Below are positions 1 through 64,000 of a stretch of 64,000 bases of DNA, in pieces (positions within the stretch are counted from its first letter, which is position 1; each line of letters starts with the position of its first letter). The position numbers and the translations under genes were made by a program. The notes below the pieces were generated by a model, which saw only the letters and a program-made list of their open reading frames with translations, was not told the origin of the DNA and did not search any database. The DNA comes from Bradyrhizobium sp. BRP22. Its GTDB lineage: Bacteria > Pseudomonadota > Alphaproteobacteria > Rhizobiales > Xanthobacteraceae. The stretch covers positions 186,001 through 250,000 of the forward strand of contig NZ_JADYVX010000007.1 in NCBI RefSeq assembly GCF_020194175.1. Reading direction: 5' to 3'.

Positions 1-2
1 AG

Positions 3-923
<921 letters not shown>

Positions 924-937
924 CCCCGATCCCATCG

Positions 938-967
938 TTCCGGGTTCACGCTGCGCGTGCCCCGGAA
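938..967. repeat. Palindromic hairpin between ntrC and ntrY
   Basis: The outer arms TTCCGGG (938-944) and CCCGGAA (961-967) enclose an inner stem CACGC/GCGTG with a TGC loop. It lies 15 bases after the ntrC stop. It resembles the short interspersed palindromes common in Bradyrhizobium intergenic DNA and could act as a transcript end or stabilising hairpin. There is no T-run, so an intrinsic terminator is not claimed. Confidence 0.55.
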
Positions 968-1113
968 TGACCGGATATCCGAATGGCTGTGGAATCTGAG
1001 CTCATTCTTGAGCTGGCGCCGCGGAATTGTCGCAATTCGGCAACATTGTGATATGATTGCATCAGTCCGCTCAAGTAGCGGACGTTGAGGCCTTCAGTCC
1101 ATCCTTGCCGGGA

Positions 1114-3486
1114 ATGACCAGCCCAGAGACCACGGCGCAGCCGTTCGATCCATCGCGTACCGAGAAAAGGGGACTGCCGCTTGCGAAGTGGCTGGCTCCC
1201 TTTGCGATTGCGATTGCGCTCTTGTCGGCGTTCCTGACGTTCGTGGTGCTCACGGGCCTGACCCCGATCGAGCCGACCAAGCAGGTCGTCTATTCATTTC
1301 TCGCGATCAACGCAGGTACGATCCTGCTGCTGGTCGGGATCATCATCCGCGAAATCTGGCAGGTGATTCAGGCCCGGCGCCGCGGCCGTGCGGCGGCAAG
1401 GCTTCACGTCCAGATCGTCAGCCTGTTTTCCATCATTGCGGTGCTGCCTGCGGTGGTGGTCGCGATCGTCGCCAACGTTATGCTCGACCGCGGTCTCGAC
1501 CGGCTGTTTTCGGGACCGACGCGGGTGGCGATCCAGAACTCGGTGACGATCGCCAAGGCCTACATGCAGGAGCATGCGCAGCTCATCCGCGGCGACATCC
1601 TGGCGACGGCAAATGACCTCGCCCATTCCAGGCCACTCTATGACCAGGATCGCATGACGTTCATGCAGCTCCTGACGGCGGGCGCGGCGGCGCGCAATCT
1701 GCCGGTTGTGGTGCTGCTGGACAAGGACGGCCACGTTCTCGACAGCGTGGATACCGGTATTCATCTGAACTACGCATTGCCGCCGCTCGATATTCTCAAG
1801 AACGTCAACGAGACCGAGCCGGAAATCTCGGTTTTCCCGGAAAGTTATGTCGCCTCCGTGGTCCGCCTGCGGGCCTATGATGACATGTTCCTGTACGTAG
1901 CGCGTCTGCTTGATCCGACCATCGTTGCCCAGCTCAAGCAGACCCAGGCCAGCGCTGCCGAATATGCCGCGATCGAGTCGCAGAGGCTCGGCATCCAGGT
2001 GACTTTCGCGCTGGTGTTTGCCGTGATTGCACTGACCATTCTGGTGGCGTCAGTGCTGATCGGGCTCAATTTCGCCAACTGGCTGGTGTCACCGATCCGC
2101 AGCTTGATGAGCGCTGCCAACCAGGTGTCGACGGGCGACCTCAACATCCAGGTTCCCGTCCACAAGTCGGAAGGCGATCTCGCCCAGCTTGGGCAGACCT
2201 TCAACAAGATGACGCAGGAATTGCGGACCCAGCGCGACGAGCTCGTCAATGCCAGCGAACTGATCGACAGCCGCCGCCGCTTCATCGAGGCGGTGCTGTC
2301 ATCGGCCAGCGCCGGCATCATCGGCGTCGATGCGTCCGGCAGCGTCGGCATCCTCAACCGCTCGGCGGAGAAGCTGATCGGCCATGCCGAATCCGAGACC
2401 TTGGGCCATCCGCTCTCGGACGTGCTTCCCGAGCTCGACGAGATGATGAAGACGGCACGGGAGGGCACCCAGCGCCTGGTGCAGGGCCAGATCACCATCA
2501 CCCGCGACGGCTACGAGCGCAATTTGTCGGTCCGCATCTCCGCCGAGAAGACCAGCCACTCCTGGGACAACTACATCATCACGCTCGACGACATCACCGA
2601 GCTCGTCTCGGCCCAGCGCACCTCGGCCTGGGGCGACGTCGCGCGCCGCATCGCGCACGAGATCAAGAATCCGCTGACGCCGATCCAGCTTTCGGCCGAA
2701 CGCATCCGCCGCAAATTCGGCAAGACCATCACGGAACCAAAGGATAAGTCCATCTTCGACCAATGCACCGACACCATCGTGCGCCAGGTCGACGACATCA
2801 GGCGCATGGTCGACGAATTCTCGCGCTTTGCCCGCATGCCGAAACCGGTGATGGAGGGCGAGGATGTCGCCGACACCGTGCGGCAGGCGGTGTTCCTGAT
2901 GAAGGTCGCGCACCCCGAGCTCGATATCGAGGCCGAGATCAAGCAGGACCCGATGCGGGCGCAGTTCGATCGCCGGCTGATCTCGCAGGCGCTGACCAAC
3001 ATCATCAAGAATGCGACCGAAGCGATCGAGCAGGTGCCGGCGGAAGAACTGGGCAAGGGGCGGATCGACGTCATCGCGCAGCGCGAAGGCGAGGAGATCA
3101 TCATCGACGTGATCGACAACGGCATCGGCCTGCCGAAGGTCGCGCGCGCGCGCCTGCTCGAGCCCTATGTCACGACGCGCCAGAAGGGCACCGGGCTCGG
3201 GCTCGCGATCGTCGGCCGCGTGCTCGAAGACCATGGCGGCCGCATCGAGCTCAAGGACGCCTCCGATTTCCGTCCCGGGCAGCGCGGGGCCTGGATGCGG
3301 CTTCGATTTGCCGTCTCCGGCCAGCCGCCGAAGGCCGAGACCAAGGAGCCACCTCCAACGACCGGCCCCGAGCAGCAGCCGTCAGGGCCGCCGGACGAAG
3401 AAAAAAATCCGCCGGCATCCGCGACCAGCGAGCCGGCATCCACGACCAATATCCAAACAAAAATCAAAGCCGCGACAGGCGACTGA
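1114..3486 (+). CDS. ntrY: Sensor histidine kinase NtrY
   Basis: A membrane sensor kinase of 790 residues that partners NtrX in nitrogen and envelope/redox control. Three hydrophobic segments lie in the first ~125 residues, followed by an extracytoplasmic sensor region, a fourth segment (about 290-320), HAMP, PAS, HisKA with the phospho-acceptor in AHEIKNPLTP (His515), and a HATPase with NIIKNATEAI, DNGIGLP and TGLGLAI. The C-terminal ~55 residues are a Pro/Glu/Ser-rich tail likely to be disordered. I chose the ATG at 1114; an in-frame TTG at 1057 would add 19 residues. ntrX follows 16 bases downstream, so the two are almost certainly co-transcribed. Confidence 0.93.
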   Translation: MTSPETTAQPFDPSRTEKRGLPLAKWLAPFAIAIALLSAFLTFVVLTGLTPIEPTKQVVYSFLAINAGTILLLVGIIIREIWQVIQARRRGRAAARLHVQIVSLFSIIAVLPAVVVAIVANVMLDRGLDRLFSGPTRVAIQNSVTIAKAYMQEHAQLIRGDILATANDLAHSRPLYDQDRMTFMQLLTAGAAARNLPVVVLLDKDGHVLDSVDTGIHLNYALPPLDILKNVNETEPEISVFPESYVASVVRLRAYDDMFLYVARLLDPTIVAQLKQTQASAAEYAAIESQRLGIQVTFALVFAVIALTILVASVLIGLNFANWLVSPIRSLMSAANQVSTGDLNIQVPVHKSEGDLAQLGQTFNKMTQELRTQRDELVNASELIDSRRRFIEAVLSSASAGIIGVDASGSVGILNRSAEKLIGHAESETLGHPLSDVLPELDEMMKTAREGTQRLVQGQITITRDGYERNLSVRISAEKTSHSWDNYIITLDDITELVSAQRTSAWGDVARRIAHEIKNPLTPIQLSAERIRRKFGKTITEPKDKSIFDQCTDTIVRQVDDIRRMVDEFSRFARMPKPVMEGEDVADTVRQAVFLMKVAHPELDIEAEIKQDPMRAQFDRRLISQALTNIIKNATEAIEQVPAEELGKGRIDVIAQREGEEIIIDVIDNGIGLPKVARARLLEPYVTTRQKGTGLGLAIVGRVLEDHGGRIELKDASDFRPGQRGAWMRLRFAVSGQPPKAETKEPPPTTGPEQQPSGPPDEEKNPPASATSEPASTTNIQTKIKAATGD

Positions 3487-3502
3487 CAGGCAGGTGTAAC
3501 CC

Positions 3503-4873
3503 ATGGCAAGTGACATTCTGATTGTCGACGACGAAGCAGACATTCGCGACCTCGTTGCGGGCATTCTCGAAGACGAAGGCTTTTCCACGCGGACCGCGCG
3601 CGACAGCGATTCGGCGCTGGCGGAGATCGCCAACCGCCGTCCGCATCTGGTCTTCCTGGATATCTGGCTGCAGGGCTCCAAGCTCGACGGGCTGCAGCTT
3701 CTGGAGCAGATCAAGAAGGACAATGCCGACCTGCCGGTGGTGATGATCTCCGGCCACGGCAACATCGAGACCGCGGTCGCCGCGATCAAGCGCGGCGCCT
3801 ATGACTTCATCGAAAAGCCGTTCAAGTCGGACCGGCTGATCCTGGTCGCGACCCGGGCGCTGGAGAATTCACGCCTCAAGCGTGAGGTGAAAGAACTCAA
3901 GCAACAGGCTCCAACTGCAAGCATTTTGACTGGCCGCTCGGCCTGCATGAACCAGCTCCGCCAGACCATCGAACGTGCCGCCAAGGCCAACAGCCGCATC
4001 CTGATCGTCGGGCCGGCGGGCTCCGGCAAGGAACTGGTGGCGCGCACGCTGCACCAGGCCTCGAGCCGCGCCGACGGCCCGTTCGTCGTCATCAACGCCG
4101 CCGCGATCACGCCCGAGCGGATGGAGGTCGAACTGTTCGGCGTCGAGGCCTCCAATGGCGAGCAGCCGCGCAAGCCGGGCGCGCTGGAAGAGGCCCATGG
4201 CGGCACGCTGTTCATCGACGAGATCGCCGACATGCCGCGCGAAACCCAGAACAAGATCCTGCGCGTGCTGGTCGACCAGACGTTCCAGCGCTCCGGCGGC
4301 ACCGCAAAGGTCCATGTCGACGTGCGCATCATCTCATCCACGGCACGCAACCTGGAGGAGGAGATCGCGGCCGGGCACTTCCGCGAGGATCTCTATCACC
4401 GCCTGTCGGTGGTGCCGATCCGCGTACCGCCGCTGTCCGAGCGGCGGGAGGACATCCCCGAACTGATCGACTATTTCATGGACCAGATCTCGGCGGCGAC
4501 CGGCCTGCCGAAGCGGCAGATCGGCCAGGATGCGATGGCGGTGCTGCAGTCCCATGTCTGGCCCGGCAACGTCCGCCAGCTCCGCAACAATGTCGAGCGG
4601 GTGATGATTCTGGCCGGCGGCGGCCCGGAGGCGATCATCACGGCGGACATGTTGCCGCAGGACGTCGGCTCGATGGTGCCGGCAATGCCGACCAGCAGCA
4701 ATGGCGAGCACATCATGGGGCTGCCGCTGCGCGAGGCGCGCGAGGTGTTCGAGCGAGACTATCTGATCGCCCAGATCAGCCGGTTTTCCGGCAATATCTC
4801 GCGCACCGCGGAGTTTGTCGGCATGGAGCGCTCCGCGCTCCATCGCAAACTCAAGGCGCTGGGGGTCGGCTGA
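3503..4873 (+). CDS. ntrX: Nitrogen regulation response regulator NtrX
   Basis: A 456-residue response regulator: receiver domain with VDDEAD and the phospho-acceptor Asp53 in FLDIWLQ, AAA+ domain with Walker A GPAGSGKE and Walker B TLFIDEIADMP, and a C-terminal Fis-type helix-turn-helix (GNISRTAEFVGMERSALHRK). Where NtrC has GAFTGA, this protein has ELFGVEASNGEQ. It therefore lacks the sigma-54 contact loop, as is usual for alphaproteobacterial NtrX, and probably acts at sigma-70-type promoters. It is the cognate partner of the upstream NtrY. Confidence 0.95.
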   Translation: MASDILIVDDEADIRDLVAGILEDEGFSTRTARDSDSALAEIANRRPHLVFLDIWLQGSKLDGLQLLEQIKKDNADLPVVMISGHGNIETAVAAIKRGAYDFIEKPFKSDRLILVATRALENSRLKREVKELKQQAPTASILTGRSACMNQLRQTIERAAKANSRILIVGPAGSGKELVARTLHQASSRADGPFVVINAAAITPERMEVELFGVEASNGEQPRKPGALEEAHGGTLFIDEIADMPRETQNKILRVLVDQTFQRSGGTAKVHVDVRIISSTARNLEEEIAAGHFREDLYHRLSVVPIRVPPLSERREDIPELIDYFMDQISAATGLPKRQIGQDAMAVLQSHVWPGNVRQLRNNVERVMILAGGGPEAIITADMLPQDVGSMVPAMPTSSNGEHIMGLPLREAREVFERDYLIAQISRFSGNISRTAEFVGMERSALHRKLKALGVG

Positions 4874-5134
4874 GCCATCTGGTCGCACATCCATGCAATT
4901 AACTGGGAATGATCGCTTTTTTCCCCATGCTTTTGCGGCAATTGCCGATTCTTGTTCATGGGTGGCGTGCCAACCGGCTTGCCTAATGGGCGGGCCTGCC
5001 CTCTAATCCTACCGCCGCGCCTGTCGGAGGGGGAACTCAGGACAGGCCGGCGACCGGGGAAAGGCCCCATCAGAGGGCTCCAACCGGTTCCAACATTCCA
5101 ATAAGAAGAACCACAAGACGGCGGGACAACAAAA

Positions 5135-5383
5135 ATGGCGGCAGACCGCGCTCAAAATCTACAAGACACCTTCCTAAATCATGTTCGTAAGACCAAGACG
5201 CCACTGACGATCTTTCTGGTGAATGGCGTGAAACTGCAGGGTATTGTCACATGGTTTGACAATTTCTGCCTTTTACTCCGGCGCGACGGTCATTCGCAGC
5301 TTGTCTACAAGCACGCGATCTCGACCATCATGCCGGGCGCACCGATCCAGTTGTTTGAAGGCGGCGAGGATACACAGGGTTGA
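5135..5383 (+). CDS. hfq: RNA chaperone Hfq
   Basis: Hfq of 82 residues, a typical alphaproteobacterial length. Sm1 is [19 protein letters not shown], with [16 protein letters not shown] following, and the Sm2 motif YKHAIST is present. It forms a hexameric ring that pairs small RNAs with mRNAs. It lies between ntrX and hflX, a conserved position in Rhizobiales where Hfq also feeds into nitrogen regulation. The ~260 bases before it are non-coding and presumably hold its promoter. The hflX start is 11 bases after the stop, so the two are probably co-transcribed. Confidence 0.97.
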
Positions 5384-5394
5384 GAGTGAACTGA

Positions 5395-6777
5395 TTGGAG
5401 CCCCGTAATCGTGAAGGGGCCGCCGACCGGCCACGGTCGGCGGAGGGAGTTCAGACGGGGCGGGTGATTGTCATCGGCCCCTATATGCGCATGCGCCGCG
5501 GTGAGCCCGAGGCGCAGGCGGATGCCTATGTCCGCGACTTCGAGGCGCGGATCGAGGAAGCGGCTGGGCTTGCGCGCGCCATCGACCTCACGGTGATCGA
5601 TGCCGTGATCGCTCCCGTCAGCCAGATCAGGCCGGCGACCTATCTCGGCAAGGGCAAGGTCGAAGAGATCACTGGCCTTGTCGCCGGCCACAACATTGAG
5701 CTCGTGGTGATGGATTGCGCGCTGTCGCCGATCCAGCAGCGCAACCTTGAGAAGGCCTGGAACACCAAGGTGCTCGATCGCACCGGCCTGATCCTGGAAA
5801 TCTTCGGCCGTCGCGCCAAGACCAGCGAAGGCGCGCTGCAGGTCGAGCTTGCGCATCTCAATTACCAGCGCAGCCGGCTGGTGCGGTCATGGACCCATCT
5901 GGAGCGCCAGCGCGGCGGCTTCGGCTTCATGGGCGGCCCCGGCGAAACCCAGATCGAGGCCGACCGCCGGCTGATCAGCGAGCGCATCACCAAGCTCGAA
6001 AGCGAGCTGAAGAAGGTGCAGGCGACGCGGCGATTGCACCGCGCCGGCCGGCAGCGCGTGCCGTATCGCGTGGTGGCGCTGGTCGGCTACACCAATGCGG
6101 GCAAGTCGACGCTGTTCAACCGCCTGACCCGTGCCGATGTCCAGGCTGCCGACATGCTGTTCGCGACGCTCGATCCGACCCTGCGTGCGCTGCATCTGCC
6201 GCATGGCGGCAAGGCGATGCTGTCGGACACCGTCGGCTTCATCTCCAACCTGCCGACGCAGCTCGTCGCGGCATTCCGCGCCACGCTGGAAGAGGTGCTG
6301 GAGGCCGACCTCATTCTCCACGTCCGCGACATTTCACATGAAGACGCCGAGGCCCAGGAGCGCGACGTCGAGGCGGTGCTGCGCCAGCTCGGGATCGATC
6401 CCGATGCCGATGGCGGTCAGCGCATCATCGAAGTCTGGAACAAGATCGATCGCTTCGATCCCGAGGAGCGGGCGAATTTGCGCAACATTGCCGCCCGCCG
6501 TCCGCCGGAGCGGCCGGCCTTCCTGGTCTCGGCCTGGAGCGGGGAGGGCGTCGACGAACTGCTCGCCGCGATCGAGGATCGGCTGGCGGCCAAGCGCCTG
6601 ACGCTGGATCTGTCGATCGACGCCGCCGACGGCGCCGGCATCAGCTGGCTGCACCGCAATTCCGAGGTGCTCGACAAGAAGCTGCACGACGGCCGCTTCG
6701 ACATGACGGTCCGTATCGACGAGACCAAGCGCGATATCGTCGTCTCACGTTTCGACGCCGTGCCGCACGTTCTCTGA
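5395..6777 (+). CDS. hflX: GTPase HflX
   Basis: A 460-residue ribosome-associated GTPase that splits stalled 70S ribosomes. The N-terminal HflX domain contains TYLGKGKVEEI and the glycine-rich ERQRGGFGFMGGPGETQIE linker. The G domain has G1 GYTNAGKSTLFN, G3 LSDTVGFI and G4 WNKID. The start is a TTG at 5395 (MEPRN), chosen because it sits just after hfq and is in line with the usual length; an internal ATG would remove about 30 residues. It follows hfq closely, as in many proteobacteria. Confidence 0.95.
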   Translation: MEPRNREGAADRPRSAEGVQTGRVIVIGPYMRMRRGEPEAQADAYVRDFEARIEEAAGLARAIDLTVIDAVIAPVSQIRPATYLGKGKVEEITGLVAGHNIELVVMDCALSPIQQRNLEKAWNTKVLDRTGLILEIFGRRAKTSEGALQVELAHLNYQRSRLVRSWTHLERQRGGFGFMGGPGETQIEADRRLISERITKLESELKKVQATRRLHRAGRQRVPYRVVALVGYTNAGKSTLFNRLTRADVQAADMLFATLDPTLRALHLPHGGKAMLSDTVGFISNLPTQLVAAFRATLEEVLEADLILHVRDISHEDAEAQERDVEAVLRQLGIDPDADGGQRIIEVWNKIDRFDPEERANLRNIAARRPPERPAFLVSAWSGEGVDELLAAIEDRLAAKRLTLDLSIDAADGAGISWLHRNSEVLDKKLHDGRFDMTVRIDETKRDIVVSRFDAVPHVL

Positions 6778-6813
6778 CGTCGCCCCGGCGAAAGCGCGTA
6801 GCTACGGACTCGC

Positions 6814-6932
6814 CGTCATTGCGAGCCAACGGGTCGCGCGAACGCGCGCCCGATGACAGGCTCCGCGAAGCAATCCATGCCGCCACTTGCGGAGAGATGG
6901 ATTGCTTCGTCGCTTCGCTCCTCGCAATGACG
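6814..6932. repeat. Interspersed palindrome, family A (imperfect copy)
   Basis: The left end begins CGTCATTGCGAG and the right end finishes CTCGCAATGACG, with GCAATCCAT and ATGGATTGC inside. A near-perfect copy of the same element lies at 27915-27998. It sits between the convergent hflX and mazG genes and could form a long hairpin. This element type is typical of Bradyrhizobium intergenic regions. Confidence 0.85.
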
Positions 6933-6948
6933 GATGGATTAGCCTGGC

Positions 6949-7779
6949 TTACGCCCCATCCGCGCTACGTGCACCTTTCGCCTCGTTCCACAGCGCGTCC
7001 ATCTCCTCCAGCGACGCTTCTCCAAGCGCTCGTCCCTTCGCCTCGAGCGCTCGCTCGATATAGGCAAAGCGGCGCTCGAATTTGGCGTTGGTGCCGCGGA
7101 GCGCGGTTTCCGGATCGGCACCGACGTGCCGCGCGAGATTGACCACGGCGAACAACAGGTCGCCGGTTTCTTCCGCCAGCTCGTCGGCATCGGCGCCGTC
7201 GAGCGCGGCCTCGATCTCGTCGGCCTCTTCGCGGATTTTCTTCAGCACCGCGCGCGGATCGTTCCAGTCGAAGCCGACGGTGGAGGCCTTGCGCTGCAGC
7301 TCCATGGCGCGGGTCAAGGCAGGCTGGCCGGCCTTGACGCCGGACAGCAGTGATTTGTGCGCGACTTCTTCCGGCGGCCGGCGCGCCGCACGCTCGGCCT
7401 TCTCCTCGGCCTTGATGCGATCCCAGACTTCCTTGACATGGGCGGGGGCGAGATTGCCGTCCTTGTCGGCGAACACGTGCGGATGCCGCCGGATCATCTT
7501 CCTGGTGATCGCCTCGACGACGTCACCGAACGCAAAGGCGTTCTGCTCCTCCGCCATGCGGGCGTGGAACACGACCTGCAGCAGGAGATCGCCCAGTTCT
7601 TCCCTGAGATCGTCAAGGTCGCCGCGGGTAATGGCGTCAACCACTTCATAGGCTTCCTCGATGGTGTAGGGCGCTATCGTCGCAAAATTCTGCTCGAGAT
7701 CCCAGGGGCAGCCGGTCACCGGGGTGCGCAGCGCCGCCATGATCTCGATAAGGCGTGAAATGTCGCGGGAAGGGGTCAT
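6949..7779 (-). CDS. mazG: Nucleoside triphosphate pyrophosphohydrolase MazG
   Basis: A 276-residue MazG that hydrolyses NTPs to NMP and pyrophosphate, acting on non-canonical nucleotides and in starvation control. It has the usual tandem MazG folds. The N-terminal one has the acidic helix motif DDLREELGDLLLQVVFHA; the C-terminal one has ADELAEETGDLLFAVVNLA. LRTPVTGCPWD marks the normal N-terminus, so I chose the ATG at 7779 rather than a longer reading frame that would add a non-conserved leader. It is divergent from queC with about 127 bases between them. Confidence 0.93.
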   Translation of the reverse strand: MTPSRDISRLIEIMAALRTPVTGCPWDLEQNFATIAPYTIEEAYEVVDAITRGDLDDLREELGDLLLQVVFHARMAEEQNAFAFGDVVEAITRKMIRRHPHVFADKDGNLAPAHVKEVWDRIKAEEKAERAARRPPEEVAHKSLLSGVKAGQPALTRAMELQRKASTVGFDWNDPRAVLKKIREEADEIEAALDGADADELAEETGDLLFAVVNLARHVGADPETALRGTNAKFERRFAYIERALEAKGRALGEASLEEMDALWNEAKGARSADGA

Positions 7780-7906
7780 GCGGGCACCGGAAATCTGCTT
7801 GTCCCGCTTTATGCCGTAAGCGACGGCCGTATCCCAGCGGAACGCGGCGAAATATGCCGATTTCCACTGGTTGGCGGCCATCTCAGGCGGTGCTAAAGCG
7901 CACGCC

Positions 7907-8620
7907 ATGAGCGACAATTTCTCGTCTGAAACCGCGCTGGTGTTGTTCTCCGGCGGGCAGGATTCCACCACCTGCCTTGCCTGGTCACTCGAGCAGTTCG
8001 CGCGCGTCGAAATGCTCGGCTTTGCCTATGGCCAGCGCCACGCGATCGAGCTCGATTGCCGCGAGCGGCTGGTTGCGGGGATCAAGGCACTGCGGCCGGA
8101 CTGGGCTTCAAAGCTGGGCGAGTGTCACACGCTGGAAATCCCGACGCTGGCCGAAATCTCCGACACCGCGCTGACGCGCGACGTTGCGATCGCGATGGGC
8201 GCGGACGGCCTGCCCAATACCTTCGTGCCGGGCCGCAACCTGGTGTTCCTGACCTTCGCCGCCGCGCTGGCCTACCGGCGCGGCATCCGCCACATCGTCG
8301 GCGGCATGTGCGAGACGGACTATTCCGGCTATCCCGATTGCCGCAACGACACCATCAAGGCGCTGCAGTCGGCGCTCAGCCTCGGCATGGCCAAGGATTT
8401 CGAACTGCACACACCGCTGATGTGGCTGAGCAAGGCCGAGACCTGGAAGCTCGCCCTTGACCTCGGTGGCACCGGCCTGGTCGACCTGATCCGCGAGCAC
8501 TCCCACACCTGCTATCTCGGCGACCGCGGCGCGCCCCACGATTGGGGCTACGGCTGCGGCGAATGCCCGGCGTGCACGCTACGGGAGCGGGGATGGCGGG
8601 AGTATGTGGCCAGCCGCTAG
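7907..8620 (+). CDS. queC: 7-cyano-7-deazaguanine synthase QueC
   Basis: A 237-residue enzyme that converts 7-carboxy-7-deazaguanine to preQ0 with ATP and ammonia in the queuosine pathway. The PP-loop motif [14 protein letters not shown] is near the N-terminus. [10 protein letters not shown] and the C-terminal zinc-binding cysteines in [16 protein letters not shown] are canonical. The ATG at 7907 (MSDNFSS) gives the standard length. Other queuosine genes are not adjacent. It converges on the nitrile hydratase accessory gene, with a 4-base overlap of the two stop-codon regions. Confidence 0.95.
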
Positions 8621-8997
8621 CCCGCAAAGTCCTCTGGCCGCAGTTCGATCGGCTTGCCGTGCGGGGTGCGGTCGGCGGCGTGGTCCCAGGCGTTGCGGTA
8701 GCGGTGCAGGGTCTCGGTGGTGGTGACGCCTTTTTCGGCGATCAGATGTTCCAGTGTCGCGAGCCAGTGGTGGTAATAGGTCTCGCCGGTGTCAGGGTCA
8801 CCTTCTGCCTGCGCGCGCTTGATCTGGTCGGCGAGGGCTGCCGCCCATTCGCGCCACGTGAACAGGCCGCGCTCGTGCAGCGTCAGCGCCATCGCAAAGG
8901 CCTGCGCCTCCCAGGGTTCGCGGAACACCGGGCCTTCATCGTCGCGCGGGATGCTCGGCACGGCGGCCGTGGCGCGCGCGGCAGCAGCGCTATCCAT
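8617..8997 (-). CDS. Nitrile hydratase accessory protein
   Basis: A 126-residue protein of the nitrile hydratase accessory (activator-like) family. It shares the fold signature of the beta subunit N-terminus: [20 protein letters not shown] and [12 protein letters not shown] are visible, then [13 protein letters not shown]. Such proteins help insert cobalt or mature the alpha subunit. It is the last gene of the operon; its ATG shares one base with the beta subunit stop (TGATG), so translation is probably coupled. Confidence 0.88.
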
Positions 8998-9656
8998 CAG
9001 GCCGGCTCCAGATATGGCTCGAAGGCGTCGACCGAAATCTTGACGGTCGGATCGGACTCCGGTCCCCACAATTCGGGCCCAGCGAACACCACGGTGTAGA
9101 GCCACTGCGGGTTCTCGCCGGCTTCCATTGCGGCCGAATCCGGAAACACGTGACAGCCATGGTCGCGCTCGACCACGCCGACATGGCCGCGCACATAGCG
9201 GGGCAGCCGCGTGTGGGTGAGGGGATGGATGTTCTTCGCGCGCACCTTGTCGCCCGGCTTGAACTTCGCCGGCGCCGACGCCGCGCGACCGAACTTGCCG
9301 CGCACCATCACGCGCTCGACGTCATCGAGCGCGAATTTGCCATGCTTGAGCGGCTTCGGCGGCTGCACCGCATGGCCGGCCGCGACTTCCTCTTTTGCGA
9401 TGAACCCCTTCTCCAGCAGCAACTCCTCGAGCCCGAGCAGCCACTTCTTGTAGTAGGAACTGGCAAGGTAGACGTGCGGCGGCAAGGTTTCGCGATAATA
9501 GCGCGAGGTGTCGATGTTGAAGGCACCAGCGGCGCCCATGGCGCGCACCATCGCCATCACCCGCGCTTCCCAATCTGCATGGAACATCGGCTCGTTCGGT
9601 TCGGGCTCGACCTTGCCGAACCCGTCCATGCCGCCCATGTCGTGCACGCCGTTCAT
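8997..9656 (-). CDS. nthB: Nitrile hydratase subunit beta
   Basis: A 219-residue beta subunit of nitrile hydratase, which hydrates nitriles to amides in the cytoplasm. The N-terminus [14 protein letters not shown] is diagnostic, followed by [16 protein letters not shown] and [13 protein letters not shown]. The C-terminal SH3-like half contains [14 protein letters not shown] and [14 protein letters not shown]. Its ATG overlaps the alpha stop by four bases (ATGA), so the two subunits are made in step. Confidence 0.95.
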
Positions 9657-10279
9657 GACGGCGCTCCCGGCTCTTTCGGAAATCCAGTGCCGATCATGGA
9701 ATCGCGCGTGACGAGGTCGGCAAGCTGCGCCTCGCTCCAGCCTTCCGTGCCTTCAGGGCGCATCGGCAGCACCAGGAAGCGTGTCTCGGCGGTCGAGTCC
9801 CAGACCCGGATTTCGGTCTCCTTCGGCAGCGTCACGCCGAAATCGGCGAGCACGCCGCGCGGGTCTTTCACTGCGCGCGAGCGATAGGGCGCGGCCTTGT
9901 ACCAGACCGGTGGCAGGCCGAGCATCTCCCAAGGGTAGCAGGAGCACAAAGTGCACACGACCATGTTGTGGCGATCAGGCGTGTTCTCGACCACGACGAG
10001 ATGATCGCCGACGCGGCTGACATGGCCGAGGGTGCCGACGGCCTTGGTGCCGTCTTCGAGCAGCGCCTTCTTGAATGCAGGATCCGTCCAGGCTTTGGCG
10101 ACGACCTGCGCGCCGTTGTGGGGGCCGATCCGGGTCTCATAGGCCTGGATGATGGCGTCCAGGGCGGCCGGCTCGACATAGCCCTTCTCGGTCAGGATCG
10201 TCTCGAGCGCGCGCACGCGCAGCTCGGTCTCGGACAGTTCCGAATGGTCGTGGTCGTGATGATGATCGTGATCGCTCAT
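9653..10279 (-). CDS. nthA: Nitrile hydratase subunit alpha, cobalt type
   Basis: The 208-residue catalytic subunit. The metal-binding claw reads [10 protein letters not shown]; Thr in CTLCSC is characteristic of cobalt enzymes, whereas iron enzymes carry CSLCSC. Two of these cysteines are normally oxidised to sulfenic and sulfinic acids. The N-terminus is His-rich ([14 protein letters not shown]), which could help hold cobalt before insertion; that is inference. I chose the ATG at 10279 because alignment to the family starts right after the His stretch. First gene of a three-gene leftward operon with beta and the accessory protein. Confidence 0.95.
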
Positions 10280-10336
10280 GGCGGTGAAGATAGGCGAAGA
10301 AGCCGGGGTATGTCGAGGCATAGAGACAGCCTGTTT

Positions 10337-10411
10337 GAGCATGATCTCCGCGCAAACGCTTTGCGTTTGTCGCGAGGGAAAACCGGTTTCCACTTTTCCG
10401 GATCATGCTCT
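10337..10411. repeat. Interspersed palindrome, family B
   Basis: The terminal inverted repeats GAGCATGATC and GATCATGCTC enclose an inner stem around CAAACGCTTTGCGTTTG. It lies between the divergent nitrile hydratase operon and the enoyl-CoA hydratase remnant. It is a Bradyrhizobium-type repeat with no coding content. Confidence 0.75.
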
Positions 10412-10441
10412 AGCATTTTCGGCCATGACAGGGAGGCAATC

Positions 10442-10585
10442 GTGGCGGAATACGTAAAAATCGAAAAAGGCCTGGGTCCGGAAGGCCGCATCGCGGTCGT
10501 GCGCTTCGACCGCGGGGACGGAATCAACGCGCTGTCGCCGGAGGCGCTTCGCCAGCTCACCGACGCCGGAAGCCGCGGTTCAAGG
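10442..10585 (+). pseudogene. Enoyl-CoA hydratase N-terminal remnant
   Basis: From a GTG at 10442 the reading frame gives MAEYVKIEKGLGPEGRIAVV, then RFDRGDGINALSPEALRQL. This matches the beginning of a crotonase-fold enoyl-CoA hydratase, including the usual NALS-type segment. After about 43 residues the similarity stops at TDAG and the frame runs into the antisense of the next gene. The oxyanion-hole and catalytic parts are absent, so this is a 3'-deleted remnant. The boundary near 10585 is approximate. Confidence 0.7.
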
Positions 10586-10602
10586 GACGATAGTGCCTGC
10601 CG

Positions 10603-10944
10603 TTATCGTCGCGCTCCCGTCGTCGTATGCGCGTCCGCAGCCATTTCGAGGCAGGTCTCGAGCTCGACATAGCTCGGCGTACCATCGATGCTGGATTCGC
10701 TGATACATGTCGCCTTGTCCTGCGTCGTGAACTTGCTCCATTGTCCGGCCAGTTGCGTTCTGGCCTGCTCTTCGGCCTTCACGCATGACGCCAGGGTTTC
10801 TCCGCCCCCCACCGTCTCTGCCGTTTCGGCCTTGCAGATGCGGGCGACGTCGAATTTGGGCACCGGGTCCGCTGCATGAACGCCGTGTGATGCCGTGATT
10901 GAAACGGCCGCGCCGAGCGCGGCAAGAATGATGGATTTGCGCAT
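10603..10944 (-). CDS. Small secreted protein with four cysteines
   Basis: A 113-residue protein with a clear signal peptide (MRKSIILAALGAAVSITA..HAAD) and four cysteines in the mature part (RICKAE, LASCVK, ATCISE, LETCLEM), compatible with two disulfides in the periplasm. I do not recognise a function; it resembles short conserved hypothetical proteins of Bradyrhizobium. I chose the ATG at 10944 because it starts the signal peptide. Its 3' end abuts the enoyl-CoA hydratase remnant, which marks a rearrangement junction nearby. Confidence 0.75.
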   Translation of the reverse strand: MRKSIILAALGAAVSITASHGVHAADPVPKFDVARICKAETAETVGGGETLASCVKAEEQARTQLAGQWSKFTTQDKATCISESSIDGTPSYVELETCLEMAADAHTTTGARR

Positions 10945-11109
10945 GTTCGACCTCCGGTCGCATCGATCATCGTTAGACAAGCTCGTTCGATGTTGCCGAA
11001 GATCAAGCCGCCGGCCGAGCACGTGAACGTGATCGTCCGAAGCCCCGCGTGGAATGCGGCTATCCCGCAAAGCCTGGAGATGTTCTAGGCGGGCGGGCGC
11101 GGTGCGTCT

Positions 11110-12237
11110 CTAGCTTGACGCCGAACTGAGCGTGGACCGGAAGCGCAGCAGCGACAGCATCAGGAACAGCGAGGCGATACCGGCAACGGCGAGGAATTGC
11201 GGCCACACCACATCGAGGCCGGCGCCACGATAGAGGATCGACTGCGCGAAGGAGACAAAGTGGGTCGAAGGCGATGCCTGCATCACGGTCGCGAGCCAGG
11301 TCGGCATGCTCTCCAGCGGCGTGGCGCCACCCGACAGGACGTTCATGGGGACGGCGACCAGCATGTAGAGCAGGCCGAGCTGCGGCATCGATCGCGCAAC
11401 CGTGCCCAGAAACAGCCCGATCGCGGTCGCGAAGAACAGATAGAGGATCGTTCCAAACATGAACAGCGGGATCGAGCCTGCGATCGGGATTTTCAGGAGC
11501 AAGCGGACCACCAGATAGAGCGACAGCGCAACCGCGACCGCGATGACGAAGCCGTTGGCCCAGATCTTCGACATCGCGATCTCGAACGGGCTGAGCGGCA
11601 TCACCAGCAGATGATCCATCGTGCCGTGCTCGCGCTCGCGCACCAGCGCTGCGCCGGCGAGGATGATCGCGAGCATGGTGACGCTCGAAATGATGCCCAT
11701 GACGCTGGAGAACCAGGCGGTCGTCACGTTGGGATTGAACGCGATCCTCACCGCCAGATTGACCGGCGATTCCGGCACGCGCTCGACCTGCGACACGAAC
11801 TGGGCGATCTCGGTGTTGATGATCTGTTGCGCGTAGCCCGATCCCAGGCCGGCCTGGATCATCGCGGTGGCATCGACATTGATCTGCAGCCCGGGCTGGC
11901 GACCCGCCAGGACGTCGCGCTGGAAGTTCGGGGGAATGTCGATGACGAAGGTGTATTTTCCTGTGTCCATCAGGTGCTCGATGTCGGCCTGCGCGATCGC
12001 CACCGGCTCCTTGAAATAGGGCATCAGGAACGCATGCGTGATCCGGCGCGACAACTCCGAATGATCTTCATCAACGATCCCGATCGAGGCATGGAACACC
12101 TCCTGGGAATTGCTTTGCGCCTGGCTGATCACGGCAAGCGAGAACGAGTAGATCACGAAGCCGAGCAGCACCCAGTCGCTGAAGAAGCTGCGCAGTTCCT
12201 TCGTGCCGAGCCAGAAAATGTTGGAAAGAGAGCGCAT
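11110..12237 (-). CDS. ABC-2 type transporter permease (YhhJ-like)
   Basis: A 375-residue permease with one N-terminal membrane helix (FSDWVLLGFVIYSFSLAVI), a large extracytoplasmic region (about 45-170), then five further hydrophobic segments and the ABC-2 signature REREHGTMDHLLVMPLSPFE. It corresponds to the third partner of HlyD / fused ABC / permease systems (YhhJ type). It lies 4 bases after the fused ATPase-permease gene in the same leftward operon. The substrate cannot be read from sequence; these systems export drugs or large molecules. Confidence 0.9.
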   Translation of the reverse strand: MRSLSNIFWLGTKELRSFFSDWVLLGFVIYSFSLAVISQAQSNSQEVFHASIGIVDEDHSELSRRITHAFLMPYFKEPVAIAQADIEHLMDTGKYTFVIDIPPNFQRDVLAGRQPGLQINVDATAMIQAGLGSGYAQQIINTEIAQFVSQVERVPESPVNLAVRIAFNPNVTTAWFSSVMGIISSVTMLAIILAGAALVREREHGTMDHLLVMPLSPFEIAMSKIWANGFVIAVAVALSLYLVVRLLLKIPIAGSIPLFMFGTILYLFFATAIGLFLGTVARSMPQLGLLYMLVAVPMNVLSGGATPLESMPTWLATVMQASPSTHFVSFAQSILYRGAGLDVVWPQFLAVAGIASLFLMLSLLRFRSTLSSASS

Positions 12238-12241
12238 GGCC

Positions 12242-14986
12242 TCATCGCTCCTGCTTTGGAAGCAGCACCATGCTGAGCACCGTCAGCACGGGGACGAAGA
12301 CGAGCAGCATGAGGATGCTCGAACCGAGATCGGCGAGGCCAAGTCCCTTGGTGAAGGTGCCGACGCTGATCGGACGATAATAGCTCATCGGGAAGCAAAG
12401 GCCGATGAGCTGCGCCGAACCGGAAAGCGAGGATACGGGCGTCATCATGCCCGAAAATTGCTGGGCCGGCAGGATGGTGAGGATCGCGGTGCCGAACAAC
12501 GCAGCGATCTGGGTCGTGCAGAAGGTCGAGATCAGCATGCCATAGCCGGTCGTCGTAAAGACGTAGATGGCCGTGCCGGCCAGCAGCGCAACGAAGCTGC
12601 CCTTCAGCGGCACGTTGAAAATGAACACCGCCATCGCGAACATGATGATGAAATTGATCAGCGCGACCGCCACGTAAGGCAGCTGCTTGCCGACGAGAAA
12701 TTCCAGCCGCGTCACCGGGGTGACGTAAAGATTGGTGATCGAGCCGAGCTCCTTCTCGCGAACCACCGCGAGCGCCATCAGGATCGCCGGAAACAGCGCC
12801 AGCATCATCGCAAGTGTCGAGGGCACCATCGCGTAGATGCTGTCGAAATCCTGGTTGTACTTGAAGCGGACTTCGATATTGGCGGGCAGGGGCGCGGCCG
12901 CCACCGTCGTCTTCAGCACGGGATTGCTAAGATAGAGCTGGTGCATGCCTTGCAGATAACCCCTGATGGTCGAGGCGCGGAACGGCATCGCGCCGTCGAT
13001 CCATGCGGACACATAGGCAGGCCGCCCGCGCTTGATATCGAGGCCGAAGTTCGGGGGAATCTCGATGCTGACGCTGATATTGCCGTTCTTCAGGCGCCGA
13101 TCGAGATCCGCATAGTCGGTCAGCGCAGGCTTTTCCACGAAGTAGGGCGATCCTCTCAGCTCGGACAGATAGGCGCGACTTTCGGGCGTCTGATCGCGGT
13201 CGAGCACGGCAAAAGTGAGATTGTTGACATCGGCCGAAATGCCGAAACTGAAGACGATCATCAGGAGCGCGGTGCCGAACAGGGCGAACATCAGCCGGAT
13301 GCGATCGCGCATCAGCTCAAGGCCCTCGCGGATCGTGTAGGCGAACAATCGCCGAAAGCTGAAAAAGCTGCGCCTGCCGTCGCGGCGGGCCGGCTGGTTC
13401 GGCCCGGCGGCTGTTGCCTGCGGCTGGTCGAGGGTCAGGGCCGAAGGCGTGCCCGGCTTTTCCTGCTCGAGGAAACCGATGAACGCCTCCTCGAGGCTCC
13501 GGGCGTTTCTCGCCTTGATCAGTCCGGCCGGTGTGTCGGTGGCGAGCACGCGGCCTTCGTGCATCAGCGACAGCCGATCGCAGCGCGCCGCCTCGTTCAT
13601 GAAATGCGTCGAGACGAAAATGGTGATCCCTTGATTGCGCGACAGGTCGATCAGAAGCTGCCAGAACTGGTCGCGCGCCAGCGGGTCGACGCCGGAGGTC
13701 GGCTCGTCCAGGATCAAAAGGTCTGGCTTGTGGACGACGGCGACCGCGAGCGACAGCCGCTGCCTGATCCCGAGCGGGAGCGAGGAGGCGAGGTCATCGA
13801 GATAGTCGGCGAGATCGCATTTCACGATCAGCTCCGCGATGCGCGCCTCGGCAAAAGAGGAAGGCAGGTGAAACAGGCGCGCGTGCAGCACGAGGTTCTG
13901 GCGAACCGTGAGTTCCCCGTAGAGGGAGAAGAATTGCGACATGTAGCCGACATGGCGGCGCGCTTCGAGATCGCCGGCGCGCAGCACCTCGCCGAAGATC
14001 AGCGCCTCGCCCTCGGACGGCGGCAGGAGCCCGGTGAGCATCTTCATCGTCGTCGTCTTGCCCGATCCGTTCGAGCCGACGAAGCCGAAGATCTCGCCGC
14101 GGCGGATCGTGAAGTTCACGCGGTCGACGGCCGTGAAATCGCCGAACCGGCAGGTCAGGTCCCTGGCCACAATGACGGGCTCGGCGTGACCGTCGAGCGG
14201 CAGACCGATCGGCTTTTCGTTGCCGGTGCGCTGTCGCTGCGGGAGCAGGGCGACGAACGCGTCTTCGATCGATTCGGTGCCGGTCTCTCGTTTGAGATCC
14301 GAGGGCGATCCGGTCGCGAGAATCTTTCCCTCCTTCATCGCAAACAGCCAGTCGAAGCGCTCGGCCTCTTCCATATAGGCGGTGGCGACGAGCACGCTCA
14401 TTTTCGCGGTGCGGCCACGTATGCGGTCGATGAGATCCCAGAACTGGCGGCGTGACAGCGGATCGACGCCGGTCGTGGGCTCGTCGAGAATCAGGAGATC
14501 GGGATCATGGATCAGCGAGCAGCAGAGCCCGAGCTTTTGCCGCATTCCGCCCGACAGCTTGCTGGCTGGGCGGTCAGCGAACGGTGCAAGCCCGGTGCTT
14601 TCCAGGAGCTCATTGATGCGCCACTCGCGCTCCTTGCGCGACTGCTCGAACAGCCGGGCGAAGAACTCGACGTTCTCCTTAACGCTCAGGTCCGGATAGA
14701 GATTCTTGCCGAGCCCCTGCGGCATGTAGGCGATGCGCGGACAGATCAGGGCGCGTTCCGCGGCCTTGGCGATGTCGGTGCCGAGCACGGCGACCGCGCC
14801 CTCCTGGATTTTCCGCGCGCCCGCGAGGATCGCGAGCAGGGAGGATTTGCCGACGCCGTCGGGCCCGATCAGGCCGACCAGGCGTCCGGCGGGAATGTCG
14901 GCCGAGATGCAATCGAGCGCCGTCACTGAACCGTAACGATGGGAGAGAGCCCGAACGATCGCGACCGGATCGTCGCTGCCGTTCAT
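12242..14986 (-). CDS. Fused double ATPase and permease ABC transporter (RbbA/YhiH-like)
   Basis: A 914-residue fusion. The first nucleotide-binding domain has Walker A GPDGVGKSS, signature LSGGMRQKLGL and Walker B LLILDEPTTGVDP. The second has GSNGSGKTTT, a degenerate signature (LPLGIRQRLSL, no LSGGQ) and LLILDEPTSGVDP. From about residue 540 follows an ABC-2 permease with an extracytoplasmic loop and the motif VREKELGSITNLYVTPVTR. This is the RbbA/YhiH architecture. I chose the ATG at 14986, which overlaps the HlyD stop by four bases (ATGA); a start nine codons earlier is possible. Confidence 0.92.
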   Translation of the reverse strand: MNGSDDPVAIVRALSHRYGSVTALDCISADIPAGRLVGLIGPDGVGKSSLLAILAGARKIQEGAVAVLGTDIAKAAERALICPRIAYMPQGLGKNLYPDLSVKENVEFFARLFEQSRKEREWRINELLESTGLAPFADRPASKLSGGMRQKLGLCCSLIHDPDLLILDEPTTGVDPLSRRQFWDLIDRIRGRTAKMSVLVATAYMEEAERFDWLFAMKEGKILATGSPSDLKRETGTESIEDAFVALLPQRQRTGNEKPIGLPLDGHAEPVIVARDLTCRFGDFTAVDRVNFTIRRGEIFGFVGSNGSGKTTTMKMLTGLLPPSEGEALIFGEVLRAGDLEARRHVGYMSQFFSLYGELTVRQNLVLHARLFHLPSSFAEARIAELIVKCDLADYLDDLASSLPLGIRQRLSLAVAVVHKPDLLILDEPTSGVDPLARDQFWQLLIDLSRNQGITIFVSTHFMNEAARCDRLSLMHEGRVLATDTPAGLIKARNARSLEEAFIGFLEQEKPGTPSALTLDQPQATAAGPNQPARRDGRRSFFSFRRLFAYTIREGLELMRDRIRLMFALFGTALLMIVFSFGISADVNNLTFAVLDRDQTPESRAYLSELRGSPYFVEKPALTDYADLDRRLKNGNISVSIEIPPNFGLDIKRGRPAYVSAWIDGAMPFRASTIRGYLQGMHQLYLSNPVLKTTVAAAPLPANIEVRFKYNQDFDSIYAMVPSTLAMMLALFPAILMALAVVREKELGSITNLYVTPVTRLEFLVGKQLPYVAVALINFIIMFAMAVFIFNVPLKGSFVALLAGTAIYVFTTTGYGMLISTFCTTQIAALFGTAILTILPAQQFSGMMTPVSSLSGSAQLIGLCFPMSYYRPISVGTFTKGLGLADLGSSILMLLVFVPVLTVLSMVLLPKQER

Positions 14987-16077
14987 GGAGCACCCTGCAG
15001 CTTCGCCGGCCACGCGATCGCGGGATCCCAGCGAACATAGGCGACACCGGGCAGGCCGCTTCTGACCGCATCCGCACGCGCAAGCAGGCGTTCCGGATCG
15101 ATGCGGACCCGGATGCGAAACATCAGCTTGTCACGCTCGGTCTTGGTCTCCACCGTCTTCGGCGTGAACTGCGCCTGGCTGGCGACAAAGGAGACCTTCG
15201 CCGGGATCGGGTGATCGGGGTAGGCGTCGAGCACGATGCGGGCGTCGGCGCCGACCTTGACCTTGCCGGCTTCCGCCGTCGGCAGGTAGACGTCCATGTA
15301 GACATAGGTCAGATCCAGCATCGTGAAGACCTTGCCGCCGGCCGCACGGACTTCGCCGATATTGGTCAGGCGGTACTGGATCCGCCCCGACTTCGGCGCC
15401 ACTAGGGTGTTGTCAGCGATCTGTACCCTGTAGAGACCGGCATCGTGTTGAGCGGCTTCGAGTGCGTGCTGCGTTTCGAGCACCTTGGCTTGGGCGGCGG
15501 CAAGCGCACCGTTGGCGGCGTCGAGCAGTTGCCTGCGCTGATCCAGCAATTCCTTGGTCGCCCACCCATTTTTGTGGAGGTATTCCGTTCGCTGGTTTTC
15601 CTGCTCGGCCAGCGTCTTCTGGGCCTGCTGCTGGCTAAGCACGGCCTGGGCTTCCTCGATGGCTCGCTGCGCCTGCCGGCCCTGCGCCACCGATTTCGAG
15701 AGCGACTGCTCGAGATCGCGCGTATCCATCCGCGCCACGACCTGTCCGGGCGCAACCATGTCGCCGATATCGGCCAACAGTTCGTACACACGCCCGGCAT
15801 ATTTCGTGCTGATGTCGATTTCGTCGGCTTCGATACGACCGTTGCCGACGCTGATGCCGACAGGAAGCGGCGGATGCATTTGCTTCCAGACATAATAGCT
15901 GCCGCCACCGGCGCCGAGCGCAACGAGGAGGAGCGCCGCCGCGATCCGCAACCCGCGCCCTTTGCCGTTTGGGCGGACCGGCACGGGCAGATGCTGGGAG
16001 GCGGGAGCAGGCGCGGGCCAATGAGACGCATCAGGCGCGTGCGTGCCTCCTTTGATCTCTTCGATTTGATCTTGCAT
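14983..16077 (-). CDS. HlyD-family periplasmic adaptor (YhiI-like)
   Basis: A 364-residue membrane-fusion protein with a short cytoplasmic N-terminus, one membrane anchor (IAAALLLVALGAGGGSYYVW), a biotinyl-lipoyl-like half (GRIEADEIDISTKYAGRV), a long Gln/Ala-rich coiled-coil hairpin (about residues 125-230) and the second lipoyl half plus beta barrel. It bridges the inner-membrane ABC exporter to an outer-membrane channel. First gene of the operon; no TolC-type gene is adjacent. The ATG at 16077 (MQDQIEE) is chosen because upstream residues are not adaptor-like. Confidence 0.9.
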   Translation of the reverse strand: MQDQIEEIKGGTHAPDASHWPAPAPASQHLPVPVRPNGKGRGLRIAAALLLVALGAGGGSYYVWKQMHPPLPVGISVGNGRIEADEIDISTKYAGRVYELLADIGDMVAPGQVVARMDTRDLEQSLSKSVAQGRQAQRAIEEAQAVLSQQQAQKTLAEQENQRTEYLHKNGWATKELLDQRRQLLDAANGALAAAQAKVLETQHALEAAQHDAGLYRVQIADNTLVAPKSGRIQYRLTNIGEVRAAGGKVFTMLDLTYVYMDVYLPTAEAGKVKVGADARIVLDAYPDHPIPAKVSFVASQAQFTPKTVETKTERDKLMFRIRVRIDPERLLARADAVRSGLPGVAYVRWDPAIAWPAKLQGAP

Positions 16078-16321
16078 CGGTCGGTGCCTTAGGGTTGTAG
16101 AACGTGTCGTCAGTTTGCACCGCCGCATCCGCAGGCTGTTGACGTAACGCAAATTCCATTGCCGGATGGCATTGGTTGCAGGTTCAAAGCCAGACCGGCG
16201 CACCGGCGCGTCGATGCCCGCCACAAAATTGATCTCGCTCAACGCGCGCCGCGGCGAATGCCTCATGTTGCGTTCGATCGCGCAACGAAACGGCGCGCTT
16301 TTCGATCACCGAGGACAAGCC

Positions 16322-16507
16322 ATGGCTGACAAGAAGAACGTGATTGCCGGCGAACCCGGAACTGTCACCCCAAAAAGCCTCCAGGCCAGCGACACGCAGG
16401 CAAAGGAAAAGGGCTGGGTTCTGGATTGTCTGGAAGATGACGAAGTTCGAGAAGCGCTGAACCGCCTCCATGCCCGCGACGAGCGAACGGCTCCCTCGCG
16501 AGGTTGA
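16322..16507 (+). CDS. Small hypothetical protein (61 aa)
   Basis: A 61-residue hydrophilic protein starting MADKKNVIAGEPGTVTPKS, with an acidic segment CLEDDEVREALNRLHARDE. It has no signal peptide or membrane helix. It is divergent from the ABC export operon. I do not recognise the family. The longer in-frame reading upstream looks non-coding, so the ATG at 16322 is preferred. Confidence 0.55.
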   Translation: MADKKNVIAGEPGTVTPKSLQASDTQAKEKGWVLDCLEDDEVREALNRLHARDERTAPSRG

Positions 16508-16649
16508 GACGAAGACCGTCGCGCGAGGCCGTCGATGGGCATCGGTGATCGGCGTGCTCCTGGCCTCAACGCAGCGGGCGTGATCCACCTCAACGGCTAT
16601 TGTCCTGACCCGCGCTACGCGTTTTTATCAATTCGCTGGGGAGTTTTCC

Positions 16650-17489
16650 GTGCCGCTGAGAACGATAGCCGTCTTCTTCGATCCGTCGCCCGCCGGCGAA
16701 GCGCGTGCGGACTATGCCGTCAAACTCGCATTCCGTCACCGCGCGCATCTGGTCGGAATCTTCGTGGTGCCATTTGGCTGGGACGGCAATCCATCCGAAT
16801 CCTTCGTTCGAGGACAGGCCGCGGTTCGCGAACTGATCCAACGTCATGCGGCAAGCGAACTGGCCGCGACGAAGGCCGCGAGCCAAAGCTTTGCGGCCGT
16901 CTCCTCCCGTGAGGACATCAGCTACGAATTTCGCTTCCTCCGTTCCGGGGAGGCCAATGACGAGTCGATGCTGAACGCGCTTCATTCCGACCTCGTGATT
17001 GTCGGCAGTCCGCGATCGGGCGGCTTGCCGCAAGAAAGGTCAGCGGAATCCCTGCTGCTTGCGGCCGGTGTACCCATTCTTCTGTTGCCCGATCATTGGC
17101 GTGGGACGGCGGCCGAGCACATCGTGATCGGCTGGAACGCCAGCCGCGAGGCGCGCCGTGCCATCGCTGATGCGCTTCCGCTGCTTGCAGCCGCGCAATC
17201 GGTAACCGTCCTCCTGGTCGATTCCCACAAGAATGCCCGCCATGGCCAAGAACCCGGGGCCGATGTGGGGCTGTATTTGTCCCGTCACGGCGTGAAGGTG
17301 GCGGTCGAGCGGATCCAGTCCAACGGCGCTCCGGTGGCGGATGCGATCCTTGGTTTTGCCAAGCGCCATGCCAGCGATCTGATCGCTGTTGGCGCCTACA
17401 GCCATGCGCGAACCGCCCAGATGATCTTCGGCGGCGTGACCCGCGCTCTGCTGCGGGACGCAACCGTTCCGCTGTTGCTCGCGCATTGA
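16650..17489 (+). CDS. Universal stress protein, tandem UspA domains
   Basis: A 279-residue protein with two UspA folds. The first spans about residues 1-145 (DLVIVGSPRSGGLPQ); the second, about 150-279, starts HIVIGWNASREARRA and ends with DLIAVGAYSHARTAQMIFGG, the ATP-binding G-2x-G-9x-G(S/T) region, followed by VPLLLAH. Tandem Usp proteins respond to starvation and oxidative stress. The start is a GTG at 16650 with GGGGAG (16638-16643) as ribosome binding site. Confidence 0.88.
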   Translation: MPLRTIAVFFDPSPAGEARADYAVKLAFRHRAHLVGIFVVPFGWDGNPSESFVRGQAAVRELIQRHAASELAATKAASQSFAAVSSREDISYEFRFLRSGEANDESMLNALHSDLVIVGSPRSGGLPQERSAESLLLAAGVPILLLPDHWRGTAAEHIVIGWNASREARRAIADALPLLAAAQSVTVLLVDSHKNARHGQEPGADVGLYLSRHGVKVAVERIQSNGAPVADAILGFAKRHASDLIAVGAYSHARTAQMIFGGVTRALLRDATVPLLLAH

Positions 17490-17504
17490 GGCCGCAACTA
17501 ACGC

Positions 17505-17680
17505 TGAAAATCGCAACCTCTGCGTCACCGATTCGATGACGCGGAACGCAGGCGAAATCTGACGCTGCAGCTCTTCGCCCTCCGGCGTCAGGCGGATGCC
17601 GAGCTTGTCCCGCTCGAACAGACGAAAGCCGAAAAAATTCTCCAGCGTCTGGATAAGGCGGGGTCGAAGGATTGCAGACC
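17505..17680 (-). pseudogene. LysR-type regulator remnant (part of the DNA-binding domain)
   Basis: On the minus strand one frame reads ILRPRLIQTLENFFGFRLF, ERDKLGIRLTPEGEEL, then ISPAFRVIESVTQ. This is the second half of a LysR helix-turn-helix and the start of its linker helix. A stop lies just upstream in this frame and no start is present. Downstream it runs into the antisense of the universal stress gene, so no effector domain remains. It is a truncated remnant; its ends are approximate. Confidence 0.7.
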
Positions 17681-17733
17681 TTTCAGAACATCAAATATGT
17701 GAGTGAGCATCGGCCTCGGGCCTGACGGAGGGC

Positions 17734-18864
17734 TCAGGTCGAACGCAGCAGCTCCGCGACAGCCCGCCGGGCGATCGCGTTTTCCTCGGGCAGGCCGATC
17801 GAAATGCGTACCCATGTCTCGAGCGGCGGAAAGCTGCGGCCGATCTCGATGCCTTGCGCTGCGAGCGCGGACGCAACCACCTGATGTGGTCGGCCGGAGT
17901 CGAAGAAAACAAAATTGCCATATGACTCCGTGAAGCGGACCTTTCGCTGCCGGAACAGCTCGTGCCACGCATCGCGCTCGGCCGTGACCTTCGCGCGAAC
18001 GGACGGGATGTAGTCTGGATCTTGCAGACTGGCGTTTGCCGCAACGAGGCTGAGCTGATTGAGGCCGAAGAAGGCGCCGATGCCGAGCTGCTTTAGGGAC
18101 TTGGCCAGCTCGGCGGGCGCGAGCGTGTAGCCGATGGCAAGGCTCGCAAGCCCGTAGATTTTCGCAAATGTCCTGAAGACGGCGACCTGATCGCCGTCGT
18201 TGACGAGGCGCGCGACGGTTCGCTTCTCGAAATCCGGCGTGAATTCAAGATAGGCCTCATCGACGATCACCAGCGTGCGCCTGGAGAGTTCGTGCACGAA
18301 GTCGATGAAATGCGCAGGCTCGCTCACCGTGCCGCTCGGATTATGCGGATTGACCAGATAGACCGCGCGCGTGCGCCCATTGACCTTGCCGGCGATGGCA
18401 GGGAGATCGTTCTGAAGCTGGTCGTTGAGGGGAACACCGACGACGATGCCGCCGGCGGGGGAGACGGCATCCACCAGCGCGGTATAGCCGGGTTCGGAAT
18501 AGACGAACTCGCCGCCCGGACCACCGCGGGCCGACAGATAGAGGCCGAGCACGTCGAGGATCTCGCCAAGCACGACCTGATCCGCTGCAACATTCTCGCG
18601 CATGGCAATCGTCTGCGTCAGTTCGCCGAGCTCATCGCCGGTATAGCGGCTGAGACCGGTGAGATGCGCCTTGATCGCTTGCAGCGCCAGGGGTGAGGGA
18701 CCGAACGGGTTTTCGTTCAACGAGAGGCGAATTCGGTCAGGTTTTGATGCATCGGCCATGGCTGGATACAAGAGACTGCTGGCTGCGGCGGTACTGATCA
18801 GCAGCCAATCGCGTCGAGAAAGCTCGGTCAGGGTGCTGCTCCGTACGATGGATAGCGGTCGCAT
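17734..18864 (-). CDS. Tat-exported class I/II aminotransferase (HisC-like)
   Basis: A 376-residue PLP-dependent aminotransferase of the histidinol-phosphate aminotransferase group: LSLNENPFGPS at the N-terminus, VYLVNPHNPSGTV, IVDEAYLEF, the PLP lysine in FRTFAKIYGLASLAIGY (Lys235) and WVRISIGLPEEN at the end. It carries a twin-arginine leader (SRRDWLLISTAAASSLLYPA), so it is probably exported folded with its cofactor. The ATG at 18864 is chosen as the start of that leader. Not in a histidine operon; the substrate is unknown. Confidence 0.88.
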   Translation of the reverse strand: MRPLSIVRSSTLTELSRRDWLLISTAAASSLLYPAMADASKPDRIRLSLNENPFGPSPLALQAIKAHLTGLSRYTGDELGELTQTIAMRENVAADQVVLGEILDVLGLYLSARGGPGGEFVYSEPGYTALVDAVSPAGGIVVGVPLNDQLQNDLPAIAGKVNGRTRAVYLVNPHNPSGTVSEPAHFIDFVHELSRRTLVIVDEAYLEFTPDFEKRTVARLVNDGDQVAVFRTFAKIYGLASLAIGYTLAPAELAKSLKQLGIGAFFGLNQLSLVAANASLQDPDYIPSVRAKVTAERDAWHELFRQRKVRFTESYGNFVFFDSGRPHQVVASALAAQGIEIGRSFPPLETWVRISIGLPEENAIARRAVAELLRST

Positions 18865-19374
18865 GAACTGCGCCTGCGACGACCGACTATAAGCGACCAA
18901 CAGGACGATCGAAAACACGTCAGATTGCACCGTCGCGCGATTGTTACGCTCGGTGAAGAGGGACGGTCCCTTAGCCAAGCATCATACGACGGACTCCAAG
19001 CAGCATCACCAAACTTGTTTTCTCATTGGAGAGGCGCAGAGAACAAATTCAATGTCGTACGGCCAAAAATGGATTTTGCGACCATCGAATTGTCGGCCGT
19101 ATTCTGCGAAGTTGTCAGTCGAGTTATCGTGATTGGCTGATCTCATCGTCATGACAGATGCGTCACTGCCCCAGATCTCGGGAGTCTCGTCGAGATCCCG
19201 GCTTCGGGCGCCATCGGAAGTCTGCACGGCGGCACGGCAACTGGCCGAACGAGGCGAATTGCAGCACGACGTCCAGTACGAAGGCACGACATTGCTCGAC
19301 AATCCGGGCCTGGCGCGGCCGCGACCGGGCGCTTGGCGCAGCCGCGCGACGGAGCGCAGGATAAGGGAATCGGC
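18865..19374. other. Gene-free stretch between divergent genes
   Basis: About 510 bases separate the aminotransferase (leftward) and the flavin monooxygenase (rightward). Short frames cross it on both strands, but none has a recognisable motif, good ribosome binding site or consistent coding character. It presumably holds the two promoters. Confidence 0.5.
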
Positions 19375-20565
19375 ATGACGATAGTCCAGAAGCCGGGCGG
19401 GATCGTTGGATGGCCGATCTTTCCAAGTCCGACGCAATTTCCTGACAGCCCGCTGTCGAAATCGCTCCAGCAGCCGCTGCTGCTCGGCCTGTTCCTGCCG
19501 ATCCAGGCGGGCGGCTGGAGCGCCTCGACCTTGCCGCGATCGACCACGTGGACCTTCGACTATAACCGCGATTTGACGCTGAGCGCCGAGGCGTTCGGGT
19601 TCGATCTCGTCTTCGCGTTGTCGCAATGGCTGCCGAAAGGCGGCTACGGCGGCGTGTTCACCGGCGAGGCGCTCGATTCCTTCATGACCACGGCATCGCT
19701 CGCGGCGGTCACGTCGAAGATCATGCTGATCTCGACGATCCACGTTCTTTACGGCCCGATCCATCCGCTGCATCTCGCCAAATATGGTGCGACGCTGGAT
19801 CATGTTTCGGGGGGACGCTGGGGCATCAACGTCGTCACCGGGCATCGCGCGATCGAGCACGAAGCCTTCGGCTGGAACCAGATCGAGCACGATCGCCGCT
19901 ACGAGTTGGCGGCGGAATTCATCGAGGTGCTGCAGCGGCTGTGGAATGATAGCGAGAACTTCTCCTTCTCCGGCAAGTCGCCGTGGCGATTGAGCAATGC
20001 CTTCGTCACGCCGAAACCGCGGTTCGGCCGGCCTGTTCTCGTCAATGCCACCGGCTCGGACGCCGGCATCGCATTTGCCGGCCGCTATTCGGATATCGTC
20101 TTCATCACCAGCCCCGCCGGTTCGTCCTTCGAGAGCGCGATCGAGGCGCTTCCCGCCCATGCGCAACGCGTCAAGCAGGCCGCGATCGATGTCGGGCGCG
20201 AGGTGCGGACGCTGCTCAATCCGATGGTGATCTGCCGCCAGACCGAACGGGAGACCTGGCAGTATCACGATGCTATCGTCGATCACATCGACCCAGTCGC
20301 CAGCATGCAGAATTTTGCCAGCGACGCGCACGCCTGGAAAGGCCGGGTAGGGCGCGATGCGCCGAAACGGCGGGCAATCGGCGGCAATATCGAGGTGATC
20401 GGCACGCCGGAGCAGGTGGTCGATCAGTTCCTGCAGCTCAAGAAGGCCGGGATAGACGGTCTTCAGCTCAGCTTCTTCGATTTCAAGCCGGACCTCGACT
20501 TCTTTGGCCGTCGCGTGCTGCCGCTGATGGAGCAGGCGGGTCTGCGCCTGCCCACGATAGCCTAG
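19375..20565 (+). CDS. LLM-class flavin-dependent monooxygenase
   Basis: A 396-residue bacterial-luciferase-like protein. LGLFLPIQAGGW opens the TIM barrel, then AEAFGFDLVFALSQW, and HPLHLAKYGATLDHVSGGRWG followed by INVVTGH, the usual flavin-binding and dimer region. The end has EVIGTPEQVVDQFLQLKKAGIDG. It resembles two-component FMNH2-dependent monooxygenases acting on sulfones, alkanesulfonates or pyrimidines (SsuD, SfnG, RutA groups). No flavin reductase is adjacent, so the substrate is open. The ATG at 19375 gives the family-typical start. Confidence 0.85.
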   Translation: MTIVQKPGGIVGWPIFPSPTQFPDSPLSKSLQQPLLLGLFLPIQAGGWSASTLPRSTTWTFDYNRDLTLSAEAFGFDLVFALSQWLPKGGYGGVFTGEALDSFMTTASLAAVTSKIMLISTIHVLYGPIHPLHLAKYGATLDHVSGGRWGINVVTGHRAIEHEAFGWNQIEHDRRYELAAEFIEVLQRLWNDSENFSFSGKSPWRLSNAFVTPKPRFGRPVLVNATGSDAGIAFAGRYSDIVFITSPAGSSFESAIEALPAHAQRVKQAAIDVGREVRTLLNPMVICRQTERETWQYHDAIVDHIDPVASMQNFASDAHAWKGRVGRDAPKRRAIGGNIEVIGTPEQVVDQFLQLKKAGIDGLQLSFFDFKPDLDFFGRRVLPLMEQAGLRLPTIA

Positions 20566-20601
20566 CCGCCACTGGCGCCAGCGACACTGGTGCACTAGAT
20601 A

Positions 20602-21414
20602 GTGGCGGCAATGCAGAACCGTGCGCTTGAAGACTTCATCGACCGTCACTCACGTCTGTTCGTTCTGACGGGGGCAGGCTGCAGCACAAATTCCGGCATC
20701 CCCGATTATCGCGACCGCCACGGCAACTGGAAGCGCACGCCGCCGGTGACCTACCAGGCCTTTATTGGCGAGCACGCCACCCAGCAGCGCTATTGGGCAC
20801 GGAGCCTGATCGGGTGGCGGCGGTTTGGCAGCGCGTTGCCGAATGATGCCCACCATGCGCTGGCCAGACTGGAGGCGAACGGGCGGAGCAAGATCCTCCT
20901 GACCCAGAACGTGGACGGGCTTCACCAGATCGCGGGCAGCAAGCAGGTCATCGACCTGCATGGACGACTTGACACGGTGCGATGCCTCCGATGCGCGTCG
21001 ACGACGCCGAGGTCGACCTTTCAGGACGAACTGGCACGCCTGAACGGCGGATGGCTCGCTCTGGAGGCCGCGGATGCTCCCGACGGAGACGCCGATCTTG
21101 AGGAGGATTTCTCGAGCTTTGTCATCCCGTCCTGCCAATCGTGCGGCGGCGTTCTCAAGCCGGATGTCGTCTTCTTCGGCGAGAATGTTTCGCGCGACAT
21201 CGTCGCGACCGCCAAGAGCCATCTGGACGAAGCCGACGCCATGCTGGTGGTCGGTTCCTCGCTCATGGTCTATTCGGGCTTTCGGTTCGTGCAGATGGCG
21301 GCTCAAAAGGGCCTGCCGATCGCAGCCATCAATCTGGGCCGGACCCGCGCCGATCACCATCTCACGCTGAAGGTCGAAGATCGCTGCGAGGCCGCGCTTG
21401 CCTTCCTGCTGTGA
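20602..21414 (+). CDS. Sir2-family NAD-dependent protein deacylase
   Basis: A 270-residue sirtuin. The Rossmann NAD motif is VLTGAGCSTNSGIPDYR, the catalytic region LLTQNVDGLHQIAGS with IDLHGRL (catalytic His), four zinc cysteines in RCLRCAS and SCQSCGG, then KPDVVFFGE and VGSSLMVYSGF. It removes acyl groups from lysines in the cytoplasm. The start is either the GTG at 20602 or the ATG at 20611. The insert between the zinc cysteine pairs is long (over 45 residues), as in the larger proteobacterial sirtuins. It lies 36 bases after the monooxygenase and may be co-transcribed. Confidence 0.93.
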   Translation: MAAMQNRALEDFIDRHSRLFVLTGAGCSTNSGIPDYRDRHGNWKRTPPVTYQAFIGEHATQQRYWARSLIGWRRFGSALPNDAHHALARLEANGRSKILLTQNVDGLHQIAGSKQVIDLHGRLDTVRCLRCASTTPRSTFQDELARLNGGWLALEAADAPDGDADLEEDFSSFVIPSCQSCGGVLKPDVVFFGENVSRDIVATAKSHLDEADAMLVVGSSLMVYSGFRFVQMAAQKGLPIAAINLGRTRADHHLTLKVEDRCEAALAFLL

Positions 21415-21428
21415 GAAATCCAGCGAAG

Positions 21429-22190
21429 CTACGGTGATCTCCCGATAGACCAAAGGATGGCGTTCACAAGGAGGCGCTGAAATCGAGCGTCACGCCATAC
21501 CGAGGCCTCGTGGCCCAGCGCCGTATAGAACACGCGCCCCTCGCCGTAAGATCGGGTCCAGGCGAGGGGCCAGCCATAGGATCGTTGATGCACGCCCGCC
21601 TTGCCAAGCTCCACCGAGTTTGGGTCGAGGCGCAGGAGGACGTGCGAGTTCCGATCGTCGAAGTCCCTGATCTGGTAGATCTCATCCTCGATTTGCAGGG
21701 TATCGCCGAGATCCGTCACCAGAGCATTACGGGGATCAACGACCTGGATCGTCACGGCCTGATGCCATCGATGACCATCGAAATAGCCGCCGATCAGATC
21801 AAGATAGTCCGGCCAAGTGTAGAACGTGTCCGTGGCTGAATGGACACCGAGGAAACCGCCGCCCGAGCGCACAAAACCAAGGAGGGCCGTTTTTTCAGCG
21901 TCGCTCATTGGGAGCTCTCCCGTGGTGTAGAACATCACTGCGGCATAGCGCCTGAGATTCTCGATCGAAAAGGCAGACGGGTCTTCGCTGGCCGTGACCT
22001 CAAAAGCTCCGGAACTCGCTCCAAGCTGTGTCAGGATTGACTTGGAAAGCGGTATGACTTCGTGCCGGTAGCCGGCGGAGAGTGTGAAATAGAGGATGCG
22101 CGCTGGCTGGCGCTCCGCACGGGCGCCGAGCGGTTGAATGGCTGCCGCGCTGCCGAGAAGCGCTATGAACTCGCGTCGCCTCACCGTCAC
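21429..22190 (-). CDS. ThuA-like domain protein with Tat leader
   Basis: About 253 residues with a leader RRREFIALLGSAAAIQPLGA (twin-arginine type) and a ThuA-like, glutamine-amidotransferase-like fold: ARILYFTLSAGYRHEVI, AVMFYTTGELP, FVRSGGGFLGVHSATDTFY and GRVFYTALGHEASVW. ThuA-like proteins are linked to sugar metabolism; this one should be periplasmic. The start is uncertain: GTG codons at 22190 and 22184 both precede the leader. It converges with the Sir2 gene. Confidence 0.82.
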   Translation of the reverse strand: MTVRRREFIALLGSAAAIQPLGARAERQPARILYFTLSAGYRHEVIPLSKSILTQLGASSGAFEVTASEDPSAFSIENLRRYAAVMFYTTGELPMSDAEKTALLGFVRSGGGFLGVHSATDTFYTWPDYLDLIGGYFDGHRWHQAVTIQVVDPRNALVTDLGDTLQIEDEIYQIRDFDDRNSHVLLRLDPNSVELGKAGVHQRSYGWPLAWTRSYGEGRVFYTALGHEASVWRDARFQRLLVNAILWSIGRSP

Positions 22191-22391
22191 CCACTGCTGC
22201 GTTGTCTTGCCCACGCTAGCATTTGGCGGCGCGATCGTGGCGCATGCGCCGTCCAGCGATCGCCTTGCTGCCGCCTGCGTTAACGTGTATCGACATCGCG
22301 CTCCCAAGATCAGCAGCCTGGCATAACAAAACCAATGACTTATGGGTTTGTCTGGTTGTCATCCCCCGGAAATCCTTTTTTCGGAACATAG

Positions 22392-22922
22392 ATGAAACTC
22401 CTGGTTTCGCTCTGCCTTTGGCTAGCCGCTTGCTGCTATCCGGCAATTGCTCGAGCTGAATCTCCCGCGGCGATGATTTCGGGCTATCGCGCTCAGCACG
22501 GGGAGGGCCGTGTCGTCCTGGATGCGACGCTCACGCGAATTGCGCATGAGCAAGCCGCAGCGATGGCGGCAAAGGACCGGCTCGACCATGATGTCCTCGG
22601 CCCATTCAACTCCCGCGTCCGGCCGTCTGGCGCAGGCCGCGCGGCAGAAAACATCGCCTACGGTTATGACAGCTTCCCCAAGACGCTCGACCAGTGGATC
22701 AATTCGTCGGGACACCGACGAAATCTCCTGTTGCACAATGCCTCGCGTGTTGGCGTCGCCAGTGTCAAAAGTTCGACCGGGCGCACCTATTGGGCCATGG
22801 TGATTGCGGGCGATTACGAGCGTCCCAAGCCGTCGAAAGGCTCAAAGCAGGCAACGGTGACCAAGCGCAAACCCCGCGCTGTGGAGAGCTGTCGTCTGAA
22901 GATCCTGAGCATGTGCCTCTGA
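22392..22922 (+). CDS. Secreted CAP-domain (SCP/PR-1) protein
   Basis: A 176-residue protein with a signal peptide (MKLLVSLCLWLAACCYPAIA) and a CAP domain: LTRIAHEQAAAMAAKDRLDH, then GRAAENIAYGY, WINSSGHRRNLL and YWAMVIAGDY. The His and Glu of the CAP cavity (DRLDH, AENIA, SGHR) are present. Function of bacterial CAP proteins is mostly unknown. A basic C-terminal tail with two cysteines follows the domain. Confidence 0.88.
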   Translation: MKLLVSLCLWLAACCYPAIARAESPAAMISGYRAQHGEGRVVLDATLTRIAHEQAAAMAAKDRLDHDVLGPFNSRVRPSGAGRAAENIAYGYDSFPKTLDQWINSSGHRRNLLLHNASRVGVASVKSSTGRTYWAMVIAGDYERPKPSKGSKQATVTKRKPRAVESCRLKILSMCL

Positions 22923-23259
22923 TCTCGGAGGCGGCGGCAGCTATACCAGCCGCATGTCGCGACCGCCAACATCGAATTCGCATAAGGTATATTATGGAAT
23001 ATTTTTATATACAATCAGATCAAAGCTTTAGACGAAACTTCTCGCAGAACGCCGGTCTGCGGCTCCGCGGCGGGTTTGCCGTTCGCGGGCTCCTCCGTGA
23101 TCACAACCGGTCATCTGCGTGTGAGCATCCGGCCATCCCACGCTCTGTCTGAAAGCCGATATTGCCGCCGGCCCCAGACGCTGCAATAAGCGCCGGCGAG
23201 ATCGCTTGCCGACCCCTGCGGCACGGACAACAACAAGCCTCATAAAGGGAGAAAACCAG
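22923..23259. other. Intergenic region upstream of TRAP operon, with AT-rich block
   Basis: No gene seen. Bases 22985-23025 are strikingly AT-rich (TATATTATGG, ATATTTTTATATACAATC) in an otherwise GC-rich window, and may hold the promoter of the TRAP operon or a terminator for the CAP gene. Confidence 0.5.
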
Positions 23260-24279
23260 ATGAGCTTTTCACGACGCGCGCTACTGAAGGCATCGGCTGC
23301 CTCGGCCGTTTTGGGCGGCCTTGGCGCGCCATTGGTGGCCCGCGCGCAGACGGCCGAGTTCACCTACAAATACGCCAACAACCTCCCGGACAGCCATCCC
23401 ATGAACGTCCGCGCCCGCGAGATGGCGGCGGCGATCAAGACCGAGACCAACGGCCGGTTCGACCTGCAGGTTTTCCCCAACAACCAGCTCGGCTCCGATA
23501 CCGACGTGCTGAGCCAGATCCGTTCCGGCGGCGTCGAGTTCTTCACGCTGTCCGGCCTGATCCTGTCGACCCTGGTGCCGGCAGCGTCCATCAACGGCAT
23601 CGGCTTCGCTTTCCCGGACTATGACACGGTCTGGAAGGCCATGGACGGCGGGCTGGGCGCCTATGTCCGCGGCGAGATCAAGAAGGCCGGCCTCGAGGTG
23701 ATGGAGAAGATCTGGGACAACGGGTTCCGCCAGACCACGTCGTCGACCAAGCCGATCAACGGGCCGGAGGATTATAAAGGCTTCAAGATCCGCGTGCCGG
23801 TCTCGCCGCTGTGGACCTCGATGTTCAAGGCGTTCGACGCCGCCCCCGCCTCAATCAATTTCAGCGAGGTCTATTCGGCGCTGCAGACCAGGATCGTCGA
23901 GGGCCAGGAGAATCCGCTCGCGATCATCTCGACCGCCAAGCTCTACGAGGTGCAGAAGTACTGCTCGCTGACCAACCACATGTGGGACGGCTTCTGGTTC
24001 CTGGCCAACCGCCGCGCCTGGGAGAAGCTGCCGGAGGACGTCAAGACCGTCGTCGCCAAGAACGTCAATGCGGCCGCCGTCAACGAGCGCGCGGACGTCG
24101 CCAAACTGAACGCCAGCCTGCAGCAGGAATTGGCCGGCAAGGGCCTCGCCTTCAACCAGCCCAGCATCACGCCATTCCGCGAGAAGCTGCGCGCCGCGGG
24201 CTTCTATGCCGAATGGAAGGGCAAATACGGCGACCAGGCCTGGGAGCTGCTGGAGAAATCCGTCGGCAAGCTGTCGTAA
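23260..24279 (+). CDS. TRAP transporter solute-binding protein (DctP type)
   Basis: A 339-residue periplasmic binding protein with a twin-arginine leader (SRRALLKASAASAVLGG, cleavage after VARA). The DctP fold begins YKYANNLPDSHPMNVRAREM and continues TNGRFDLQVFPNNQLGS. FKIRVPVSPLW carries the arginine that normally pairs with the substrate carboxylate, and EGQENPLAII is conserved. The ATG at 23260 follows AAAGGGA at 23244-23250. First gene of a TRAP operon; the ligand is likely an organic acid. Confidence 0.93.
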   Translation: MSFSRRALLKASAASAVLGGLGAPLVARAQTAEFTYKYANNLPDSHPMNVRAREMAAAIKTETNGRFDLQVFPNNQLGSDTDVLSQIRSGGVEFFTLSGLILSTLVPAASINGIGFAFPDYDTVWKAMDGGLGAYVRGEIKKAGLEVMEKIWDNGFRQTTSSTKPINGPEDYKGFKIRVPVSPLWTSMFKAFDAAPASINFSEVYSALQTRIVEGQENPLAIISTAKLYEVQKYCSLTNHMWDGFWFLANRRAWEKLPEDVKTVVAKNVNAAAVNERADVAKLNASLQQELAGKGLAFNQPSITPFREKLRAAGFYAEWKGKYGDQAWELLEKSVGKLS

Positions 24280-24324
24280 GCACGCAGCGCGCCAACACAA
24301 CAATCTCTAGTGCAGGGGGCCGTG

Positions 24325-26223
24325 ATGGCTCATGCCGAACTGAGCGAGATCATGGCCGGCGAGGCGGATCACCCCCCTCGCCGCCGTTCATTGACCGAGT
24401 CGGTCGAACATGCGCTCGGACGGCTGGTCGAGATCCCGGCGGCGCTGCTGGTCGTAGCCGAGATCGTGATCCTGTTTGCCGGCGTGGTCGCGCGCTATGG
24501 GCTGCACAGCCCGCTGATCTGGTCGGATGAACTGGCCTCGATCCTGTTCCTGTGGCTGGCGATGCTGGGCGCTGCGGTTGCGTTCCGCCGCGCCGAGCAC
24601 ATGCGGATGACTGCAATCGTCGCCAATGCGCGTCCGGCGATGCGGGCCTATCTCGATCTGGTGGCGACCGCCGCGGCGCTGGCGTTCCTGCTTCTGATCG
24701 CGTGGCCGGCTTACGAATACGCCTACGAGGAAAGCTACATCACCACGCCGGCGCTGCAGATCCTCAATAGCTGGCGGGCGGCGGCGCTGCCGACCGGGAT
24801 CGGCCTGATGGCGCTGTTTGCGCTGCTGCGGCTGGCGCGCGCGGCCAGGGCGCGGACGGTGCTGGCCGCAATCGCATCGGTGGCGATCGTGATCGCCGTG
24901 TTCTGGCTGCTCAAGGGTGCCTTGAAGCCGCTTGGCAATCTCAACCTCGTCATCTTCTTTGTCGGCGTCACCGGTTTCTCGGTCTTTGCCGGCGTGCCGA
25001 TCGCGTTCGCCTTCGGACTTGCGACCTACGGCTACCTCGCGCTGACCACCTCTACGCCGCTGATGGTGCTGGTCGGCCGCATGGACGAAGGCATGAGCCA
25101 CCTGATCCTGCTGTCGGTGCCGCTGTTCGTGTTCCTGGGGCTTCTGATCGAAATGACCGGCATGGCGCGGGCGATGGTCGCGTTCCTGGCGAGCCTGCTC
25201 GGCCATGTGCGTGGCGGGCTGCATTACGTGCTGGTCGGCGCGATGTACTTGGTTTCAGGGATTTCCGGCTCCAAGGCTGCCGACATGGCGGCCGTCGCGC
25301 CGGTGCTGTTTCCCGAGATGAAGGCGCGCGGCGCCCGTCCCGGCGATCTCGTTGCCCTGCTCGCGGCGACCGGCGCCCAGACCGAAACCATCCCGCCGAG
25401 CCTCGTACTCATCACCATCGGCTCGGTGACCGGCGTCTCGATTGCCGCGCTGTTCACCGGCGGCCTGCTGCCGGGCGTCGTGCTGGCAATCACGCTGTCC
25501 ATGCTGGTCTGGTGGCGCTACCGCAAGGAGGATTTGCAGCATGTGAAGCGGGCGAGCGGCGCCGAAATCCTGCGGGCCCTCATCATCGCCCTGCCCGCGC
25601 TGGCGCTGCCTTTTGTGATCCGCTACGCCGTTGTCGAGGGCATCGCCACCGCGACGGAAGTCTCGACGATCGGCATCGTCTACGCCTTCACCGCCGGCTT
25701 CTTCATCTATGGCCTGTTGATCTACCGCAATTTCGACTGGCGCCGGCTCGTGCCAATGTTGGTCGAGACGGCATGCCTGTCCGGGGCGATCCTCCTGATC
25801 ATCGGCACGGCGACCGGGATGGCCTGGGGGCTCACCCAGTCCGGTTTCTCCCGGGCGCTTGCCGCGGCCATGACCGGCCTGCCCGGCGGCTCGGCGAGTT
25901 TCATCGCGGTGTCGATCCTGGCATTCGTGATCCTCGGCAGCGTGCTCGAAGGGATACCGGCGATCGTGCTGTTTGGACCATTGTTGTTTCCGATCGCGCG
26001 CGCCGTCGGCGTGCATGAGGTGCACTATGCCATGATCATCATCCTGGCGATGGGCATCGGATTGTTCGCACCGCCGTTCGGCGTCGGCTATTATGCGGCC
26101 TGCGCCATTGGGCGCGTCGATCCGGCGCAAGGCGTGAGGCCGATATGGGGCTATCTTCTGGCGCTGATGGTCGGCCTGATCATCGTCGCGATCTTCCCGT
26201 GGATTTCCATCGGGTTCCTGTGA
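24325..26223 (+). CDS. TRAP transporter fused DctQ-DctM permease
   Basis: A 632-residue membrane protein that joins the small four-helix DctQ subunit (about residues 20-185, with SPLIWSDELASILFLWLAM) to the large DctM permease (about 200-632). DctM features include VPIAFAFGLATYGYLAL, AMYLVSGISGSKAADMAAV and IPPSLVLITIG. Together with the binding protein it imports a substrate using a sodium gradient. I prefer the ATG at 24325; a GTG at 24310 is in frame. Fused DctQM proteins are common in Bradyrhizobium. Confidence 0.92.
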   Translation: MAHAELSEIMAGEADHPPRRRSLTESVEHALGRLVEIPAALLVVAEIVILFAGVVARYGLHSPLIWSDELASILFLWLAMLGAAVAFRRAEHMRMTAIVANARPAMRAYLDLVATAAALAFLLLIAWPAYEYAYEESYITTPALQILNSWRAAALPTGIGLMALFALLRLARAARARTVLAAIASVAIVIAVFWLLKGALKPLGNLNLVIFFVGVTGFSVFAGVPIAFAFGLATYGYLALTTSTPLMVLVGRMDEGMSHLILLSVPLFVFLGLLIEMTGMARAMVAFLASLLGHVRGGLHYVLVGAMYLVSGISGSKAADMAAVAPVLFPEMKARGARPGDLVALLAATGAQTETIPPSLVLITIGSVTGVSIAALFTGGLLPGVVLAITLSMLVWWRYRKEDLQHVKRASGAEILRALIIALPALALPFVIRYAVVEGIATATEVSTIGIVYAFTAGFFIYGLLIYRNFDWRRLVPMLVETACLSGAILLIIGTATGMAWGLTQSGFSRALAAAMTGLPGGSASFIAVSILAFVILGSVLEGIPAIVLFGPLLFPIARAVGVHEVHYAMIIILAMGIGLFAPPFGVGYYAACAIGRVDPAQGVRPIWGYLLALMVGLIIVAIFPWISIGFL

Positions 26224-26251
26224 GACTTTAAATCTTTAATGGGACAGAGCC

Positions 26252-27901
26252 ATGAGCGCAGCCCAGAACCAGTACAATATCGGATTGGACAAGACGCCGG
26301 CCAACTACGTGCCGCTGACGCCGCTCAGCTTCCTGGCGCGTTCGGCCGCGATCTATCCGGACCACATCAGCACGGTCTATGAAGGCCGCAGCTTCACCTG
26401 GGCCGAGACGTACGATCGCTGCCGGCGCTTCGCGTCCTATCTCGCCAGCCGCGGCATCGGCGTCGGCGACACGGTGGCGGCGATGCTGCCGAACATTCCG
26501 GCGATGAACGAACTGCATTTCGCCGTGCCGATGACCGGCGCAGTGCTGAATACGCTGAACATCAGGCTCGACGCCCCATCGATCGCATTCCAGCTCGATC
26601 ATGGCGGCGCCAGGATCATCCTGGTCGACCCCGAATTTTCGGGCGTCATTGCCGACGCCCTGAAGCTGATGAAGGGACCTAAACCCTTCGTCATCGACGT
26701 CGACGACGCATCATTCGGCGCCGGCAATCGCATCGGTGAGATCGAATATGAAGCGGCCCTCGCGCTGGGCGATCCCCATTTTGTCGAGCGGCGGCCCGAC
26801 GACGAATGGGAAGCGATCGCGCTGAGCTATACGTCGGGCACCACGGGCAATCCCAAGGGCGTGGTGACGCATCATCGCGGCGCCTATCTTAATGCCGTCA
26901 GCAACATCCTGGCGGGTAATCTTGGCCAGCATCCGGTGTATCTGTGGACGCTGCCGATGTTCCACTGCAACGGCTGGTGCTTCCCTTGGACCATGGCGGC
27001 AGCCGCCGGCGTCAACGTCTGCCTCCGCAAGGTCGAGCCCACCAGGATCTTCGAGCTGATCGCCAGACACGGCGTCACCCACATGTGCGGCGCTCCGATC
27101 GTCTATAACGTGCTGATCAACGCGCCCGACGCGCCGAAGGGGGCGCACGCAAGGCCCGTGATCGGTTTGATCGCAGGCGCCGCCCCGCCGGTCGCGGTGC
27201 TCGAAGGTGCCGAGCGGATCGGCATCAAGCTCACCCATGTCTATGGCCTGACCGAGGTCTATGGCCCCGCTTCCGTCTGCGCCGAACAGCCCGGCTGGGA
27301 CGAACTGCCGCCCGCGCAGCGCGCGCAAATGAAGCGGCGGCAGGGCGTGCCCTACCCGCTGGAGGAAGCCGTCACCGTGCTCGATCCGAAGACGATGCAG
27401 CCCGTGCCGCGCGACGGCGAGACCATCGGCGAGGTGATGTTCCGCGGCAACATCGTGATGAAGGGCTATCTGAAGAACGAGAAGGCGACACAGGAAGCCT
27501 TCGCCGGCGGCTGGTTCCACACCGGCGATCTCGGCGTGCTCGACGAGCACGGCTACGTCATCATCAAGGATCGCTCGAAGGACATCATCATCTCCGGCGG
27601 CGAGAACGTCTCCTCGGTCGAGGTCGAGGACATCCTCTACAAGCATCCCGCCGTGCTGTTTGCGGCGGTGGTCGCCAAGCCCGATGCGAAATGGGGCGAA
27701 GTGCCCTGCGCCTTCATCGAACTGAAGGAAGGCGCGAGCGCCACCGAAGCCGAGATCATCGCCTTCTGCCGCGATCAGATGTCCGGCTTCAAGACGCCGA
27801 AGGCGGTCGTGTTCGGACCGATCCCGAAGACCTCGACCGGCAAGATCCAGAAATTCATGCTGCGCGACCAGGTCGGCTCGGCGAAGGCGATCACGGCGTA
27901 G
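26252..27901 (+). CDS. Acyl-CoA synthetase (AMP-forming)
   Basis: A 549-residue adenylate-forming ligase. ATP motif YTSGTTGNPKGVVTHHRGAY, HVYGLTEVYGP, GWFHTGDLG, IKDRSKDIIISGGENVSSVE and the C-terminal lysine in PKTSTGKIQKF are all present. It belongs to the group of short/medium-chain or methylmercaptopropionate CoA ligases (DmdB-like); the substrate is not fixed by sequence. It sits 28 bases after the TRAP permease, which suggests that it activates the imported carboxylic acid. Confidence 0.92.
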   Translation: MSAAQNQYNIGLDKTPANYVPLTPLSFLARSAAIYPDHISTVYEGRSFTWAETYDRCRRFASYLASRGIGVGDTVAAMLPNIPAMNELHFAVPMTGAVLNTLNIRLDAPSIAFQLDHGGARIILVDPEFSGVIADALKLMKGPKPFVIDVDDASFGAGNRIGEIEYEAALALGDPHFVERRPDDEWEAIALSYTSGTTGNPKGVVTHHRGAYLNAVSNILAGNLGQHPVYLWTLPMFHCNGWCFPWTMAAAAGVNVCLRKVEPTRIFELIARHGVTHMCGAPIVYNVLINAPDAPKGAHARPVIGLIAGAAPPVAVLEGAERIGIKLTHVYGLTEVYGPASVCAEQPGWDELPPAQRAQMKRRQGVPYPLEEAVTVLDPKTMQPVPRDGETIGEVMFRGNIVMKGYLKNEKATQEAFAGGWFHTGDLGVLDEHGYVIIKDRSKDIIISGGENVSSVEVEDILYKHPAVLFAAVVAKPDAKWGEVPCAFIELKEGASATEAEIIAFCRDQMSGFKTPKAVVFGPIPKTSTGKIQKFMLRDQVGSAKAITA

Positions 27902-27914
27902 CCGCGACCACCGC

Positions 27915-27998
27915 CGTCATTGCGAGCGAAGCGAAGCAATCCACGCTTCCGCTTGCACCTGTGGTTGGATGGATTGCTTCGCTTCGCTCGCAATGACG
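27915..27998. repeat. Interspersed palindrome, family A (perfect arms)
   Basis: The 29-base arms at 27915-27943 and 27970-27998 are perfect inverted repeats, starting CGTCATTGCGAGCGAAGC and ending in its complement. A 26-base spacer separates them. It lies between the convergent CoA ligase and metallo-hydrolase genes and could act as a bidirectional transcript end. It is the same family as 6814-6932. Confidence 0.9.
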
Positions 27999-28072
27999 GT
28001 AGAGACTGGCGTCATAGCGTGCCCACCACCGCGAGCACGGCACTTGATGGTGGGCACGGCGCTTGCGCGCCT

Positions 28073-28885
28073 TTACCCACCCTTCGTCTGTGCCAACACC
28101 AGCCGCATCCCGTCATAGGCCGGCACCACGCCGGCGGGCAGGCTCTGGCGCAGCACCTCGTAATCGAGATCGGCATGCATGTTGGTGATGACGGCGCGCT
28201 TCGGCTTGAAGCGGTCGATCCATGACAGCGCGTCGGCCACGCTGAAATGGCTGGAATGCGTCGCATAGCGCAACCCATCGACGATCCAGAGATCGAGGTT
28301 CTGCAGCGCCGGCCAGCTCGCTTCGGGGATGTCGTGGAGATCAGGCGTATAGGCGGCGCCTCCGACGCGAAAGCCAAGCGCGGGAATCCTGCCGTGCTGA
28401 ACCAGGAAGGCGGAAAGCTTGAGCGGACCACCCTTCCCTTCGGTGGTGTGATGCTCGCCCGCCTCGATCGAATGACGCGTCAGGATCGGCGGATAATCGC
28501 TGCCCTCGGGCGAGATGAAGCAATAGGAGAACCGCGCCATGATGTCCTTGGCGGTCGACTGGTTGAAATAGACCGGGATGCGCCGGCGCTGATGCAGCAC
28601 CACCGAGCGAAGGTCGTCGATGCCATGGGTCTGGTCCGCGTGCTCGTGCGTGAGGAATACCGCGTCGATGTGATCGACCTCGGCGTCGATCAGTTGCTCG
28701 CGCAGGTCGGGCGAGGTGTCGATCACGATCCGCGTGGTCCCGTGCGCGCCGTTGCGCTCGACCAGCAGCGAGCAGCGGCGGCGGCGGTTCTTCGGATTGT
28801 TCGGATCGCAGGCGCCCCAGCCGAGCGCCGGGCGTGGCACGCCGGCGGAGGAGCCGCAGCCTAAAATCGTCAATGTGATCGTCAT
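28073..28885 (-). CDS. MBL-fold metallo-hydrolase (PhnP-like)
   Basis: A 270-residue beta-lactamase-fold hydrolase starting LTILGCGSSAGVPRPALGWG. The metal motif reads THEHADQTHGIDDLR: the final His of the usual HxHxDH is Gln here. VITNMHADLDYEVL supplies a later ligand region. PhnP-like members cleave cyclic phosphodiesters; this branch regularly follows tatD in alphaproteobacteria. The ATG at 28885 overlaps the tatD stop by four bases, so it is last in the rlpA-to-MBL run. Confidence 0.88.
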   Translation of the reverse strand: MTITLTILGCGSSAGVPRPALGWGACDPNNPKNRRRRCSLLVERNGAHGTTRIVIDTSPDLREQLIDAEVDHIDAVFLTHEHADQTHGIDDLRSVVLHQRRRIPVYFNQSTAKDIMARFSYCFISPEGSDYPPILTRHSIEAGEHHTTEGKGGPLKLSAFLVQHGRIPALGFRVGGAAYTPDLHDIPEASWPALQNLDLWIVDGLRYATHSSHFSVADALSWIDRFKPKRAVITNMHADLDYEVLRQSLPAGVVPAYDGMRLVLAQTKGG

Positions 28886-29673
28886 GCCGCCTCTTTCGGA
28901 GCCGGCACTTTCGAGAACAGCCGGAAGAAATTTTCGGTGGTCTGCCGCGAGATTTCCTCGAGCGAAACCCCGCGGGTTTCGGCCAGGACCTTGGCGACCT
29001 CGACCACGTAGGAGGGCTCGTTGCGCTTGCCGCGGAATTTGCCGGGCGCGAGATACGGCGAGTCGGTCTCGACCATGATGCGATCCGCAGGCAGTTCGGC
29101 CGCGAGCGCTCGCAAGCTTTCCGATTTCTTGAAGGTCAGGATGCCCGTGAACGAGATCGAGAGCCCAAGCTCGATGGCTTTCATCGCCAGTTCGCGCCCG
29201 CCGGTGTAGCAATGCAGCACCGCCTTGAACGGGCCCTTTGCCACCTCGTCTTCCAGGATGCGGCCGCAATCCTCATCTGCCTCGCGGGTATGGATCACGA
29301 GCGGCAGGCCGGTGGCGCGCGCGGCGGCGATATGGGCGCGAAAGCCTCGCTCCTGCGCCTCGCGCGAACCGTGCTGGTAGAAGTAATCGAGCCCGGCTTC
29401 GCCGAGTGCCACGACCTTCGGATGCCTGGTCAGCTCGATCAGTTCGGCCGGCGGGATGCCGTCTTCCTTGTCGGCCTCATGCGGATGCGTGCCGACCGAG
29501 CAATAGACGTTGGGAAAGCGCTCGGTGATCGCAAGCAGGCCGTCGAGCCGCCGCACCCGGGTCGAGATCGTGACCATGCGTCCGACGCCCGCGTTCTCTG
29601 CGCGCGCGACGATGGCGTCGAGATCCTCGGCCAAATCCGGAAAATCCAGGTGGCAATGGCTGTCGACCAGCAT
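28882..29673 (-). CDS. tatD: TatD-family metal-dependent DNase
   Basis: A 263-residue TIM-barrel hydrolase with metal ligands in MLVDSHCHLDFPD, VGTHPHEAD, ALGEAGLDYFY, LVIHTREADED, VLHCYTG and VETDSPYLAPGKFRGKRNEP. TatD enzymes are 3'-5' exonucleases and are involved in DNA repair or turnover. I chose the ATG at 29673 with GGAAG just upstream; a TTG at 29691 overlapping the metG stop is possible. It lies between metG and the MBL hydrolase, a conserved trio in Rhizobiales. Confidence 0.93.
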   Translation of the reverse strand: MLVDSHCHLDFPDLAEDLDAIVARAENAGVGRMVTISTRVRRLDGLLAITERFPNVYCSVGTHPHEADKEDGIPPAELIELTRHPKVVALGEAGLDYFYQHGSREAQERGFRAHIAAARATGLPLVIHTREADEDCGRILEDEVAKGPFKAVLHCYTGGRELAMKAIELGLSISFTGILTFKKSESLRALAAELPADRIMVETDSPYLAPGKFRGKRNEPSYVVEVAKVLAETRGVSLEEISRQTTENFFRLFSKVPAPKEAA

Positions 29674-29687
29674 GTTCTTCCAACCGC

Positions 29688-31631
29688 TCAATCGGCCTTT
29701 GGTTCGACGTAGCGCGGAAACACGCCGACCGGCGGCGGCAGTTGGACGCCCGGTCTCAGCCGCTCGCCAAAAGCAGCGAATTGGCGCGACTTCTGATCGT
29801 CTCCGGGAATGCCCAGACTATCGAGCAGCTTGGCCGAGGCTTCCGGCATCACCGGCTGCGTCAGGATCGCGATCTGGCGCACCACTTCGGCGGTCACATA
29901 CAGCACTGTCTTCTGCCTGGCGGGATCGGTCTTGGCCAGTGCCCACGGCGCTTCGCCCGCAAAGTAGCGGTTGGCTTCGGCCACCACGGCCCACACCGTG
30001 TTCAGCCATTGGTGGATCTGCTGGGTCGCCATCGCTTTTCGCGACGCCTCCAGCATGGCGTCGGCTTGCGCCAGGATCGTTTTGTCGCTGTCGGAGAACT
30101 CGCCGGGCTCAGGCAGGACGCCGCCGAGTTGCTTGGCGATCATCGACAGCGAACGCTGCGCCAGATTGCCGAGATCGTTGGCGAGGTCGGCATTGATGCG
30201 CGCGACGATGGCCTCATGACTGTAGTTGCCGTCCTGCCCGAACGGCACCTCGCGCAGGAAGAAATAGCGCATCTGGTCGACGCCATACTGATCCGCGAGA
30301 TTGAAGGGATCGACGACATTGCCGACCGACTTCGACATCTTCTCGCCTCTGCTGAACAGGAAGCCGTGGGCATAGACGCGCTTCTGCACGGGGATGCCGG
30401 CCGACATCAGGAAGGCCGGCCAGTACACCGCGTGGAAGCGGATGATGTCCTTGCCGATGATGTGCACATCCGCCGGCCAGTAGCGCCAGTTCGGATCGTT
30501 CTCATCGGGATAGCCGACCCCGGTGATGTAGTTGGTGAGCGCGTCGACCCAGACATACATCACGTGCTTGGCGTCGTTGGGTACCTTGACGCCCCAATCG
30601 AAGGTGGTACGCGAGATCGAGAGATCCTTCAGCCCGCCCTTGACGAAGCTCATGACTTCATTGCGACGCGAGTCAGGTCCGATGAAATCGGGCTGGCTTT
30701 CATAGAGATGAAGCAGCTTGTCCTGGTATGCCGACAGCTTGAAGAAGTAGCTCTTCTCCTCGACCCATTCGACCGGCGTGCCCTGCGGTCCGCGGCGGAC
30801 ATTGTCCTCCCCGACGACGGTCTCGTCCTCGGCGTAGTAGGCCTCGTCGCGCACCGAGTACCAGCCGGAATAGCTGTCGAGATAGATATCGCCGTTCGCC
30901 AGCATGCGATCCCAGATCGCCTGCACCGAGCGGTGATGGGCCGGCTCGGAGGTGCGGATGAAGCGGTCGAACGAGACCTTCAGCCGCTCGTCCATTTCCT
31001 TGAAACGGGCGGCGTTGCGGTCGGCGAGTTCGGCCGGCGTCAGCCCCTCGCCTTGGGCGGTCTGGATCATCTTCTGCCCGTGCTCGTCAGTGCCGGTCAG
31101 GAAGAACACGTCCTTGCCGTCGAGCCGCTGGAAGCGCGCCAGCGCGTCGGTCGCGATCGCCTCATAGGCGTGGCCGATATGCGGCTGCCCGTTCGGATAG
31201 GCGATCGCGGTCGTGATGTAGAACAGGTTGCCGCGCGTGGTCGCCGGCGCGGGCCGAGCAGCGGGAGCGGATTGCGCGGGCTTCGGCTTTGGCTTCGGCG
31301 CCTTCTTCACAACCGGCGCGGGCGCGGGCTTGCTGACCGGCTCCGGGGCAGAGACCGGCTGCTTCGGCGCAGCCTTCTTCGCGACTTTCGCCGTTGATTT
31401 TTTCGCGGTGTTCTTGGTCTTGGCCGTTGTCTTTCTGGCAGTCGTCTTCTTGCCCGCTGCTTTCTTGACGGCCGTCTTCTTCTTGGCAGCCTTTTTCACT
31501 GCCCTCTTGGCTGTCTTTTTCGCTTTCCTCGCAGGAGCTTTCTTCTTTTTTGCGCGCGTCTTCACCGCGGCCTCGGCGGCACGGCGGGCTGCCTTCTTCG
31601 TCTTTTTCTTTTTCGAAGCTTTCCGGGCCAC
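29688..31631 (-). CDS. metG: Methionyl-tRNA synthetase with Lys/Ala-rich N-terminal extension
   Basis: A 647-residue protein. The catalytic core starts near residue 135 ([20 protein letters not shown]) with the HIGH motif, [12 protein letters not shown] and the KMSKS loop in [11 protein letters not shown], and ends with the anticodon-binding helices. No C-terminal tRNA-binding domain is present. The first ~130 residues are almost only Lys, Ala, Arg, Thr and Pro, like a histone H1 or HU tail. The ATG at 31631 ([10 protein letters not shown]) precedes it; no start nearer the core is obvious. It lies between holB and tatD. Confidence 0.93.
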
Positions 31632-31688
31632 AACGAATTCCTTAAGTGCAGTTCAAGCGAAGATTATCGGGATTGGTGAGACGGCGGA

Positions 31689-32729
31689 TTACCGCACGGC
31701 TTCCGCGAGCATCGAAAACACCGAGAACACCAGCGGTTTGCGTTCCAGATTGTACGATTCGGTATCGCGCGCGGCGAGGACGATCTTTTCCCATACCTCC
31801 GCCAGCCGTGCAAGGCGCGGCAGGTTGGCGTTGGCATCGCCGGTGCGCAGCTTTTCGCTGATCCAGCGCTCGACGCCTTCCATGAAAGCCGCGAGCGCGA
31901 CACGATCGCTCAAGCCGAGCGCGTCACCGAGCGCATGCAGTTCGCGCGGATCGACCTGCGGCAATGTCGCAAGCAGCGCCGCGGTCTTCTGTTGCAGCTT
32001 CAGCGCGTCGCCGCCGAGCAGGTTCAACGCCCGCGCCACGCTGCCCTCGGCCGCCGCAGCGGCCTCGAGCAGCGCCGCATCGTCAGGCCCGATGTCGGCA
32101 GCCGCTGCAGCAGCGCGGATCACATCGTCGGTATCGAGCGGCCTGAGCAGCAATTTGCGGCAGCGGGACAGGATCGTCGGCAGCACCCGCGACGGCGCGT
32201 GGCTGACCAGCAGAAACAGCGATTGCTGCGGCGGCTCTTCGAGGATCTTCAGGAGCGCGTTGGCGGCATTCGGATTGAGCTCGTCGACGGTATCGACGAT
32301 GCAGACGCGCCAGCCCTCGACCGCCGCCGTCGAGCCGAAGAACGAAATGGTTTCGCGCGTCTCGTCGACCGTGATCACGGTCCGCAGCACGCCGCGGTCG
32401 TTGAGCCCACGCTCCAGCACCAACAGCCCGCCATGGGCGCCGGCCGCGACCTGTCTTGCCACCGGATCCTGCGGATCGACCGCCAGCGTTTCCGCCTGCT
32501 GCACAGCCGGTGCGAGCGGATGACGGTGCGCCAGCACGAAGCGCGCCATGCGATAGGCCAGCGTCGCCTTGCCGATGCCGCCAGCGCCGCCGATCAGCCA
32601 GGCGTGCGGAATGCGGCCCGAGCGATACGCCGCGAGCAGCGCCGCCTCCGCCTCGCGATGCCCGAAGAAATCGGGCGTCTCGCGCGGATGCCGGACCGCG
32701 ATTTCCTGCTCGGCCTTGCGCGGGCTCAT
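31689..32729 (-). CDS. holB: DNA polymerase III subunit delta'
   Basis: A 346-residue clamp-loader subunit. FFGHREAEAALLAAYRSGRI leads into the Walker A-like stretch GGAGGIGKATLAYR; later come VDELNPNAANALLKILEEPP and FLLVSHAPSRVLPTILSRCR, both typical. It loads the beta sliding clamp with HolA and DnaX. Its ATG overlaps the tmk stop by four bases (ATGA), so the pair is translationally coupled. metG follows 57 bases downstream. Confidence 0.94.
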   Translation of the reverse strand: MSPRKAEQEIAVRHPRETPDFFGHREAEAALLAAYRSGRIPHAWLIGGAGGIGKATLAYRMARFVLAHRHPLAPAVQQAETLAVDPQDPVARQVAAGAHGGLLVLERGLNDRGVLRTVITVDETRETISFFGSTAAVEGWRVCIVDTVDELNPNAANALLKILEEPPQQSLFLLVSHAPSRVLPTILSRCRKLLLRPLDTDDVIRAAAAAADIGPDDAALLEAAAAAEGSVARALNLLGGDALKLQQKTAALLATLPQVDPRELHALGDALGLSDRVALAAFMEGVERWISEKLRTGDANANLPRLARLAEVWEKIVLAARDTESYNLERKPLVFSVFSMLAEAVR

Positions 32730-33412
32730 GCGTGGCTCGCCGCCGGAAATGCCGTGAGAAGATGTTCGCGCAGCGCGTTCCAGATGCGCTCGCCGACCGC
32801 ATCGGCATCGGCATTGGCATCGATCAATACGCAGCGCTGCGGGTCTTCGACCGCGAGCTGTTTGTAGGCTTCGCGCAAATCCTGATGAAACTGGACGTCC
32901 TCGGACTCGAACCGGTCGGGCGCCGCATCGCCGCGGCGGGCTGCCGCCCGCTTCAGGCCGACCTCCACGGGCACGTCGAGGATGAAGGTGAGATCCGGCT
33001 TGAGGTCGCCGATGGTGACGCGCTGCATGGCATTGACGAGGCCGAACGGCACCTGCCCGAGCCGGCCCTGATAGACCCGCGTCGAATCGAAGAACCGATC
33101 GCAGAGCACCCAGATGCCCTGGTCCAGCGCCGGGAGGATCACGGTATGGACGTGGTCGTCACGGGCGGCCGCGAACAGCAGTGTCTCGGCATCGGGTCCG
33201 AGCAGCTTGCCCATGCCTGACAGCAGGAGATGGCGGATGACTTCCGCGCCCGGCGAACCGCCGGGCTCGCGAGTGACGATGGCGCGCAGCTTGGCCGCGT
33301 TCAGCCGTTCGGCAAGCCGTCGGATCTGGGTGGATTTTCCCGACCCCTCGCCGCCTTCGAACGTGATGAAGCGCCCGCGCACGGATCGTCGTTTCGCCCT
33401 AGCCTTCGCCAT
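32726..33412 (-). CDS. tmk: Thymidylate kinase
   Basis: A 228-residue kinase that phosphorylates dTMP to dTDP. P-loop FEGGEGSGKSTQ, the DRX-type motif VLCDRFFDSTRVYQGRLG, TREPGGSP and LTFILDVPVEVGL are present. A short basic leader (MAKARAKRRSVRGR) precedes the P-loop. The ATG at 33412 is one base after the dacA stop; the gene ends inside the holB start. It belongs to the cell-envelope and replication run from rlpA to tatD. Confidence 0.95.
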   Translation of the reverse strand: MAKARAKRRSVRGRFITFEGGEGSGKSTQIRRLAERLNAAKLRAIVTREPGGSPGAEVIRHLLLSGMGKLLGPDAETLLFAAARDDHVHTVILPALDQGIWVLCDRFFDSTRVYQGRLGQVPFGLVNAMQRVTIGDLKPDLTFILDVPVEVGLKRAAARRGDAAPDRFESEDVQFHQDLREAYKQLAVEDPQRCVLIDANADADAVGERIWNALREHLLTAFPAASHA

Positions 33413-33413
33413 G

Positions 33414-34661
33414 TCAGAGCTTCTCGACGCCGGCGCGGAACATGCCGATGACCAGTTCCTGGGCGCCGTCGAGCGCCCGGCGCACGGTCGATCCGGTGCC
33501 GATCGCTTCCGCCGCGTAGACCGGCGTCTCCACCGCCAGATTGCCGCTGCGCCACACCTTGACGACGCCGATCTGCTGCCCGGCCTCGATCGGCGCCCGC
33601 ACCGGGCCGTTATAGACCACGCGCGCCAACAGCCTCTCATTGCCGTTCTTCGATACCATCACCTTGATCGGTTCCGGGCTGGTCAGCTTCACCGAGCGGG
33701 TTTCGCCGCCGAACACCCTGGCGTAGCCGATGGTCTGGTTGGCGGCGATCAGCGTGCGGGTTTCGAAGTTGCGGAAGCCCCATTCCAGCATTTTCTTGGC
33801 CTCGCTCGCGCGGTCATCGGCATCTTCCAGCCCGTTGACCACGACGATCAGCCGCGTGTCGTTCTGCACGGCCGAGCCGACCATGCCGTAGCCGCCTTCC
33901 TTGGTGTAGCCGGTCTTCAGGCCATCGGCGCCGTTCAGCGAGTTCAGAAGCGGATTGCGGTTGAGCTGGCGGATCTTGTTCCAGGTGAATTCCCTCTCGC
34001 CGAACAGTTTGTACATGTCCGGATAGGTCAGGATGATGTAGCGCGCGAGCTTTCCCAGTTCGCGAACCGTCATCTTGTTGCCGGGGTCGGGCAGGCCGTT
34101 GGAATTGGCGAAGGTCGACTTCGTCAACCCGAGCTCCCGAGCGCGCTTGGTCATGAAGTTGGATGCGAAGTCGCGCTCATTGCCGGCCATGCCCTCGGCG
34201 AGCGCGATGCAGGAGTCATTGCCGCTCTGGATGATGGCGCCATGCAGGAGGTCATCGACCGAGACCTTGCTGTTGATGGCGGCAAACATCGTTGAGCTGC
34301 CGGAGGGCGCCCCGCCCCGCCGCCAGGCGTTCTCGCTGATCCGGTATTCGTCCGTGAGCTTGATGTCGCCCTTCTTCAGCGCGTTGAACACGACTTCCAC
34401 CGTCATCAGCTTCATCATGCTGGAAGGCGCGCGGAGCTCGTCGGCGTTCTTCTCGAACAGCACGCTGCCGGAGGAGGCCTCGATCAGGATCGCGGTCGGC
34501 GCATCGCCGTCGAACCCGCCCTCTTCCTTCTTCGCGCCCTGCACGCTGTTGTTGGCGGCATAGACCACCGTGCCGCAACCGATCGCAAGCGCGACCGCAG
34601 CCGCCGCCAGCGCGCGCCAAGGCAGGCGCGACATGAAGGCGGATCGAGAAACAGCGATCAT
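33414..34661 (-). CDS. D-alanyl-D-alanine carboxypeptidase (DacA/PBP5-like)
   Basis: A 415-residue low-molecular-weight penicillin-binding protein that trims the terminal D-Ala of peptidoglycan stems. It has an N-terminal signal (ALAAAAVALAIGCGTVVYAA) and the catalytic triad of motifs SSMMK (SxxK), SGNDS (SxN) and LKTGYT (KTG). A C-terminal PBP5-type beta domain follows (about 300-400). The ATG at 34661 is preferred; another Met lies nine codons later. It lies upstream of tmk in the same orientation. Confidence 0.93.
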   Translation of the reverse strand: MIAVSRSAFMSRLPWRALAAAAVALAIGCGTVVYAANNSVQGAKKEEGGFDGDAPTAILIEASSGSVLFEKNADELRAPSSMMKLMTVEVVFNALKKGDIKLTDEYRISENAWRRGGAPSGSSTMFAAINSKVSVDDLLHGAIIQSGNDSCIALAEGMAGNERDFASNFMTKRARELGLTKSTFANSNGLPDPGNKMTVRELGKLARYIILTYPDMYKLFGEREFTWNKIRQLNRNPLLNSLNGADGLKTGYTKEGGYGMVGSAVQNDTRLIVVVNGLEDADDRASEAKKMLEWGFRNFETRTLIAANQTIGYARVFGGETRSVKLTSPEPIKVMVSKNGNERLLARVVYNGPVRAPIEAGQQIGVVKVWRSGNLAVETPVYAAEAIGTGSTVRRALDGAQELVIGMFRAGVEKL

Positions 34662-34896
34662 CGGCGATGTCCTGAAACGAGGGCCTTCTACCAGTTGGAA
34701 GTATCGCAAACAACTGAGGTTTTGGCCGCAAGGCCCGGGCCGGCGCGCTTCTTCGCAGAGAAAATGATCCTATCGCGGAACCGCGCCGGTTTCCTGCAGC
34801 AAATCCGGCAAAGACGGCGGAAACGCGTACGCCTCAGGCGCTCGGCTGCAGCTCGCGCTGATCAGGTTTCTGAGGTAAGCGCGCGAAGCCGTTGAT

Positions 34897-35823
34897 TCAG
34901 TACAGCCCCCGGCCGCTCAGCACCTCCGCCGGGCCGCGCGGATCGATCGGAACATAGGCCGAGCGGGCATCGGTCGCGTAACTGCCATTGGCGTCATACG
35001 AGACCTGCCGGACATTCTCGCTGCTCCGCCCTCGCCCACGGCTGGAGGCGGACATTTCCGAGGTAGCATTGGTCGAGGCGTAATCGGCCGACGTATTGCC
35101 CAACGAATAGGGCCGTCCCTCCGGCAGCGGAACCTCGCCTCGGATCCGGCCGGCCGAGGACGACATGTCAGGCACGAACGGCCTGGCCGAGGCGATCCGG
35201 ACCGTGGACGGCGACGGCGCAGGTGCGCCGGTCCGCAGCGTCGCCATCAATTGGCGGTCGTCTGAACCCTCGAGTGGCGCCCGCCCGACATACTCGACGC
35301 GGACGCGGGCGATGCCATTGCCTCTGAATTCAAGCAGTTCGGCGGCTTTGTTCGAGACGTCGATGAGGCGGTTGCCGTGATAGGGGCCGCGGTCGTTGAC
35401 GCGCACGATCACCGACTTGCCGTTCCGTAAATTCGTCACCCGAGCATAGCTCGGCATCGGCAGCGTCGGATGGGCGGCGGTCAGCGAGGCCATGTCGAAC
35501 ACTTCGCCGTTGGCGGTCAGGCGGCCGTGGAAGTCATCGCCATACCAGGAGGCGAGCCCCTCCGCGCGGTAGTTGGCGTCTTCCTCGGGCACGTACATGC
35601 GCCCGGCCACCATGTAGGGCTTGCCGACCCGATAAGTCCCGCCGCCCTTCGGCACCGGCTCGCCGAAGGCAACCACGCGCGGGCTGGCGGAAACGCCGTA
35701 CTTTGGATCGACGCGTCCCGCGAATTTGTTCGAGGAGGCGCAGTTGGCGAGCACAAGGCAGGTCGCGACCGCAGCCGCACTCCGCACCATCGCCCGAATC
35801 GGATCTTGCCGTCGCTTCCCCAT
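34897..35823 (-). CDS. rlpA: RlpA-like septal ring lipoprotein
   Basis: A 308-residue lipoprotein with a lipobox (CLVLANCASS). The double-psi beta-barrel region contains ASWYGDDFHGRLTANGEVFD, PSYARVTNLRNGKSVIVRVN, DRGPYHGNRLIDVS and AAELLEF. RlpA enzymes cleave denuded glycan strands at the septum. The C-terminal third is Ser/Gly/Pro-rich and lacks the usual SPOR domain. The ATG at 35823 is chosen over a TTG at 35832. It is the most upstream gene of the leftward run, about 235 bases from dacA. Confidence 0.9.
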   Translation of the reverse strand: MGKRRQDPIRAMVRSAAAVATCLVLANCASSNKFAGRVDPKYGVSASPRVVAFGEPVPKGGGTYRVGKPYMVAGRMYVPEEDANYRAEGLASWYGDDFHGRLTANGEVFDMASLTAAHPTLPMPSYARVTNLRNGKSVIVRVNDRGPYHGNRLIDVSNKAAELLEFRGNGIARVRVEYVGRAPLEGSDDRQLMATLRTGAPAPSPSTVRIASARPFVPDMSSSAGRIRGEVPLPEGRPYSLGNTSADYASTNATSEMSASSRGRGRSSENVRQVSYDANGSYATDARSAYVPIDPRGPAEVLSGRGLY

Positions 35824-36152
35824 CGACCCCAACTACCACGCTTGCCGGACGCGCGCCCTCGCTCGAGGCCCCTTCGCGTCACGATCCCCAAAGATGCGGC
35901 CCACCTCCGCATCAGAAGGTGAAGATATCGCAACCGGAACACGGCGGAAATGGGGAGAGCCGTACCGTGGTAAATCATCAGTTGCGCCCTCCCCGGCCTT
36001 TTACGGGCGAAAGCTGTCCCGCTTTCAAACATCTGTTGCAGCAAATCATCACTTCACGGCCGATCGCGGCCTTGGCGTCAGGATTCTTTTGACTGTGCAA
36101 GGCCGCAGTCGTTCTCTCCCTCGTGCGCAGGGGGCGCAAAGGAAGTTCTGAA
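35824..36152. other. Intergenic region upstream of rlpA
   Basis: About 330 bases with no supported gene on either strand. It should contain the rlpA promoter and that of the following microprotein. Short frames here have no motif or ribosome binding site of note. Confidence 0.45.
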
Positions 36153-36242
36153 ATGATCGAGACGGTTACGGCGGTGATGGGCCTGGTGAGCGCGGGGATC
36201 TTTCTGGCCCATGCCTATGAGGGTTTTCGCACCCGGGCATAA
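36153..36242 (+). CDS. Microprotein with one hydrophobic helix (29 aa)
   Basis: The sequence from ATG to TAA encodes 29 residues, MIETVTAVMGLVSAGIFLAH followed by AYEGFRTRA. A hydrophobic stretch is flanked by an acidic N-terminus and a basic C-terminus, which fits a small inner-membrane protein. GGAAG (36141-36145) lies seven bases before the ATG. I recall similar tiny proteins in Bradyrhizobium genomes, but that is memory and not a search. Confidence 0.55.
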   Translation: MIETVTAVMGLVSAGIFLAHAYEGFRTRA

Positions 36243-36343
36243 AGCCCAACGCGAAACGGAAAGACGCATCACCTCTTTCCCGAAAGGCATGTTCGTAAAG
36301 CTTTAATAGATTCGGACGAGCATCGGAGTGTAGCAGGTGCATC

Positions 36344-36442
36344 ATGCGCAAACACGACTTGGTCTCCGACGGATTTCTGACGCTCACAGCAGCAAGCTTC
36401 GTGCTGCTGTGCTCGAGCCTGCTGGCCTTCGCGCTGAGCTAG
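36344..36442 (+). CDS. Microprotein with one hydrophobic helix (32 aa)
   Basis: ATG to TAG encodes 32 residues: MRKHDLVSDGFLTLTAAS, then FVLLCSSLLAFALS. The basic N-terminus followed by a hydrophobic C-terminal half suggests a tail-anchored small membrane protein. Upstream AGCAGGTG is only a weak ribosome binding site. It lies 100 bases after the 29-aa microprotein. Support is weaker than for that one. Confidence 0.4.
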   Translation: MRKHDLVSDGFLTLTAASFVLLCSSLLAFALS

Positions 36443-37267
36443 GCTGAGGCGCGCCTCTCCCCTGGGGTATCCCCGGGCCTTACGGTGTTGCGCACGCTCA
36501 TTCAACGTGCGCCCCGTCGAAATACAGCTCTCGCATACGTTCCGGTGATCTCGCCTCCCGCGCGACGGCATCCTTGGTGCAAGCGCATCAATGCCGGCAG
36601 CCTTTCCTCCGCACCGACCGGCTTCGGCCTCGACACGGTCCGCCTCGCGGATGCCTTCTGCGCGGCTTCGGGCGCCGCCTAAGCGCGCCTATCGGCGCCC
36701 GTGGAGCTCGCTTCCCGCCCCAGTCAACTTGCTCGTCTCAGCGCCGCCGGCGACCCTAGAGCATTTTCGGTTCTGATTGAATCAGAACCGAAGCTCCAGA
36801 TTCTTGTTTTGACGCGTTTTCTTCACGCGAACCGGTATCCACTTCGCTCGAAAACGCTCTAAGCGCGACCCAACTGTTTGGAACCCTTGCCATCGTCGCG
36901 AATTTGTAAGCCCGCACACATGATCACCAACCGTGTTGTGCACTGTCCCCTAGCAGCTCGGTCCGCCCCCTGGCCGGGCTGCTTCTTTGGGAGTCCGAGC
37001 CTGTGGCTTCCTCACCACCCAGCCGAACGCTGTCGTGGCGCCGATCCACCCCAAACCGACGTTGGTGATCCTGACGACGCCCTGAAGATCGTCATGCGCG
37101 GCCCCGACAAGGAAGACAGGCTCGCCGCATGAAATTCGTTGAAGCAAACGGGCCAACGCCACGATCGAGCGTCTCGACATCCAGTGTCGGTTTTTGGAAA
37201 TAGCGGACTGGAACCTTTATTCGCGAGCTCTATTGGCTCGCTGTCCAATTGCTAGGAGGTCAACACC
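36443..37267. other. Long gene-poor stretch with a palindromic repeat
   Basis: About 825 bases with no convincing gene. It contains a family C palindrome (36757-36861). Frames such as one at 36950-37180 on the minus strand are open but have no recognisable motif. The end holds the ribosome binding site AGGAGG (37254-37259) of the next gene. Confidence 0.5.
36757..36861. repeat. Interspersed palindrome, family C
   Basis: The ends are AGAGCATTTTCG and CGAAAACGCTCT. Inside is a near-perfect hairpin, CGGTTCTGATT and AATCAGAACCG, then ACGCGAACCGGT. A related copy lies at about 56143-56230. It is typical of Bradyrhizobium intergenic DNA. Confidence 0.8.
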
Positions 37268-37528
37268 ATGACCAAACTTCTTCTAGCGACATTCGCTGTT
37301 CTCGCGATCGCGGCACCTTCATTCGCACAGCAGGACAGAACGACTGGTCAAGCGCCGCCATCCGGTGCTTCCTCGTTCTACCTGACTCAAGACCCTGCGA
37401 CGATGAAGTGTAAAGTTGTCAATGCCCAGCCTGCCCCTGGTGACAACACGAAGGTCATTGGTACGGCTCACCCGACGCAGGCGGAAGCGCAAGCAGCTTT
37501 GCAGGCTGAGAGAACTTGCGCGAAGTAA
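37268..37528 (+). CDS. Small secreted hypothetical protein (86 aa)
   Basis: 86 residues with a signal peptide (MTKLLLATFAVLAIAAPSFA, cleavage before QQD). The mature part has FYLTQDPATMKCKVVNAQP and ends with a cysteine (ERTCAK), so it may form one disulfide in the periplasm. AGGAGG lies eight bases upstream of the ATG. I do not recognise a function; it looks like a conserved small Bradyrhizobium protein. Confidence 0.8.
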   Translation: MTKLLLATFAVLAIAAPSFAQQDRTTGQAPPSGASSFYLTQDPATMKCKVVNAQPAPGDNTKVIGTAHPTQAEAQAALQAERTCAK

Positions 37529-38059
37529 AGGCCCGACATCGCGCACCGTCGCGCCGCTGCGAAAATGCAGAGGCAGCCAAAGGGTGAACCGGCCTTACTC
37601 ATTGTCCGCTTCGGGGAACGGCTGTTGCGTCCTTCGGCCCAGGAAAGTGTCCGGCCTGCACTCTTGAAGGAGCGCTCGCGATCTGGCGACGACCTCCTGT
37701 GCCTGGCTCTTTAGTTCGACCGCGTAGGAAGGTAGGTAACTTTGACCGTGAGGAGTATTGCCGTTTTGTGGCATGGCGCGCTCCCTTGGCTATGCAGGCG
37801 GGAGCGCGATCGGTCTCTCAGCCACCGACGCCTACGGACAGAGCCTCAGCCGGTGATGTGCTCTTAACTAGCACGACCCCGCTCTGTTCAAAAGTGAACT
37901 TAGGGCCCTGTGACATTCAGCTTACGACAACGGGATATACCCACTCGCAGTCTGGCTCAGCCGGAGCCCCGGCCCGCGCCAAAGGTCCCAGCTCTTGGAC
38001 AAAGCCGGAGACCCTTACGGCGCTGTCGCATTGCCCGGCTCGGGAAAAGGGCCGGTTCG
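37529..38059. other. Gene-free stretch
   Basis: About 530 bases between the secreted protein and the Nudix gene. A long plus-strand frame crosses into the Nudix gene antisense but has no motif and poor composition. I see no RNA gene or terminator with confidence. Confidence 0.45.
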
Positions 38060-38446
38060 TCAATCCGCGTTTTTTGGAAATAGCCGGTCGCGAATGTAGC
38101 GCGAGGTCGGCGTCAAACGGACAGCTCCCGGCTTGTGCCAAGCCACGCGATCGATCTCCTTTTCGTCGCCGATCGTCAGCTTACCCTTTGTTTTCTTGGC
38201 CACGAAGATGGCATCGCTCATTTTGCGACCGGACCGCTTGTTCTTGGTCTTCAGTTCTTTCCATAGCTGCAATCTGCCTAGCTGGAGGTCTGGAAGCTCC
38301 TCCTTGATCTCCCGCCTCAGACACTGTCTTTCCGTTTCCCGCGGCCGTTTACGGCCGCCTGGAAACATCCAGAGACCGTCGGATCGCCGCCTCACCAGCA
38401 GAACTCTACTGCCCTTGGCTGCAACCAGCTTTGATGACTTTGCCAT
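38060..38446 (-). CDS. Nudix hydrolase
   Basis: A 128-residue Nudix-fold protein: KGSRVLLVRRRSDGLWMFPG leads into a Nudix box GRKRPRETERQCLRREIKEE followed by LPDL. The box keeps the catalytic REIKEE, but the conserved Gly after the EE is replaced (LPD). Such enzymes cleave nucleoside diphosphate derivatives. The ATG at 38446 is chosen because residues upstream are not Nudix-like. It is followed by two other leftward small genes' downstream region, but not clearly in one operon. Confidence 0.82.
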   Translation of the reverse strand: MAKSSKLVAAKGSRVLLVRRRSDGLWMFPGGRKRPRETERQCLRREIKEELPDLQLGRLQLWKELKTKNKRSGRKMSDAIFVAKKTKGKLTIGDEKEIDRVAWHKPGAVRLTPTSRYIRDRLFPKNAD

Positions 38447-38575
38447 CCAATAGGCCGCCTCCTGGTCGAATCGTTCGATTGTAACGTGAGTGAAGGCTCG
38501 GCACAAAGACGCGCCGGCTCAACAGGAATCCAGCAGCGCGCGGCTGGCCCGGCTCTGCTTCTTGCGGCGAGCGGA

Positions 38576-38791
38576 TCAGGCTGATTTGGGCTTGTTGTTC
38601 AGATGAACCAGAGCGCGACGCCCAACATATGTTAGATCTCCGAGCGTGGTTTTGCCGCCGCGCGCGGCCGCTATGAGTTGCTCGGCGATATACTTTCGGC
38701 TCTCGTGGTCGCCGCCCTTCGGCAACTCGGCACAGACCTCGTCCAAAACAATATCCATGTTCGCTTGAACGCGGTCGCCAAACTCGCCCAT
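38576..38791 (-). CDS. Small conserved hypothetical protein (71 aa)
   Basis: Starts MGEFGDRVQANMDIVLDEVC, then ELPKGGDHESRKYIAEQL. It is a soluble helical protein without signal or membrane segment. I recall similar proteins in rhizobia, with no known function. The ATG at 38791 has AGGGG upstream; a GTG at 38833 would add 14 residues and overlap the upstream gene by 14 bases. It is probably co-transcribed with the 66-aa basic protein before it. Confidence 0.65.
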   Translation of the reverse strand: MGEFGDRVQANMDIVLDEVCAELPKGGDHESRKYIAEQLIAAARGGKTTLGDLTYVGRRALVHLNNKPKSA

Positions 38792-38819
38792 GCTCAGCCC
38801 CTGATCTCGTGAAAGTCTC

Positions 38820-39020
38820 TCATTTAGGTGCACGCAAGCTAAGGACCTCGTTCAGCTCAGCAGCGCGCTCGGCTTGCCGCGCGTGCCGGAGCAATTTCTT
38901 CCTCTCGGCACCCGGCGATAGCTCTTTGGCGCGAGTGCGCGCCTGCTGAGCTGAGCCGATCAGTCGCTCCTGGAGTGACGTGGTCTGTTTGGTTCGATTG
39001 CGCTTGCGTCTGGCATCCAT
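38820..39020 (-). CDS. Small basic helical protein (66 aa), paralogue of 57545-57748
   Basis: 66 residues: a basic start (MDARRKRNRTKQTTSLQERL), then a helical part with KELSPGAERKKLLRHARQAE and AAELNEVLS. The same pattern occurs in the 67-aa protein at 57545-57748 (MTAKRNRRKNSVPFDERL, KARQAETAAHLNEWL). Both are probably paralogues of one rhizobial family of unknown function. The basic N-terminus could bind nucleic acid; that is a guess. Confidence 0.7.
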   Translation of the reverse strand: MDARRKRNRTKQTTSLQERLIGSAQQARTRAKELSPGAERKKLLRHARQAERAAELNEVLSLRAPK

Positions 39021-39514
39021 GCCTGAACGTTAGGTCGCCGATGCCGGGCCTTCATTAACCTGGGTAAGTGCCTTTACGCGTTCAGCGACTTCAAGCACTG
39101 CTCCGATTTTATCAATCATAGCTTCGAGGCGTCCGGAGCGAAGCCCCAGCTCAGGAGGCAGAGCTGGGGCCCCTGCGGCGCTCACGCAGCGGGCAAGCCC
39201 GAAGGCTCCCCAATCGGGAATGGACGCTCCTTGAAGGGGGCACGCATTAACTTGCTTTGTGCTGTGGAAAAATGTCGGCCCCCAAGCTCTTTCCGCGTCG
39301 GGGTGTTTTCGCAAAGAAACGGCCCCAGCTCGCGAGAAGCTAGGGCCTCGAGGTCGACGGCTGGCTCGACCGGCTCGCCTGTGACTGCGGCGGTGCCGGC
39401 ATGCCCTACCCATCTTGCAATTCCAGCGATGACGAGGCCGGCCCGCCAGAGATGCCAGAGGGCTACGAGGTGACGATAACCGGCGAAAGGTCGGGGCCGC
39501 CGGGAGAGCGCAGC
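39021..39514. other. Gene-poor stretch with two GC-rich hairpins and a Cys-rich frame
   Basis: About 490 bases. Two stem-loops lie at 39143-39170 and 39321-39347. A plus-strand frame from about 39348 reads GLEVDGWLDRLACDCGGAG, MPYPSCNSSDDEAGPPEMPE, GYEVTITGERSGPPGERS, which looks like a protein C-terminus with a C-x-C-G-G cluster, but no start or complete gene is visible. Confidence 0.4.
39143..39170. other. Perfect 10-bp hairpin with AGGAGGCA loop
   Basis: Arms GCCCCAGCTC (39143-39152) and GAGCTGGGGC (39161-39170) are perfectly complementary around the loop AGGAGGCA. No T-run follows on either strand. A related imperfect stem (GGCCCCAGCT / AGCTAGGGCC) lies at 39321-39347. Confidence 0.5.
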
Positions 39515-40012
39515 TCACGCCGCCTGGCGCTGCTGATCAACGTACTGCATCGTGACCTTCTCGACATTGGCCTCCACCCAGGCTGCCATGCGCTCCTCCT
39601 CTTTGAGGGAAGTTTCGAGCAGCGGCCGCGCTGCGTCCGCGCCCGCGGCCTGACAAAGAGCCAAGAGTGATTTGTAGGCGGCAATCTCGTAGTGCTCGAA
39701 CGCGTCATTGGCGAATGTGTTCTTCAGTATCTCGTCGCCCGCCATCGAATGCCCCATCGCCATCATATTGGCCATGAACGACTGGGCGGTATCCTTCAGA
39801 CTCGACGTACTTTCGCCGCAGGCGTCGAGGCACTCCTCCAGGCGCCGGAGCTGCTCGTTGGTCTCGCTGAGATGGCTAATCACCCTTGACTTCACCTCGG
39901 GGTATTCGTCGAGCCGTTCCGACTGCCGCTCCATCAATTCTCGTGCCTGAACCTCCATTGCATGTGCGTTTCGTAGCCCGATGACGAATATGTCGCGCGC
40001 CGTCTGTGCCAT
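39515..40012 (-). CDS. Ferritin-like DUF892 protein
   Basis: A 165-residue helical protein of the DUF892 (YciE/YciF-like) ferritin-like family: DIFVIGLRNAHAMEVQAREL, HLSETNEQLRRLEECL, DAFEHYEIAAYKSLL and KEEERMAAWVE carry the Glu/His positions that usually bind a di-metal centre. Family members rise under stress; biochemical role unclear. Divergent from the manganese catalase fusion, each with its own GGAAC-type promoter element. Confidence 0.85.
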   Translation of the reverse strand: MAQTARDIFVIGLRNAHAMEVQARELMERQSERLDEYPEVKSRVISHLSETNEQLRRLEECLDACGESTSSLKDTAQSFMANMMAMGHSMAGDEILKNTFANDAFEHYEIAAYKSLLALCQAAGADAARPLLETSLKEEERMAAWVEANVEKVTMQYVDQQRQAA

Positions 40013-40051
40013 TTGTCTCTCCTTCTTGTTCCTAGGAAACCGACGGGCAAA

Positions 40052-40076
40052 AACATTACCCGATGTCCAATGTTCC
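40052..40076 (-). promoter_or_regulatory. EcfG-like promoter of the DUF892 gene
   Basis: Read on the minus strand: GGAAC, 16 bases, TGTT. It lies about 40 bases before the DUF892 start at 40012. It resembles the alphaproteobacterial general-stress sigma factor consensus GGAAC-N16/17-CGTT, with T in place of C. Confidence 0.5.
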
Positions 40077-40168
40077 TATTCGGAGGCACGTGCGCTCTTT
40101 ATTCGCAGAATAGCCAACGCACGATGCTGGTGCTCGGAATTGAAGGCCGGAATGACCGCACGGGGTTA

Positions 40169-40193
40169 GGAACAAACCACAGCCCCCACGGTT
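40169..40193 (+). promoter_or_regulatory. EcfG-like promoter of the manganese catalase fusion
   Basis: GGAAC (40169-40173), 16 bases, GGTT (40190-40193), ending about 38 bases before the ATG at 40232. It forms a divergent pair with the element at 40052-40076. Confidence 0.55.
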
Positions 40194-40231
40194 GCGGGAC
40201 TGATCATGCCCCAACCTTCGAGGACCTTTCC

Positions 40232-41503
40232 ATGTACCACCATGTCAAGAAGCTGATGTTCACTGTCCGCGTCGATGAGCCGGACCCCCGGTTTGGCAAC
40301 ATGCTTCTTGAACAGTTCGGCGGCGCCAACGGCGAACTGGCCGCGGCGATGCAGTATTCGATACAGGGCTTAAATTGCGAGGATCCTGATCGTAAGGATC
40401 TGCTGATGGACATCGGCACCGAAGAACTGAGCCATCTCGAAGTTGTAGGTACCCTCGCCCGCATGCATCTCAAACCATCCAAATTTGATCGTCAGGCTGC
40501 CGAGGCGGATCCGCTGATTGCGATTGCGGGCGGCGGAGGCGTGAATTTGTTCAATTCACAAGGAAACGCATGGACCGCGGATTACCTGAAAATCACAGGC
40601 GAGCTAGATGTCGACCTGCGCAGCAACATTGCCGCAGAAGCGCGAGCCAAGATCGTCTATGAGCGGTTGATCAATTTCTGCGACGACGCTGGTACCAAGG
40701 ACGCCCTGCAATTCTTGATGACCCGCGAAATCACCCATATGAAGGCCTTCGCGCTGGCGCTCGAGAGCCTGGCCAAGCCAGCCCTCAGTATCGGCCGTAT
40801 CGCGCCCACCCCCGGCCTCGTCGACCAGTTCTTCAACGATTCCACCGGTAGGGGCGATCACGGCGAGATCGACACCCGCGGTCCCTGGAATGAAGGTGGC
40901 GATTGGGTCTTCACGGAATCGCCAGCCATTCAGGCCGGAGACCCGGGACCAGCGACAGCGATCGTCACGGAAAGCTCGCCCCCGGCAGACGAGGCTGGCC
41001 TTAGCGACCTCCTGATCGACGAACTCCGCGACATCCTGCATGCGGAGAAGCAGCTGACCAAGGCGCTGCCCAAGATGGCCGAAGCGGCACGGTTCGACCA
41101 GTTGCGCGAGCTGTTCGAACAGCATCTGGCCGAGACCGAGAACCAGATCGAACGTATCAACGAGTGTTTCGAGCTTCTCGGCAAGTCCGCCCGCGCGAAG
41201 CCTTGCAAGGGCATGATGGGTTTGGTCGAGGAAGGTCAGGAGATCATGGCCGAGGGCGAACAGAAGGAAGATGCAGCCGCCGATTTGGCCTTAATCGGCG
41301 CCGCACAGCGCGTCGAACACTATGAGATCGCAGGCTATACTACTGCGCGCAACCTCGCCCAACAGCTGCGCCACAGTGCAATCGTCAGCTTGTTGTCAAA
41401 GTCGCTGGCCGAGGAGGAAAATGCAGACCAACTACTCAACCAGGTCGCCCGCTCGCTGATGTCGGTTGCAAAAATGCCGGACGCGATTGAGCGGGCTGAA
41501 TAG
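40232..41503 (+). CDS. Manganese catalase fused to a DUF892 ferritin-like domain
   Basis: A 423-residue fusion. Residues 1-~250 form a manganese catalase: MYHHVKKLMFTVRVDEPDPR, GANGELAAAMQYSIQG, DIGTEELSHLEVVGTL, AEARAKIVYERLI and MTREITHMKAF supply the Glu/His ligands of the dimanganese site. After a ~20-residue linker, residues ~260-415 are a DUF892 ferritin-like domain (LSDLLIDELRDILHAEKQLT, QHLAETENQIERI, RVEHYEIAGYTTARN). It should destroy hydrogen peroxide; the second domain's role is unknown. The ATG at 40232 matches the catalase N-terminus. Confidence 0.88.
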   Translation: MYHHVKKLMFTVRVDEPDPRFGNMLLEQFGGANGELAAAMQYSIQGLNCEDPDRKDLLMDIGTEELSHLEVVGTLARMHLKPSKFDRQAAEADPLIAIAGGGGVNLFNSQGNAWTADYLKITGELDVDLRSNIAAEARAKIVYERLINFCDDAGTKDALQFLMTREITHMKAFALALESLAKPALSIGRIAPTPGLVDQFFNDSTGRGDHGEIDTRGPWNEGGDWVFTESPAIQAGDPGPATAIVTESSPPADEAGLSDLLIDELRDILHAEKQLTKALPKMAEAARFDQLRELFEQHLAETENQIERINECFELLGKSARAKPCKGMMGLVEEGQEIMAEGEQKEDAAADLALIGAAQRVEHYEIAGYTTARNLAQQLRHSAIVSLLSKSLAEEENADQLLNQVARSLMSVAKMPDAIERAE

Positions 41504-41973
41504 TCAAGCATGAGAGGAATCGCGCACTCCCCGATGATCCGTCGCGCGTCCTCGGAGTGCGACGGATTTAACGTCTGGTCCGCGAAGCTATCGAGAACCC
41601 GAACTTGGCCACAGCAAGCGTCTTCGCGAGACGCCGGCCGGTAAGCGCCAGTTCGGCAGCGCCAATCCCATTTGAGCGGCGAGACTGCCGCGCCCTTTAC
41701 GGGCATGAATAATGGCGGCCCTGCTCGGTCCGCGTGCCTTATCGGCAACTGACTTGGCCGTCACGTTCTCGCCGGCCAGGATCTTCGCCTCGAATGCGCC
41801 GCGCTGACTGCGGCAGCGACGGACTCGCCGGCGCCACGAGCGCGCCCAGTTCCGTGCCTTGCCTGTGACATCCGGGGCTTCCTGGGGAAATAAGATGCTT
41901 TGGGTCCAACTTGGGTCCGCGTTCGCATTGCGTTCGACGGGGCCTTACGGTAAGCGATTGAAATTCCTGATCT
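41504..41973. other. Gene-free stretch before tRNA-Ser
   Basis: About 470 bases. A stem CGCACTCC (41523-41530) with GGAGTGCG (41554-41561) may end the catalase transcript. On the minus strand one frame is open across 41595-41930, without a recognisable motif. No complete gene is supported. Confidence 0.45.
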
Positions 41974-42063
41974 GGAAGGGTGGCCGAGTGGTTTAAGGCA
42001 CCGGTCTTGAAAACCGGCGTGCCTGCAAGGGTACCGTGGGTTCGAATCCCACCCCTTCCGCCA
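41974..42063 (+). tRNA. tRNA-Ser (anticodon TGA)
   Basis: The 90-base gene has acceptor arms GGAAGGG and CCCTTCC, discriminator G, and an encoded CCA. The anticodon arm is CCGGT-CTTGAAA-ACCGG with anticodon TGA, reading UCA codons. A long variable arm and GGTTCGAATCC T-arm are present, as expected of a class II serine tRNA. No integrase or att duplication is seen beside it. Confidence 0.97.
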
Positions 42064-42174
42064 ATAGATCAATGATATCAGATCATTATTGGGGAAGGCG
42101 GACCCTTGAACGGTCCGCTCAAACGCCCTTCCCGCGTTCTTGCGGCAAGTTGCCCAACACTGATTAAGAAAATT

Positions 42175-42200
42175 GGAACCGTATTTTGCTCAATTGTGTT
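42175..42200 (+). promoter_or_regulatory. EcfG-like promoter of the 57-aa protein gene
   Basis: GGAAC (42175-42179), 17 bases, TGTT (42197-42200), ending 33 bases before the ATG at 42234. Confidence 0.45.
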
Positions 42201-42233
42201 GGGGTTGCATTGGCACTGCTGGAGGCGACCAGA

Positions 42234-42407
42234 ATGACGGATGAGCAGCTAGCTCTTCAGGCCGTTCGTGATGCCCAGGGCATACTTGAGGAATACTTGC
42301 AGCCGCGACCGCGCAATAACGAGCGGGTCATCCTTGATAGATTGGTGGAAGTATTGGAGCGGCCCGAGCTTCTGGTCGCCGTCAACCGGATGCAGCGCGG
42401 CCTGTAG
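42234..42407 (+). CDS. Small hypothetical protein (57 aa)
   Basis: 57 residues, starting MTDEQLALQAVRDAQGILEE, with LVEVLERPELLVAVNRMQRG at the end. It is predicted to be soluble and helical. GGAGG (42221-42225) precedes the ATG at good distance, which favours this start over the longer reading frame. It converges with the 62-aa gene, overlapping by 26 bases. Function unknown; probable stress-regulated gene by its promoter element. Confidence 0.65.
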   Translation: MTDEQLALQAVRDAQGILEEYLQPRPRNNERVILDRLVEVLERPELLVAVNRMQRGL

Positions 42408-42570
42408 GGGCCTCGCCGCCCGCCTCCGCCGCTTCACTGGCCTTTGCAAGTGCCAGCCAATCGGCTGCGAGCATCAGCCAGGCATCTTCGTCCGCCGGAC
42501 AACGAGCCTCCGCTGCGCGGTCTTTGCATTCCTGAGCTAGCTGACGAAACCGGATCAAATCTTCCCTCAT
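42382..42570 (-). CDS. Small helical protein (62 aa)
   Basis: Reads MREDLIRFRQLAQECKDRAA, EARCPADEDAWLMLAADWLA, then LAKASE. The pattern of an ECxxxA helix followed by W-L-xLAxDWLxLA is common in tiny rhizobial proteins of unknown function. The gene at 57319-57543 shows a similar layout. It converges with the 57-aa gene and the last 26 bases overlap. A start six codons earlier is possible. Confidence 0.6.
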   Translation of the reverse strand: MREDLIRFRQLAQECKDRAAEARCPADEDAWLMLAADWLALAKASEAAEAGGEAPTGRAASG

Positions 42571-42806
42571 GGCGGAGCTACGCTCCAATTGAGCAAAAGT
42601 TGCAGAGGGCCAGTCACGATGAGCGAGACACCGGATATCCCGGCCTATTCCCGCGCCGGGACCAAATAAGTTGCGGCGGCGTCATATCCCCGTGGCATGT
42701 GTGTTGCACTTCAACGGGTACTGGGGATTTCAGGGGCCCAGGACGAAACAGGCGCCGTTGGGACAGCGTATTTCGAGCCCGGCGGCGTATCTTTTGAGGC
42801 ACGCTT

Positions 42807-43730
42807 TCAGCGATCAAGCTCACGGTCCGGCCAGGGATTGCGGCCGTCCCTCAGCCACAGCAGTGCGTCGGTCCAGAAGCCGGCCGCGTGACCGTCGTGG
42901 AAGAGATCGAAATGACCGATGCTCTTGCGACCGTAATCCGACGGCTCGAGCAGCACGGCCGTGCGCGGCGTGCCGGTGTAGTAGCCCAGTGTGCGGCGGA
43001 TCGCAGGCACGGTGCCGAGTTCGTCGTCCGACACGGCGATGGCGAGGATCGGCGCCGTGACCGCCGCCATCCGTGACAGAACCGCTTGCCGCTCGCCGCG
43101 CGGATGGCTGCGCTCGAAGCGAGCCCTGCGAAAACTCCATTCATTGGCAACGCCAGCGGGCAGATCCTCCAGCCAGCCGAGCCTGCGGCCGGGAAAGTAG
43201 CCGCAGAGGGCGGTCATGACGGGCATGGCGACATGCCATTTGAGGAACAGACCGGCCCGCCGGCGCGGCGCATAGTCGCCCCACCAGGCATATTGTGCGC
43301 CAACCGTCAGCATCCGCTCGATCAAGCCGGCGCTCTCGGCCAGGCCCGGCAGGAAACCGCCGATGCTGTGGCCGACGACGATCAGGCGAGCCGACGGCAA
43401 ACGCTCACGCATGAAGCAAAGCGCCGCCTCGAAATCGAGTTCGCCCCAGTCGCGCCAGCGATAGCCGCAGCCTCGCAAGCGGGACGGCCGCGAAGCCCCG
43501 ATGCCGCGATAATCATAGGTGAGGACGTCGAATCCATGGTTGGCCAGGAAGCATGCGTAGCGATGGTAATAGCGCGCCGCCACCCCTGTGGCCGCATTGA
43601 CGATGATGCTGCCGAAGGGTGCGCCGGCCGGCGCAAGCCACAGATGAGCGCCGATCGTCACGCCGTCGCGGCAGGAAATCGTGACGGCCGTTCCATCCTC
43701 AATCGATATGCGTAGTGCCACCTTGGTCAT
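42807..43730 (-). CDS. Alpha/beta hydrolase
   Basis: A 307-residue serine hydrolase. The order is GAPFGSIIVNAATGVAARYY (oxyanion region), FDVLTYDYRGIGASRPS, the nucleophile elbow VVGHSIGGF, an acid in AVSDDELGT, and a His in KSIGHFDLF. It resembles the predicted serine-aminopeptidase/lysophospholipase group. It is divergent from a TetR gene, 63 bases apart, and likely its target. The ATG at 43730 is preferred; upstream in-frame sequence is the antisense of the regulator. Confidence 0.87.
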   Translation of the reverse strand: MTKVALRISIEDGTAVTISCRDGVTIGAHLWLAPAGAPFGSIIVNAATGVAARYYHRYACFLANHGFDVLTYDYRGIGASRPSRLRGCGYRWRDWGELDFEAALCFMRERLPSARLIVVGHSIGGFLPGLAESAGLIERMLTVGAQYAWWGDYAPRRRAGLFLKWHVAMPVMTALCGYFPGRRLGWLEDLPAGVANEWSFRRARFERSHPRGERQAVLSRMAAVTAPILAIAVSDDELGTVPAIRRTLGYYTGTPRTAVLLEPSDYGRKSIGHFDLFHDGHAAGFWTDALLWLRDGRNPWPDRELDR

Positions 43731-43760
43731 GTCTGCGACGATAAGAGGTGGCCAGCGTTG

Positions 43761-43784
43761 TGTATATTCACTGGTCAGTATACA
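43761..43784. promoter_or_regulatory. Probable TetR-type operator between divergent genes
   Basis: The arms TGTATA (43761-43766) and TATACA (43779-43784) form an inverted repeat in the 63-base divergent region. An overlapping palindrome ACTGGTCAGT lies at 43770-43779. This is the size and place expected for the operator of the adjacent TetR regulator, controlling both genes. Confidence 0.55.
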
Positions 43785-43793
43785 TAAGCGCCC

Positions 43794-44432
43794 ATGAGCG
43801 AGACTGGCCGTTCGACGCGTGAGCGCATTCTTCAAGCCGCCGGCAAGTTGTTCTATGGCGAGGGCATCCGCGCCGTCAGCGTCGATGCAGTGGCGGAGAA
43901 GGCCGGCCTCACCAAGCGGACGCTCTACTATCATTTCCGCAGCAAGGACGACCTGATCGCGGCCTATCTGGAGATCCGCGACCAGCCAAATCTGGCCCTG
44001 TTCAAGCGGTGGTTCGCCGAGGCCCAGGGCGATGTGGCCGCAAAGGTCGAAGCGATCTTCCGCAATCTGGCGCGGTCGGCGCGGCATTCCAAATGGAAAG
44101 GTTGCGGCTTCCTGCGCACCTCGGTCGAATTGGTCAACCTGCCCGGCCATCCGGCGATGGTGATCGGGCGAGCGCACAAGAAGCGTGTCGAGGACTGGCT
44201 CTGCTCGGTCTTCGAGGAGGCGATCGCCTCGCGCGAGGCCCGGCAACTTGCGCGGCAGATCATCCTGCTCATGGACGGCGCGTTTGCGGTCGTCCTGCTG
44301 CATCGCGATCCAACCTATATGGAAACTGCCGGAGCAGCGGCCGCCCGCCTCGTCCGCGGGATGGTGTCGACGCCGCGCAAGTCAATCAAGGCTGCCAAGA
44401 TCGGGCGGACCATCCGGCCCCGGATTGGCTGA
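43794..44432 (+). CDS. TetR-family transcriptional regulator
   Basis: A 212-residue regulator: N-terminal helix-turn-helix RILQAAGKLFYGEGIRAVSV, DAVAEKAGLTKRTLYYHF, then the ligand domain with GCGFLRTSVELVNLPGHPA. It is divergent from the alpha/beta hydrolase and probably represses that gene and itself through the palindrome between them. The inducer is unknown. Confidence 0.9.
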   Translation: MSETGRSTRERILQAAGKLFYGEGIRAVSVDAVAEKAGLTKRTLYYHFRSKDDLIAAYLEIRDQPNLALFKRWFAEAQGDVAAKVEAIFRNLARSARHSKWKGCGFLRTSVELVNLPGHPAMVIGRAHKKRVEDWLCSVFEEAIASREARQLARQIILLMDGAFAVVLLHRDPTYMETAGAAAARLVRGMVSTPRKSIKAAKIGRTIRPRIG

Positions 44433-44610
44433 CGCGCGATCGAGCGTTCCCGCCACCCGGCGCGCGACCGACGGCCAGCGCATCGTGCGGCGGATCGTTG
44501 CCGCTTTCGTGAAAAATGGTGCACATTTTGAGAAGCATGGTGCGACCAAATTCTGCATGACAGGCTGTGTTCGCGTTATCCGAACACCCGGTCGAAGCGA
44601 AGGATATCCA

Positions 44611-44817
44611 ATGCGATTTGCGCTTTGCTTGGGCGTGCTGATCGTGCTGTGCGCGGCTGCCGAGGCGGCGACGATGCGTCGCGCCAGACATCCGGAGCGG
44701 CACTTTCGTCTCGAACAGCCCGTTGTTCCGGCTCCGCCCAAAGGCTTCGCCGTGCCCGGCTGGACCGACGAGGAAACGCGACAATGGATCAACGGCGCCT
44801 CGGGCCCCAAAGGCTAG
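44611..44817 (+). CDS. Small secreted hypothetical protein (68 aa)
   Basis: 68 residues with a signal peptide (MRFALCLGVLIVLCAAAEAA) and a mature part ending PGWTDEETRQWINGASGPKG. AAGGATA (44600-44606) precedes the ATG. It is probably periplasmic; function not recognised. It lies between the TetR gene and the acyltransferase, all on the plus strand. Confidence 0.65.
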   Translation: MRFALCLGVLIVLCAAAEAATMRRARHPERHFRLEQPVVPAPPKGFAVPGWTDEETRQWINGASGPKG

Positions 44818-44889
44818 AGCAAGGGCTGGTGAACGCGCGCCAGGCACGTCGCAGTAGCCAAGCTCGGCGCGGAATGCTACCCGACAAGG

Positions 44890-46032
44890 ATGGCGGCAGT
44901 CCCCGATGCGCAGCTAGGCACAGGCAAAACAGGAAAACTGGGTTTCCTGCCGCGCCTCGAATCCTTGCGTGGCATCGCGGCGGTTTCGGTCGTCGGCTAT
45001 CACATCACCAGCCAGTTCACCGACACCTACGTCACGGGCATGGCGCCGGTCGTGATGTTCTTCGTGCTCAGCGGCTTCGTGCTGGCGCGCTCGCTGCAGA
45101 ACAATCCGAACCCGATCACGTTTCTGCGGCATCGCCTGTTCCGGCTCTTCCCCGCCGCGATCGGGGTGGTCGCGCTGCTGACGCTGCTGCATCATCAGTA
45201 CGGCTTCTATGTCGGCTACGAAACGAAATTCGATCCGCTCAACATCGTGCTCAACGCGATCATGGTCCGCCACGACATCAACGGCGTGATGTGGTCGATG
45301 ACGGTCGAGTGCTTTGCCACGCCGGTGATCCTGCTGTCGTTCTGGATCTTCCAGCACCTCGGCCCGCGGCCGCTCATGGTGTCGATCGCTGTCCTGTTCG
45401 GACTCTCGTTCTGGGGCGCCTATGTGCATCTGCTCGGCGGCATTGCCAACCTCGCGCCGCTCTACGCTTTTGTCGCCGGCGTGCTCTTGCAGATGCAGGG
45501 CGGGCGGACGGCCGAGCGGCTCCGCACGGCCGCTGTCTGGATCCTCTCGATCGCGGCCATCGCCCTGCTCTGCTTTTGCGGAGCACAGAAGCAGACTGCG
45601 CCGATCATTGCGCTGGAAACCCTGAGCTCCTCGCTGCTAGTGCTGCTGGTTGCCTTTCGAAGCGCGATCGGCCTGTTCGCCGTTCTCGATCTTCGTCTCG
45701 TCCGCTTCTATGGCCGTATCTCCTACAGCTTCTATCTGCTTCACCCGATCGGCATGTCGCTCGCCGCCCGGCTGCTCGACGCGAGGGATCTGCCCGTCCT
45801 GCTCGCGATCTCGGTGACGACGATCGCGGCCATCGCCCTGACGACGCCGATGGCCTGGTTCTCCTGGCGCTATATCGAGAAGCCCTTCATCGCGCTGAGC
45901 CGGCTGGCCGCAAAACAGCCGTCGCCGGCAAGTGCGATCGAACCTGGGGCAAGTGGTGTCTCTTGCACCGACATCAGAGAACGATGTCGAGGAGGCGCCG
46001 AAGATACTCTAAACACCTTTGGAAACGAGTGA
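44890..46032 (+). CDS. Acyltransferase 3 family membrane protein (OafA-like)
   Basis: A 380-residue protein with about ten hydrophobic segments. Family marks are LPRLESLRGIAAVSVVGYH with the catalytic-type His, FFVLSGFVLARSL, RHRLFRLFPA, WSMTVECFATPV and YGRISYSFYLLHP. Such enzymes O-acylate lipopolysaccharide or exopolysaccharide at the inner membrane. There is no fused SGNH domain, but a separate SGNH hydrolase gene converges on it and the two overlap by 24 bases. Confidence 0.9.
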   Translation: MAAVPDAQLGTGKTGKLGFLPRLESLRGIAAVSVVGYHITSQFTDTYVTGMAPVVMFFVLSGFVLARSLQNNPNPITFLRHRLFRLFPAAIGVVALLTLLHHQYGFYVGYETKFDPLNIVLNAIMVRHDINGVMWSMTVECFATPVILLSFWIFQHLGPRPLMVSIAVLFGLSFWGAYVHLLGGIANLAPLYAFVAGVLLQMQGGRTAERLRTAAVWILSIAAIALLCFCGAQKQTAPIIALETLSSSLLVLLVAFRSAIGLFAVLDLRLVRFYGRISYSFYLLHPIGMSLAARLLDARDLPVLLAISVTTIAAIALTTPMAWFSWRYIEKPFIALSRLAAKQPSPASAIEPGASGVSCTDIRERCRGGAEDTLNTFGNE

Positions 46033-46806
46033 CGAGATCAACATTGCCCGGAGCAAAACACCCCAATTGTTCGGATGCACTCCGTCGTGCGTGAGGGCCC
46101 GATGGTTGGCCTTGCCGACGCCGCTTGAACTGAAAAGATCAAGACATTGGATGCGGTTTATTTCTGCCACCCGCAGCATGGCGGCGACGTAGTCGCGGAG
46201 AAAAACTCCCACCTCATTCGGATATACGTCGCTGTCGCGATCGTCGTAGGTCGGTAACCACCACGGCGTGATCAGAAAGATCCGCGCCGTAGGGCAGGAT
46301 TTCCTGAGGAGCGCGATCGAATGGTTGAGAGCTCCTTTGAAGGTCTCGCGGCCTACGTCATCGTCCGAGCCGATCGGACGATCGTAGCGGAATTCATTGG
46401 CGCCATACTCCAGGCCAATGTGAGTGACGCCTGAAAAATTCGTCGCTTGCAGGTTGCCGAGAGACGAGTCGCGGACCGGCTCTCCGGTTCGTTTTTGTGC
46501 AGACCAATCGCCTGAGGCGATCGAGCTGGCGATGGCGTAGAGTGAAACGGGGTCGAGTGACGGAAATTTATGTTGACCTGCGCACGAGCCAGGAAAGGCG
46601 CCGTTTATGGCGAACATTCCGAGCCGCTCGCCTATGATGCTCGGTGCGGCTCCGCCATGGGTCGAGCCGGTGCCGGCACTGATGCTGGTTCCGAGCTGAA
46701 GATAACAACCGCCACGCATGGTATTCCGGCTGCCAGCCCAAAAGGCTGTGCCCAGCAGGCCTGCCGCGCCGATCCCCAATGTCTTGAGAAAAGCCCGCCG
46801 CTCCAT
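46009..46806 (-). CDS. Tat-exported SGNH/GDSL-type hydrolase
   Basis: A 265-residue protein with a twin-arginine-type leader (MERRAFLKTLGIGAAGLLG). The SGNH blocks are LQLGTSISAGTGST (serine nucleophile, with GTS instead of GDS), LEYGANEFRYD (block III) and THDGVHPN (Asp and His of the triad). It probably de-esterifies a surface or secreted polymer. The ATG at 46806 starts the leader. Convergent with and overlapping the acyltransferase gene, which hints at a related substrate. Confidence 0.82.
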   Translation of the reverse strand: MERRAFLKTLGIGAAGLLGTAFWAGSRNTMRGGCYLQLGTSISAGTGSTHGGAAPSIIGERLGMFAINGAFPGSCAGQHKFPSLDPVSLYAIASSIASGDWSAQKRTGEPVRDSSLGNLQATNFSGVTHIGLEYGANEFRYDRPIGSDDDVGRETFKGALNHSIALLRKSCPTARIFLITPWWLPTYDDRDSDVYPNEVGVFLRDYVAAMLRVAEINRIQCLDLFSSSGVGKANHRALTHDGVHPNNWGVLLRAMLISSLVSKGV

Positions 46807-47293
46807 ATTCGGGCTCTCTAGCATCGACGACTTCGTCCGGGCAACTTTCGGGGTAGTTTCGTTTGCACTTCCAAGCAACCCATCCGCAGCTATGAACCGA
46901 TGCTGGTCTTGACCTGGAATCCGAGACAGCGGCTATCCGGGTTTCCCCGCGCCCCGCCACTACTCCACTCCTGTGCGGATGACAAAATGGATTCCGTCGC
47001 ATCGTCCCGGAACGTCAGCGGAGAAAAATTCGCCAGCGATTCCAAGGCGGTTTGCCCCGTCCCAGCAATCGGCACTATGACACCGGGCGTCTCATCCAAA
47101 TGAGGGGCGGCGCGATCATCACGAACGTTGCGGTGAGATGCGTGGACGCGGGTGTTGCGAGTGGCGAGCACGACTATCCGTGGATGGCGAAGTCGACTTT
47201 CCCTGCGCCCTCCGATATCGAGGAGGTGAAACGCAAAGCTCGGGCACGCGATGCCGGCAGAACGCGGAGTCACATCCCTCATCTACACTCCAC

Positions 47294-47396
47294 CGTCATG
47301 CCCGCGAAGGCGGGCATCCAGTAGCCGGCAGCCTCTCGACTCAAAACACTGCCCTCTCTGGAATACTGGATCGTCCGCTTTCGCGGACGATGACAG
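47294..47396. repeat. Interspersed palindrome, family D
   Basis: The left end CGTCATGCCCGCGAAGGCGG and the right end CGTCCGCTTTCGCGGACGATG are imperfect complements, with ATCCAG and CTGGAT inside. CCCGCG-AAGG-CGGG also forms a local hairpin. It is another Bradyrhizobium-type intergenic repeat. Confidence 0.7.
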
Positions 47397-47433
47397 CGGA
47401 GAGCTGTTTGAAATTTGAATCGGACTCGTAGGA

Positions 47434-47503
47434 TGGTAGAGCGAAGCGAAACCCATCATTCGCGAGACTTGCTCCATCGCGATGGGTTTCGCTTCGCCCT
47501 ACC
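47434..47503. repeat. Interspersed palindrome, family E
   Basis: GGTAGAGCGAAGCGAAACCC, then ATC, pairs with GATGGGTTTCGCTTCGCCCT, then ACC, at one mismatch. The spacer is about 24 bases and includes TTCGCGAG. It lies 38 bases after the family D element. Confidence 0.75.
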
Positions 47504-47772
47504 CCGCCCCAGCCGCGACGCATATTCGATCGCTTCGGTCAGGCAATGTCAGGCAGTGCCGGGGTCGACGGAGGCCCGGACGGATCGATGGCCTTGCTGA
47601 GCCGCCCGACCTCCTGCGCGAAATGCGGCCAGAAGCCTTAATTGCTGCATGATGCTGTGCCGGAAATGGGGGCACGTCGTAGGCGCCGCCTTCGCTGGAC
47701 GCAATCCAGCAATGGCGATGCCCCCCGGCTTTACGCTAGAATGTGCGTTGCTCCAATGCAGGAGGTGTGGCG

Positions 47773-48030
47773 ATGCCGAGAAAGGGAATCACCGGCCACG
47801 ACGAATGGGTCATCACCGAGGCGCTGGCGACGGCGCTGGTCGCCCTCGAACAGCTTCCGCCCAAACACCAGCCGCGACCGCATATGGAAGACATCCGAAA
47901 ATTGCTTGCCGCCGGCTGCGATCGCGGAACCGTCACCCTGCACCTGGCCCAGGCCAAGTGCCGGCTGTTTCCGGACGCCGATCCGCTGGCGATCTACGAG
48001 GAATACGGGCTCAGCGACGGCCAAGGCTAA
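47773..48030 (+). CDS. Small hypothetical protein (85 aa)
   Basis: An 85-residue soluble protein starting MPRKGITGHDEWVITEALAT, with ALVALEQLPPKHQPRPHMED and LFPDADPLAIYEEYGL. The ATG at 47773 follows AGGAGG at nine bases, which decides the start. It converges with the dehydrogenase gene, 19 bases apart. No function recognised. Confidence 0.7.
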   Translation: MPRKGITGHDEWVITEALATALVALEQLPPKHQPRPHMEDIRKLLAAGCDRGTVTLHLAQAKCRLFPDADPLAIYEEYGLSDGQG

Positions 48031-48049
48031 GACTTTAAAGGGTGAGACC

Positions 48050-49393
48050 TTAGCGGCTGATCCGCCAGATCGTGCCGTTGGCGTCCTCGGTGATCAGCAG
48101 GGCGCCGTCGCGCGCCACGGCGACCCCGACCGGGCGTCCCCAGACCTCGGAATCGTTGATGACGAAGCCGGTCGCGAAATCCTCGTACTCGCCGGTCGGC
48201 ACGCCGTCCTTCAGGCGGATGCGGATCACCTTGTAGCCCGTGCGCTTCGATCGGTTCCACGAGCCGTGCTGGGCCGCGAAGACGTCGCCGCGATATTCGG
48301 CGGGGAAGTTCTGGCCGTCATAGAATGCGAGGCCAAGCGACGCGGAATGCGCCTGCAAGAGCACGTCGGGGACCGTGATCTTGTCCTTGAGGTCGGGGCG
48401 CGCGCCGACATGCCGAGGATCCTCGTTGGCGCCGATGTAGAACCACGGCCAGCCATAGAACGCGTTCTCGCGGACGCGGGTCACATAATCGGGCACGAGG
48501 TTGTCGCCGAGGCCGTCGCGCTCATTGGTCGAGCACCACGGCACGCCCGTTTGCGGCTGGATCGCAAGCCCGACGCAATTGCGGATGCCGGTGGCAAAGA
48601 TGCGCTGGTTCCTGCCGTCGGGATCGAAGGCAAGCACCGCGCCACGATCGGTCTCGTTGCCCCAGGCGGCGCCCAGCGGGCGCTCGCGGCTCCAGGCTTG
48701 CAGGCCTCCCGGAGGGCTACCCATGCCCTCCCCCGAATTGCCTGCGGAGCCGACCGAGACCAGCATCCGCGCATTGTCAGGCGTAAAGACAAGGTCGCGG
48801 GTCGAGTGACCCCAGCCATGCGGCAGATTGACGACGACCGTCTCCGGCTTTCCGGAAGCCTTGAGGTCGCCATTGCGATAGGCAAAGCGGACCACGCTTC
48901 CGGTGTTGGCGACGTAGAGCCATTGCGGATTGTCGCCACTCGGAAAGAATGCCATGCCGAACGGACGATCGAGGCCGGTGGCGTAGACTTCGTTGACCGA
49001 CGGTTTGGCTGCCCCATCGGCGGCGCGCAGCAGGCGGATGCGCCCGGCGCGTGTCTCGGCGACGAAGATGTCGCCATTCGGCGCGGTCTTGATGATCCGT
49101 GGGCCGTTCAAGCCGTCAACGAACAGCTCGGCCTTGAACCCTGGCGGCACCTGCGGAATTGCGGAGGACGGCCGCGGCGCGACCCGCGACATGTTCGCAG
49201 TCGATGGCGTCGCGCCGGGCTTGGGCAGATCCCGCGGCGTGATCAGGCGCAGGGTGCCGGGCTTGTCACGCTGCCAATCGCCATAGGCGTCCGGTCCCTT
49301 CAGCACAGCCGGCTGTGCGCTTGCACCAGGCGGGATCATCAACGCGAGCAAGCTCGCAATCGCGACGCGTATTGCAATGGGCTTCCAGAGCAT
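48050..49393 (-). CDS. PQQ-type sugar (sorbosone) dehydrogenase-like secreted protein
   Basis: A 447-residue beta-propeller protein with a signal peptide (IAIRVAIASLLALMIPPGAS AQP). GSH/L-sorbosone dehydrogenase family marks include FVDGLNGPRIIKTAPNGDIF, VAETRAGRIRLL, GLDRPFGMAFFP, LPHGWGHSTRDLVF, GIRNCVGLAIQP and GSWNRSKRTGYKV. Enzymes of this type use PQQ in the periplasm. No PQQ or cytochrome partner is adjacent. Confidence 0.87.
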   Translation of the reverse strand: MLWKPIAIRVAIASLLALMIPPGASAQPAVLKGPDAYGDWQRDKPGTLRLITPRDLPKPGATPSTANMSRVAPRPSSAIPQVPPGFKAELFVDGLNGPRIIKTAPNGDIFVAETRAGRIRLLRAADGAAKPSVNEVYATGLDRPFGMAFFPSGDNPQWLYVANTGSVVRFAYRNGDLKASGKPETVVVNLPHGWGHSTRDLVFTPDNARMLVSVGSAGNSGEGMGSPPGGLQAWSRERPLGAAWGNETDRGAVLAFDPDGRNQRIFATGIRNCVGLAIQPQTGVPWCSTNERDGLGDNLVPDYVTRVRENAFYGWPWFYIGANEDPRHVGARPDLKDKITVPDVLLQAHSASLGLAFYDGQNFPAEYRGDVFAAQHGSWNRSKRTGYKVIRIRLKDGVPTGEYEDFATGFVINDSEVWGRPVGVAVARDGALLITEDANGTIWRISR

Positions 49394-49498
49394 TTCACAT
49401 CCTCACGCGAGATGACGATCTCGCGAACGCGCATCCATAGCGCAGAACCTTGGTAGGCTCATTTCACAATCTCGTCTGAGGTTGCGGCGATTTGGCCG

Positions 49499-51106
49499 TC
49501 AATGTCCTCTTGCCGGCGCCTTGAGATCGATCGAGCGCATGATCAGCGCGAGCGGGATCATCAGGGCGCCAATGACAGCCAGCGTCCAGAACACATCGAT
49601 ATAGGCGAGGAAATCGACTTGGCGCTGCAAGGTCTGGCCGACCCAGGCGATCGCCTGCGAGGCCGCATCGGAGGCGTTGGAGCCCTGCGCCTGGAAATAG
49701 CGCGTCATCGCGTCGATGGTCTGCTGGTAGCCGATGTCGGACGGCGCGGCATGCTCGACCAGCCGGCTCTGATGGAATTGCTGGCGCTGCGCCAGGACGG
49801 TTTGCGCCAACGCTACTCCCATCGAGCCGCCGATGTTGCGGGCAACATTGATCAGCGCCGAAGCCTGATTGGTCTTGTCCGGCGGTACGCCGTCGTAGGA
49901 GGCCGTCGTCACCGGCAGGAACAGGAATGGCAGGCCGATGCCGAGGAAGATGCGCGACCACGCCGCGTAGCCATAGGTGATATCGGGCGTGAGGCCGGTG
50001 AGATGCCACATCGAGAGCATTACGATGGTCGCACCGACGATGATCAGGTATTTCGGCTGCACGATGCCCACGAGCCTGCCCACGATCGGCATCATGATCA
50101 TCGTGAAGATGCCGCCCGGCGACAACGCGAGCCCAGCGAGCATCGCAGTGTAGTTCACCTCCGCCTGCAGCAATTGCGGCAGGATCTGAGTGGTCGAGAT
50201 CAAGACCGCGCCAGTGCCGAGCATCACCAGGAAGCAGGCTGCGAACTGCCGCCGGCCCAGCAGGCGGAGCTCGATGATGGGATCGTTGCGGGTCAGTTCC
50301 CAGGGGATCAGCGCCAGCAGGCAGAAGCCTGAGATCAGCGCAAAGGCCAGGATCATGTTGGATCCGAACCAGTCATTGCGCTGGCCTTCGTCGAGCACGA
50401 ATTCGAGCGAGCCGAGTCCGATCGCGACCAGCACGAAGCCGACATAGTCGACGCGGAGTCCCTTGCGGAGCAACTCTCGCCGTTCTTCCTCCGCTCCGGA
50501 CGGTTCCTTGACCAGCGTCCCCACCAGGAACAGGGAGATCAATCCCATCGGTCCGTTGATCAGAAACACCCAGTGCCAGGTATAGGTATCGGTGATCCAG
50601 CCGCCGAGTGTCGGCCCGATCACCGGCGCCACCACTACGGCGATGCCGTAGATCGCAAAGGCCTGACCACGCTTGGCCGGTGGAAACGAGTCGGCGAGGA
50701 TCGCCTGCTCGGATGTCGCCATCCCTCCCCCGCCGAGTCCTTGCAGGATGCGGAACAGCACCAGGGATTCCAGACTCCAGGCAAACCCGCACAGCAGCGA
50801 AGCCACGGTAAAGGTGGCCACGCACATCATGTAGAAGCGCTTGCGCCCGATGACGGTCGAAAGCCAGCCGGAAATCGACAGCACGATCGCGTTGGCGACG
50901 AGATAGCTGGTGATGACGTAAGTGCTCTCGTCGATGCCGACCGCCAGCCCGCCCGCGATATGGCGCAGCGCGACGTTGGCGATCGTCGTGTCCAGCACCT
51001 CCATGAAGGTCGCGATCGAGACGACGAAGGCGATCAGATAGGGATTGTGTCCGCCGGCCGCCGAGCGCTCCGCCGACCAGCCGCCGGCCTGCGTCGCGTC
51101 AGTCAT
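49499..51106 (-). CDS. emrB: DHA2-family MFS multidrug transporter EmrB
   Basis: A 535-residue transporter with 14 predicted helices. Motif D1 is FMEVLDTTIANVALRHIAGG; the motif A region is GRKRFYM and the family C motif GPTLGGWITD. It exports drugs through EmrA and an outer-membrane channel. Its ATG overlaps the emrA stop by four bases. It ends about 100 bases from the dehydrogenase gene. Confidence 0.93.
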   Translation of the reverse strand: MTDATQAGGWSAERSAAGGHNPYLIAFVVSIATFMEVLDTTIANVALRHIAGGLAVGIDESTYVITSYLVANAIVLSISGWLSTVIGRKRFYMMCVATFTVASLLCGFAWSLESLVLFRILQGLGGGGMATSEQAILADSFPPAKRGQAFAIYGIAVVVAPVIGPTLGGWITDTYTWHWVFLINGPMGLISLFLVGTLVKEPSGAEEERRELLRKGLRVDYVGFVLVAIGLGSLEFVLDEGQRNDWFGSNMILAFALISGFCLLALIPWELTRNDPIIELRLLGRRQFAACFLVMLGTGAVLISTTQILPQLLQAEVNYTAMLAGLALSPGGIFTMIMMPIVGRLVGIVQPKYLIIVGATIVMLSMWHLTGLTPDITYGYAAWSRIFLGIGLPFLFLPVTTASYDGVPPDKTNQASALINVARNIGGSMGVALAQTVLAQRQQFHQSRLVEHAAPSDIGYQQTIDAMTRYFQAQGSNASDAASQAIAWVGQTLQRQVDFLAYIDVFWTLAVIGALMIPLALIMRSIDLKAPARGH

Positions 51107-52269
51107 CGCACCTTCGTCCAGGGTACGACCGACATGCCGGGGCCGACGGGAACGTCATCGGGCCAATGATCGACCACGATCTTCACCGGCACGCGCTGCA
51201 CCACCTTGACGTAGTTGCCGGTGGCGTTCTCCGCCGGCAGCAGGCTGAACACCGTGCCCGAACCGGGCTGCACCGAGTCCACGCGCCCGGTCAGCCTGCG
51301 GTTTGGATAGGCGTCGATCGTGAATTCGACGGGTTGGCCCGGACGCATGTCGCGAAGCTGGGTCTCCTTGTAGTTCGCCACGATCCAGACCTCGTCGGGC
51401 ACGAACATCATGATGCTCTGCCCGGCCGTCGCAAGCATCCCCTTGGCGCCGCTGAGCTTGACGACGCGCCCGGACTGCGCCGCCGTGACGTTGGTGTATT
51501 CGAGATTGAGCTTGGCCTGATCGCGCTGCGCCTCCGCCTGCTGCAGCGATGCCTTGGCACTCTCCCGTTGGGCCTGCAGCGGCTTGATCCCGAGCTCGGC
51601 GACAGTGACTGCGGTCTTTGCACGGGTGGTATTGGCCTGCTGCGCCTCGAGATCGGACTTGGTCTGTTGCTGACGTTGCAGCGTGCCGGCGCCCTTCTGC
51701 AGGAGATCATCGGCGCGCGCGGCTTCCTGCTGGGCAAATTGCAGTTGCGCTTCGGCCTGCGCGAGCTGCGCTTTTGCCTGGTCGATCTGGGCCTGTTGGC
51801 TGTCGATCTGGGCCTCGATATTGGCGATATTGGCCCGCGCTGCTGCGACCTGCCCCTCCGCCTGCTCGACCGCGATCCTGTAGTCGCGATCGTCGATACG
51901 GGCGAGCAGATCGCCCGCATTGACATGCTGGTTATCCGTGACGGGTACGTCGACAAGGTAACCGCCGACCTTCGGCGCGATCGAGAAGCTGCGCGCCGCG
52001 ATGAAAGCATCATCGGTAGATTCGTAGTTACGAACTTCGAGCCAGTAGATGCCGCCGCCGATCAGCGCAGCCAGGAGAACGCAAGCGCCTGCAATCGCGA
52101 GCAACCAGTGCTCGCGGAGCCGATCGAGCATTGACGGCCCGTCGGGCGTGGTCGGCGGACTGTCGCGCGTTTCGCTGACGTCCCTGAGTTCAGGCTTCTG
52201 CTCGGGAGCGCGTTCCGGAGGCCGTGTTTCTTCCGCGGACGGCCCACGCTCTCGGGTCGTGGCATCCAC
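51103..52269 (-). CDS. emrA: HlyD-family membrane fusion protein EmrA
   Basis: A 388-residue adaptor with a Pro/Glu-rich cytoplasmic N-terminus (about 1-50), one membrane helix (WLLAIAGACVLLAALIGGGI), lipoyl-like halves (YESTDDAFIAARSFSIAPKV) and a long Gln/Ala coiled-coil hairpin (residues ~125-230). It pairs with EmrB. The start is a GTG at 52269 (MDATTRE); a GGAAC-type promoter lies upstream and points leftward. Confidence 0.92.
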   Translation of the reverse strand: MDATTRERGPSAEETRPPERAPEQKPELRDVSETRDSPPTTPDGPSMLDRLREHWLLAIAGACVLLAALIGGGIYWLEVRNYESTDDAFIAARSFSIAPKVGGYLVDVPVTDNQHVNAGDLLARIDDRDYRIAVEQAEGQVAAARANIANIEAQIDSQQAQIDQAKAQLAQAEAQLQFAQQEAARADDLLQKGAGTLQRQQQTKSDLEAQQANTTRAKTAVTVAELGIKPLQAQRESAKASLQQAEAQRDQAKLNLEYTNVTAAQSGRVVKLSGAKGMLATAGQSIMMFVPDEVWIVANYKETQLRDMRPGQPVEFTIDAYPNRRLTGRVDSVQPGSGTVFSLLPAENATGNYVKVVQRVPVKIVVDHWPDDVPVGPGMSVVPWTKVR

Positions 52270-52313
52270 TGCAGCACCTCAAGCGAAGGAGATCATTTGC
52301 AATCGATCTGGCT

Positions 52314-52338
52314 AACCAAGCGGTCAGAACATGGTTCC
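52314..52338 (-). promoter_or_regulatory. EcfG-like promoter of emrAB
   Basis: Minus strand GGAAC, 16 bases, GGTT (52314-52317 read on the plus strand as AACC). It ends about 45 bases before the emrA start. Confidence 0.5.
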
Positions 52339-52371
52339 CGCGAAGCCATCGATCGGGCGTAGTTGGCGATT

Positions 52372-52396
52372 GGAACCCTCGCGCATACCGACGGTT
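52372..52396 (+). promoter_or_regulatory. EcfG-like promoter of the PoxB-like gene
   Basis: GGAAC (52372-52376), 16 bases, GGTT (52393-52396), about 41 bases before the ATG at 52437. It is back-to-back with the emrAB element in one 167-base intergenic region. Confidence 0.55.
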
Positions 52397-52436
52397 CTCA
52401 GTGCTTCATTGCACTCCAGATATCGCGGGGTTCGCT

Positions 52437-54224
52437 ATGTCCCAGACCGTCGGTGATTTCGTCGTTCAACGGCTTCATGATTGGGGCGTGGAGCACATCT
52501 TTGGTTATCCGGGCGACGGCATCAACGGCGTGTTCGGCGCGCTCAATCGCGCTGGCGGAAAGATCCAGTTCATCCAGGCGCGGCACGAGGAGATGGCGGC
52601 ATTCATGGCGTCCGCCTATGCCAAATTCTCAGGCCGGCTCGGTGTGTGCATCGCGACCTCGGGCCCCGGTGCCTCGCATCTCGTCACCGGGCTCTATGAT
52701 GCGCTGATGGACCATCAGCCGGTGCTCGCGATCGTCGGGCAGCAGGCGCGCAACGCGCTCGGCGGCCAGTACCAGCAGGAACTCGATCTGGTCTCGATGT
52801 TCAAGGACGTCGCCGGCGCCTATGTCGCGCAGGCCTCATCGCCCGCCCAGGCGCGACATCTGATCGATCGCGCCGCGCGTATCGCGCTGGCGCGCCGCAC
52901 CGTCACCGTGATCATCCTGCCGAACGATCTTCAGGATCTGTCTTACGAGGATCCGCCGCGCGCGCATGGCACGTTGCACTCGGGCATCGGCTATAGCGCG
53001 CCGAAGACGGTGCCGCACGACGCAGATCTCGATCGTGCGGCCGAAGTCCTCAATGCCGGCAGCAAAATTGCAATGCTGATTGGCGCCGGCGCCCTTGGTG
53101 CTGCGGATGAGGTGATCGCCGTCGCCAACAGGCTATCCGCCGGCTGCGCCAAGGCCCTGCTCGGCAAGGCCGCCCTTCCCGATGACCTGCCCTGGGTCAC
53201 CGGTTCGATCGGACTGCTAGGAACCGAGCCGAGCTATCGGCTGATGACGGAATGCGACACGCTGTTGATGGTCGGGTCGGCATTTCCCTATTCCGAATTC
53301 CTGCCACAGGAAGGCAGCGTCCGTGGCGTCCAGATCGACATCGATGCGAGCATGCTGTCGATCCGCTTCCCCATGGAAGTCGGCCTCGTCGGCGATGCCG
53401 CCGAAACACTGCGTGCGTTGCTGCCGCGGCTTCGCCAGAAGCCGGCCGACGGCTGGCGCAGCGGAATCGAGGAAAATGTCAGGAGCTGGTGGAAGACGCT
53501 CGAGGACCGGGCGATGCAGCCCGCCAACCCGGTCAACCCGCAGCGCGTGACCTGGGAATTGTCGCCGCGGTTGCCGGAGCGTGCGATCATCACCAGCGAC
53601 TCCGGCTCCTGCGCCAATTGGTACGCGCGTGACCTGAAGATGCGCCGGGGTATGAAAGCATCGCTGTCCGGCGGGCTGGCGTCGATGGGCGCCGCGGTTC
53701 CTTATGCGATCGCCGCCAAGTACGCGCATCCGGACCGCCCAGTGATCGCGCTGGTCGGCGACGGCGCGATGCAGATGAACAACATGGCCGAACTGATCAC
53801 GGTCGCAAAATACTGGCGCGAGTGGAAAGATCCGCGCTGGATCGTCTGCGTCTTCAACAACGAGGACCTGAACCAGGTGACGTGGGAGCAGCGGATTATC
53901 AACGGTGATCCGAAATTCGAGGCGTCGCAGCGAATTCCCAACGTCTCCTATTCCCGCTTTGCCGATCTGATCGGATTGTACGGCATCTATGTCGACCATC
54001 CAGACCAGGTTGCGTCAGCCTGGGATCAGGCGCTCGCGAGCAAAATTCCGGTCGTACTGGAAGTGAAGACGGATCCCGAAGTGCCGCCCCTGCCGCCGCA
54101 CATTACGTTCGAGCAGGCGAAGAATTTCTCGATCGCGCTCGCCAAGGGCGATCCCGACGAGGTCGGCGTCCTCAAAGGTACGGCACGGCAGGTGCTGGAG
54201 AGTGTTCTGCCTGGAAAGAAGTAA
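52437..54224 (+). CDS. Thiamine-diphosphate enzyme, PoxB-like pyruvate oxidase
   Basis: A 595-residue ThDP enzyme. The Pyr domain has IFGYPGDGINGVFGAL, RHEEMAAFMASAYAKFSG and ATSGPGASHLVTGLYDA; the PP domain has the cofactor motif from GDGAMQMNNMAEL to CVFNN. It is closest in layout to pyruvate dehydrogenase (quinone) or pyruvate oxidase rather than acetolactate synthase; substrate not proven. The ATG at 52437 is chosen since the upstream in-frame part is antisense to emrA. The DUF72 gene follows 16 bases later. Confidence 0.88.
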   Translation: MSQTVGDFVVQRLHDWGVEHIFGYPGDGINGVFGALNRAGGKIQFIQARHEEMAAFMASAYAKFSGRLGVCIATSGPGASHLVTGLYDALMDHQPVLAIVGQQARNALGGQYQQELDLVSMFKDVAGAYVAQASSPAQARHLIDRAARIALARRTVTVIILPNDLQDLSYEDPPRAHGTLHSGIGYSAPKTVPHDADLDRAAEVLNAGSKIAMLIGAGALGAADEVIAVANRLSAGCAKALLGKAALPDDLPWVTGSIGLLGTEPSYRLMTECDTLLMVGSAFPYSEFLPQEGSVRGVQIDIDASMLSIRFPMEVGLVGDAAETLRALLPRLRQKPADGWRSGIEENVRSWWKTLEDRAMQPANPVNPQRVTWELSPRLPERAIITSDSGSCANWYARDLKMRRGMKASLSGGLASMGAAVPYAIAAKYAHPDRPVIALVGDGAMQMNNMAELITVAKYWREWKDPRWIVCVFNNEDLNQVTWEQRIINGDPKFEASQRIPNVSYSRFADLIGLYGIYVDHPDQVASAWDQALASKIPVVLEVKTDPEVPPLPPHITFEQAKNFSIALAKGDPDEVGVLKGTARQVLESVLPGKK

Positions 54225-54240
54225 CGGTACGCTGGAGACA

Positions 54241-54975
54241 ATGGCGCGTATTCTGATCGGGACATCGGGCTGGCACTACGAGTCCTGGCGCGGGCCCTTC
54301 TTCCCGAAAGGCCTGCCGCTCAAGAACCAGCTTCGCTACTATGCCGGCCAGTTTCCGACCACGGAATTGAATGGCGTCTTCTATCGCACGCCGACGCCGG
54401 ACGCGGTGAAGGGCTGGCGCGAGCAGACCGACGAGGATTTTGTCTTCGCCTGGAAGGCGTCCAAGTTCATCACGCATTGGAAGCGCCTGTCGGAGAACTC
54501 GGTGAACAGCCTCGAGCTGCTCGAAGACCGGCTATCGCTGCTCGGCAACAAGGCGGGCCCGATCCTGTTTCAACTGCCGCCGCAGTTTGAGATCAACCAG
54601 GATCGCCTCGCCTCCTTCCTCAAACTGCTGTCGAGGAAGCGCCGTTACAGTTTCGAGTTTCGTCACCCGAGCTGGTACGCGCCGAAGATCATGCGCCTGC
54701 TGTCTGACGCAAATATTTCGCTGTGCATTTCGGACCACCACGACGCGCCGGCGCCGTGGCGGCGCACCGCCGATTTCGTCTATGTCCGGGGCCACGGCCC
54801 TGGCGGTCGCTACAAGGGCCATTATCGCGGCCCGACATTGGCCGAGTGGGCCAAGCGCATCAACTCCTGGAAGAGGCAGGGCTGCGACGTCTATGTCTAT
54901 TTCGACAACGACCAGAAGAGTGCCGCCCCCGCCGACGCGGCAAAGCTGCGACAATTGATTGGAGGGAAGCAATAG
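54241..54975 (+). CDS. DUF72 (YecE-like) protein
   Basis: A 244-residue TIM-barrel protein of DUF72: ILIGTSGWHYESWRGPFFP, LNGVFYRTPTPDAVKGW, FVFAWKASKFITHWKRL, ILFQLPPQFEINQDRL, YSFEFRHPSWY, FVYVRGHGPGGRYKGHY and VYVYFDND. Function is unknown for the family. It follows the PoxB-like gene closely and is probably co-transcribed. The ATG at 54241 matches the family start. Confidence 0.9.
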   Translation: MARILIGTSGWHYESWRGPFFPKGLPLKNQLRYYAGQFPTTELNGVFYRTPTPDAVKGWREQTDEDFVFAWKASKFITHWKRLSENSVNSLELLEDRLSLLGNKAGPILFQLPPQFEINQDRLASFLKLLSRKRRYSFEFRHPSWYAPKIMRLLSDANISLCISDHHDAPAPWRRTADFVYVRGHGPGGRYKGHYRGPTLAEWAKRINSWKRQGCDVYVYFDNDQKSAAPADAAKLRQLIGGKQ

Positions 54976-54999
54976 GAACCTCGCGAACCGCATGATGTT
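54975..54999 (+). promoter_or_regulatory. EcfG-like promoter of the second DUF892 gene
   Basis: GGAAC (54975-54979), 16 bases, TGTT (54996-54999). Its first base is the last base of the DUF72 stop codon. It lies about 50 bases before the TTG start at 55049. Confidence 0.5.
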
Positions 55000-55048
55000 G
55001 ATCGGAAACAGCTGCTCACGCGGCTTCGGATAATTCGAGGAGGATAAA

Positions 55049-55558
55049 TTGGGATTGCTTTCGAAGGATATCAAAACGATGGACGACCTGCTCCTGCACG
55101 GCCTGCAGGATATTTATTATGCCGAGCAACAGATCACCAAGGCGCTGCCGAAGATGATCGAGCTCGCTACCAACCGCGATCTGACGCTGGGCCTCAAGAA
55201 CCATCTTGAAGAGACCAACAAACAGATCGAGCGTCTTGATCAGGTATTCAAGAAGCTCGACAAGCAGCCATCGGGCACCGATTGTCCGGCGATCGATGGT
55301 CTGATCGAGGAAGCCAATGAGATTGCCGGTGAGATCGAGGATAAGTCCGTACTCGATGCCGCGATCGTGGCGAGCGCGCAGGCGGTCGAGCACTACGAGA
55401 TTTCCCGCTATGGCACGCTGATCGCGTGGGCGGAAGAGCTCGGCCATGACGACATCGTGCGCTTCCTCAACACCAATCTGAACGAGGAAAAGGCCGCAAA
55501 TACCAAGCTCAACACCATTGCGCTACGCAAGGGCGTCAATCGCAAGGCGGCCAGTTGA
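55049..55558 (+). CDS. Ferritin-like DUF892 protein (YciE/YciF type)
   Basis: A 169-residue helical protein: MDDLLLHGLQDIYYAEQQIT, LKNHLEETNKQIERLDQVF, DAAIVASAQAVEHYEISRYG and NLNEEKAANTKLNTIA keep the metal-ligand Glu/His pattern. It resembles the C-terminal domain of the catalase fusion at 40232-41503. The start is a TTG at 55049 with an excellent GAGGAGG (55037-55043) before it. A terminator follows. Confidence 0.88.
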   Translation: MGLLSKDIKTMDDLLLHGLQDIYYAEQQITKALPKMIELATNRDLTLGLKNHLEETNKQIERLDQVFKKLDKQPSGTDCPAIDGLIEEANEIAGEIEDKSVLDAAIVASAQAVEHYEISRYGTLIAWAEELGHDDIVRFLNTNLNEEKAANTKLNTIALRKGVNRKAAS

Positions 55559-55577
55559 GCGCGTGAAAATCTGGGTC

Positions 55578-55609
55578 AAAAAAATGCCGGCTCGTGGCCG
55601 GCATTTTTC
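55578..55609. terminator. Rho-independent terminator
   Basis: Stem ATGCCGGC (55584-55591) and GCCGGCAT (55597-55604) with loop TCGTG, preceded by an A-run and followed by TTTTCT. It can end the DUF892 transcript and, read the other way, that of the secreted protein gene at 55626-55892. Confidence 0.9.
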
Positions 55610-55625
55610 TTGACCGCGACGATCG

Positions 55626-55892
55626 TCATCGGCCGCCCGGCTGCTTGCCCATATTGTTGTTGGTACCGGGACCGACATTACCCTGGCTTGAAGGATTGGC
55701 TGCGCGGCCCGAGCCGTCGCCGGTGCCGGTCGTCATGCCTTTCCTGCTCGGGTGCGTACTCGTATGCGGTGTCGCGCCAGGCCCGACATTGCCCTGGCTG
55801 GATGCACCGGGCGCCGGTTGCGCTTGCTGCGCGAACGCGCCGCCGGCTGACAACGCAAGAATACACGCAGAGGCCAGAATGATCTTCTTCAT
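55626..55892 (-). CDS. Small secreted protein with repeated SSQGNVGPG motif (88 aa)
   Basis: 88 residues with a signal peptide (MKKIILASACILALSAGGAF AQ). The mature part is Gly/Pro/Asn-rich and repeats ASSQGNVGPG and PSSQGNVGPG. It is probably disordered and periplasmic. It is convergent with the DUF892 gene on a shared terminator, and a GGAAC-N17-GGTT element lies upstream. Confidence 0.75.
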   Translation of the reverse strand: MKKIILASACILALSAGGAFAQQAQPAPGASSQGNVGPGATPHTSTHPSRKGMTTGTGDGSGRAANPSSQGNVGPGTNNNMGKQPGGR

Positions 55893-55922
55893 CAGTTTCT
55901 CCTGGAGTTGAAGTGCGGCCTC

Positions 55923-55948
55923 AACCCGGCGCAGCCTGAAGGCGTTCC
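55923..55948 (-). promoter_or_regulatory. EcfG-like promoter of the 88-aa secreted protein
   Basis: Minus strand GGAAC (55948-55944), 17 bases, GGTT (55926-55923), about 30 bases before the ATG at 55892. Confidence 0.5.
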
Positions 55949-56002
55949 TATCGCCGCGGACGCAAGTTCGTGTACTTCGGAAGCCATGCCCAACAGATAA
56001 AG

Positions 56003-56040
56003 ACCCCGCCAGTTATTTGCATAACCGACGGGGTGCTTTT
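56003..56040. terminator. Probable intrinsic terminator or hairpin
   Basis: Arms CCCCG (56004-56008) and CGGGG (56029-56033) enclose an inner stem GTTAT / ATAAC around TTGC; TGCTTTT follows. No gene is obviously ended by it on the plus strand, so its role is unclear. Confidence 0.5.
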
Positions 56041-56142
56041 CGGAGCTTTTTCTTCTTTCGGATCTCTCCGTCCGAAGTTATTTGCTCCGTCCCGCCAACG
56101 TCCGTGTGTTGTGGTCGTTCCCAATTTTCTGGAGCGTTCATC

Positions 56143-56230
56143 CAGAGCATATGAACCGGAACTCTAGACGTTTGTCTTGGTGCATTTCTTTACGCGAACC
56201 GGTGCCCGCTTTGCTCGAAAAGCGTCTAGT
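56143..56230. repeat. Interspersed palindrome, family C (second copy)
   Basis: It starts CAGAGCATATGAACCGGA and ends GCTCGAAAAGCGTCTAGT, with ACGCGAACCGGTGCCCGCTT inside, clearly related to 36757-36861. Its right end covers the stop codon of the DUF6894 gene at 56226-56228. Confidence 0.7.
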
Positions 56231-56444
56231 GGATGATGTCCAGCGGCAATCGGCAGATCTCGTCGCCATCTTCGTTGGTGACAAGGATCGAGTAGTGCCG
56301 GTTCTTCAGATCCGGATGTTCGCCGAGCAGCCGCCGCGCGATGTCATCGGCCGAATCCATGGCGGCGATGTCGTCAGGGAGTTCCGCGCCGCCTTGATCA
56401 GCGACGGTCTTCCTGTTGACGAGGTCGAAATGATAGAGCGGCAT
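56226..56444 (-). CDS. DUF6894-like small protein (72 aa)
   Basis: Reads MPLYHFDLVNRKTVADQGGA, ELPDDIAAMDSADDIARRLL, then YSILVTNEDGDEICRLPLD. This is the layout of the DUF6894 family of small rhizobial proteins (a beta-strand start, ELPD, and a DGxE...PL end). Function unknown. The TAG stop lies inside a family C palindrome. Confidence 0.75.
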   Translation of the reverse strand: MPLYHFDLVNRKTVADQGGAELPDDIAAMDSADDIARRLLGEHPDLKNRHYSILVTNEDGDEICRLPLDIIH

Positions 56445-56551
56445 TTATCGCTCCGGTCGTGCATCATCTCACCAGAATAGGCACGGCGGTCCGATTTGGT
56501 TCCCGGCCGCGACGCGCTGTCCTATCCAGATCAAAATCCCGCCGGTCCGAA

Positions 56552-56576
56552 GGAACGCCGGTCCGCAACGTCGGTT
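56552..56576 (+). promoter_or_regulatory. EcfG-like promoter of the CBS-domain gene
   Basis: GGAAC (56552-56556), 16 bases, GGTT (56573-56576), about 31 bases before the ATG at 56607. Confidence 0.55.
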
Positions 56577-56606
56577 AGCCGCTAAACAGCGACAGCGAGG
56601 TCTGCC

Positions 56607-57038
56607 ATGAGAGTTTGCGATGCGATGACCCCCGACGTTCAGCTCTGCACTCCCGAGGACAGCTTGAAGGATGCGGCGGAGGCCATGGGCGCGCTCGGCG
56701 TCGGACTGCTACCGGTCGCCGAGAACGACCGCCTGGTCGGCATGGTGTCCGACCGCGATATTGCGGTTCGTGGCATCGGCATGGGCCGCGGACCGGAGGC
56801 CCGGATCCGGGACGTCATGACTACGGAAGTGAAGTACTGCTTCGAAGATCAGGATATCGATGAGGTCACGGCAAATATGGGCGAGATCCAGGTCAGACGC
56901 CTGCCTGTGCTCAATCGCGATAAGCGGCTGGTCGGCATCATTGCGCTTGGCGATATCGCGCAAGCCAAGGGCGGTGACGGTGCGGGCGTGGCGCTGAGCG
57001 AGATTTCTCGTCCCAGCGCCCAGCATGCACAGCTCTAG
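56607..57038 (+). CDS. CBS-domain pair protein
   Basis: 143 residues made of two CBS domains: MTPDVQLCTPEDSLKDAAEA, LPVAENDRLVGMVSDRDIAV and RDVMTTEVKYCFEDQDIDEV, LPVLNRDKRLVGIIALGDIA. CBS pairs bind adenosine nucleotides and sense energy state. It heads a short run with two microproteins and has an EcfG-like promoter. Confidence 0.92.
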   Translation: MRVCDAMTPDVQLCTPEDSLKDAAEAMGALGVGLLPVAENDRLVGMVSDRDIAVRGIGMGRGPEARIRDVMTTEVKYCFEDQDIDEVTANMGEIQVRRLPVLNRDKRLVGIIALGDIAQAKGGDGAGVALSEISRPSAQHAQL

Positions 57039-57040
57039 CG

Positions 57041-57154
57041 ATGCGCGAGCATCAGCACGACAAGTTCGGCCTCAACCTTGAGCTGGTTTGCGCCACACTG
57101 GCGATTGTCAGTGCGGCGCTGCTCACGGGAATGCTGAGATATCTGTTGGGATGA
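57041..57154 (+). CDS. Microprotein with one membrane helix (37 aa)
   Basis: ATG to TGA encodes 37 residues: MREHQHDKFGLNLELVCATL, then AIVSAALLTGMLRYLLG. A charged N-terminus is followed by a hydrophobic helix. It starts two bases after the CBS gene stop, and its own stop overlaps the ATG of the next gene by four bases (ATGA). It is too short for routine gene finders. Confidence 0.6.
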   Translation: MREHQHDKFGLNLELVCATLAIVSAALLTGMLRYLLG

Positions 57155-57315
57155 ACAGTCCCCGTCATGCGCGGCGGACCGCCGGCCCGTCGCCGATCTC
57201 GTTCGGGCGCTTGCGAATGTCTCTGTATTTGCCGACTGTCCTGATCGCTGTCGGGATCATCGTCACCTTGGGCGCGATCGCCTACTCGCGAATGATCTAC
57301 GTCGAGTCCGACTAG
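57151..57315 (+). CDS. Small membrane protein (54 aa)
   Basis: 54 residues: a basic N-terminus (MNSPRHARRTAGPSPISFGR) then one membrane helix (LYLPTVLIAVGIIVTLGAIA) and YSRMIYVESD. It overlaps the preceding microprotein by four bases, which argues for translational coupling. The function is unknown. An internal ATG at 57217 is an alternative start. Confidence 0.6.
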   Translation: MNSPRHARRTAGPSPISFGRLRMSLYLPTVLIAVGIIVTLGAIAYSRMIYVESD

Positions 57316-57318
57316 ATC

Positions 57319-57543
57319 TTACGTTCCGGAGGATAGGACCGGAGGGACAGTCTCGTCCGTCGCGATCTGCGGCTCGTCCCTCGTCTCGAACGTCATCGAC
57401 AGGCCGCCCGTCGGATCGATAGCGCGCTCAAGCCATTTGATCGACTCTTCGATCCAGTGATCGCTATTTGCCGGGTCGGCTTGCGCTCTCGCCCGGCAGG
57501 CATCGGCCTGCGCCAGACAGGCAGCTTTGCGATCCATCGTCAT
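57319..57543 (-). CDS. Small helical protein (74 aa)
   Basis: Reads MTMDRKAACLAQADACRARA, QADPANSDHWIEESIKWLER, then AIDPTGG. The layout (Cys/Ala-rich helix, then W-x5-W-L) resembles the 62-aa gene at 42382-42570. The start is the ATG at 57543 or at 57537. It lies one base after the 67-aa basic protein and converges with the 54-aa gene. No known function. Confidence 0.6.
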   Translation of the reverse strand: MTMDRKAACLAQADACRARAQADPANSDHWIEESIKWLERAIDPTGGLSMTFETRDEPQIATDETVPPVLSSGT

Positions 57544-57544
57544 C

Positions 57545-57748
57545 TCAGCGCGGCGATTGCAGTCCGGGTGACGTCAACCACTCATTCAGATGAGCGGCGG
57601 TTTCCGCCTGCCTTGCCTTCTTCAGCAATGCATCGCGTGCTTCACCTTGCGGCAACTGCTCTGCTGCAGCGCGCGCTTCGTCCGCCGCTCTCTGAAGCCG
57701 CTCGTCGAACGGCACGCTGTTCTTTCTTCGATTGCGTTTTGCCGTCAT
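57545..57748 (-). CDS. Small basic helical protein (67 aa), paralogue of 38820-39020
   Basis: 67 residues: MTAKRNRRKNSVPFDERLQR, AADEARAAAEQLPQGEARDA, LLKKARQAETAAHLNEWL. It shares the basic start, the x-ERL helix and the KARQAE...AHLNEWL end with the 66-aa protein at 38820-39020. It is likely co-transcribed with the 74-aa gene. Function unknown. Confidence 0.7.
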   Translation of the reverse strand: MTAKRNRRKNSVPFDERLQRAADEARAAAEQLPQGEARDALLKKARQAETAAHLNEWLTSPGLQSPR

Positions 57749-57920
57749 GGAAGTCTCCTGCTTCGCGAATGAGTACAGAATCGCGCTTTAAACAACCTAT
57801 CGTCGCTAACTCAGGTTATTCCGCGCGAACAAAAAGACCGGCTGGGCGGAGAACGAATCGATCTGAAAATCGTCTACCCTGACGATCGTCATTCCTTCCG
57901 TAACCAAGGCTTGCCGTAGA

Positions 57921-58130
57921 CTAAGGCTTGGCCTGCATGGCGGCTTCGCCCGGCTCCCGTGCCGGCACGCTCACATGCACTTCGTGACCCTGCCGAATTG
58001 CCAGCGATGCAGCGGCGATGGCCGACTCGAATGCGGACTCCTTCGTCGCATATTCACCGTTTACGACACCGTCGTGCAGCACCCCCCATTGGTCGCGAAT
58101 CGGTACGATGGCGTATTGCGCAAGTCCCAT
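57921..58130 (-). CDS. Small DUF2188-like protein (69 aa)
   Basis: Starts MGLAQYAIVPIRDQWGVLHD, then GVVNGEYATKESAFESAIAA and ASLAIRQGHEVHVSVPAR. This beta-beta-alpha pattern with a W-x-V strand and an Ala-rich helix resembles DUF2188. The ATG at 58130 is preferred; the longer frame overlaps the upstream gene by four bases. Likely linked to the 95-aa gene. Confidence 0.6.
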   Translation of the reverse strand: MGLAQYAIVPIRDQWGVLHDGVVNGEYATKESAFESAIAAASLAIRQGHEVHVSVPAREPGEAAMQAKP

Positions 58131-58159
58131 CTTCCTCTCCGTTGCAGATGTCTTCGCGA

Positions 58160-58447
58160 TCACTTCTTGTCGGGATTGTTCGGGCGAACGACCGTGTTGG
58201 TCTCAGGCATCCTGTCCCTGCCCTCATCGGCATTGTCGTCCCGCCCGCCCGAAGTCGATGTCCCGCTGCCGCTTCGGCTGGGTCTGGTTGCGCTGCCGGT
58301 CGTCGGCGCAGAGCCTGGTGTTGCGGAGCTCGCGGCCGGGTCTCCCGTGGTCGATCCGCGCCCGCTTGGAGCGCCACCCGCTTGCGCCAGTGCAAGCGTG
58401 GAGCACAGTGTGAGTCCGAAAGCCAAAGAAAGTCGTGTCAGTTTCAT
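58160..58447 (-). CDS. Small secreted Ser/Gly/Thr-rich protein (95 aa)
   Basis: 95 residues with a signal peptide (MKLTRLSLAFGLTLCSTLAL AQ) and a low-complexity mature part (SGRGSTTGDPAASSATPGS and similar), ending VVRPNNPDKK. It is probably disordered in the periplasm, similar in style to the 88-aa secreted protein at 55626-55892. No function recognised. Confidence 0.7.
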   Translation of the reverse strand: MKLTRLSLAFGLTLCSTLALAQAGGAPSGRGSTTGDPAASSATPGSAPTTGSATRPSRSGSGTSTSGGRDDNADEGRDRMPETNTVVRPNNPDKK

Positions 58448-58536
58448 CGCGAACCATCCTTGAGATGTCGATGAAACTAATCAGCCACGAACGAGAACGT
58501 TCCTAATTGCGGTTCCCGATGCCCGATCTGTCGTAG

Positions 58537-60042
58537 TCACGCGGAGCGTGAACTGAGTGCCGGCTCCGGTCCTGGCGCATTCACGTCCCGATAGGGAATC
58601 GCTTCCGTGCGCGGCTTTCCCTGCAGCGGCACCGTGAGCCGGCAGACCAGGCCTTCCGGACGCCAGTCGAAATCGGCCTTGCCGCCGAGTTGGGTCTCGA
58701 TGCTGGCGATCACGCTTCTCGTGCCGAATCCCTTTGACGTCGGCTTGGTCACGCGTGGACCACCCGTTTCGACCCACGCCAAGATCAGCTTGTCGCTTTG
58801 CACTTCCCAGGTGATGCCGAGCCGGCCCGGCAGCGCGGACAGGCTGCCATATTTCGCGGAGTTGGTGACGAGCTCGTGCAGCGCCAGCGCCAGGGTCTGC
58901 GCCGTGGCCGGCTCGAGCTGGACTTCCGCACCCTCATACTGGATTTGTCCGGCTTCCGAATAAGGCGCAACCTCTTCGGCGACCAGTCGCCGGATTTCAG
59001 CGCCTTGCCAGCTCGACAGCGACAGCACGGTGTGAACCCGCGCCAGCGCCGTGATGCGGCCTTCAACCGCCTGCACATAGGCGTTGACGTTCTGCGCACG
59101 CGTCAACCGCACGATCGACTGCGCCAGCGCCAATGCGTTCTTGGCGCGATGATCGACTTCACGCGTGAGCAGGCTCTGCCGTTCTTCGGCGCGCTTGCGG
59201 TCGGTGATGTCGACGGTGACGCCACTGACGCGCACCACCCGGCCGTTTCTGTCGGTGGTCGCTGCCGCCGTGCCGACGCACCAGCGCACCTCCCCATCGG
59301 GGCGGATGATGCGGAATTCAGCCTCGTATGATTTCACGCCCTTCGCGAATTCGGTCCAAGCCTCGCGCAAGCCGTCGAAATCCTCGGGATGAAACAGCGC
59401 CTGAATGTTGGCGGAGTTCAGCTCGAAGCTCTTGGCATCGACGCCGAAGATCTTGTACTGGCCGTCGTCCCACATCCAGTCGCCGTTGACCCAATCCCAG
59501 TCCCAGGAGCCCATCTTGCCGGCGGCAATCGCCATGCTGCGGCGCTGTTCGCTTTCGACCAGCCGTGCGGTCGACTGCTCGAGCTCAGCGGTGCGCGCAC
59601 GGACGCGGTCCTCAAGCTCGGAATTGAGCCGCTCCAACTGCCGGGTCTTGCGGTAGAGCTCGGCGAATACGCGGATCTTGGCGCGCAGCACTTCCGGCAC
59701 CACCGGCACCGGAACGTAGTCGACCGCGCCCATCTCATAGCCGCGCAGCCGATCGAAATCGCTGACCTGGATCGCCGAGATGAAAATCATCGCGGTCTTC
59801 TGGAAGCGCGGATGCTCGCGGATCATGGCCGCGAGCTCGAAACCGTCGAGCTCGGGCATGCAGACGTCGACCAGGATGACGGCAACCTCGTTCTTGAGCA
59901 GAAACTCGAGCGCTTCCCGCCCCGACGCGGCCACCACCAGATTCTCGCCGAGCTCCTTCAGGATCACTTCATAAGCCAGCAGCTTCGCCGGCTGATCGTC
60001 GACCAGAAGGATGTTTACCTTTTCGTGGTCCATCATCTTCAT
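58537..60042 (-). CDS. HWE-family histidine kinase with N-terminal receiver and PAS
   Basis: 501 residues: a receiver domain (LLVDDQPAKLLAYEV, acceptor Asp in VILVDVCMPELDG), a short coiled coil, a PAS domain (MGSWDWDWVNGDWMW to VTVDITDRKRAEE) and an HWE kinase. The H-box is LLTREVDHRAKNALALAQS, the N-box ALHELVTNSAKYGSLS and the WxE motif ITWEV. Such kinases often feed the EcfG general stress pathway. It lies six bases after the hybrid kinase and is probably co-transcribed with it. Confidence 0.9.
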   Translation of the reverse strand: MKMMDHEKVNILLVDDQPAKLLAYEVILKELGENLVVAASGREALEFLLKNEVAVILVDVCMPELDGFELAAMIREHPRFQKTAMIFISAIQVSDFDRLRGYEMGAVDYVPVPVVPEVLRAKIRVFAELYRKTRQLERLNSELEDRVRARTAELEQSTARLVESEQRRSMAIAAGKMGSWDWDWVNGDWMWDDGQYKIFGVDAKSFELNSANIQALFHPEDFDGLREAWTEFAKGVKSYEAEFRIIRPDGEVRWCVGTAAATTDRNGRVVRVSGVTVDITDRKRAEERQSLLTREVDHRAKNALALAQSIVRLTRAQNVNAYVQAVEGRITALARVHTVLSLSSWQGAEIRRLVAEEVAPYSEAGQIQYEGAEVQLEPATAQTLALALHELVTNSAKYGSLSALPGRLGITWEVQSDKLILAWVETGGPRVTKPTSKGFGTRSVIASIETQLGGKADFDWRPEGLVCRLTVPLQGKPRTEAIPYRDVNAPGPEPALSSRSA

Positions 60043-60048
60043 GCCGCT

Positions 60049-63000
60049 TCAGCGATGTAGCCACATGCGGATGGCGAGCAGCAATTGCTCGGTATTCACC
60101 GGCTTGGCTAGATAGTCCGACGCGCCCGCTTCCAGGCATTTTTCACGGTCGCCCTTCATCGCCTTCGCGGTCAACGCGATGATGGGAAGACGGGCAAGCG
60201 TCGCATTCTGCCTGATCACGCCGATGGTCTGATAGCCGTCCATCTGCGGCATCATGATGTCCATCAGGACGATGGCAATCTTGGGATTGGACTCGACCAG
60301 CGCGATCGCCTCGTGGCCGGTCGTCGCCGTCAATACCTTCATACCGCGACGTTCGAGCACGCTGGAAAGCGCGAAGATGTTTCGCGCATCGTCGTCGACG
60401 AGAAGCGCCGTCTTGCCAATCAGATCCTCATCTGAACTGTTAAGTTTCTCGAGCATCCTCTGTTTTTCAATCGGCAATTCCGTGATGACACGGTGCAAGA
60501 ACAGTGACGTTTCGTCCAGCAGACGCTCCGGCGATTCGACGCCTTTTACGACAATGCTGCGCGCCATCGTATGAAGCTCGGCATCCTCCTCGGCCGAGAG
60601 TTCCCGTCCGGTGAACACCACGATCGGAACATTGGCCAGGCTTTCGTCCTTGCGGATTTCGTCCAACACCTCAAAGCCGCTCATGTCCGGCAGCCGCAGA
60701 TCCAGCACGACGCAGTCGCAAGGATTGCTCCGCAAGGTGGAAAGAGCCCCCGCTCCCGTGCCCGCGGTGACGATCTCGACGTCCTTGTGATCCAGCAGTT
60801 CCTTGATGCTGAGCTGTTCGGCGGGATTATCTTCCACGATCAGAAGCCGCTTGCGCCGGGGCCTTGCATATTCCTTGATCTGGGCAAGCGCCGCGCTGAC
60901 GCCCTCGGTCGTGGTGGGCTTGTTGACGAAGGAGAAGGCGCCGCGCGCCAGCGCATGCTGCCGGTCCTCGTCGAGCGTGATCACCTGCACCGGAATGTGC
61001 CGCGTCAGCGGATTGTGCTTGAGCTGGCTCAGCACGGTCCAGCCGAGCATGTCGGGCAGGAACACGTCGAGCGAAACCGCGGTCGGCTGGAACTGCTTGG
61101 CCAGGTCCAATGCCTCGGCCCCGTGGTTCGCGACCAGGACCTTGAAGCCTTTGTCTCGCGCGAGATCGACCAGGACCCGCGCATAGTGCGGGTCGTCTTC
61201 GACGATCAGGAGGATCATGTCTCCGGGCTCGAGATCGAGCCGATCGTCGAGCACCTCGGCAGCAACGCGCTCCTGCGTTGCGGGCGCCTGCAGCGCCGGA
61301 GCACCCCCCTGCGACAAGGGCAGCGCCGGCGGCACGCGAAGTGCACCGCTTGGGCCGGAATATTTCAGCGGCAGATAAAGCGTAAAGGTGCTGCCCCTGC
61401 CGGGCGCGCTCCGCAGATGGATCTCGCCGCCGAGCAGGCTCGCAAGTTCGCGGCTGATGGCAAGGCCCAGGCCCGTGCCGCCATATTTGCGGCTGGTGCC
61501 TGCGTCCGCCTGCTGGAACGCTTCAAAGATCAGCTTCTGCTTGTCCAGGGGGATGCCGATGCCGGTATCGCTCACCTCGAAGGCGACGACCGCCGGCGCG
61601 GTGTTGAGGATCGGATGTTCGGCGCTCCAGCCGCCGACTGCGGCCGAGACGGTCAGCTTGACGCCACCCTCGGCGGTGAATTTGAAGGCGTTCGACAACA
61701 GGTTCTTCAGCACCTGCTGCAGGCGCTTGGAGTCGGTGACCATGCTGCGGGAAAGCGTCTCGTCGACCTCGATGCTGAACAACAGATGACGGTTTTCCGC
61801 CTCGTGCCGGAACGGCCGGCCCACGGTTTCGAGCAGGCTCGATGTCAGGATTTCCTCGGCATCCACGGTGACGGTACCGGACTCGATCTTCGAGAGGTCG
61901 AGGATGTCGCTGATCAGGTTGAGCAGGTCGGTGCCCGCGCCGTGGATGGTACGGGCGAATTCAACCTGTTTCGGCGACAGATTGCCATCCGGATTTTCCG
62001 ACAGTTGATGGCCAAGGATCAGGATACTGTTCAAGGGCGTGCGCAACTCGTGCGACATGTTGGCCAGGAATTCGGACTTGTATTTCGAGGTCAGTGCAAG
62101 CTCGCTCGCCTTCTCTTCCAGAGCGCGGCGCGCCTGCTCGATTTCCTGGTTCTTGCGCTCGACCTCGACGTTGCGTTCGGCGAGCTGCTGTGCCTTCAGT
62201 TCAAGCTGCTCGTTGGTCTGCTGCAACTCCCGCTGCTGCGTCTGAAGCTCGCCGGCGAGCTGCTGCGACTGCTGCAGCAGACCTTCCGTCTGCATCGTCG
62301 CTTCAATACTGTTGAGCAGGATGCCGACGCTGTCGGTAAGCTGTTCGACGAATGTGATCTGCGAGGCGGTGAACGACGCGAGCGAGGACAACTCGATCAC
62401 GGCCTTGACCTGGTTCTCGAACAGCACGGGGAACACGACCACGTTCTTCGGCAGCACCCGCATCAGCGCCGAGTTGACCGGCACCACGTCACCCGGAATA
62501 TCCGACAGCAGCCGCTGGCGCTTGTCCAGTGCACACTGGCCAATCAGCCCCTCGCCCATTCGCACATATGGCGGATGCGGATTGGCGCCGTCATCGGCAT
62601 ACGCGGACAACAGACGCAGCCGCGGGTTCTCGGCGTTCTCGACCTGGTAGATCACGCCCATATGGGCGTTGATCACAGGCGCCAATTCCGCCAGCAGCAG
62701 CCGGCCCACGGTCGACAGGTCACGCTGGCCCTGCAGCATGTTGGTGAACCTGGCGAGATTGGTCTTCAGCCAGTCCTGCTCGGTGTTCCGCTCCGTCGTC
62801 AGACGGAGGTTGCCGATCATGGTGTTGATGTTGTCCTTGAGCTCGGCCACCTCGCCGCGGACGTCGACCTGGATGGTGCGGGTCAGGTCGCCTTTGGTCA
62901 CCGCGGTCGCGACTTCCGCGATGGCGCGGACCTGCGAGGTCAGATTGGCGGCCAGCAGGTTGACGTTGCCGGTCAGATCCTTCCAGGTGCCGGCAGCGCC

Positions 63001-64000
63001 CGGCACGTTGGCCTGGCCGCCGAGCCGGCCCTCGACGCCGACTTCGCGCGCCACGGTCGTGACCTGATCGGCGAACGTCGCCAGGGTCTCGGTCATGTTG
63101 TTGATGGTGTCGGCGAGAGCGGCCACCTCCCCTTTCGACTTCACGGTCAGATTCTGCTTCAGATCGCCATTGGCCACTGCGGTCACGACCTTGACGATGC
63201 CGCGCACCTGCTCGGTCAGATTGGCGGCCATCACGTTCACGGTGTCGGTCAGGTCCTTCCACGTGCCGGCGACGCCGCGCACCTCGGCCTGGCCGCCGAG
63301 CTTGCCTTCGGTGCCGACTTCGCGCGCCACGCGCGTCACTTCGCCCGCAAACGCGTTGAGCTGGTCCACCATGGTGTTGATGGTGTTCTTCAGCTCGAGG
63401 ATTTCGCCCTTCACGTCGACGGTGATCTTGCGCGACAGGTCGCCGCGCGCCACCGCCGTCGTGACTTCGGCGATGTTGCGCACCTGCGTGGTAAGGTTCG
63501 CCGCCAGCAGGTTGACGTTGTCGGTGAGATCCTTCCAGGTGCCGGCCACACCCGGCACCACGGCCTGGCCGCCCAGCCTGCCCTCGGTGCCGACCTCGCG
63601 CGCCACGCGCGTCACTTCCGCCGCGAAGGAGCGCAGCTGCTCCACCATCGTGTTCAGCGTTTCCTTGAGCAGAAGGATCTCGCCGCGGACGTCGACGGTG
63701 ATCTTCTTCGACAGGTCACCGCCGGCGATCGCGGTCGCGACTTCGGCGATGTTGCGCACCTGCGCCGTGAGGTTCGACGCCATGAAGTTGACGTTGTCGG
63801 TGAGGTCCTTCCAGGTGCCCGCGACCTCCGGCACTTCGGCCTGGCCGCCGAGCTTGCCTTCGGTGCCGACCTCGCGCGCCACGCGCGTCACCTCGGAGGC
63901 GAAGGCGTTGAGCTGGTCCACCATGGTATTGATGGTGTTCTTCAGTTCCAGGATTTCGCCCTTCACGTCGACGGTGATCTTGCGGGACAGGTCGCCTCGC
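60049..64000 (-). CDS. Giant hybrid histidine kinase with HAMP array (N-terminus beyond window)
   Basis: At least 1316 residues; the frame is open to the right edge. Order: four 92-residue HAMP-type repeats ([36 protein letters not shown]), a GAF domain ([24 protein letters not shown]), a coiled coil, HisKA ([16 protein letters not shown]), HATPase ([34 protein letters not shown]) and three receivers with acceptors in [18 protein letters not shown] and LMDIMMPQM. It is a soluble or membrane signal integrator of the Nik1/BarA-like HAMP type. Confidence 0.9.
62790..64000 (-). repeat. Near-tandem 276-base repeats coding for HAMP modules
   Basis: The segment coding for [11 protein letters not shown] recurs at about 62976, 63252, 63528 and 63804, exactly 276 bases (92 codons) apart. 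The repeats are close enough at DNA level to recombine. They continue beyond the right edge. Confidence 0.85.

Follow-up and report, generated by a model that had tools for sequence, protein, structure and literature searches.

The window analysed here, 64,000 nucleotides of Bradyrhizobium sp. BRP22 (contig NZ_JADYVX010000007.1, positions 186,001 to 250,000), contains a reading frame in which a manganese catalase runs into a DUF892 (YciF-type) domain, raising the question of whether the joined protein is genuine and what its two halves might do together. No function has been agreed on for DUF892/YciF proteins, which are stress proteins; the fusion ties them physically to the destruction of peroxide and provides a single protein in which that link can be tested. 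A preliminary description of the DNA had proposed one frame with a full manganese catalase ligand set and a complete DUF892 domain, and this was borne out by Pfam, by alignment with the Lactobacillus plantarum enzyme (1jku) and by conservation.

The fusion gene

The gene and its parts are as follows.

40232..41503, + strand: manganese catalase-YciF/DUF892 fusion coding sequence, 423 amino acids (open frame, Pfam, relatives).
40232..40984, + strand: KatB-type manganese catalase domain, residues 1-251 by Pfam, with ligands E35, E65, H68, E136 and H169 and second-sphere E166 (PF05067, alignment with 6j42/4r42 and 1jku, conservation).
40928..40999, + strand: linker, approximately residues 233-256, overlapping the end of the Pfam catalase match and variable (alignment, model).
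41000..41461, + strand: YciF-like DUF892 domain, residues 257-410, with candidate metal residues E272, H298, E301, E334, E362, H363, E365, E394 and E395 (PF05974, conservation, YciF fold match).

The frame runs for 423 codons without a stop. A longer open reading frame of 496 amino acids, starting from TTG at 40013, was set aside as it looks like an N-terminal over-extension, the relatives beginning at or near MYHHVKK. The concern raised in the preliminary description, that a sequencing error had created the fusion, does not hold. A second fused gene was found on contig C118 of the same genome (8.36 Mb), with 92% identity over residues 1-423, and the fusion was present in 31 of the 31 manganese catalase-bearing genomes among 60 sampled from the genus and in all 80 of the named loci kept; a sequencing error or frameshift is therefore ruled out. 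The combination of catalase and DUF892 is thus real and conserved in Bradyrhizobium-type soil bacteria. The genome has no manganese catalase match beyond these two fused genes. It also encodes a heme catalase as well as a peroxidase of the KatG type, so that the fusion is an additional enzyme and not the only catalase.

Approximately 11 kb from the second copy, a DUF892 gene lies in two overlapping frames (C118:213618-214047; L008 and L009), reflecting either decay or an assembly error. It was also observed that the fused protein is publicly annotated in plasmid records (H1-H3) as 'DUF892 family protein', which hides the catalase domain.

The catalase domain

The Mn_catalase family (PF05067) matches residues 1-251 with 204.8 bits against a cut-off of 27 (E 1.8e-60). 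Residues E35, E65, H68, E136 and H169 align with E35, E66, H69, E148 and H181 of 1jku, which we take to be the dimanganese ligands of that enzyme, and E166 aligns with the Glu that presumably has the second-sphere role there. The five ligand positions are conserved in 98-100% of 90 distinct fused rows and in 100% of 23 stand-alone rows. The nearest solved catalase is KatB of Anabaena (4r42, 6j42), with 6j42 matching residues 1-231 at E 1.4e-50, while 1jku is farther away (E 7.8e-28); KatB differs in being a chain of 236 residues with no DUF892 domain. The cut-off of the ManCatBAC equivalog NF052557 (NCBIfam) was missed (154.8 vs 350 bits), the domain being nearest to KatB. Manganese catalases are hexameric.

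The DUF892 domain and the linker

The DUF892 family (PF05974) covers residues 257-410 with 181.9 bits against a cut-off of 23.7 (E 1.2e-53), spanning profile positions 2-154 of 159. This part is YciF-like, matching 4eru (YciF) at E 8.4e-31 and 3ogh (YciE) at only 1.2e-5. The nine candidate metal residues are kept in 98-100% of the 90 distinct fused rows and in 96-100% of 30 free rows chosen by their similarity to the fused domain. A fused domain devoid of conserved acidic and histidine residues is ruled out by this conservation, and the possible objection raised in the preliminary description, that the metal ligands are lacking, does not hold for these candidate positions. Its suggestion that the domain might bind metal gains support from the same positions and from the match to the YciF fold, and metal binding is likely on these grounds.

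Modelling of the 423-residue chain, also proposed earlier, succeeded for one half of the protein. The first whole-chain model, from an alignment of 23 close relatives, had a mean pLDDT of 39.4; the second, from 50 rows, reached 63.3 with a pTM of 0.44. In the second model the DUF892 domain was confident (mean pLDDT 81-98 per ten-residue block over residues 261-410) and superposed on 2gs4 (YciF) with a target-normalised TM of 0.94 and an rmsd of 1.1 over 157 columns, so that the YciF four-helix fold is predicted to be present. Solved YciF structures (2gs4, 4eru, 7tmv) and YcfI of Rhodopseudomonas (2gyq) share this fold (target-normalised TM 0.88-0.94, identity 39-44%), differing from it in being free-standing. 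The catalase part was weak (rmsd approximately 11 to KatB) in this model, in whose alignment six stand-alone catalase rows have 10-14 residues set in DUF892 columns. The linker was also of low confidence, with pLDDT below 50 at residues 210-251, and varies in length, the spacing between GPWNE and LRD being 45-54 residues in the 72 rows containing both strings.

Distribution and origin of the fusion

The preliminary description had recommended a search for proteins carrying both domains, and such proteins proved abundant within the genus. Sixty genomes were searched with the Pfam catalase model alone and then with the whole protein, a sample free of bias towards full-length matches. The catalase model matched 31 genomes and left 29 without a match, indicating that the fusion is dispensable in the genus. 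The whole-protein search found the same 31 genomes with 38 matches, 36 of which are stop-free from residue 1 to 421-423, with at least one per genome; the remaining two were not counted as intact, one being a fused copy with a frameshift (G039:C71) and the other a fragment of the C-terminal part (G013:C91). In a collection of named genomes, the best 80 of 316 relatives were all fused in a single frame, a count that favours full-length fusions since the loci were ranked by match, some genomes contributing two. These loci comprise 76 from Bradyrhizobium, one from Nitrobacter, two from Rhodopseudomonas and one from a 'Rhizobiales bacterium' bin.

Beyond the genus the fusion was found sparsely. 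In a draw of 398 genomes across the phylum, full-length fusions turned up, besides the BRP22 genome, in six congeners and in one genome from elsewhere in the order (G311); among the matches listed, no other catalase match in these 398 genomes extends into the DUF892 part. Of 297 genomes drawn from the order, that of BRP22 and those of five congeners carried the fusion, as did one genome from each of five other family codes (G697, G311, G575, G614 and G611, the last with a match starting at residue 49). Stand-alone KatB-type genes were present in G458 and G626 of this draw, with more distant stand-alone matches in others such as G569 and G617. On plasmids, 4 of the 30 records among the matches listed (555 with any match) carried the fusion in one piece, two from Bradyrhizobium barranii and two from Rhizobium.

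An unrooted tree was built from 44 DUF892 rows, 14 of them representatives of the fusion. The fused rows all grouped together, separated from the other 30 by a branch supported at 100/99, and this clade fits a single fusion event. The fused clade does not lie beside the catalase-linked or operon-linked DUF892 rows of this tree. A DUF892-like neighbour in L033 had a branch of 9.15 in this tree and was not taken as a catalase-linked gene.

Unfused partners and neighbouring genes

Two further DUF892 genes occur in the window.

39515..40012, - strand: YciE-like DUF892 protein, divergent neighbour of the fusion (Pfam 147.5 bits; nearest solved structure 3ogh (YciE), E 2.9e-29).
55049..55558, + strand: free YciF/YcfI-like DUF892 protein (Pfam 192 bits; 2gyq of Rhodopseudomonas, E 3.9e-91).

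Both had been pointed out in the preliminary description as free-standing proteins, and their scores confirm them as real. As the gene at 39515-40012 is YciE-like and not YciF-like, the window holds by homology the three partners of a yciF-yciE-katN set together, katN and yciF being fused.

YciE-like frames (E below 1e-60) were detected in the flanks of 6 of the 80 named loci (L092, L109, L141, L142, L144 and L147), the flanks being incomplete in some loci. The frame in L109 is adjacent and divergent to the fusion, in the same layout as in the window. In L141 and L142 it shares the strand of the fusion and stops only a few bases short of it, an arrangement that looks like an operon. The neighbourhood of YciE and the fusion is thus recurrent, not fixed.

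Catalase and DUF892 also occur as separate neighbours. The plasmid match was in two pieces in 26 of the 30 records among the matches listed. The record of Paracoccus marcusii encodes DUF892 and then the manganese catalase across a gap of 55 bp; that of Pantoea has the same order with a gap of 69 bp, and there a small general-stress gene and another ferritin-like gene lie ahead of the pair. The phylum draw includes 21 genomes whose stand-alone catalase match is strong, and in at least 6 of them (G337, G358, G428, G112, G152 and G360) DUF892 is matched no more than 3 kb away; this is a raw proximity count and, with four candidates scored per genome, a lower bound. Such neighbouring genes are reminiscent of the enterobacterial yciGFE-katN operon.

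Contigs filed as viral show a similar arrangement: a DUF892 gene is followed by a manganese catalase gene approximately 0.6 kb on in two of them (L163 with L186, L164 with L185), and two more carry DUF892 and manganese catalase (L161/L187 and L162/L188). On these contigs the unfused form would be carried by putative mobile elements.

Promoter motif and proposed stress regulation

Upstream of each of the three DUF892-bearing genes of the window, a sigma-EcfG-type motif was recognized by motif scan.

40169..40193, + strand: GGAAC-N17-GTT motif of the fusion gene, with GGAAC 63 bp before the ATG.
40052..40076, - strand: motif with 17-base spacing, of the divergent YciE-like gene.
54975..54999, + strand: motif with 17-base spacing, of the DUF892 gene at 55049.

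Eleven instances of the pattern GGAAC-N15-18-GTT are present in the window against 4.1 expected (sd 2.05), a count reached in none of 100 shuffles, and 3 of the 11 lie directly upstream of these genes. Among 92 distinct 120-nt upstream sequences of fused genes, which are related and not independent, an exact motif of the GGAAC-N17-GTT type was present at -80 to -45 in 77, and a motif with at most one mismatch in 89; random stretches of the same loci gave 0.7% and 3.5%, respectively. The three upstreams without the motif belong to L082, L141 and L142, the last two having the YciE-like frame directly upstream.

EcfG is the sigma factor for general stress in alphaproteobacteria. Its motif GGAAC-N17-20-GTT is described for Sphingomonas melonis in the accessible part of PMC6599016, and the available portion of PMC8092242 reports a functional EcfG-dependent general stress response in B. 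diazoefficiens, conferring tolerance to an oxidative stress among others. Considering the recurrence of the motif, the fusion gene would be under EcfG control.

Two kinase genes lie elsewhere in the window. The first (58537-60042, - strand) encodes a histidine kinase of the HWE type that also carries receiver and PAS domains. The adjoining one (60049-63966, - strand) encodes a hybrid kinase of 1305 amino acids, in which HAMP is matched four times, GAF once and the receiver domain three times. Kinases of the HWE type can provide input to the general stress response.

Possible functions of the fused protein

The explanation judged best, with a somewhat better than even chance of being correct, is that the fusion is a bifunctional general-stress protein, combining H2O2 breakdown and iron sequestration within one assembly. 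From its ligand set, the KatB-type dimanganese domain at the N-terminus would turn H2O2 into water and oxygen. The YciF-type domain at the C-terminus may bind iron, as suggested by its fold, its conserved acidic and histidine residues and reports on three other DUF892 proteins, and would probably oxidise and sequester it. Coupling of the two could then remove both Fenton reactants, the peroxide and the iron which form hydroxyl radical, in one place. The EcfG general stress response would induce the fusion gene together with the divergent yciE-like gene, making the fusion a putative one-polypeptide counterpart of the yciGFE-katN stress operon. The reports on iron concern free DUF892 proteins, none of them fused: over-expression of the three in E. 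coli lowered the sensed free iron and raised the magnetic retention of the cells (PMC5126674, accessible part). Mineral storage is doubtful since YciF is listed as a dimer instead of a cage (PMC3843698). A more specific version, put forward tentatively, has the YciF domain as a peroxide-using ferroxidase that oxidises and binds Fe(II) at low H2O2 while the dimanganese domain takes high H2O2; one polypeptide would clear both Fenton reactants, and the products of yciFE-katN elsewhere would achieve this as a complex.

It is conceivable, though rather unlikely, that the DUF892 part is instead a structural module, a YciF-type dimer tying catalase oligomers together or stabilising the enzyme without metal. 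The hexameric state of manganese catalases, the low confidence and variable length of the linker and the fact that stand-alone KatB-type enzymes work without a DUF892 domain would all agree with a scaffold, as would the listing of both YciF and YciE as dimers (PMC3843698). Conservation of the potential metal-binding acidic and histidine positions in 98-100% of the 90 fused rows, however, is not obviously needed by a pure scaffold. Delivery or storage of manganese for the dimanganese site by the DUF892 part, one of two options in the preliminary description, seems improbable: the two parts do co-occur, both fused and as neighbouring genes, but it is iron on which DUF892 proteins are reported to act (PMC5126674, accessible part), 15 of the 21 genomes with a strong stand-alone catalase have no DUF892 match within 3 kb among the matches listed, and nothing in this analysis pointed to manganese. 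The other option offered there, joint detoxification, is the better one in light of the iron effect and the neighbouring stress genes, and no support was found for metal supply.

A merger of two co-regulated neighbours, retained by drift with no functional coupling, would be in keeping with the existence of the gene-neighbour form, with a single origin and with the variable spacing from GPWNE to LRD. Such a fusion without coupling is nevertheless hard to credit, given that the joined form was found in every manganese catalase-bearing genome of the genus sample and also in one genome from each of five additional family codes in the order draw. In addition, the order of DUF892 followed by catalase in the two unfused records inspected is the reverse of that in the fusion, and simple read-through of that order is therefore no explanation for it.

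Comparison with known systems

The preliminary description knew of no characterised example of this fusion. The architecture is in fact already in print: as given in the accessible part of PMC6727835, Hindupur et al. (2006), in the paper on the YciF structure, tied the YciF architecture to a manganese catalase domain in bll3758 of Bradyrhizobium japonicum. The protein bll3758 thus has the same architecture, a manganese catalase domain with a YciF domain, by its description in that part of PMC6727835, and its orthology with the window fusion is presumed. Loci of B. diazoefficiens and B. japonicum were likewise fused in this survey (L085 and L114, 95% and 90% identical to the window fusion). A literature search on manganese catalase, DUF892/YciF, Bradyrhizobium and bll3758, covering titles and opening abstracts with subscription journals mostly outside its scope, found no biochemical work on the fused protein and found bll3758 named only in the citing paper, PMC6727835. 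The fusion opens no new kind of system; its architecture was noticed before.

A close counterpart is the enterobacterial yciGFE-katN operon, which is described as stress-regulated and as bringing together the same partners, YciF, YciE and a manganese catalase (PMC6262077 and PMC4458695, accessible parts). The partners there are encoded by separate genes, with DUF892 before the catalase in the Pantoea record, and RpoS is the regulator reported for enterobacteria in the same accessible text, in contrast to the EcfG motif found at the fusion. The same set of partners would answer to a different stress regulator in each case: to RpoS among enterobacteria, according to the literature, and to EcfG for the fusion, as its promoter motif suggests.
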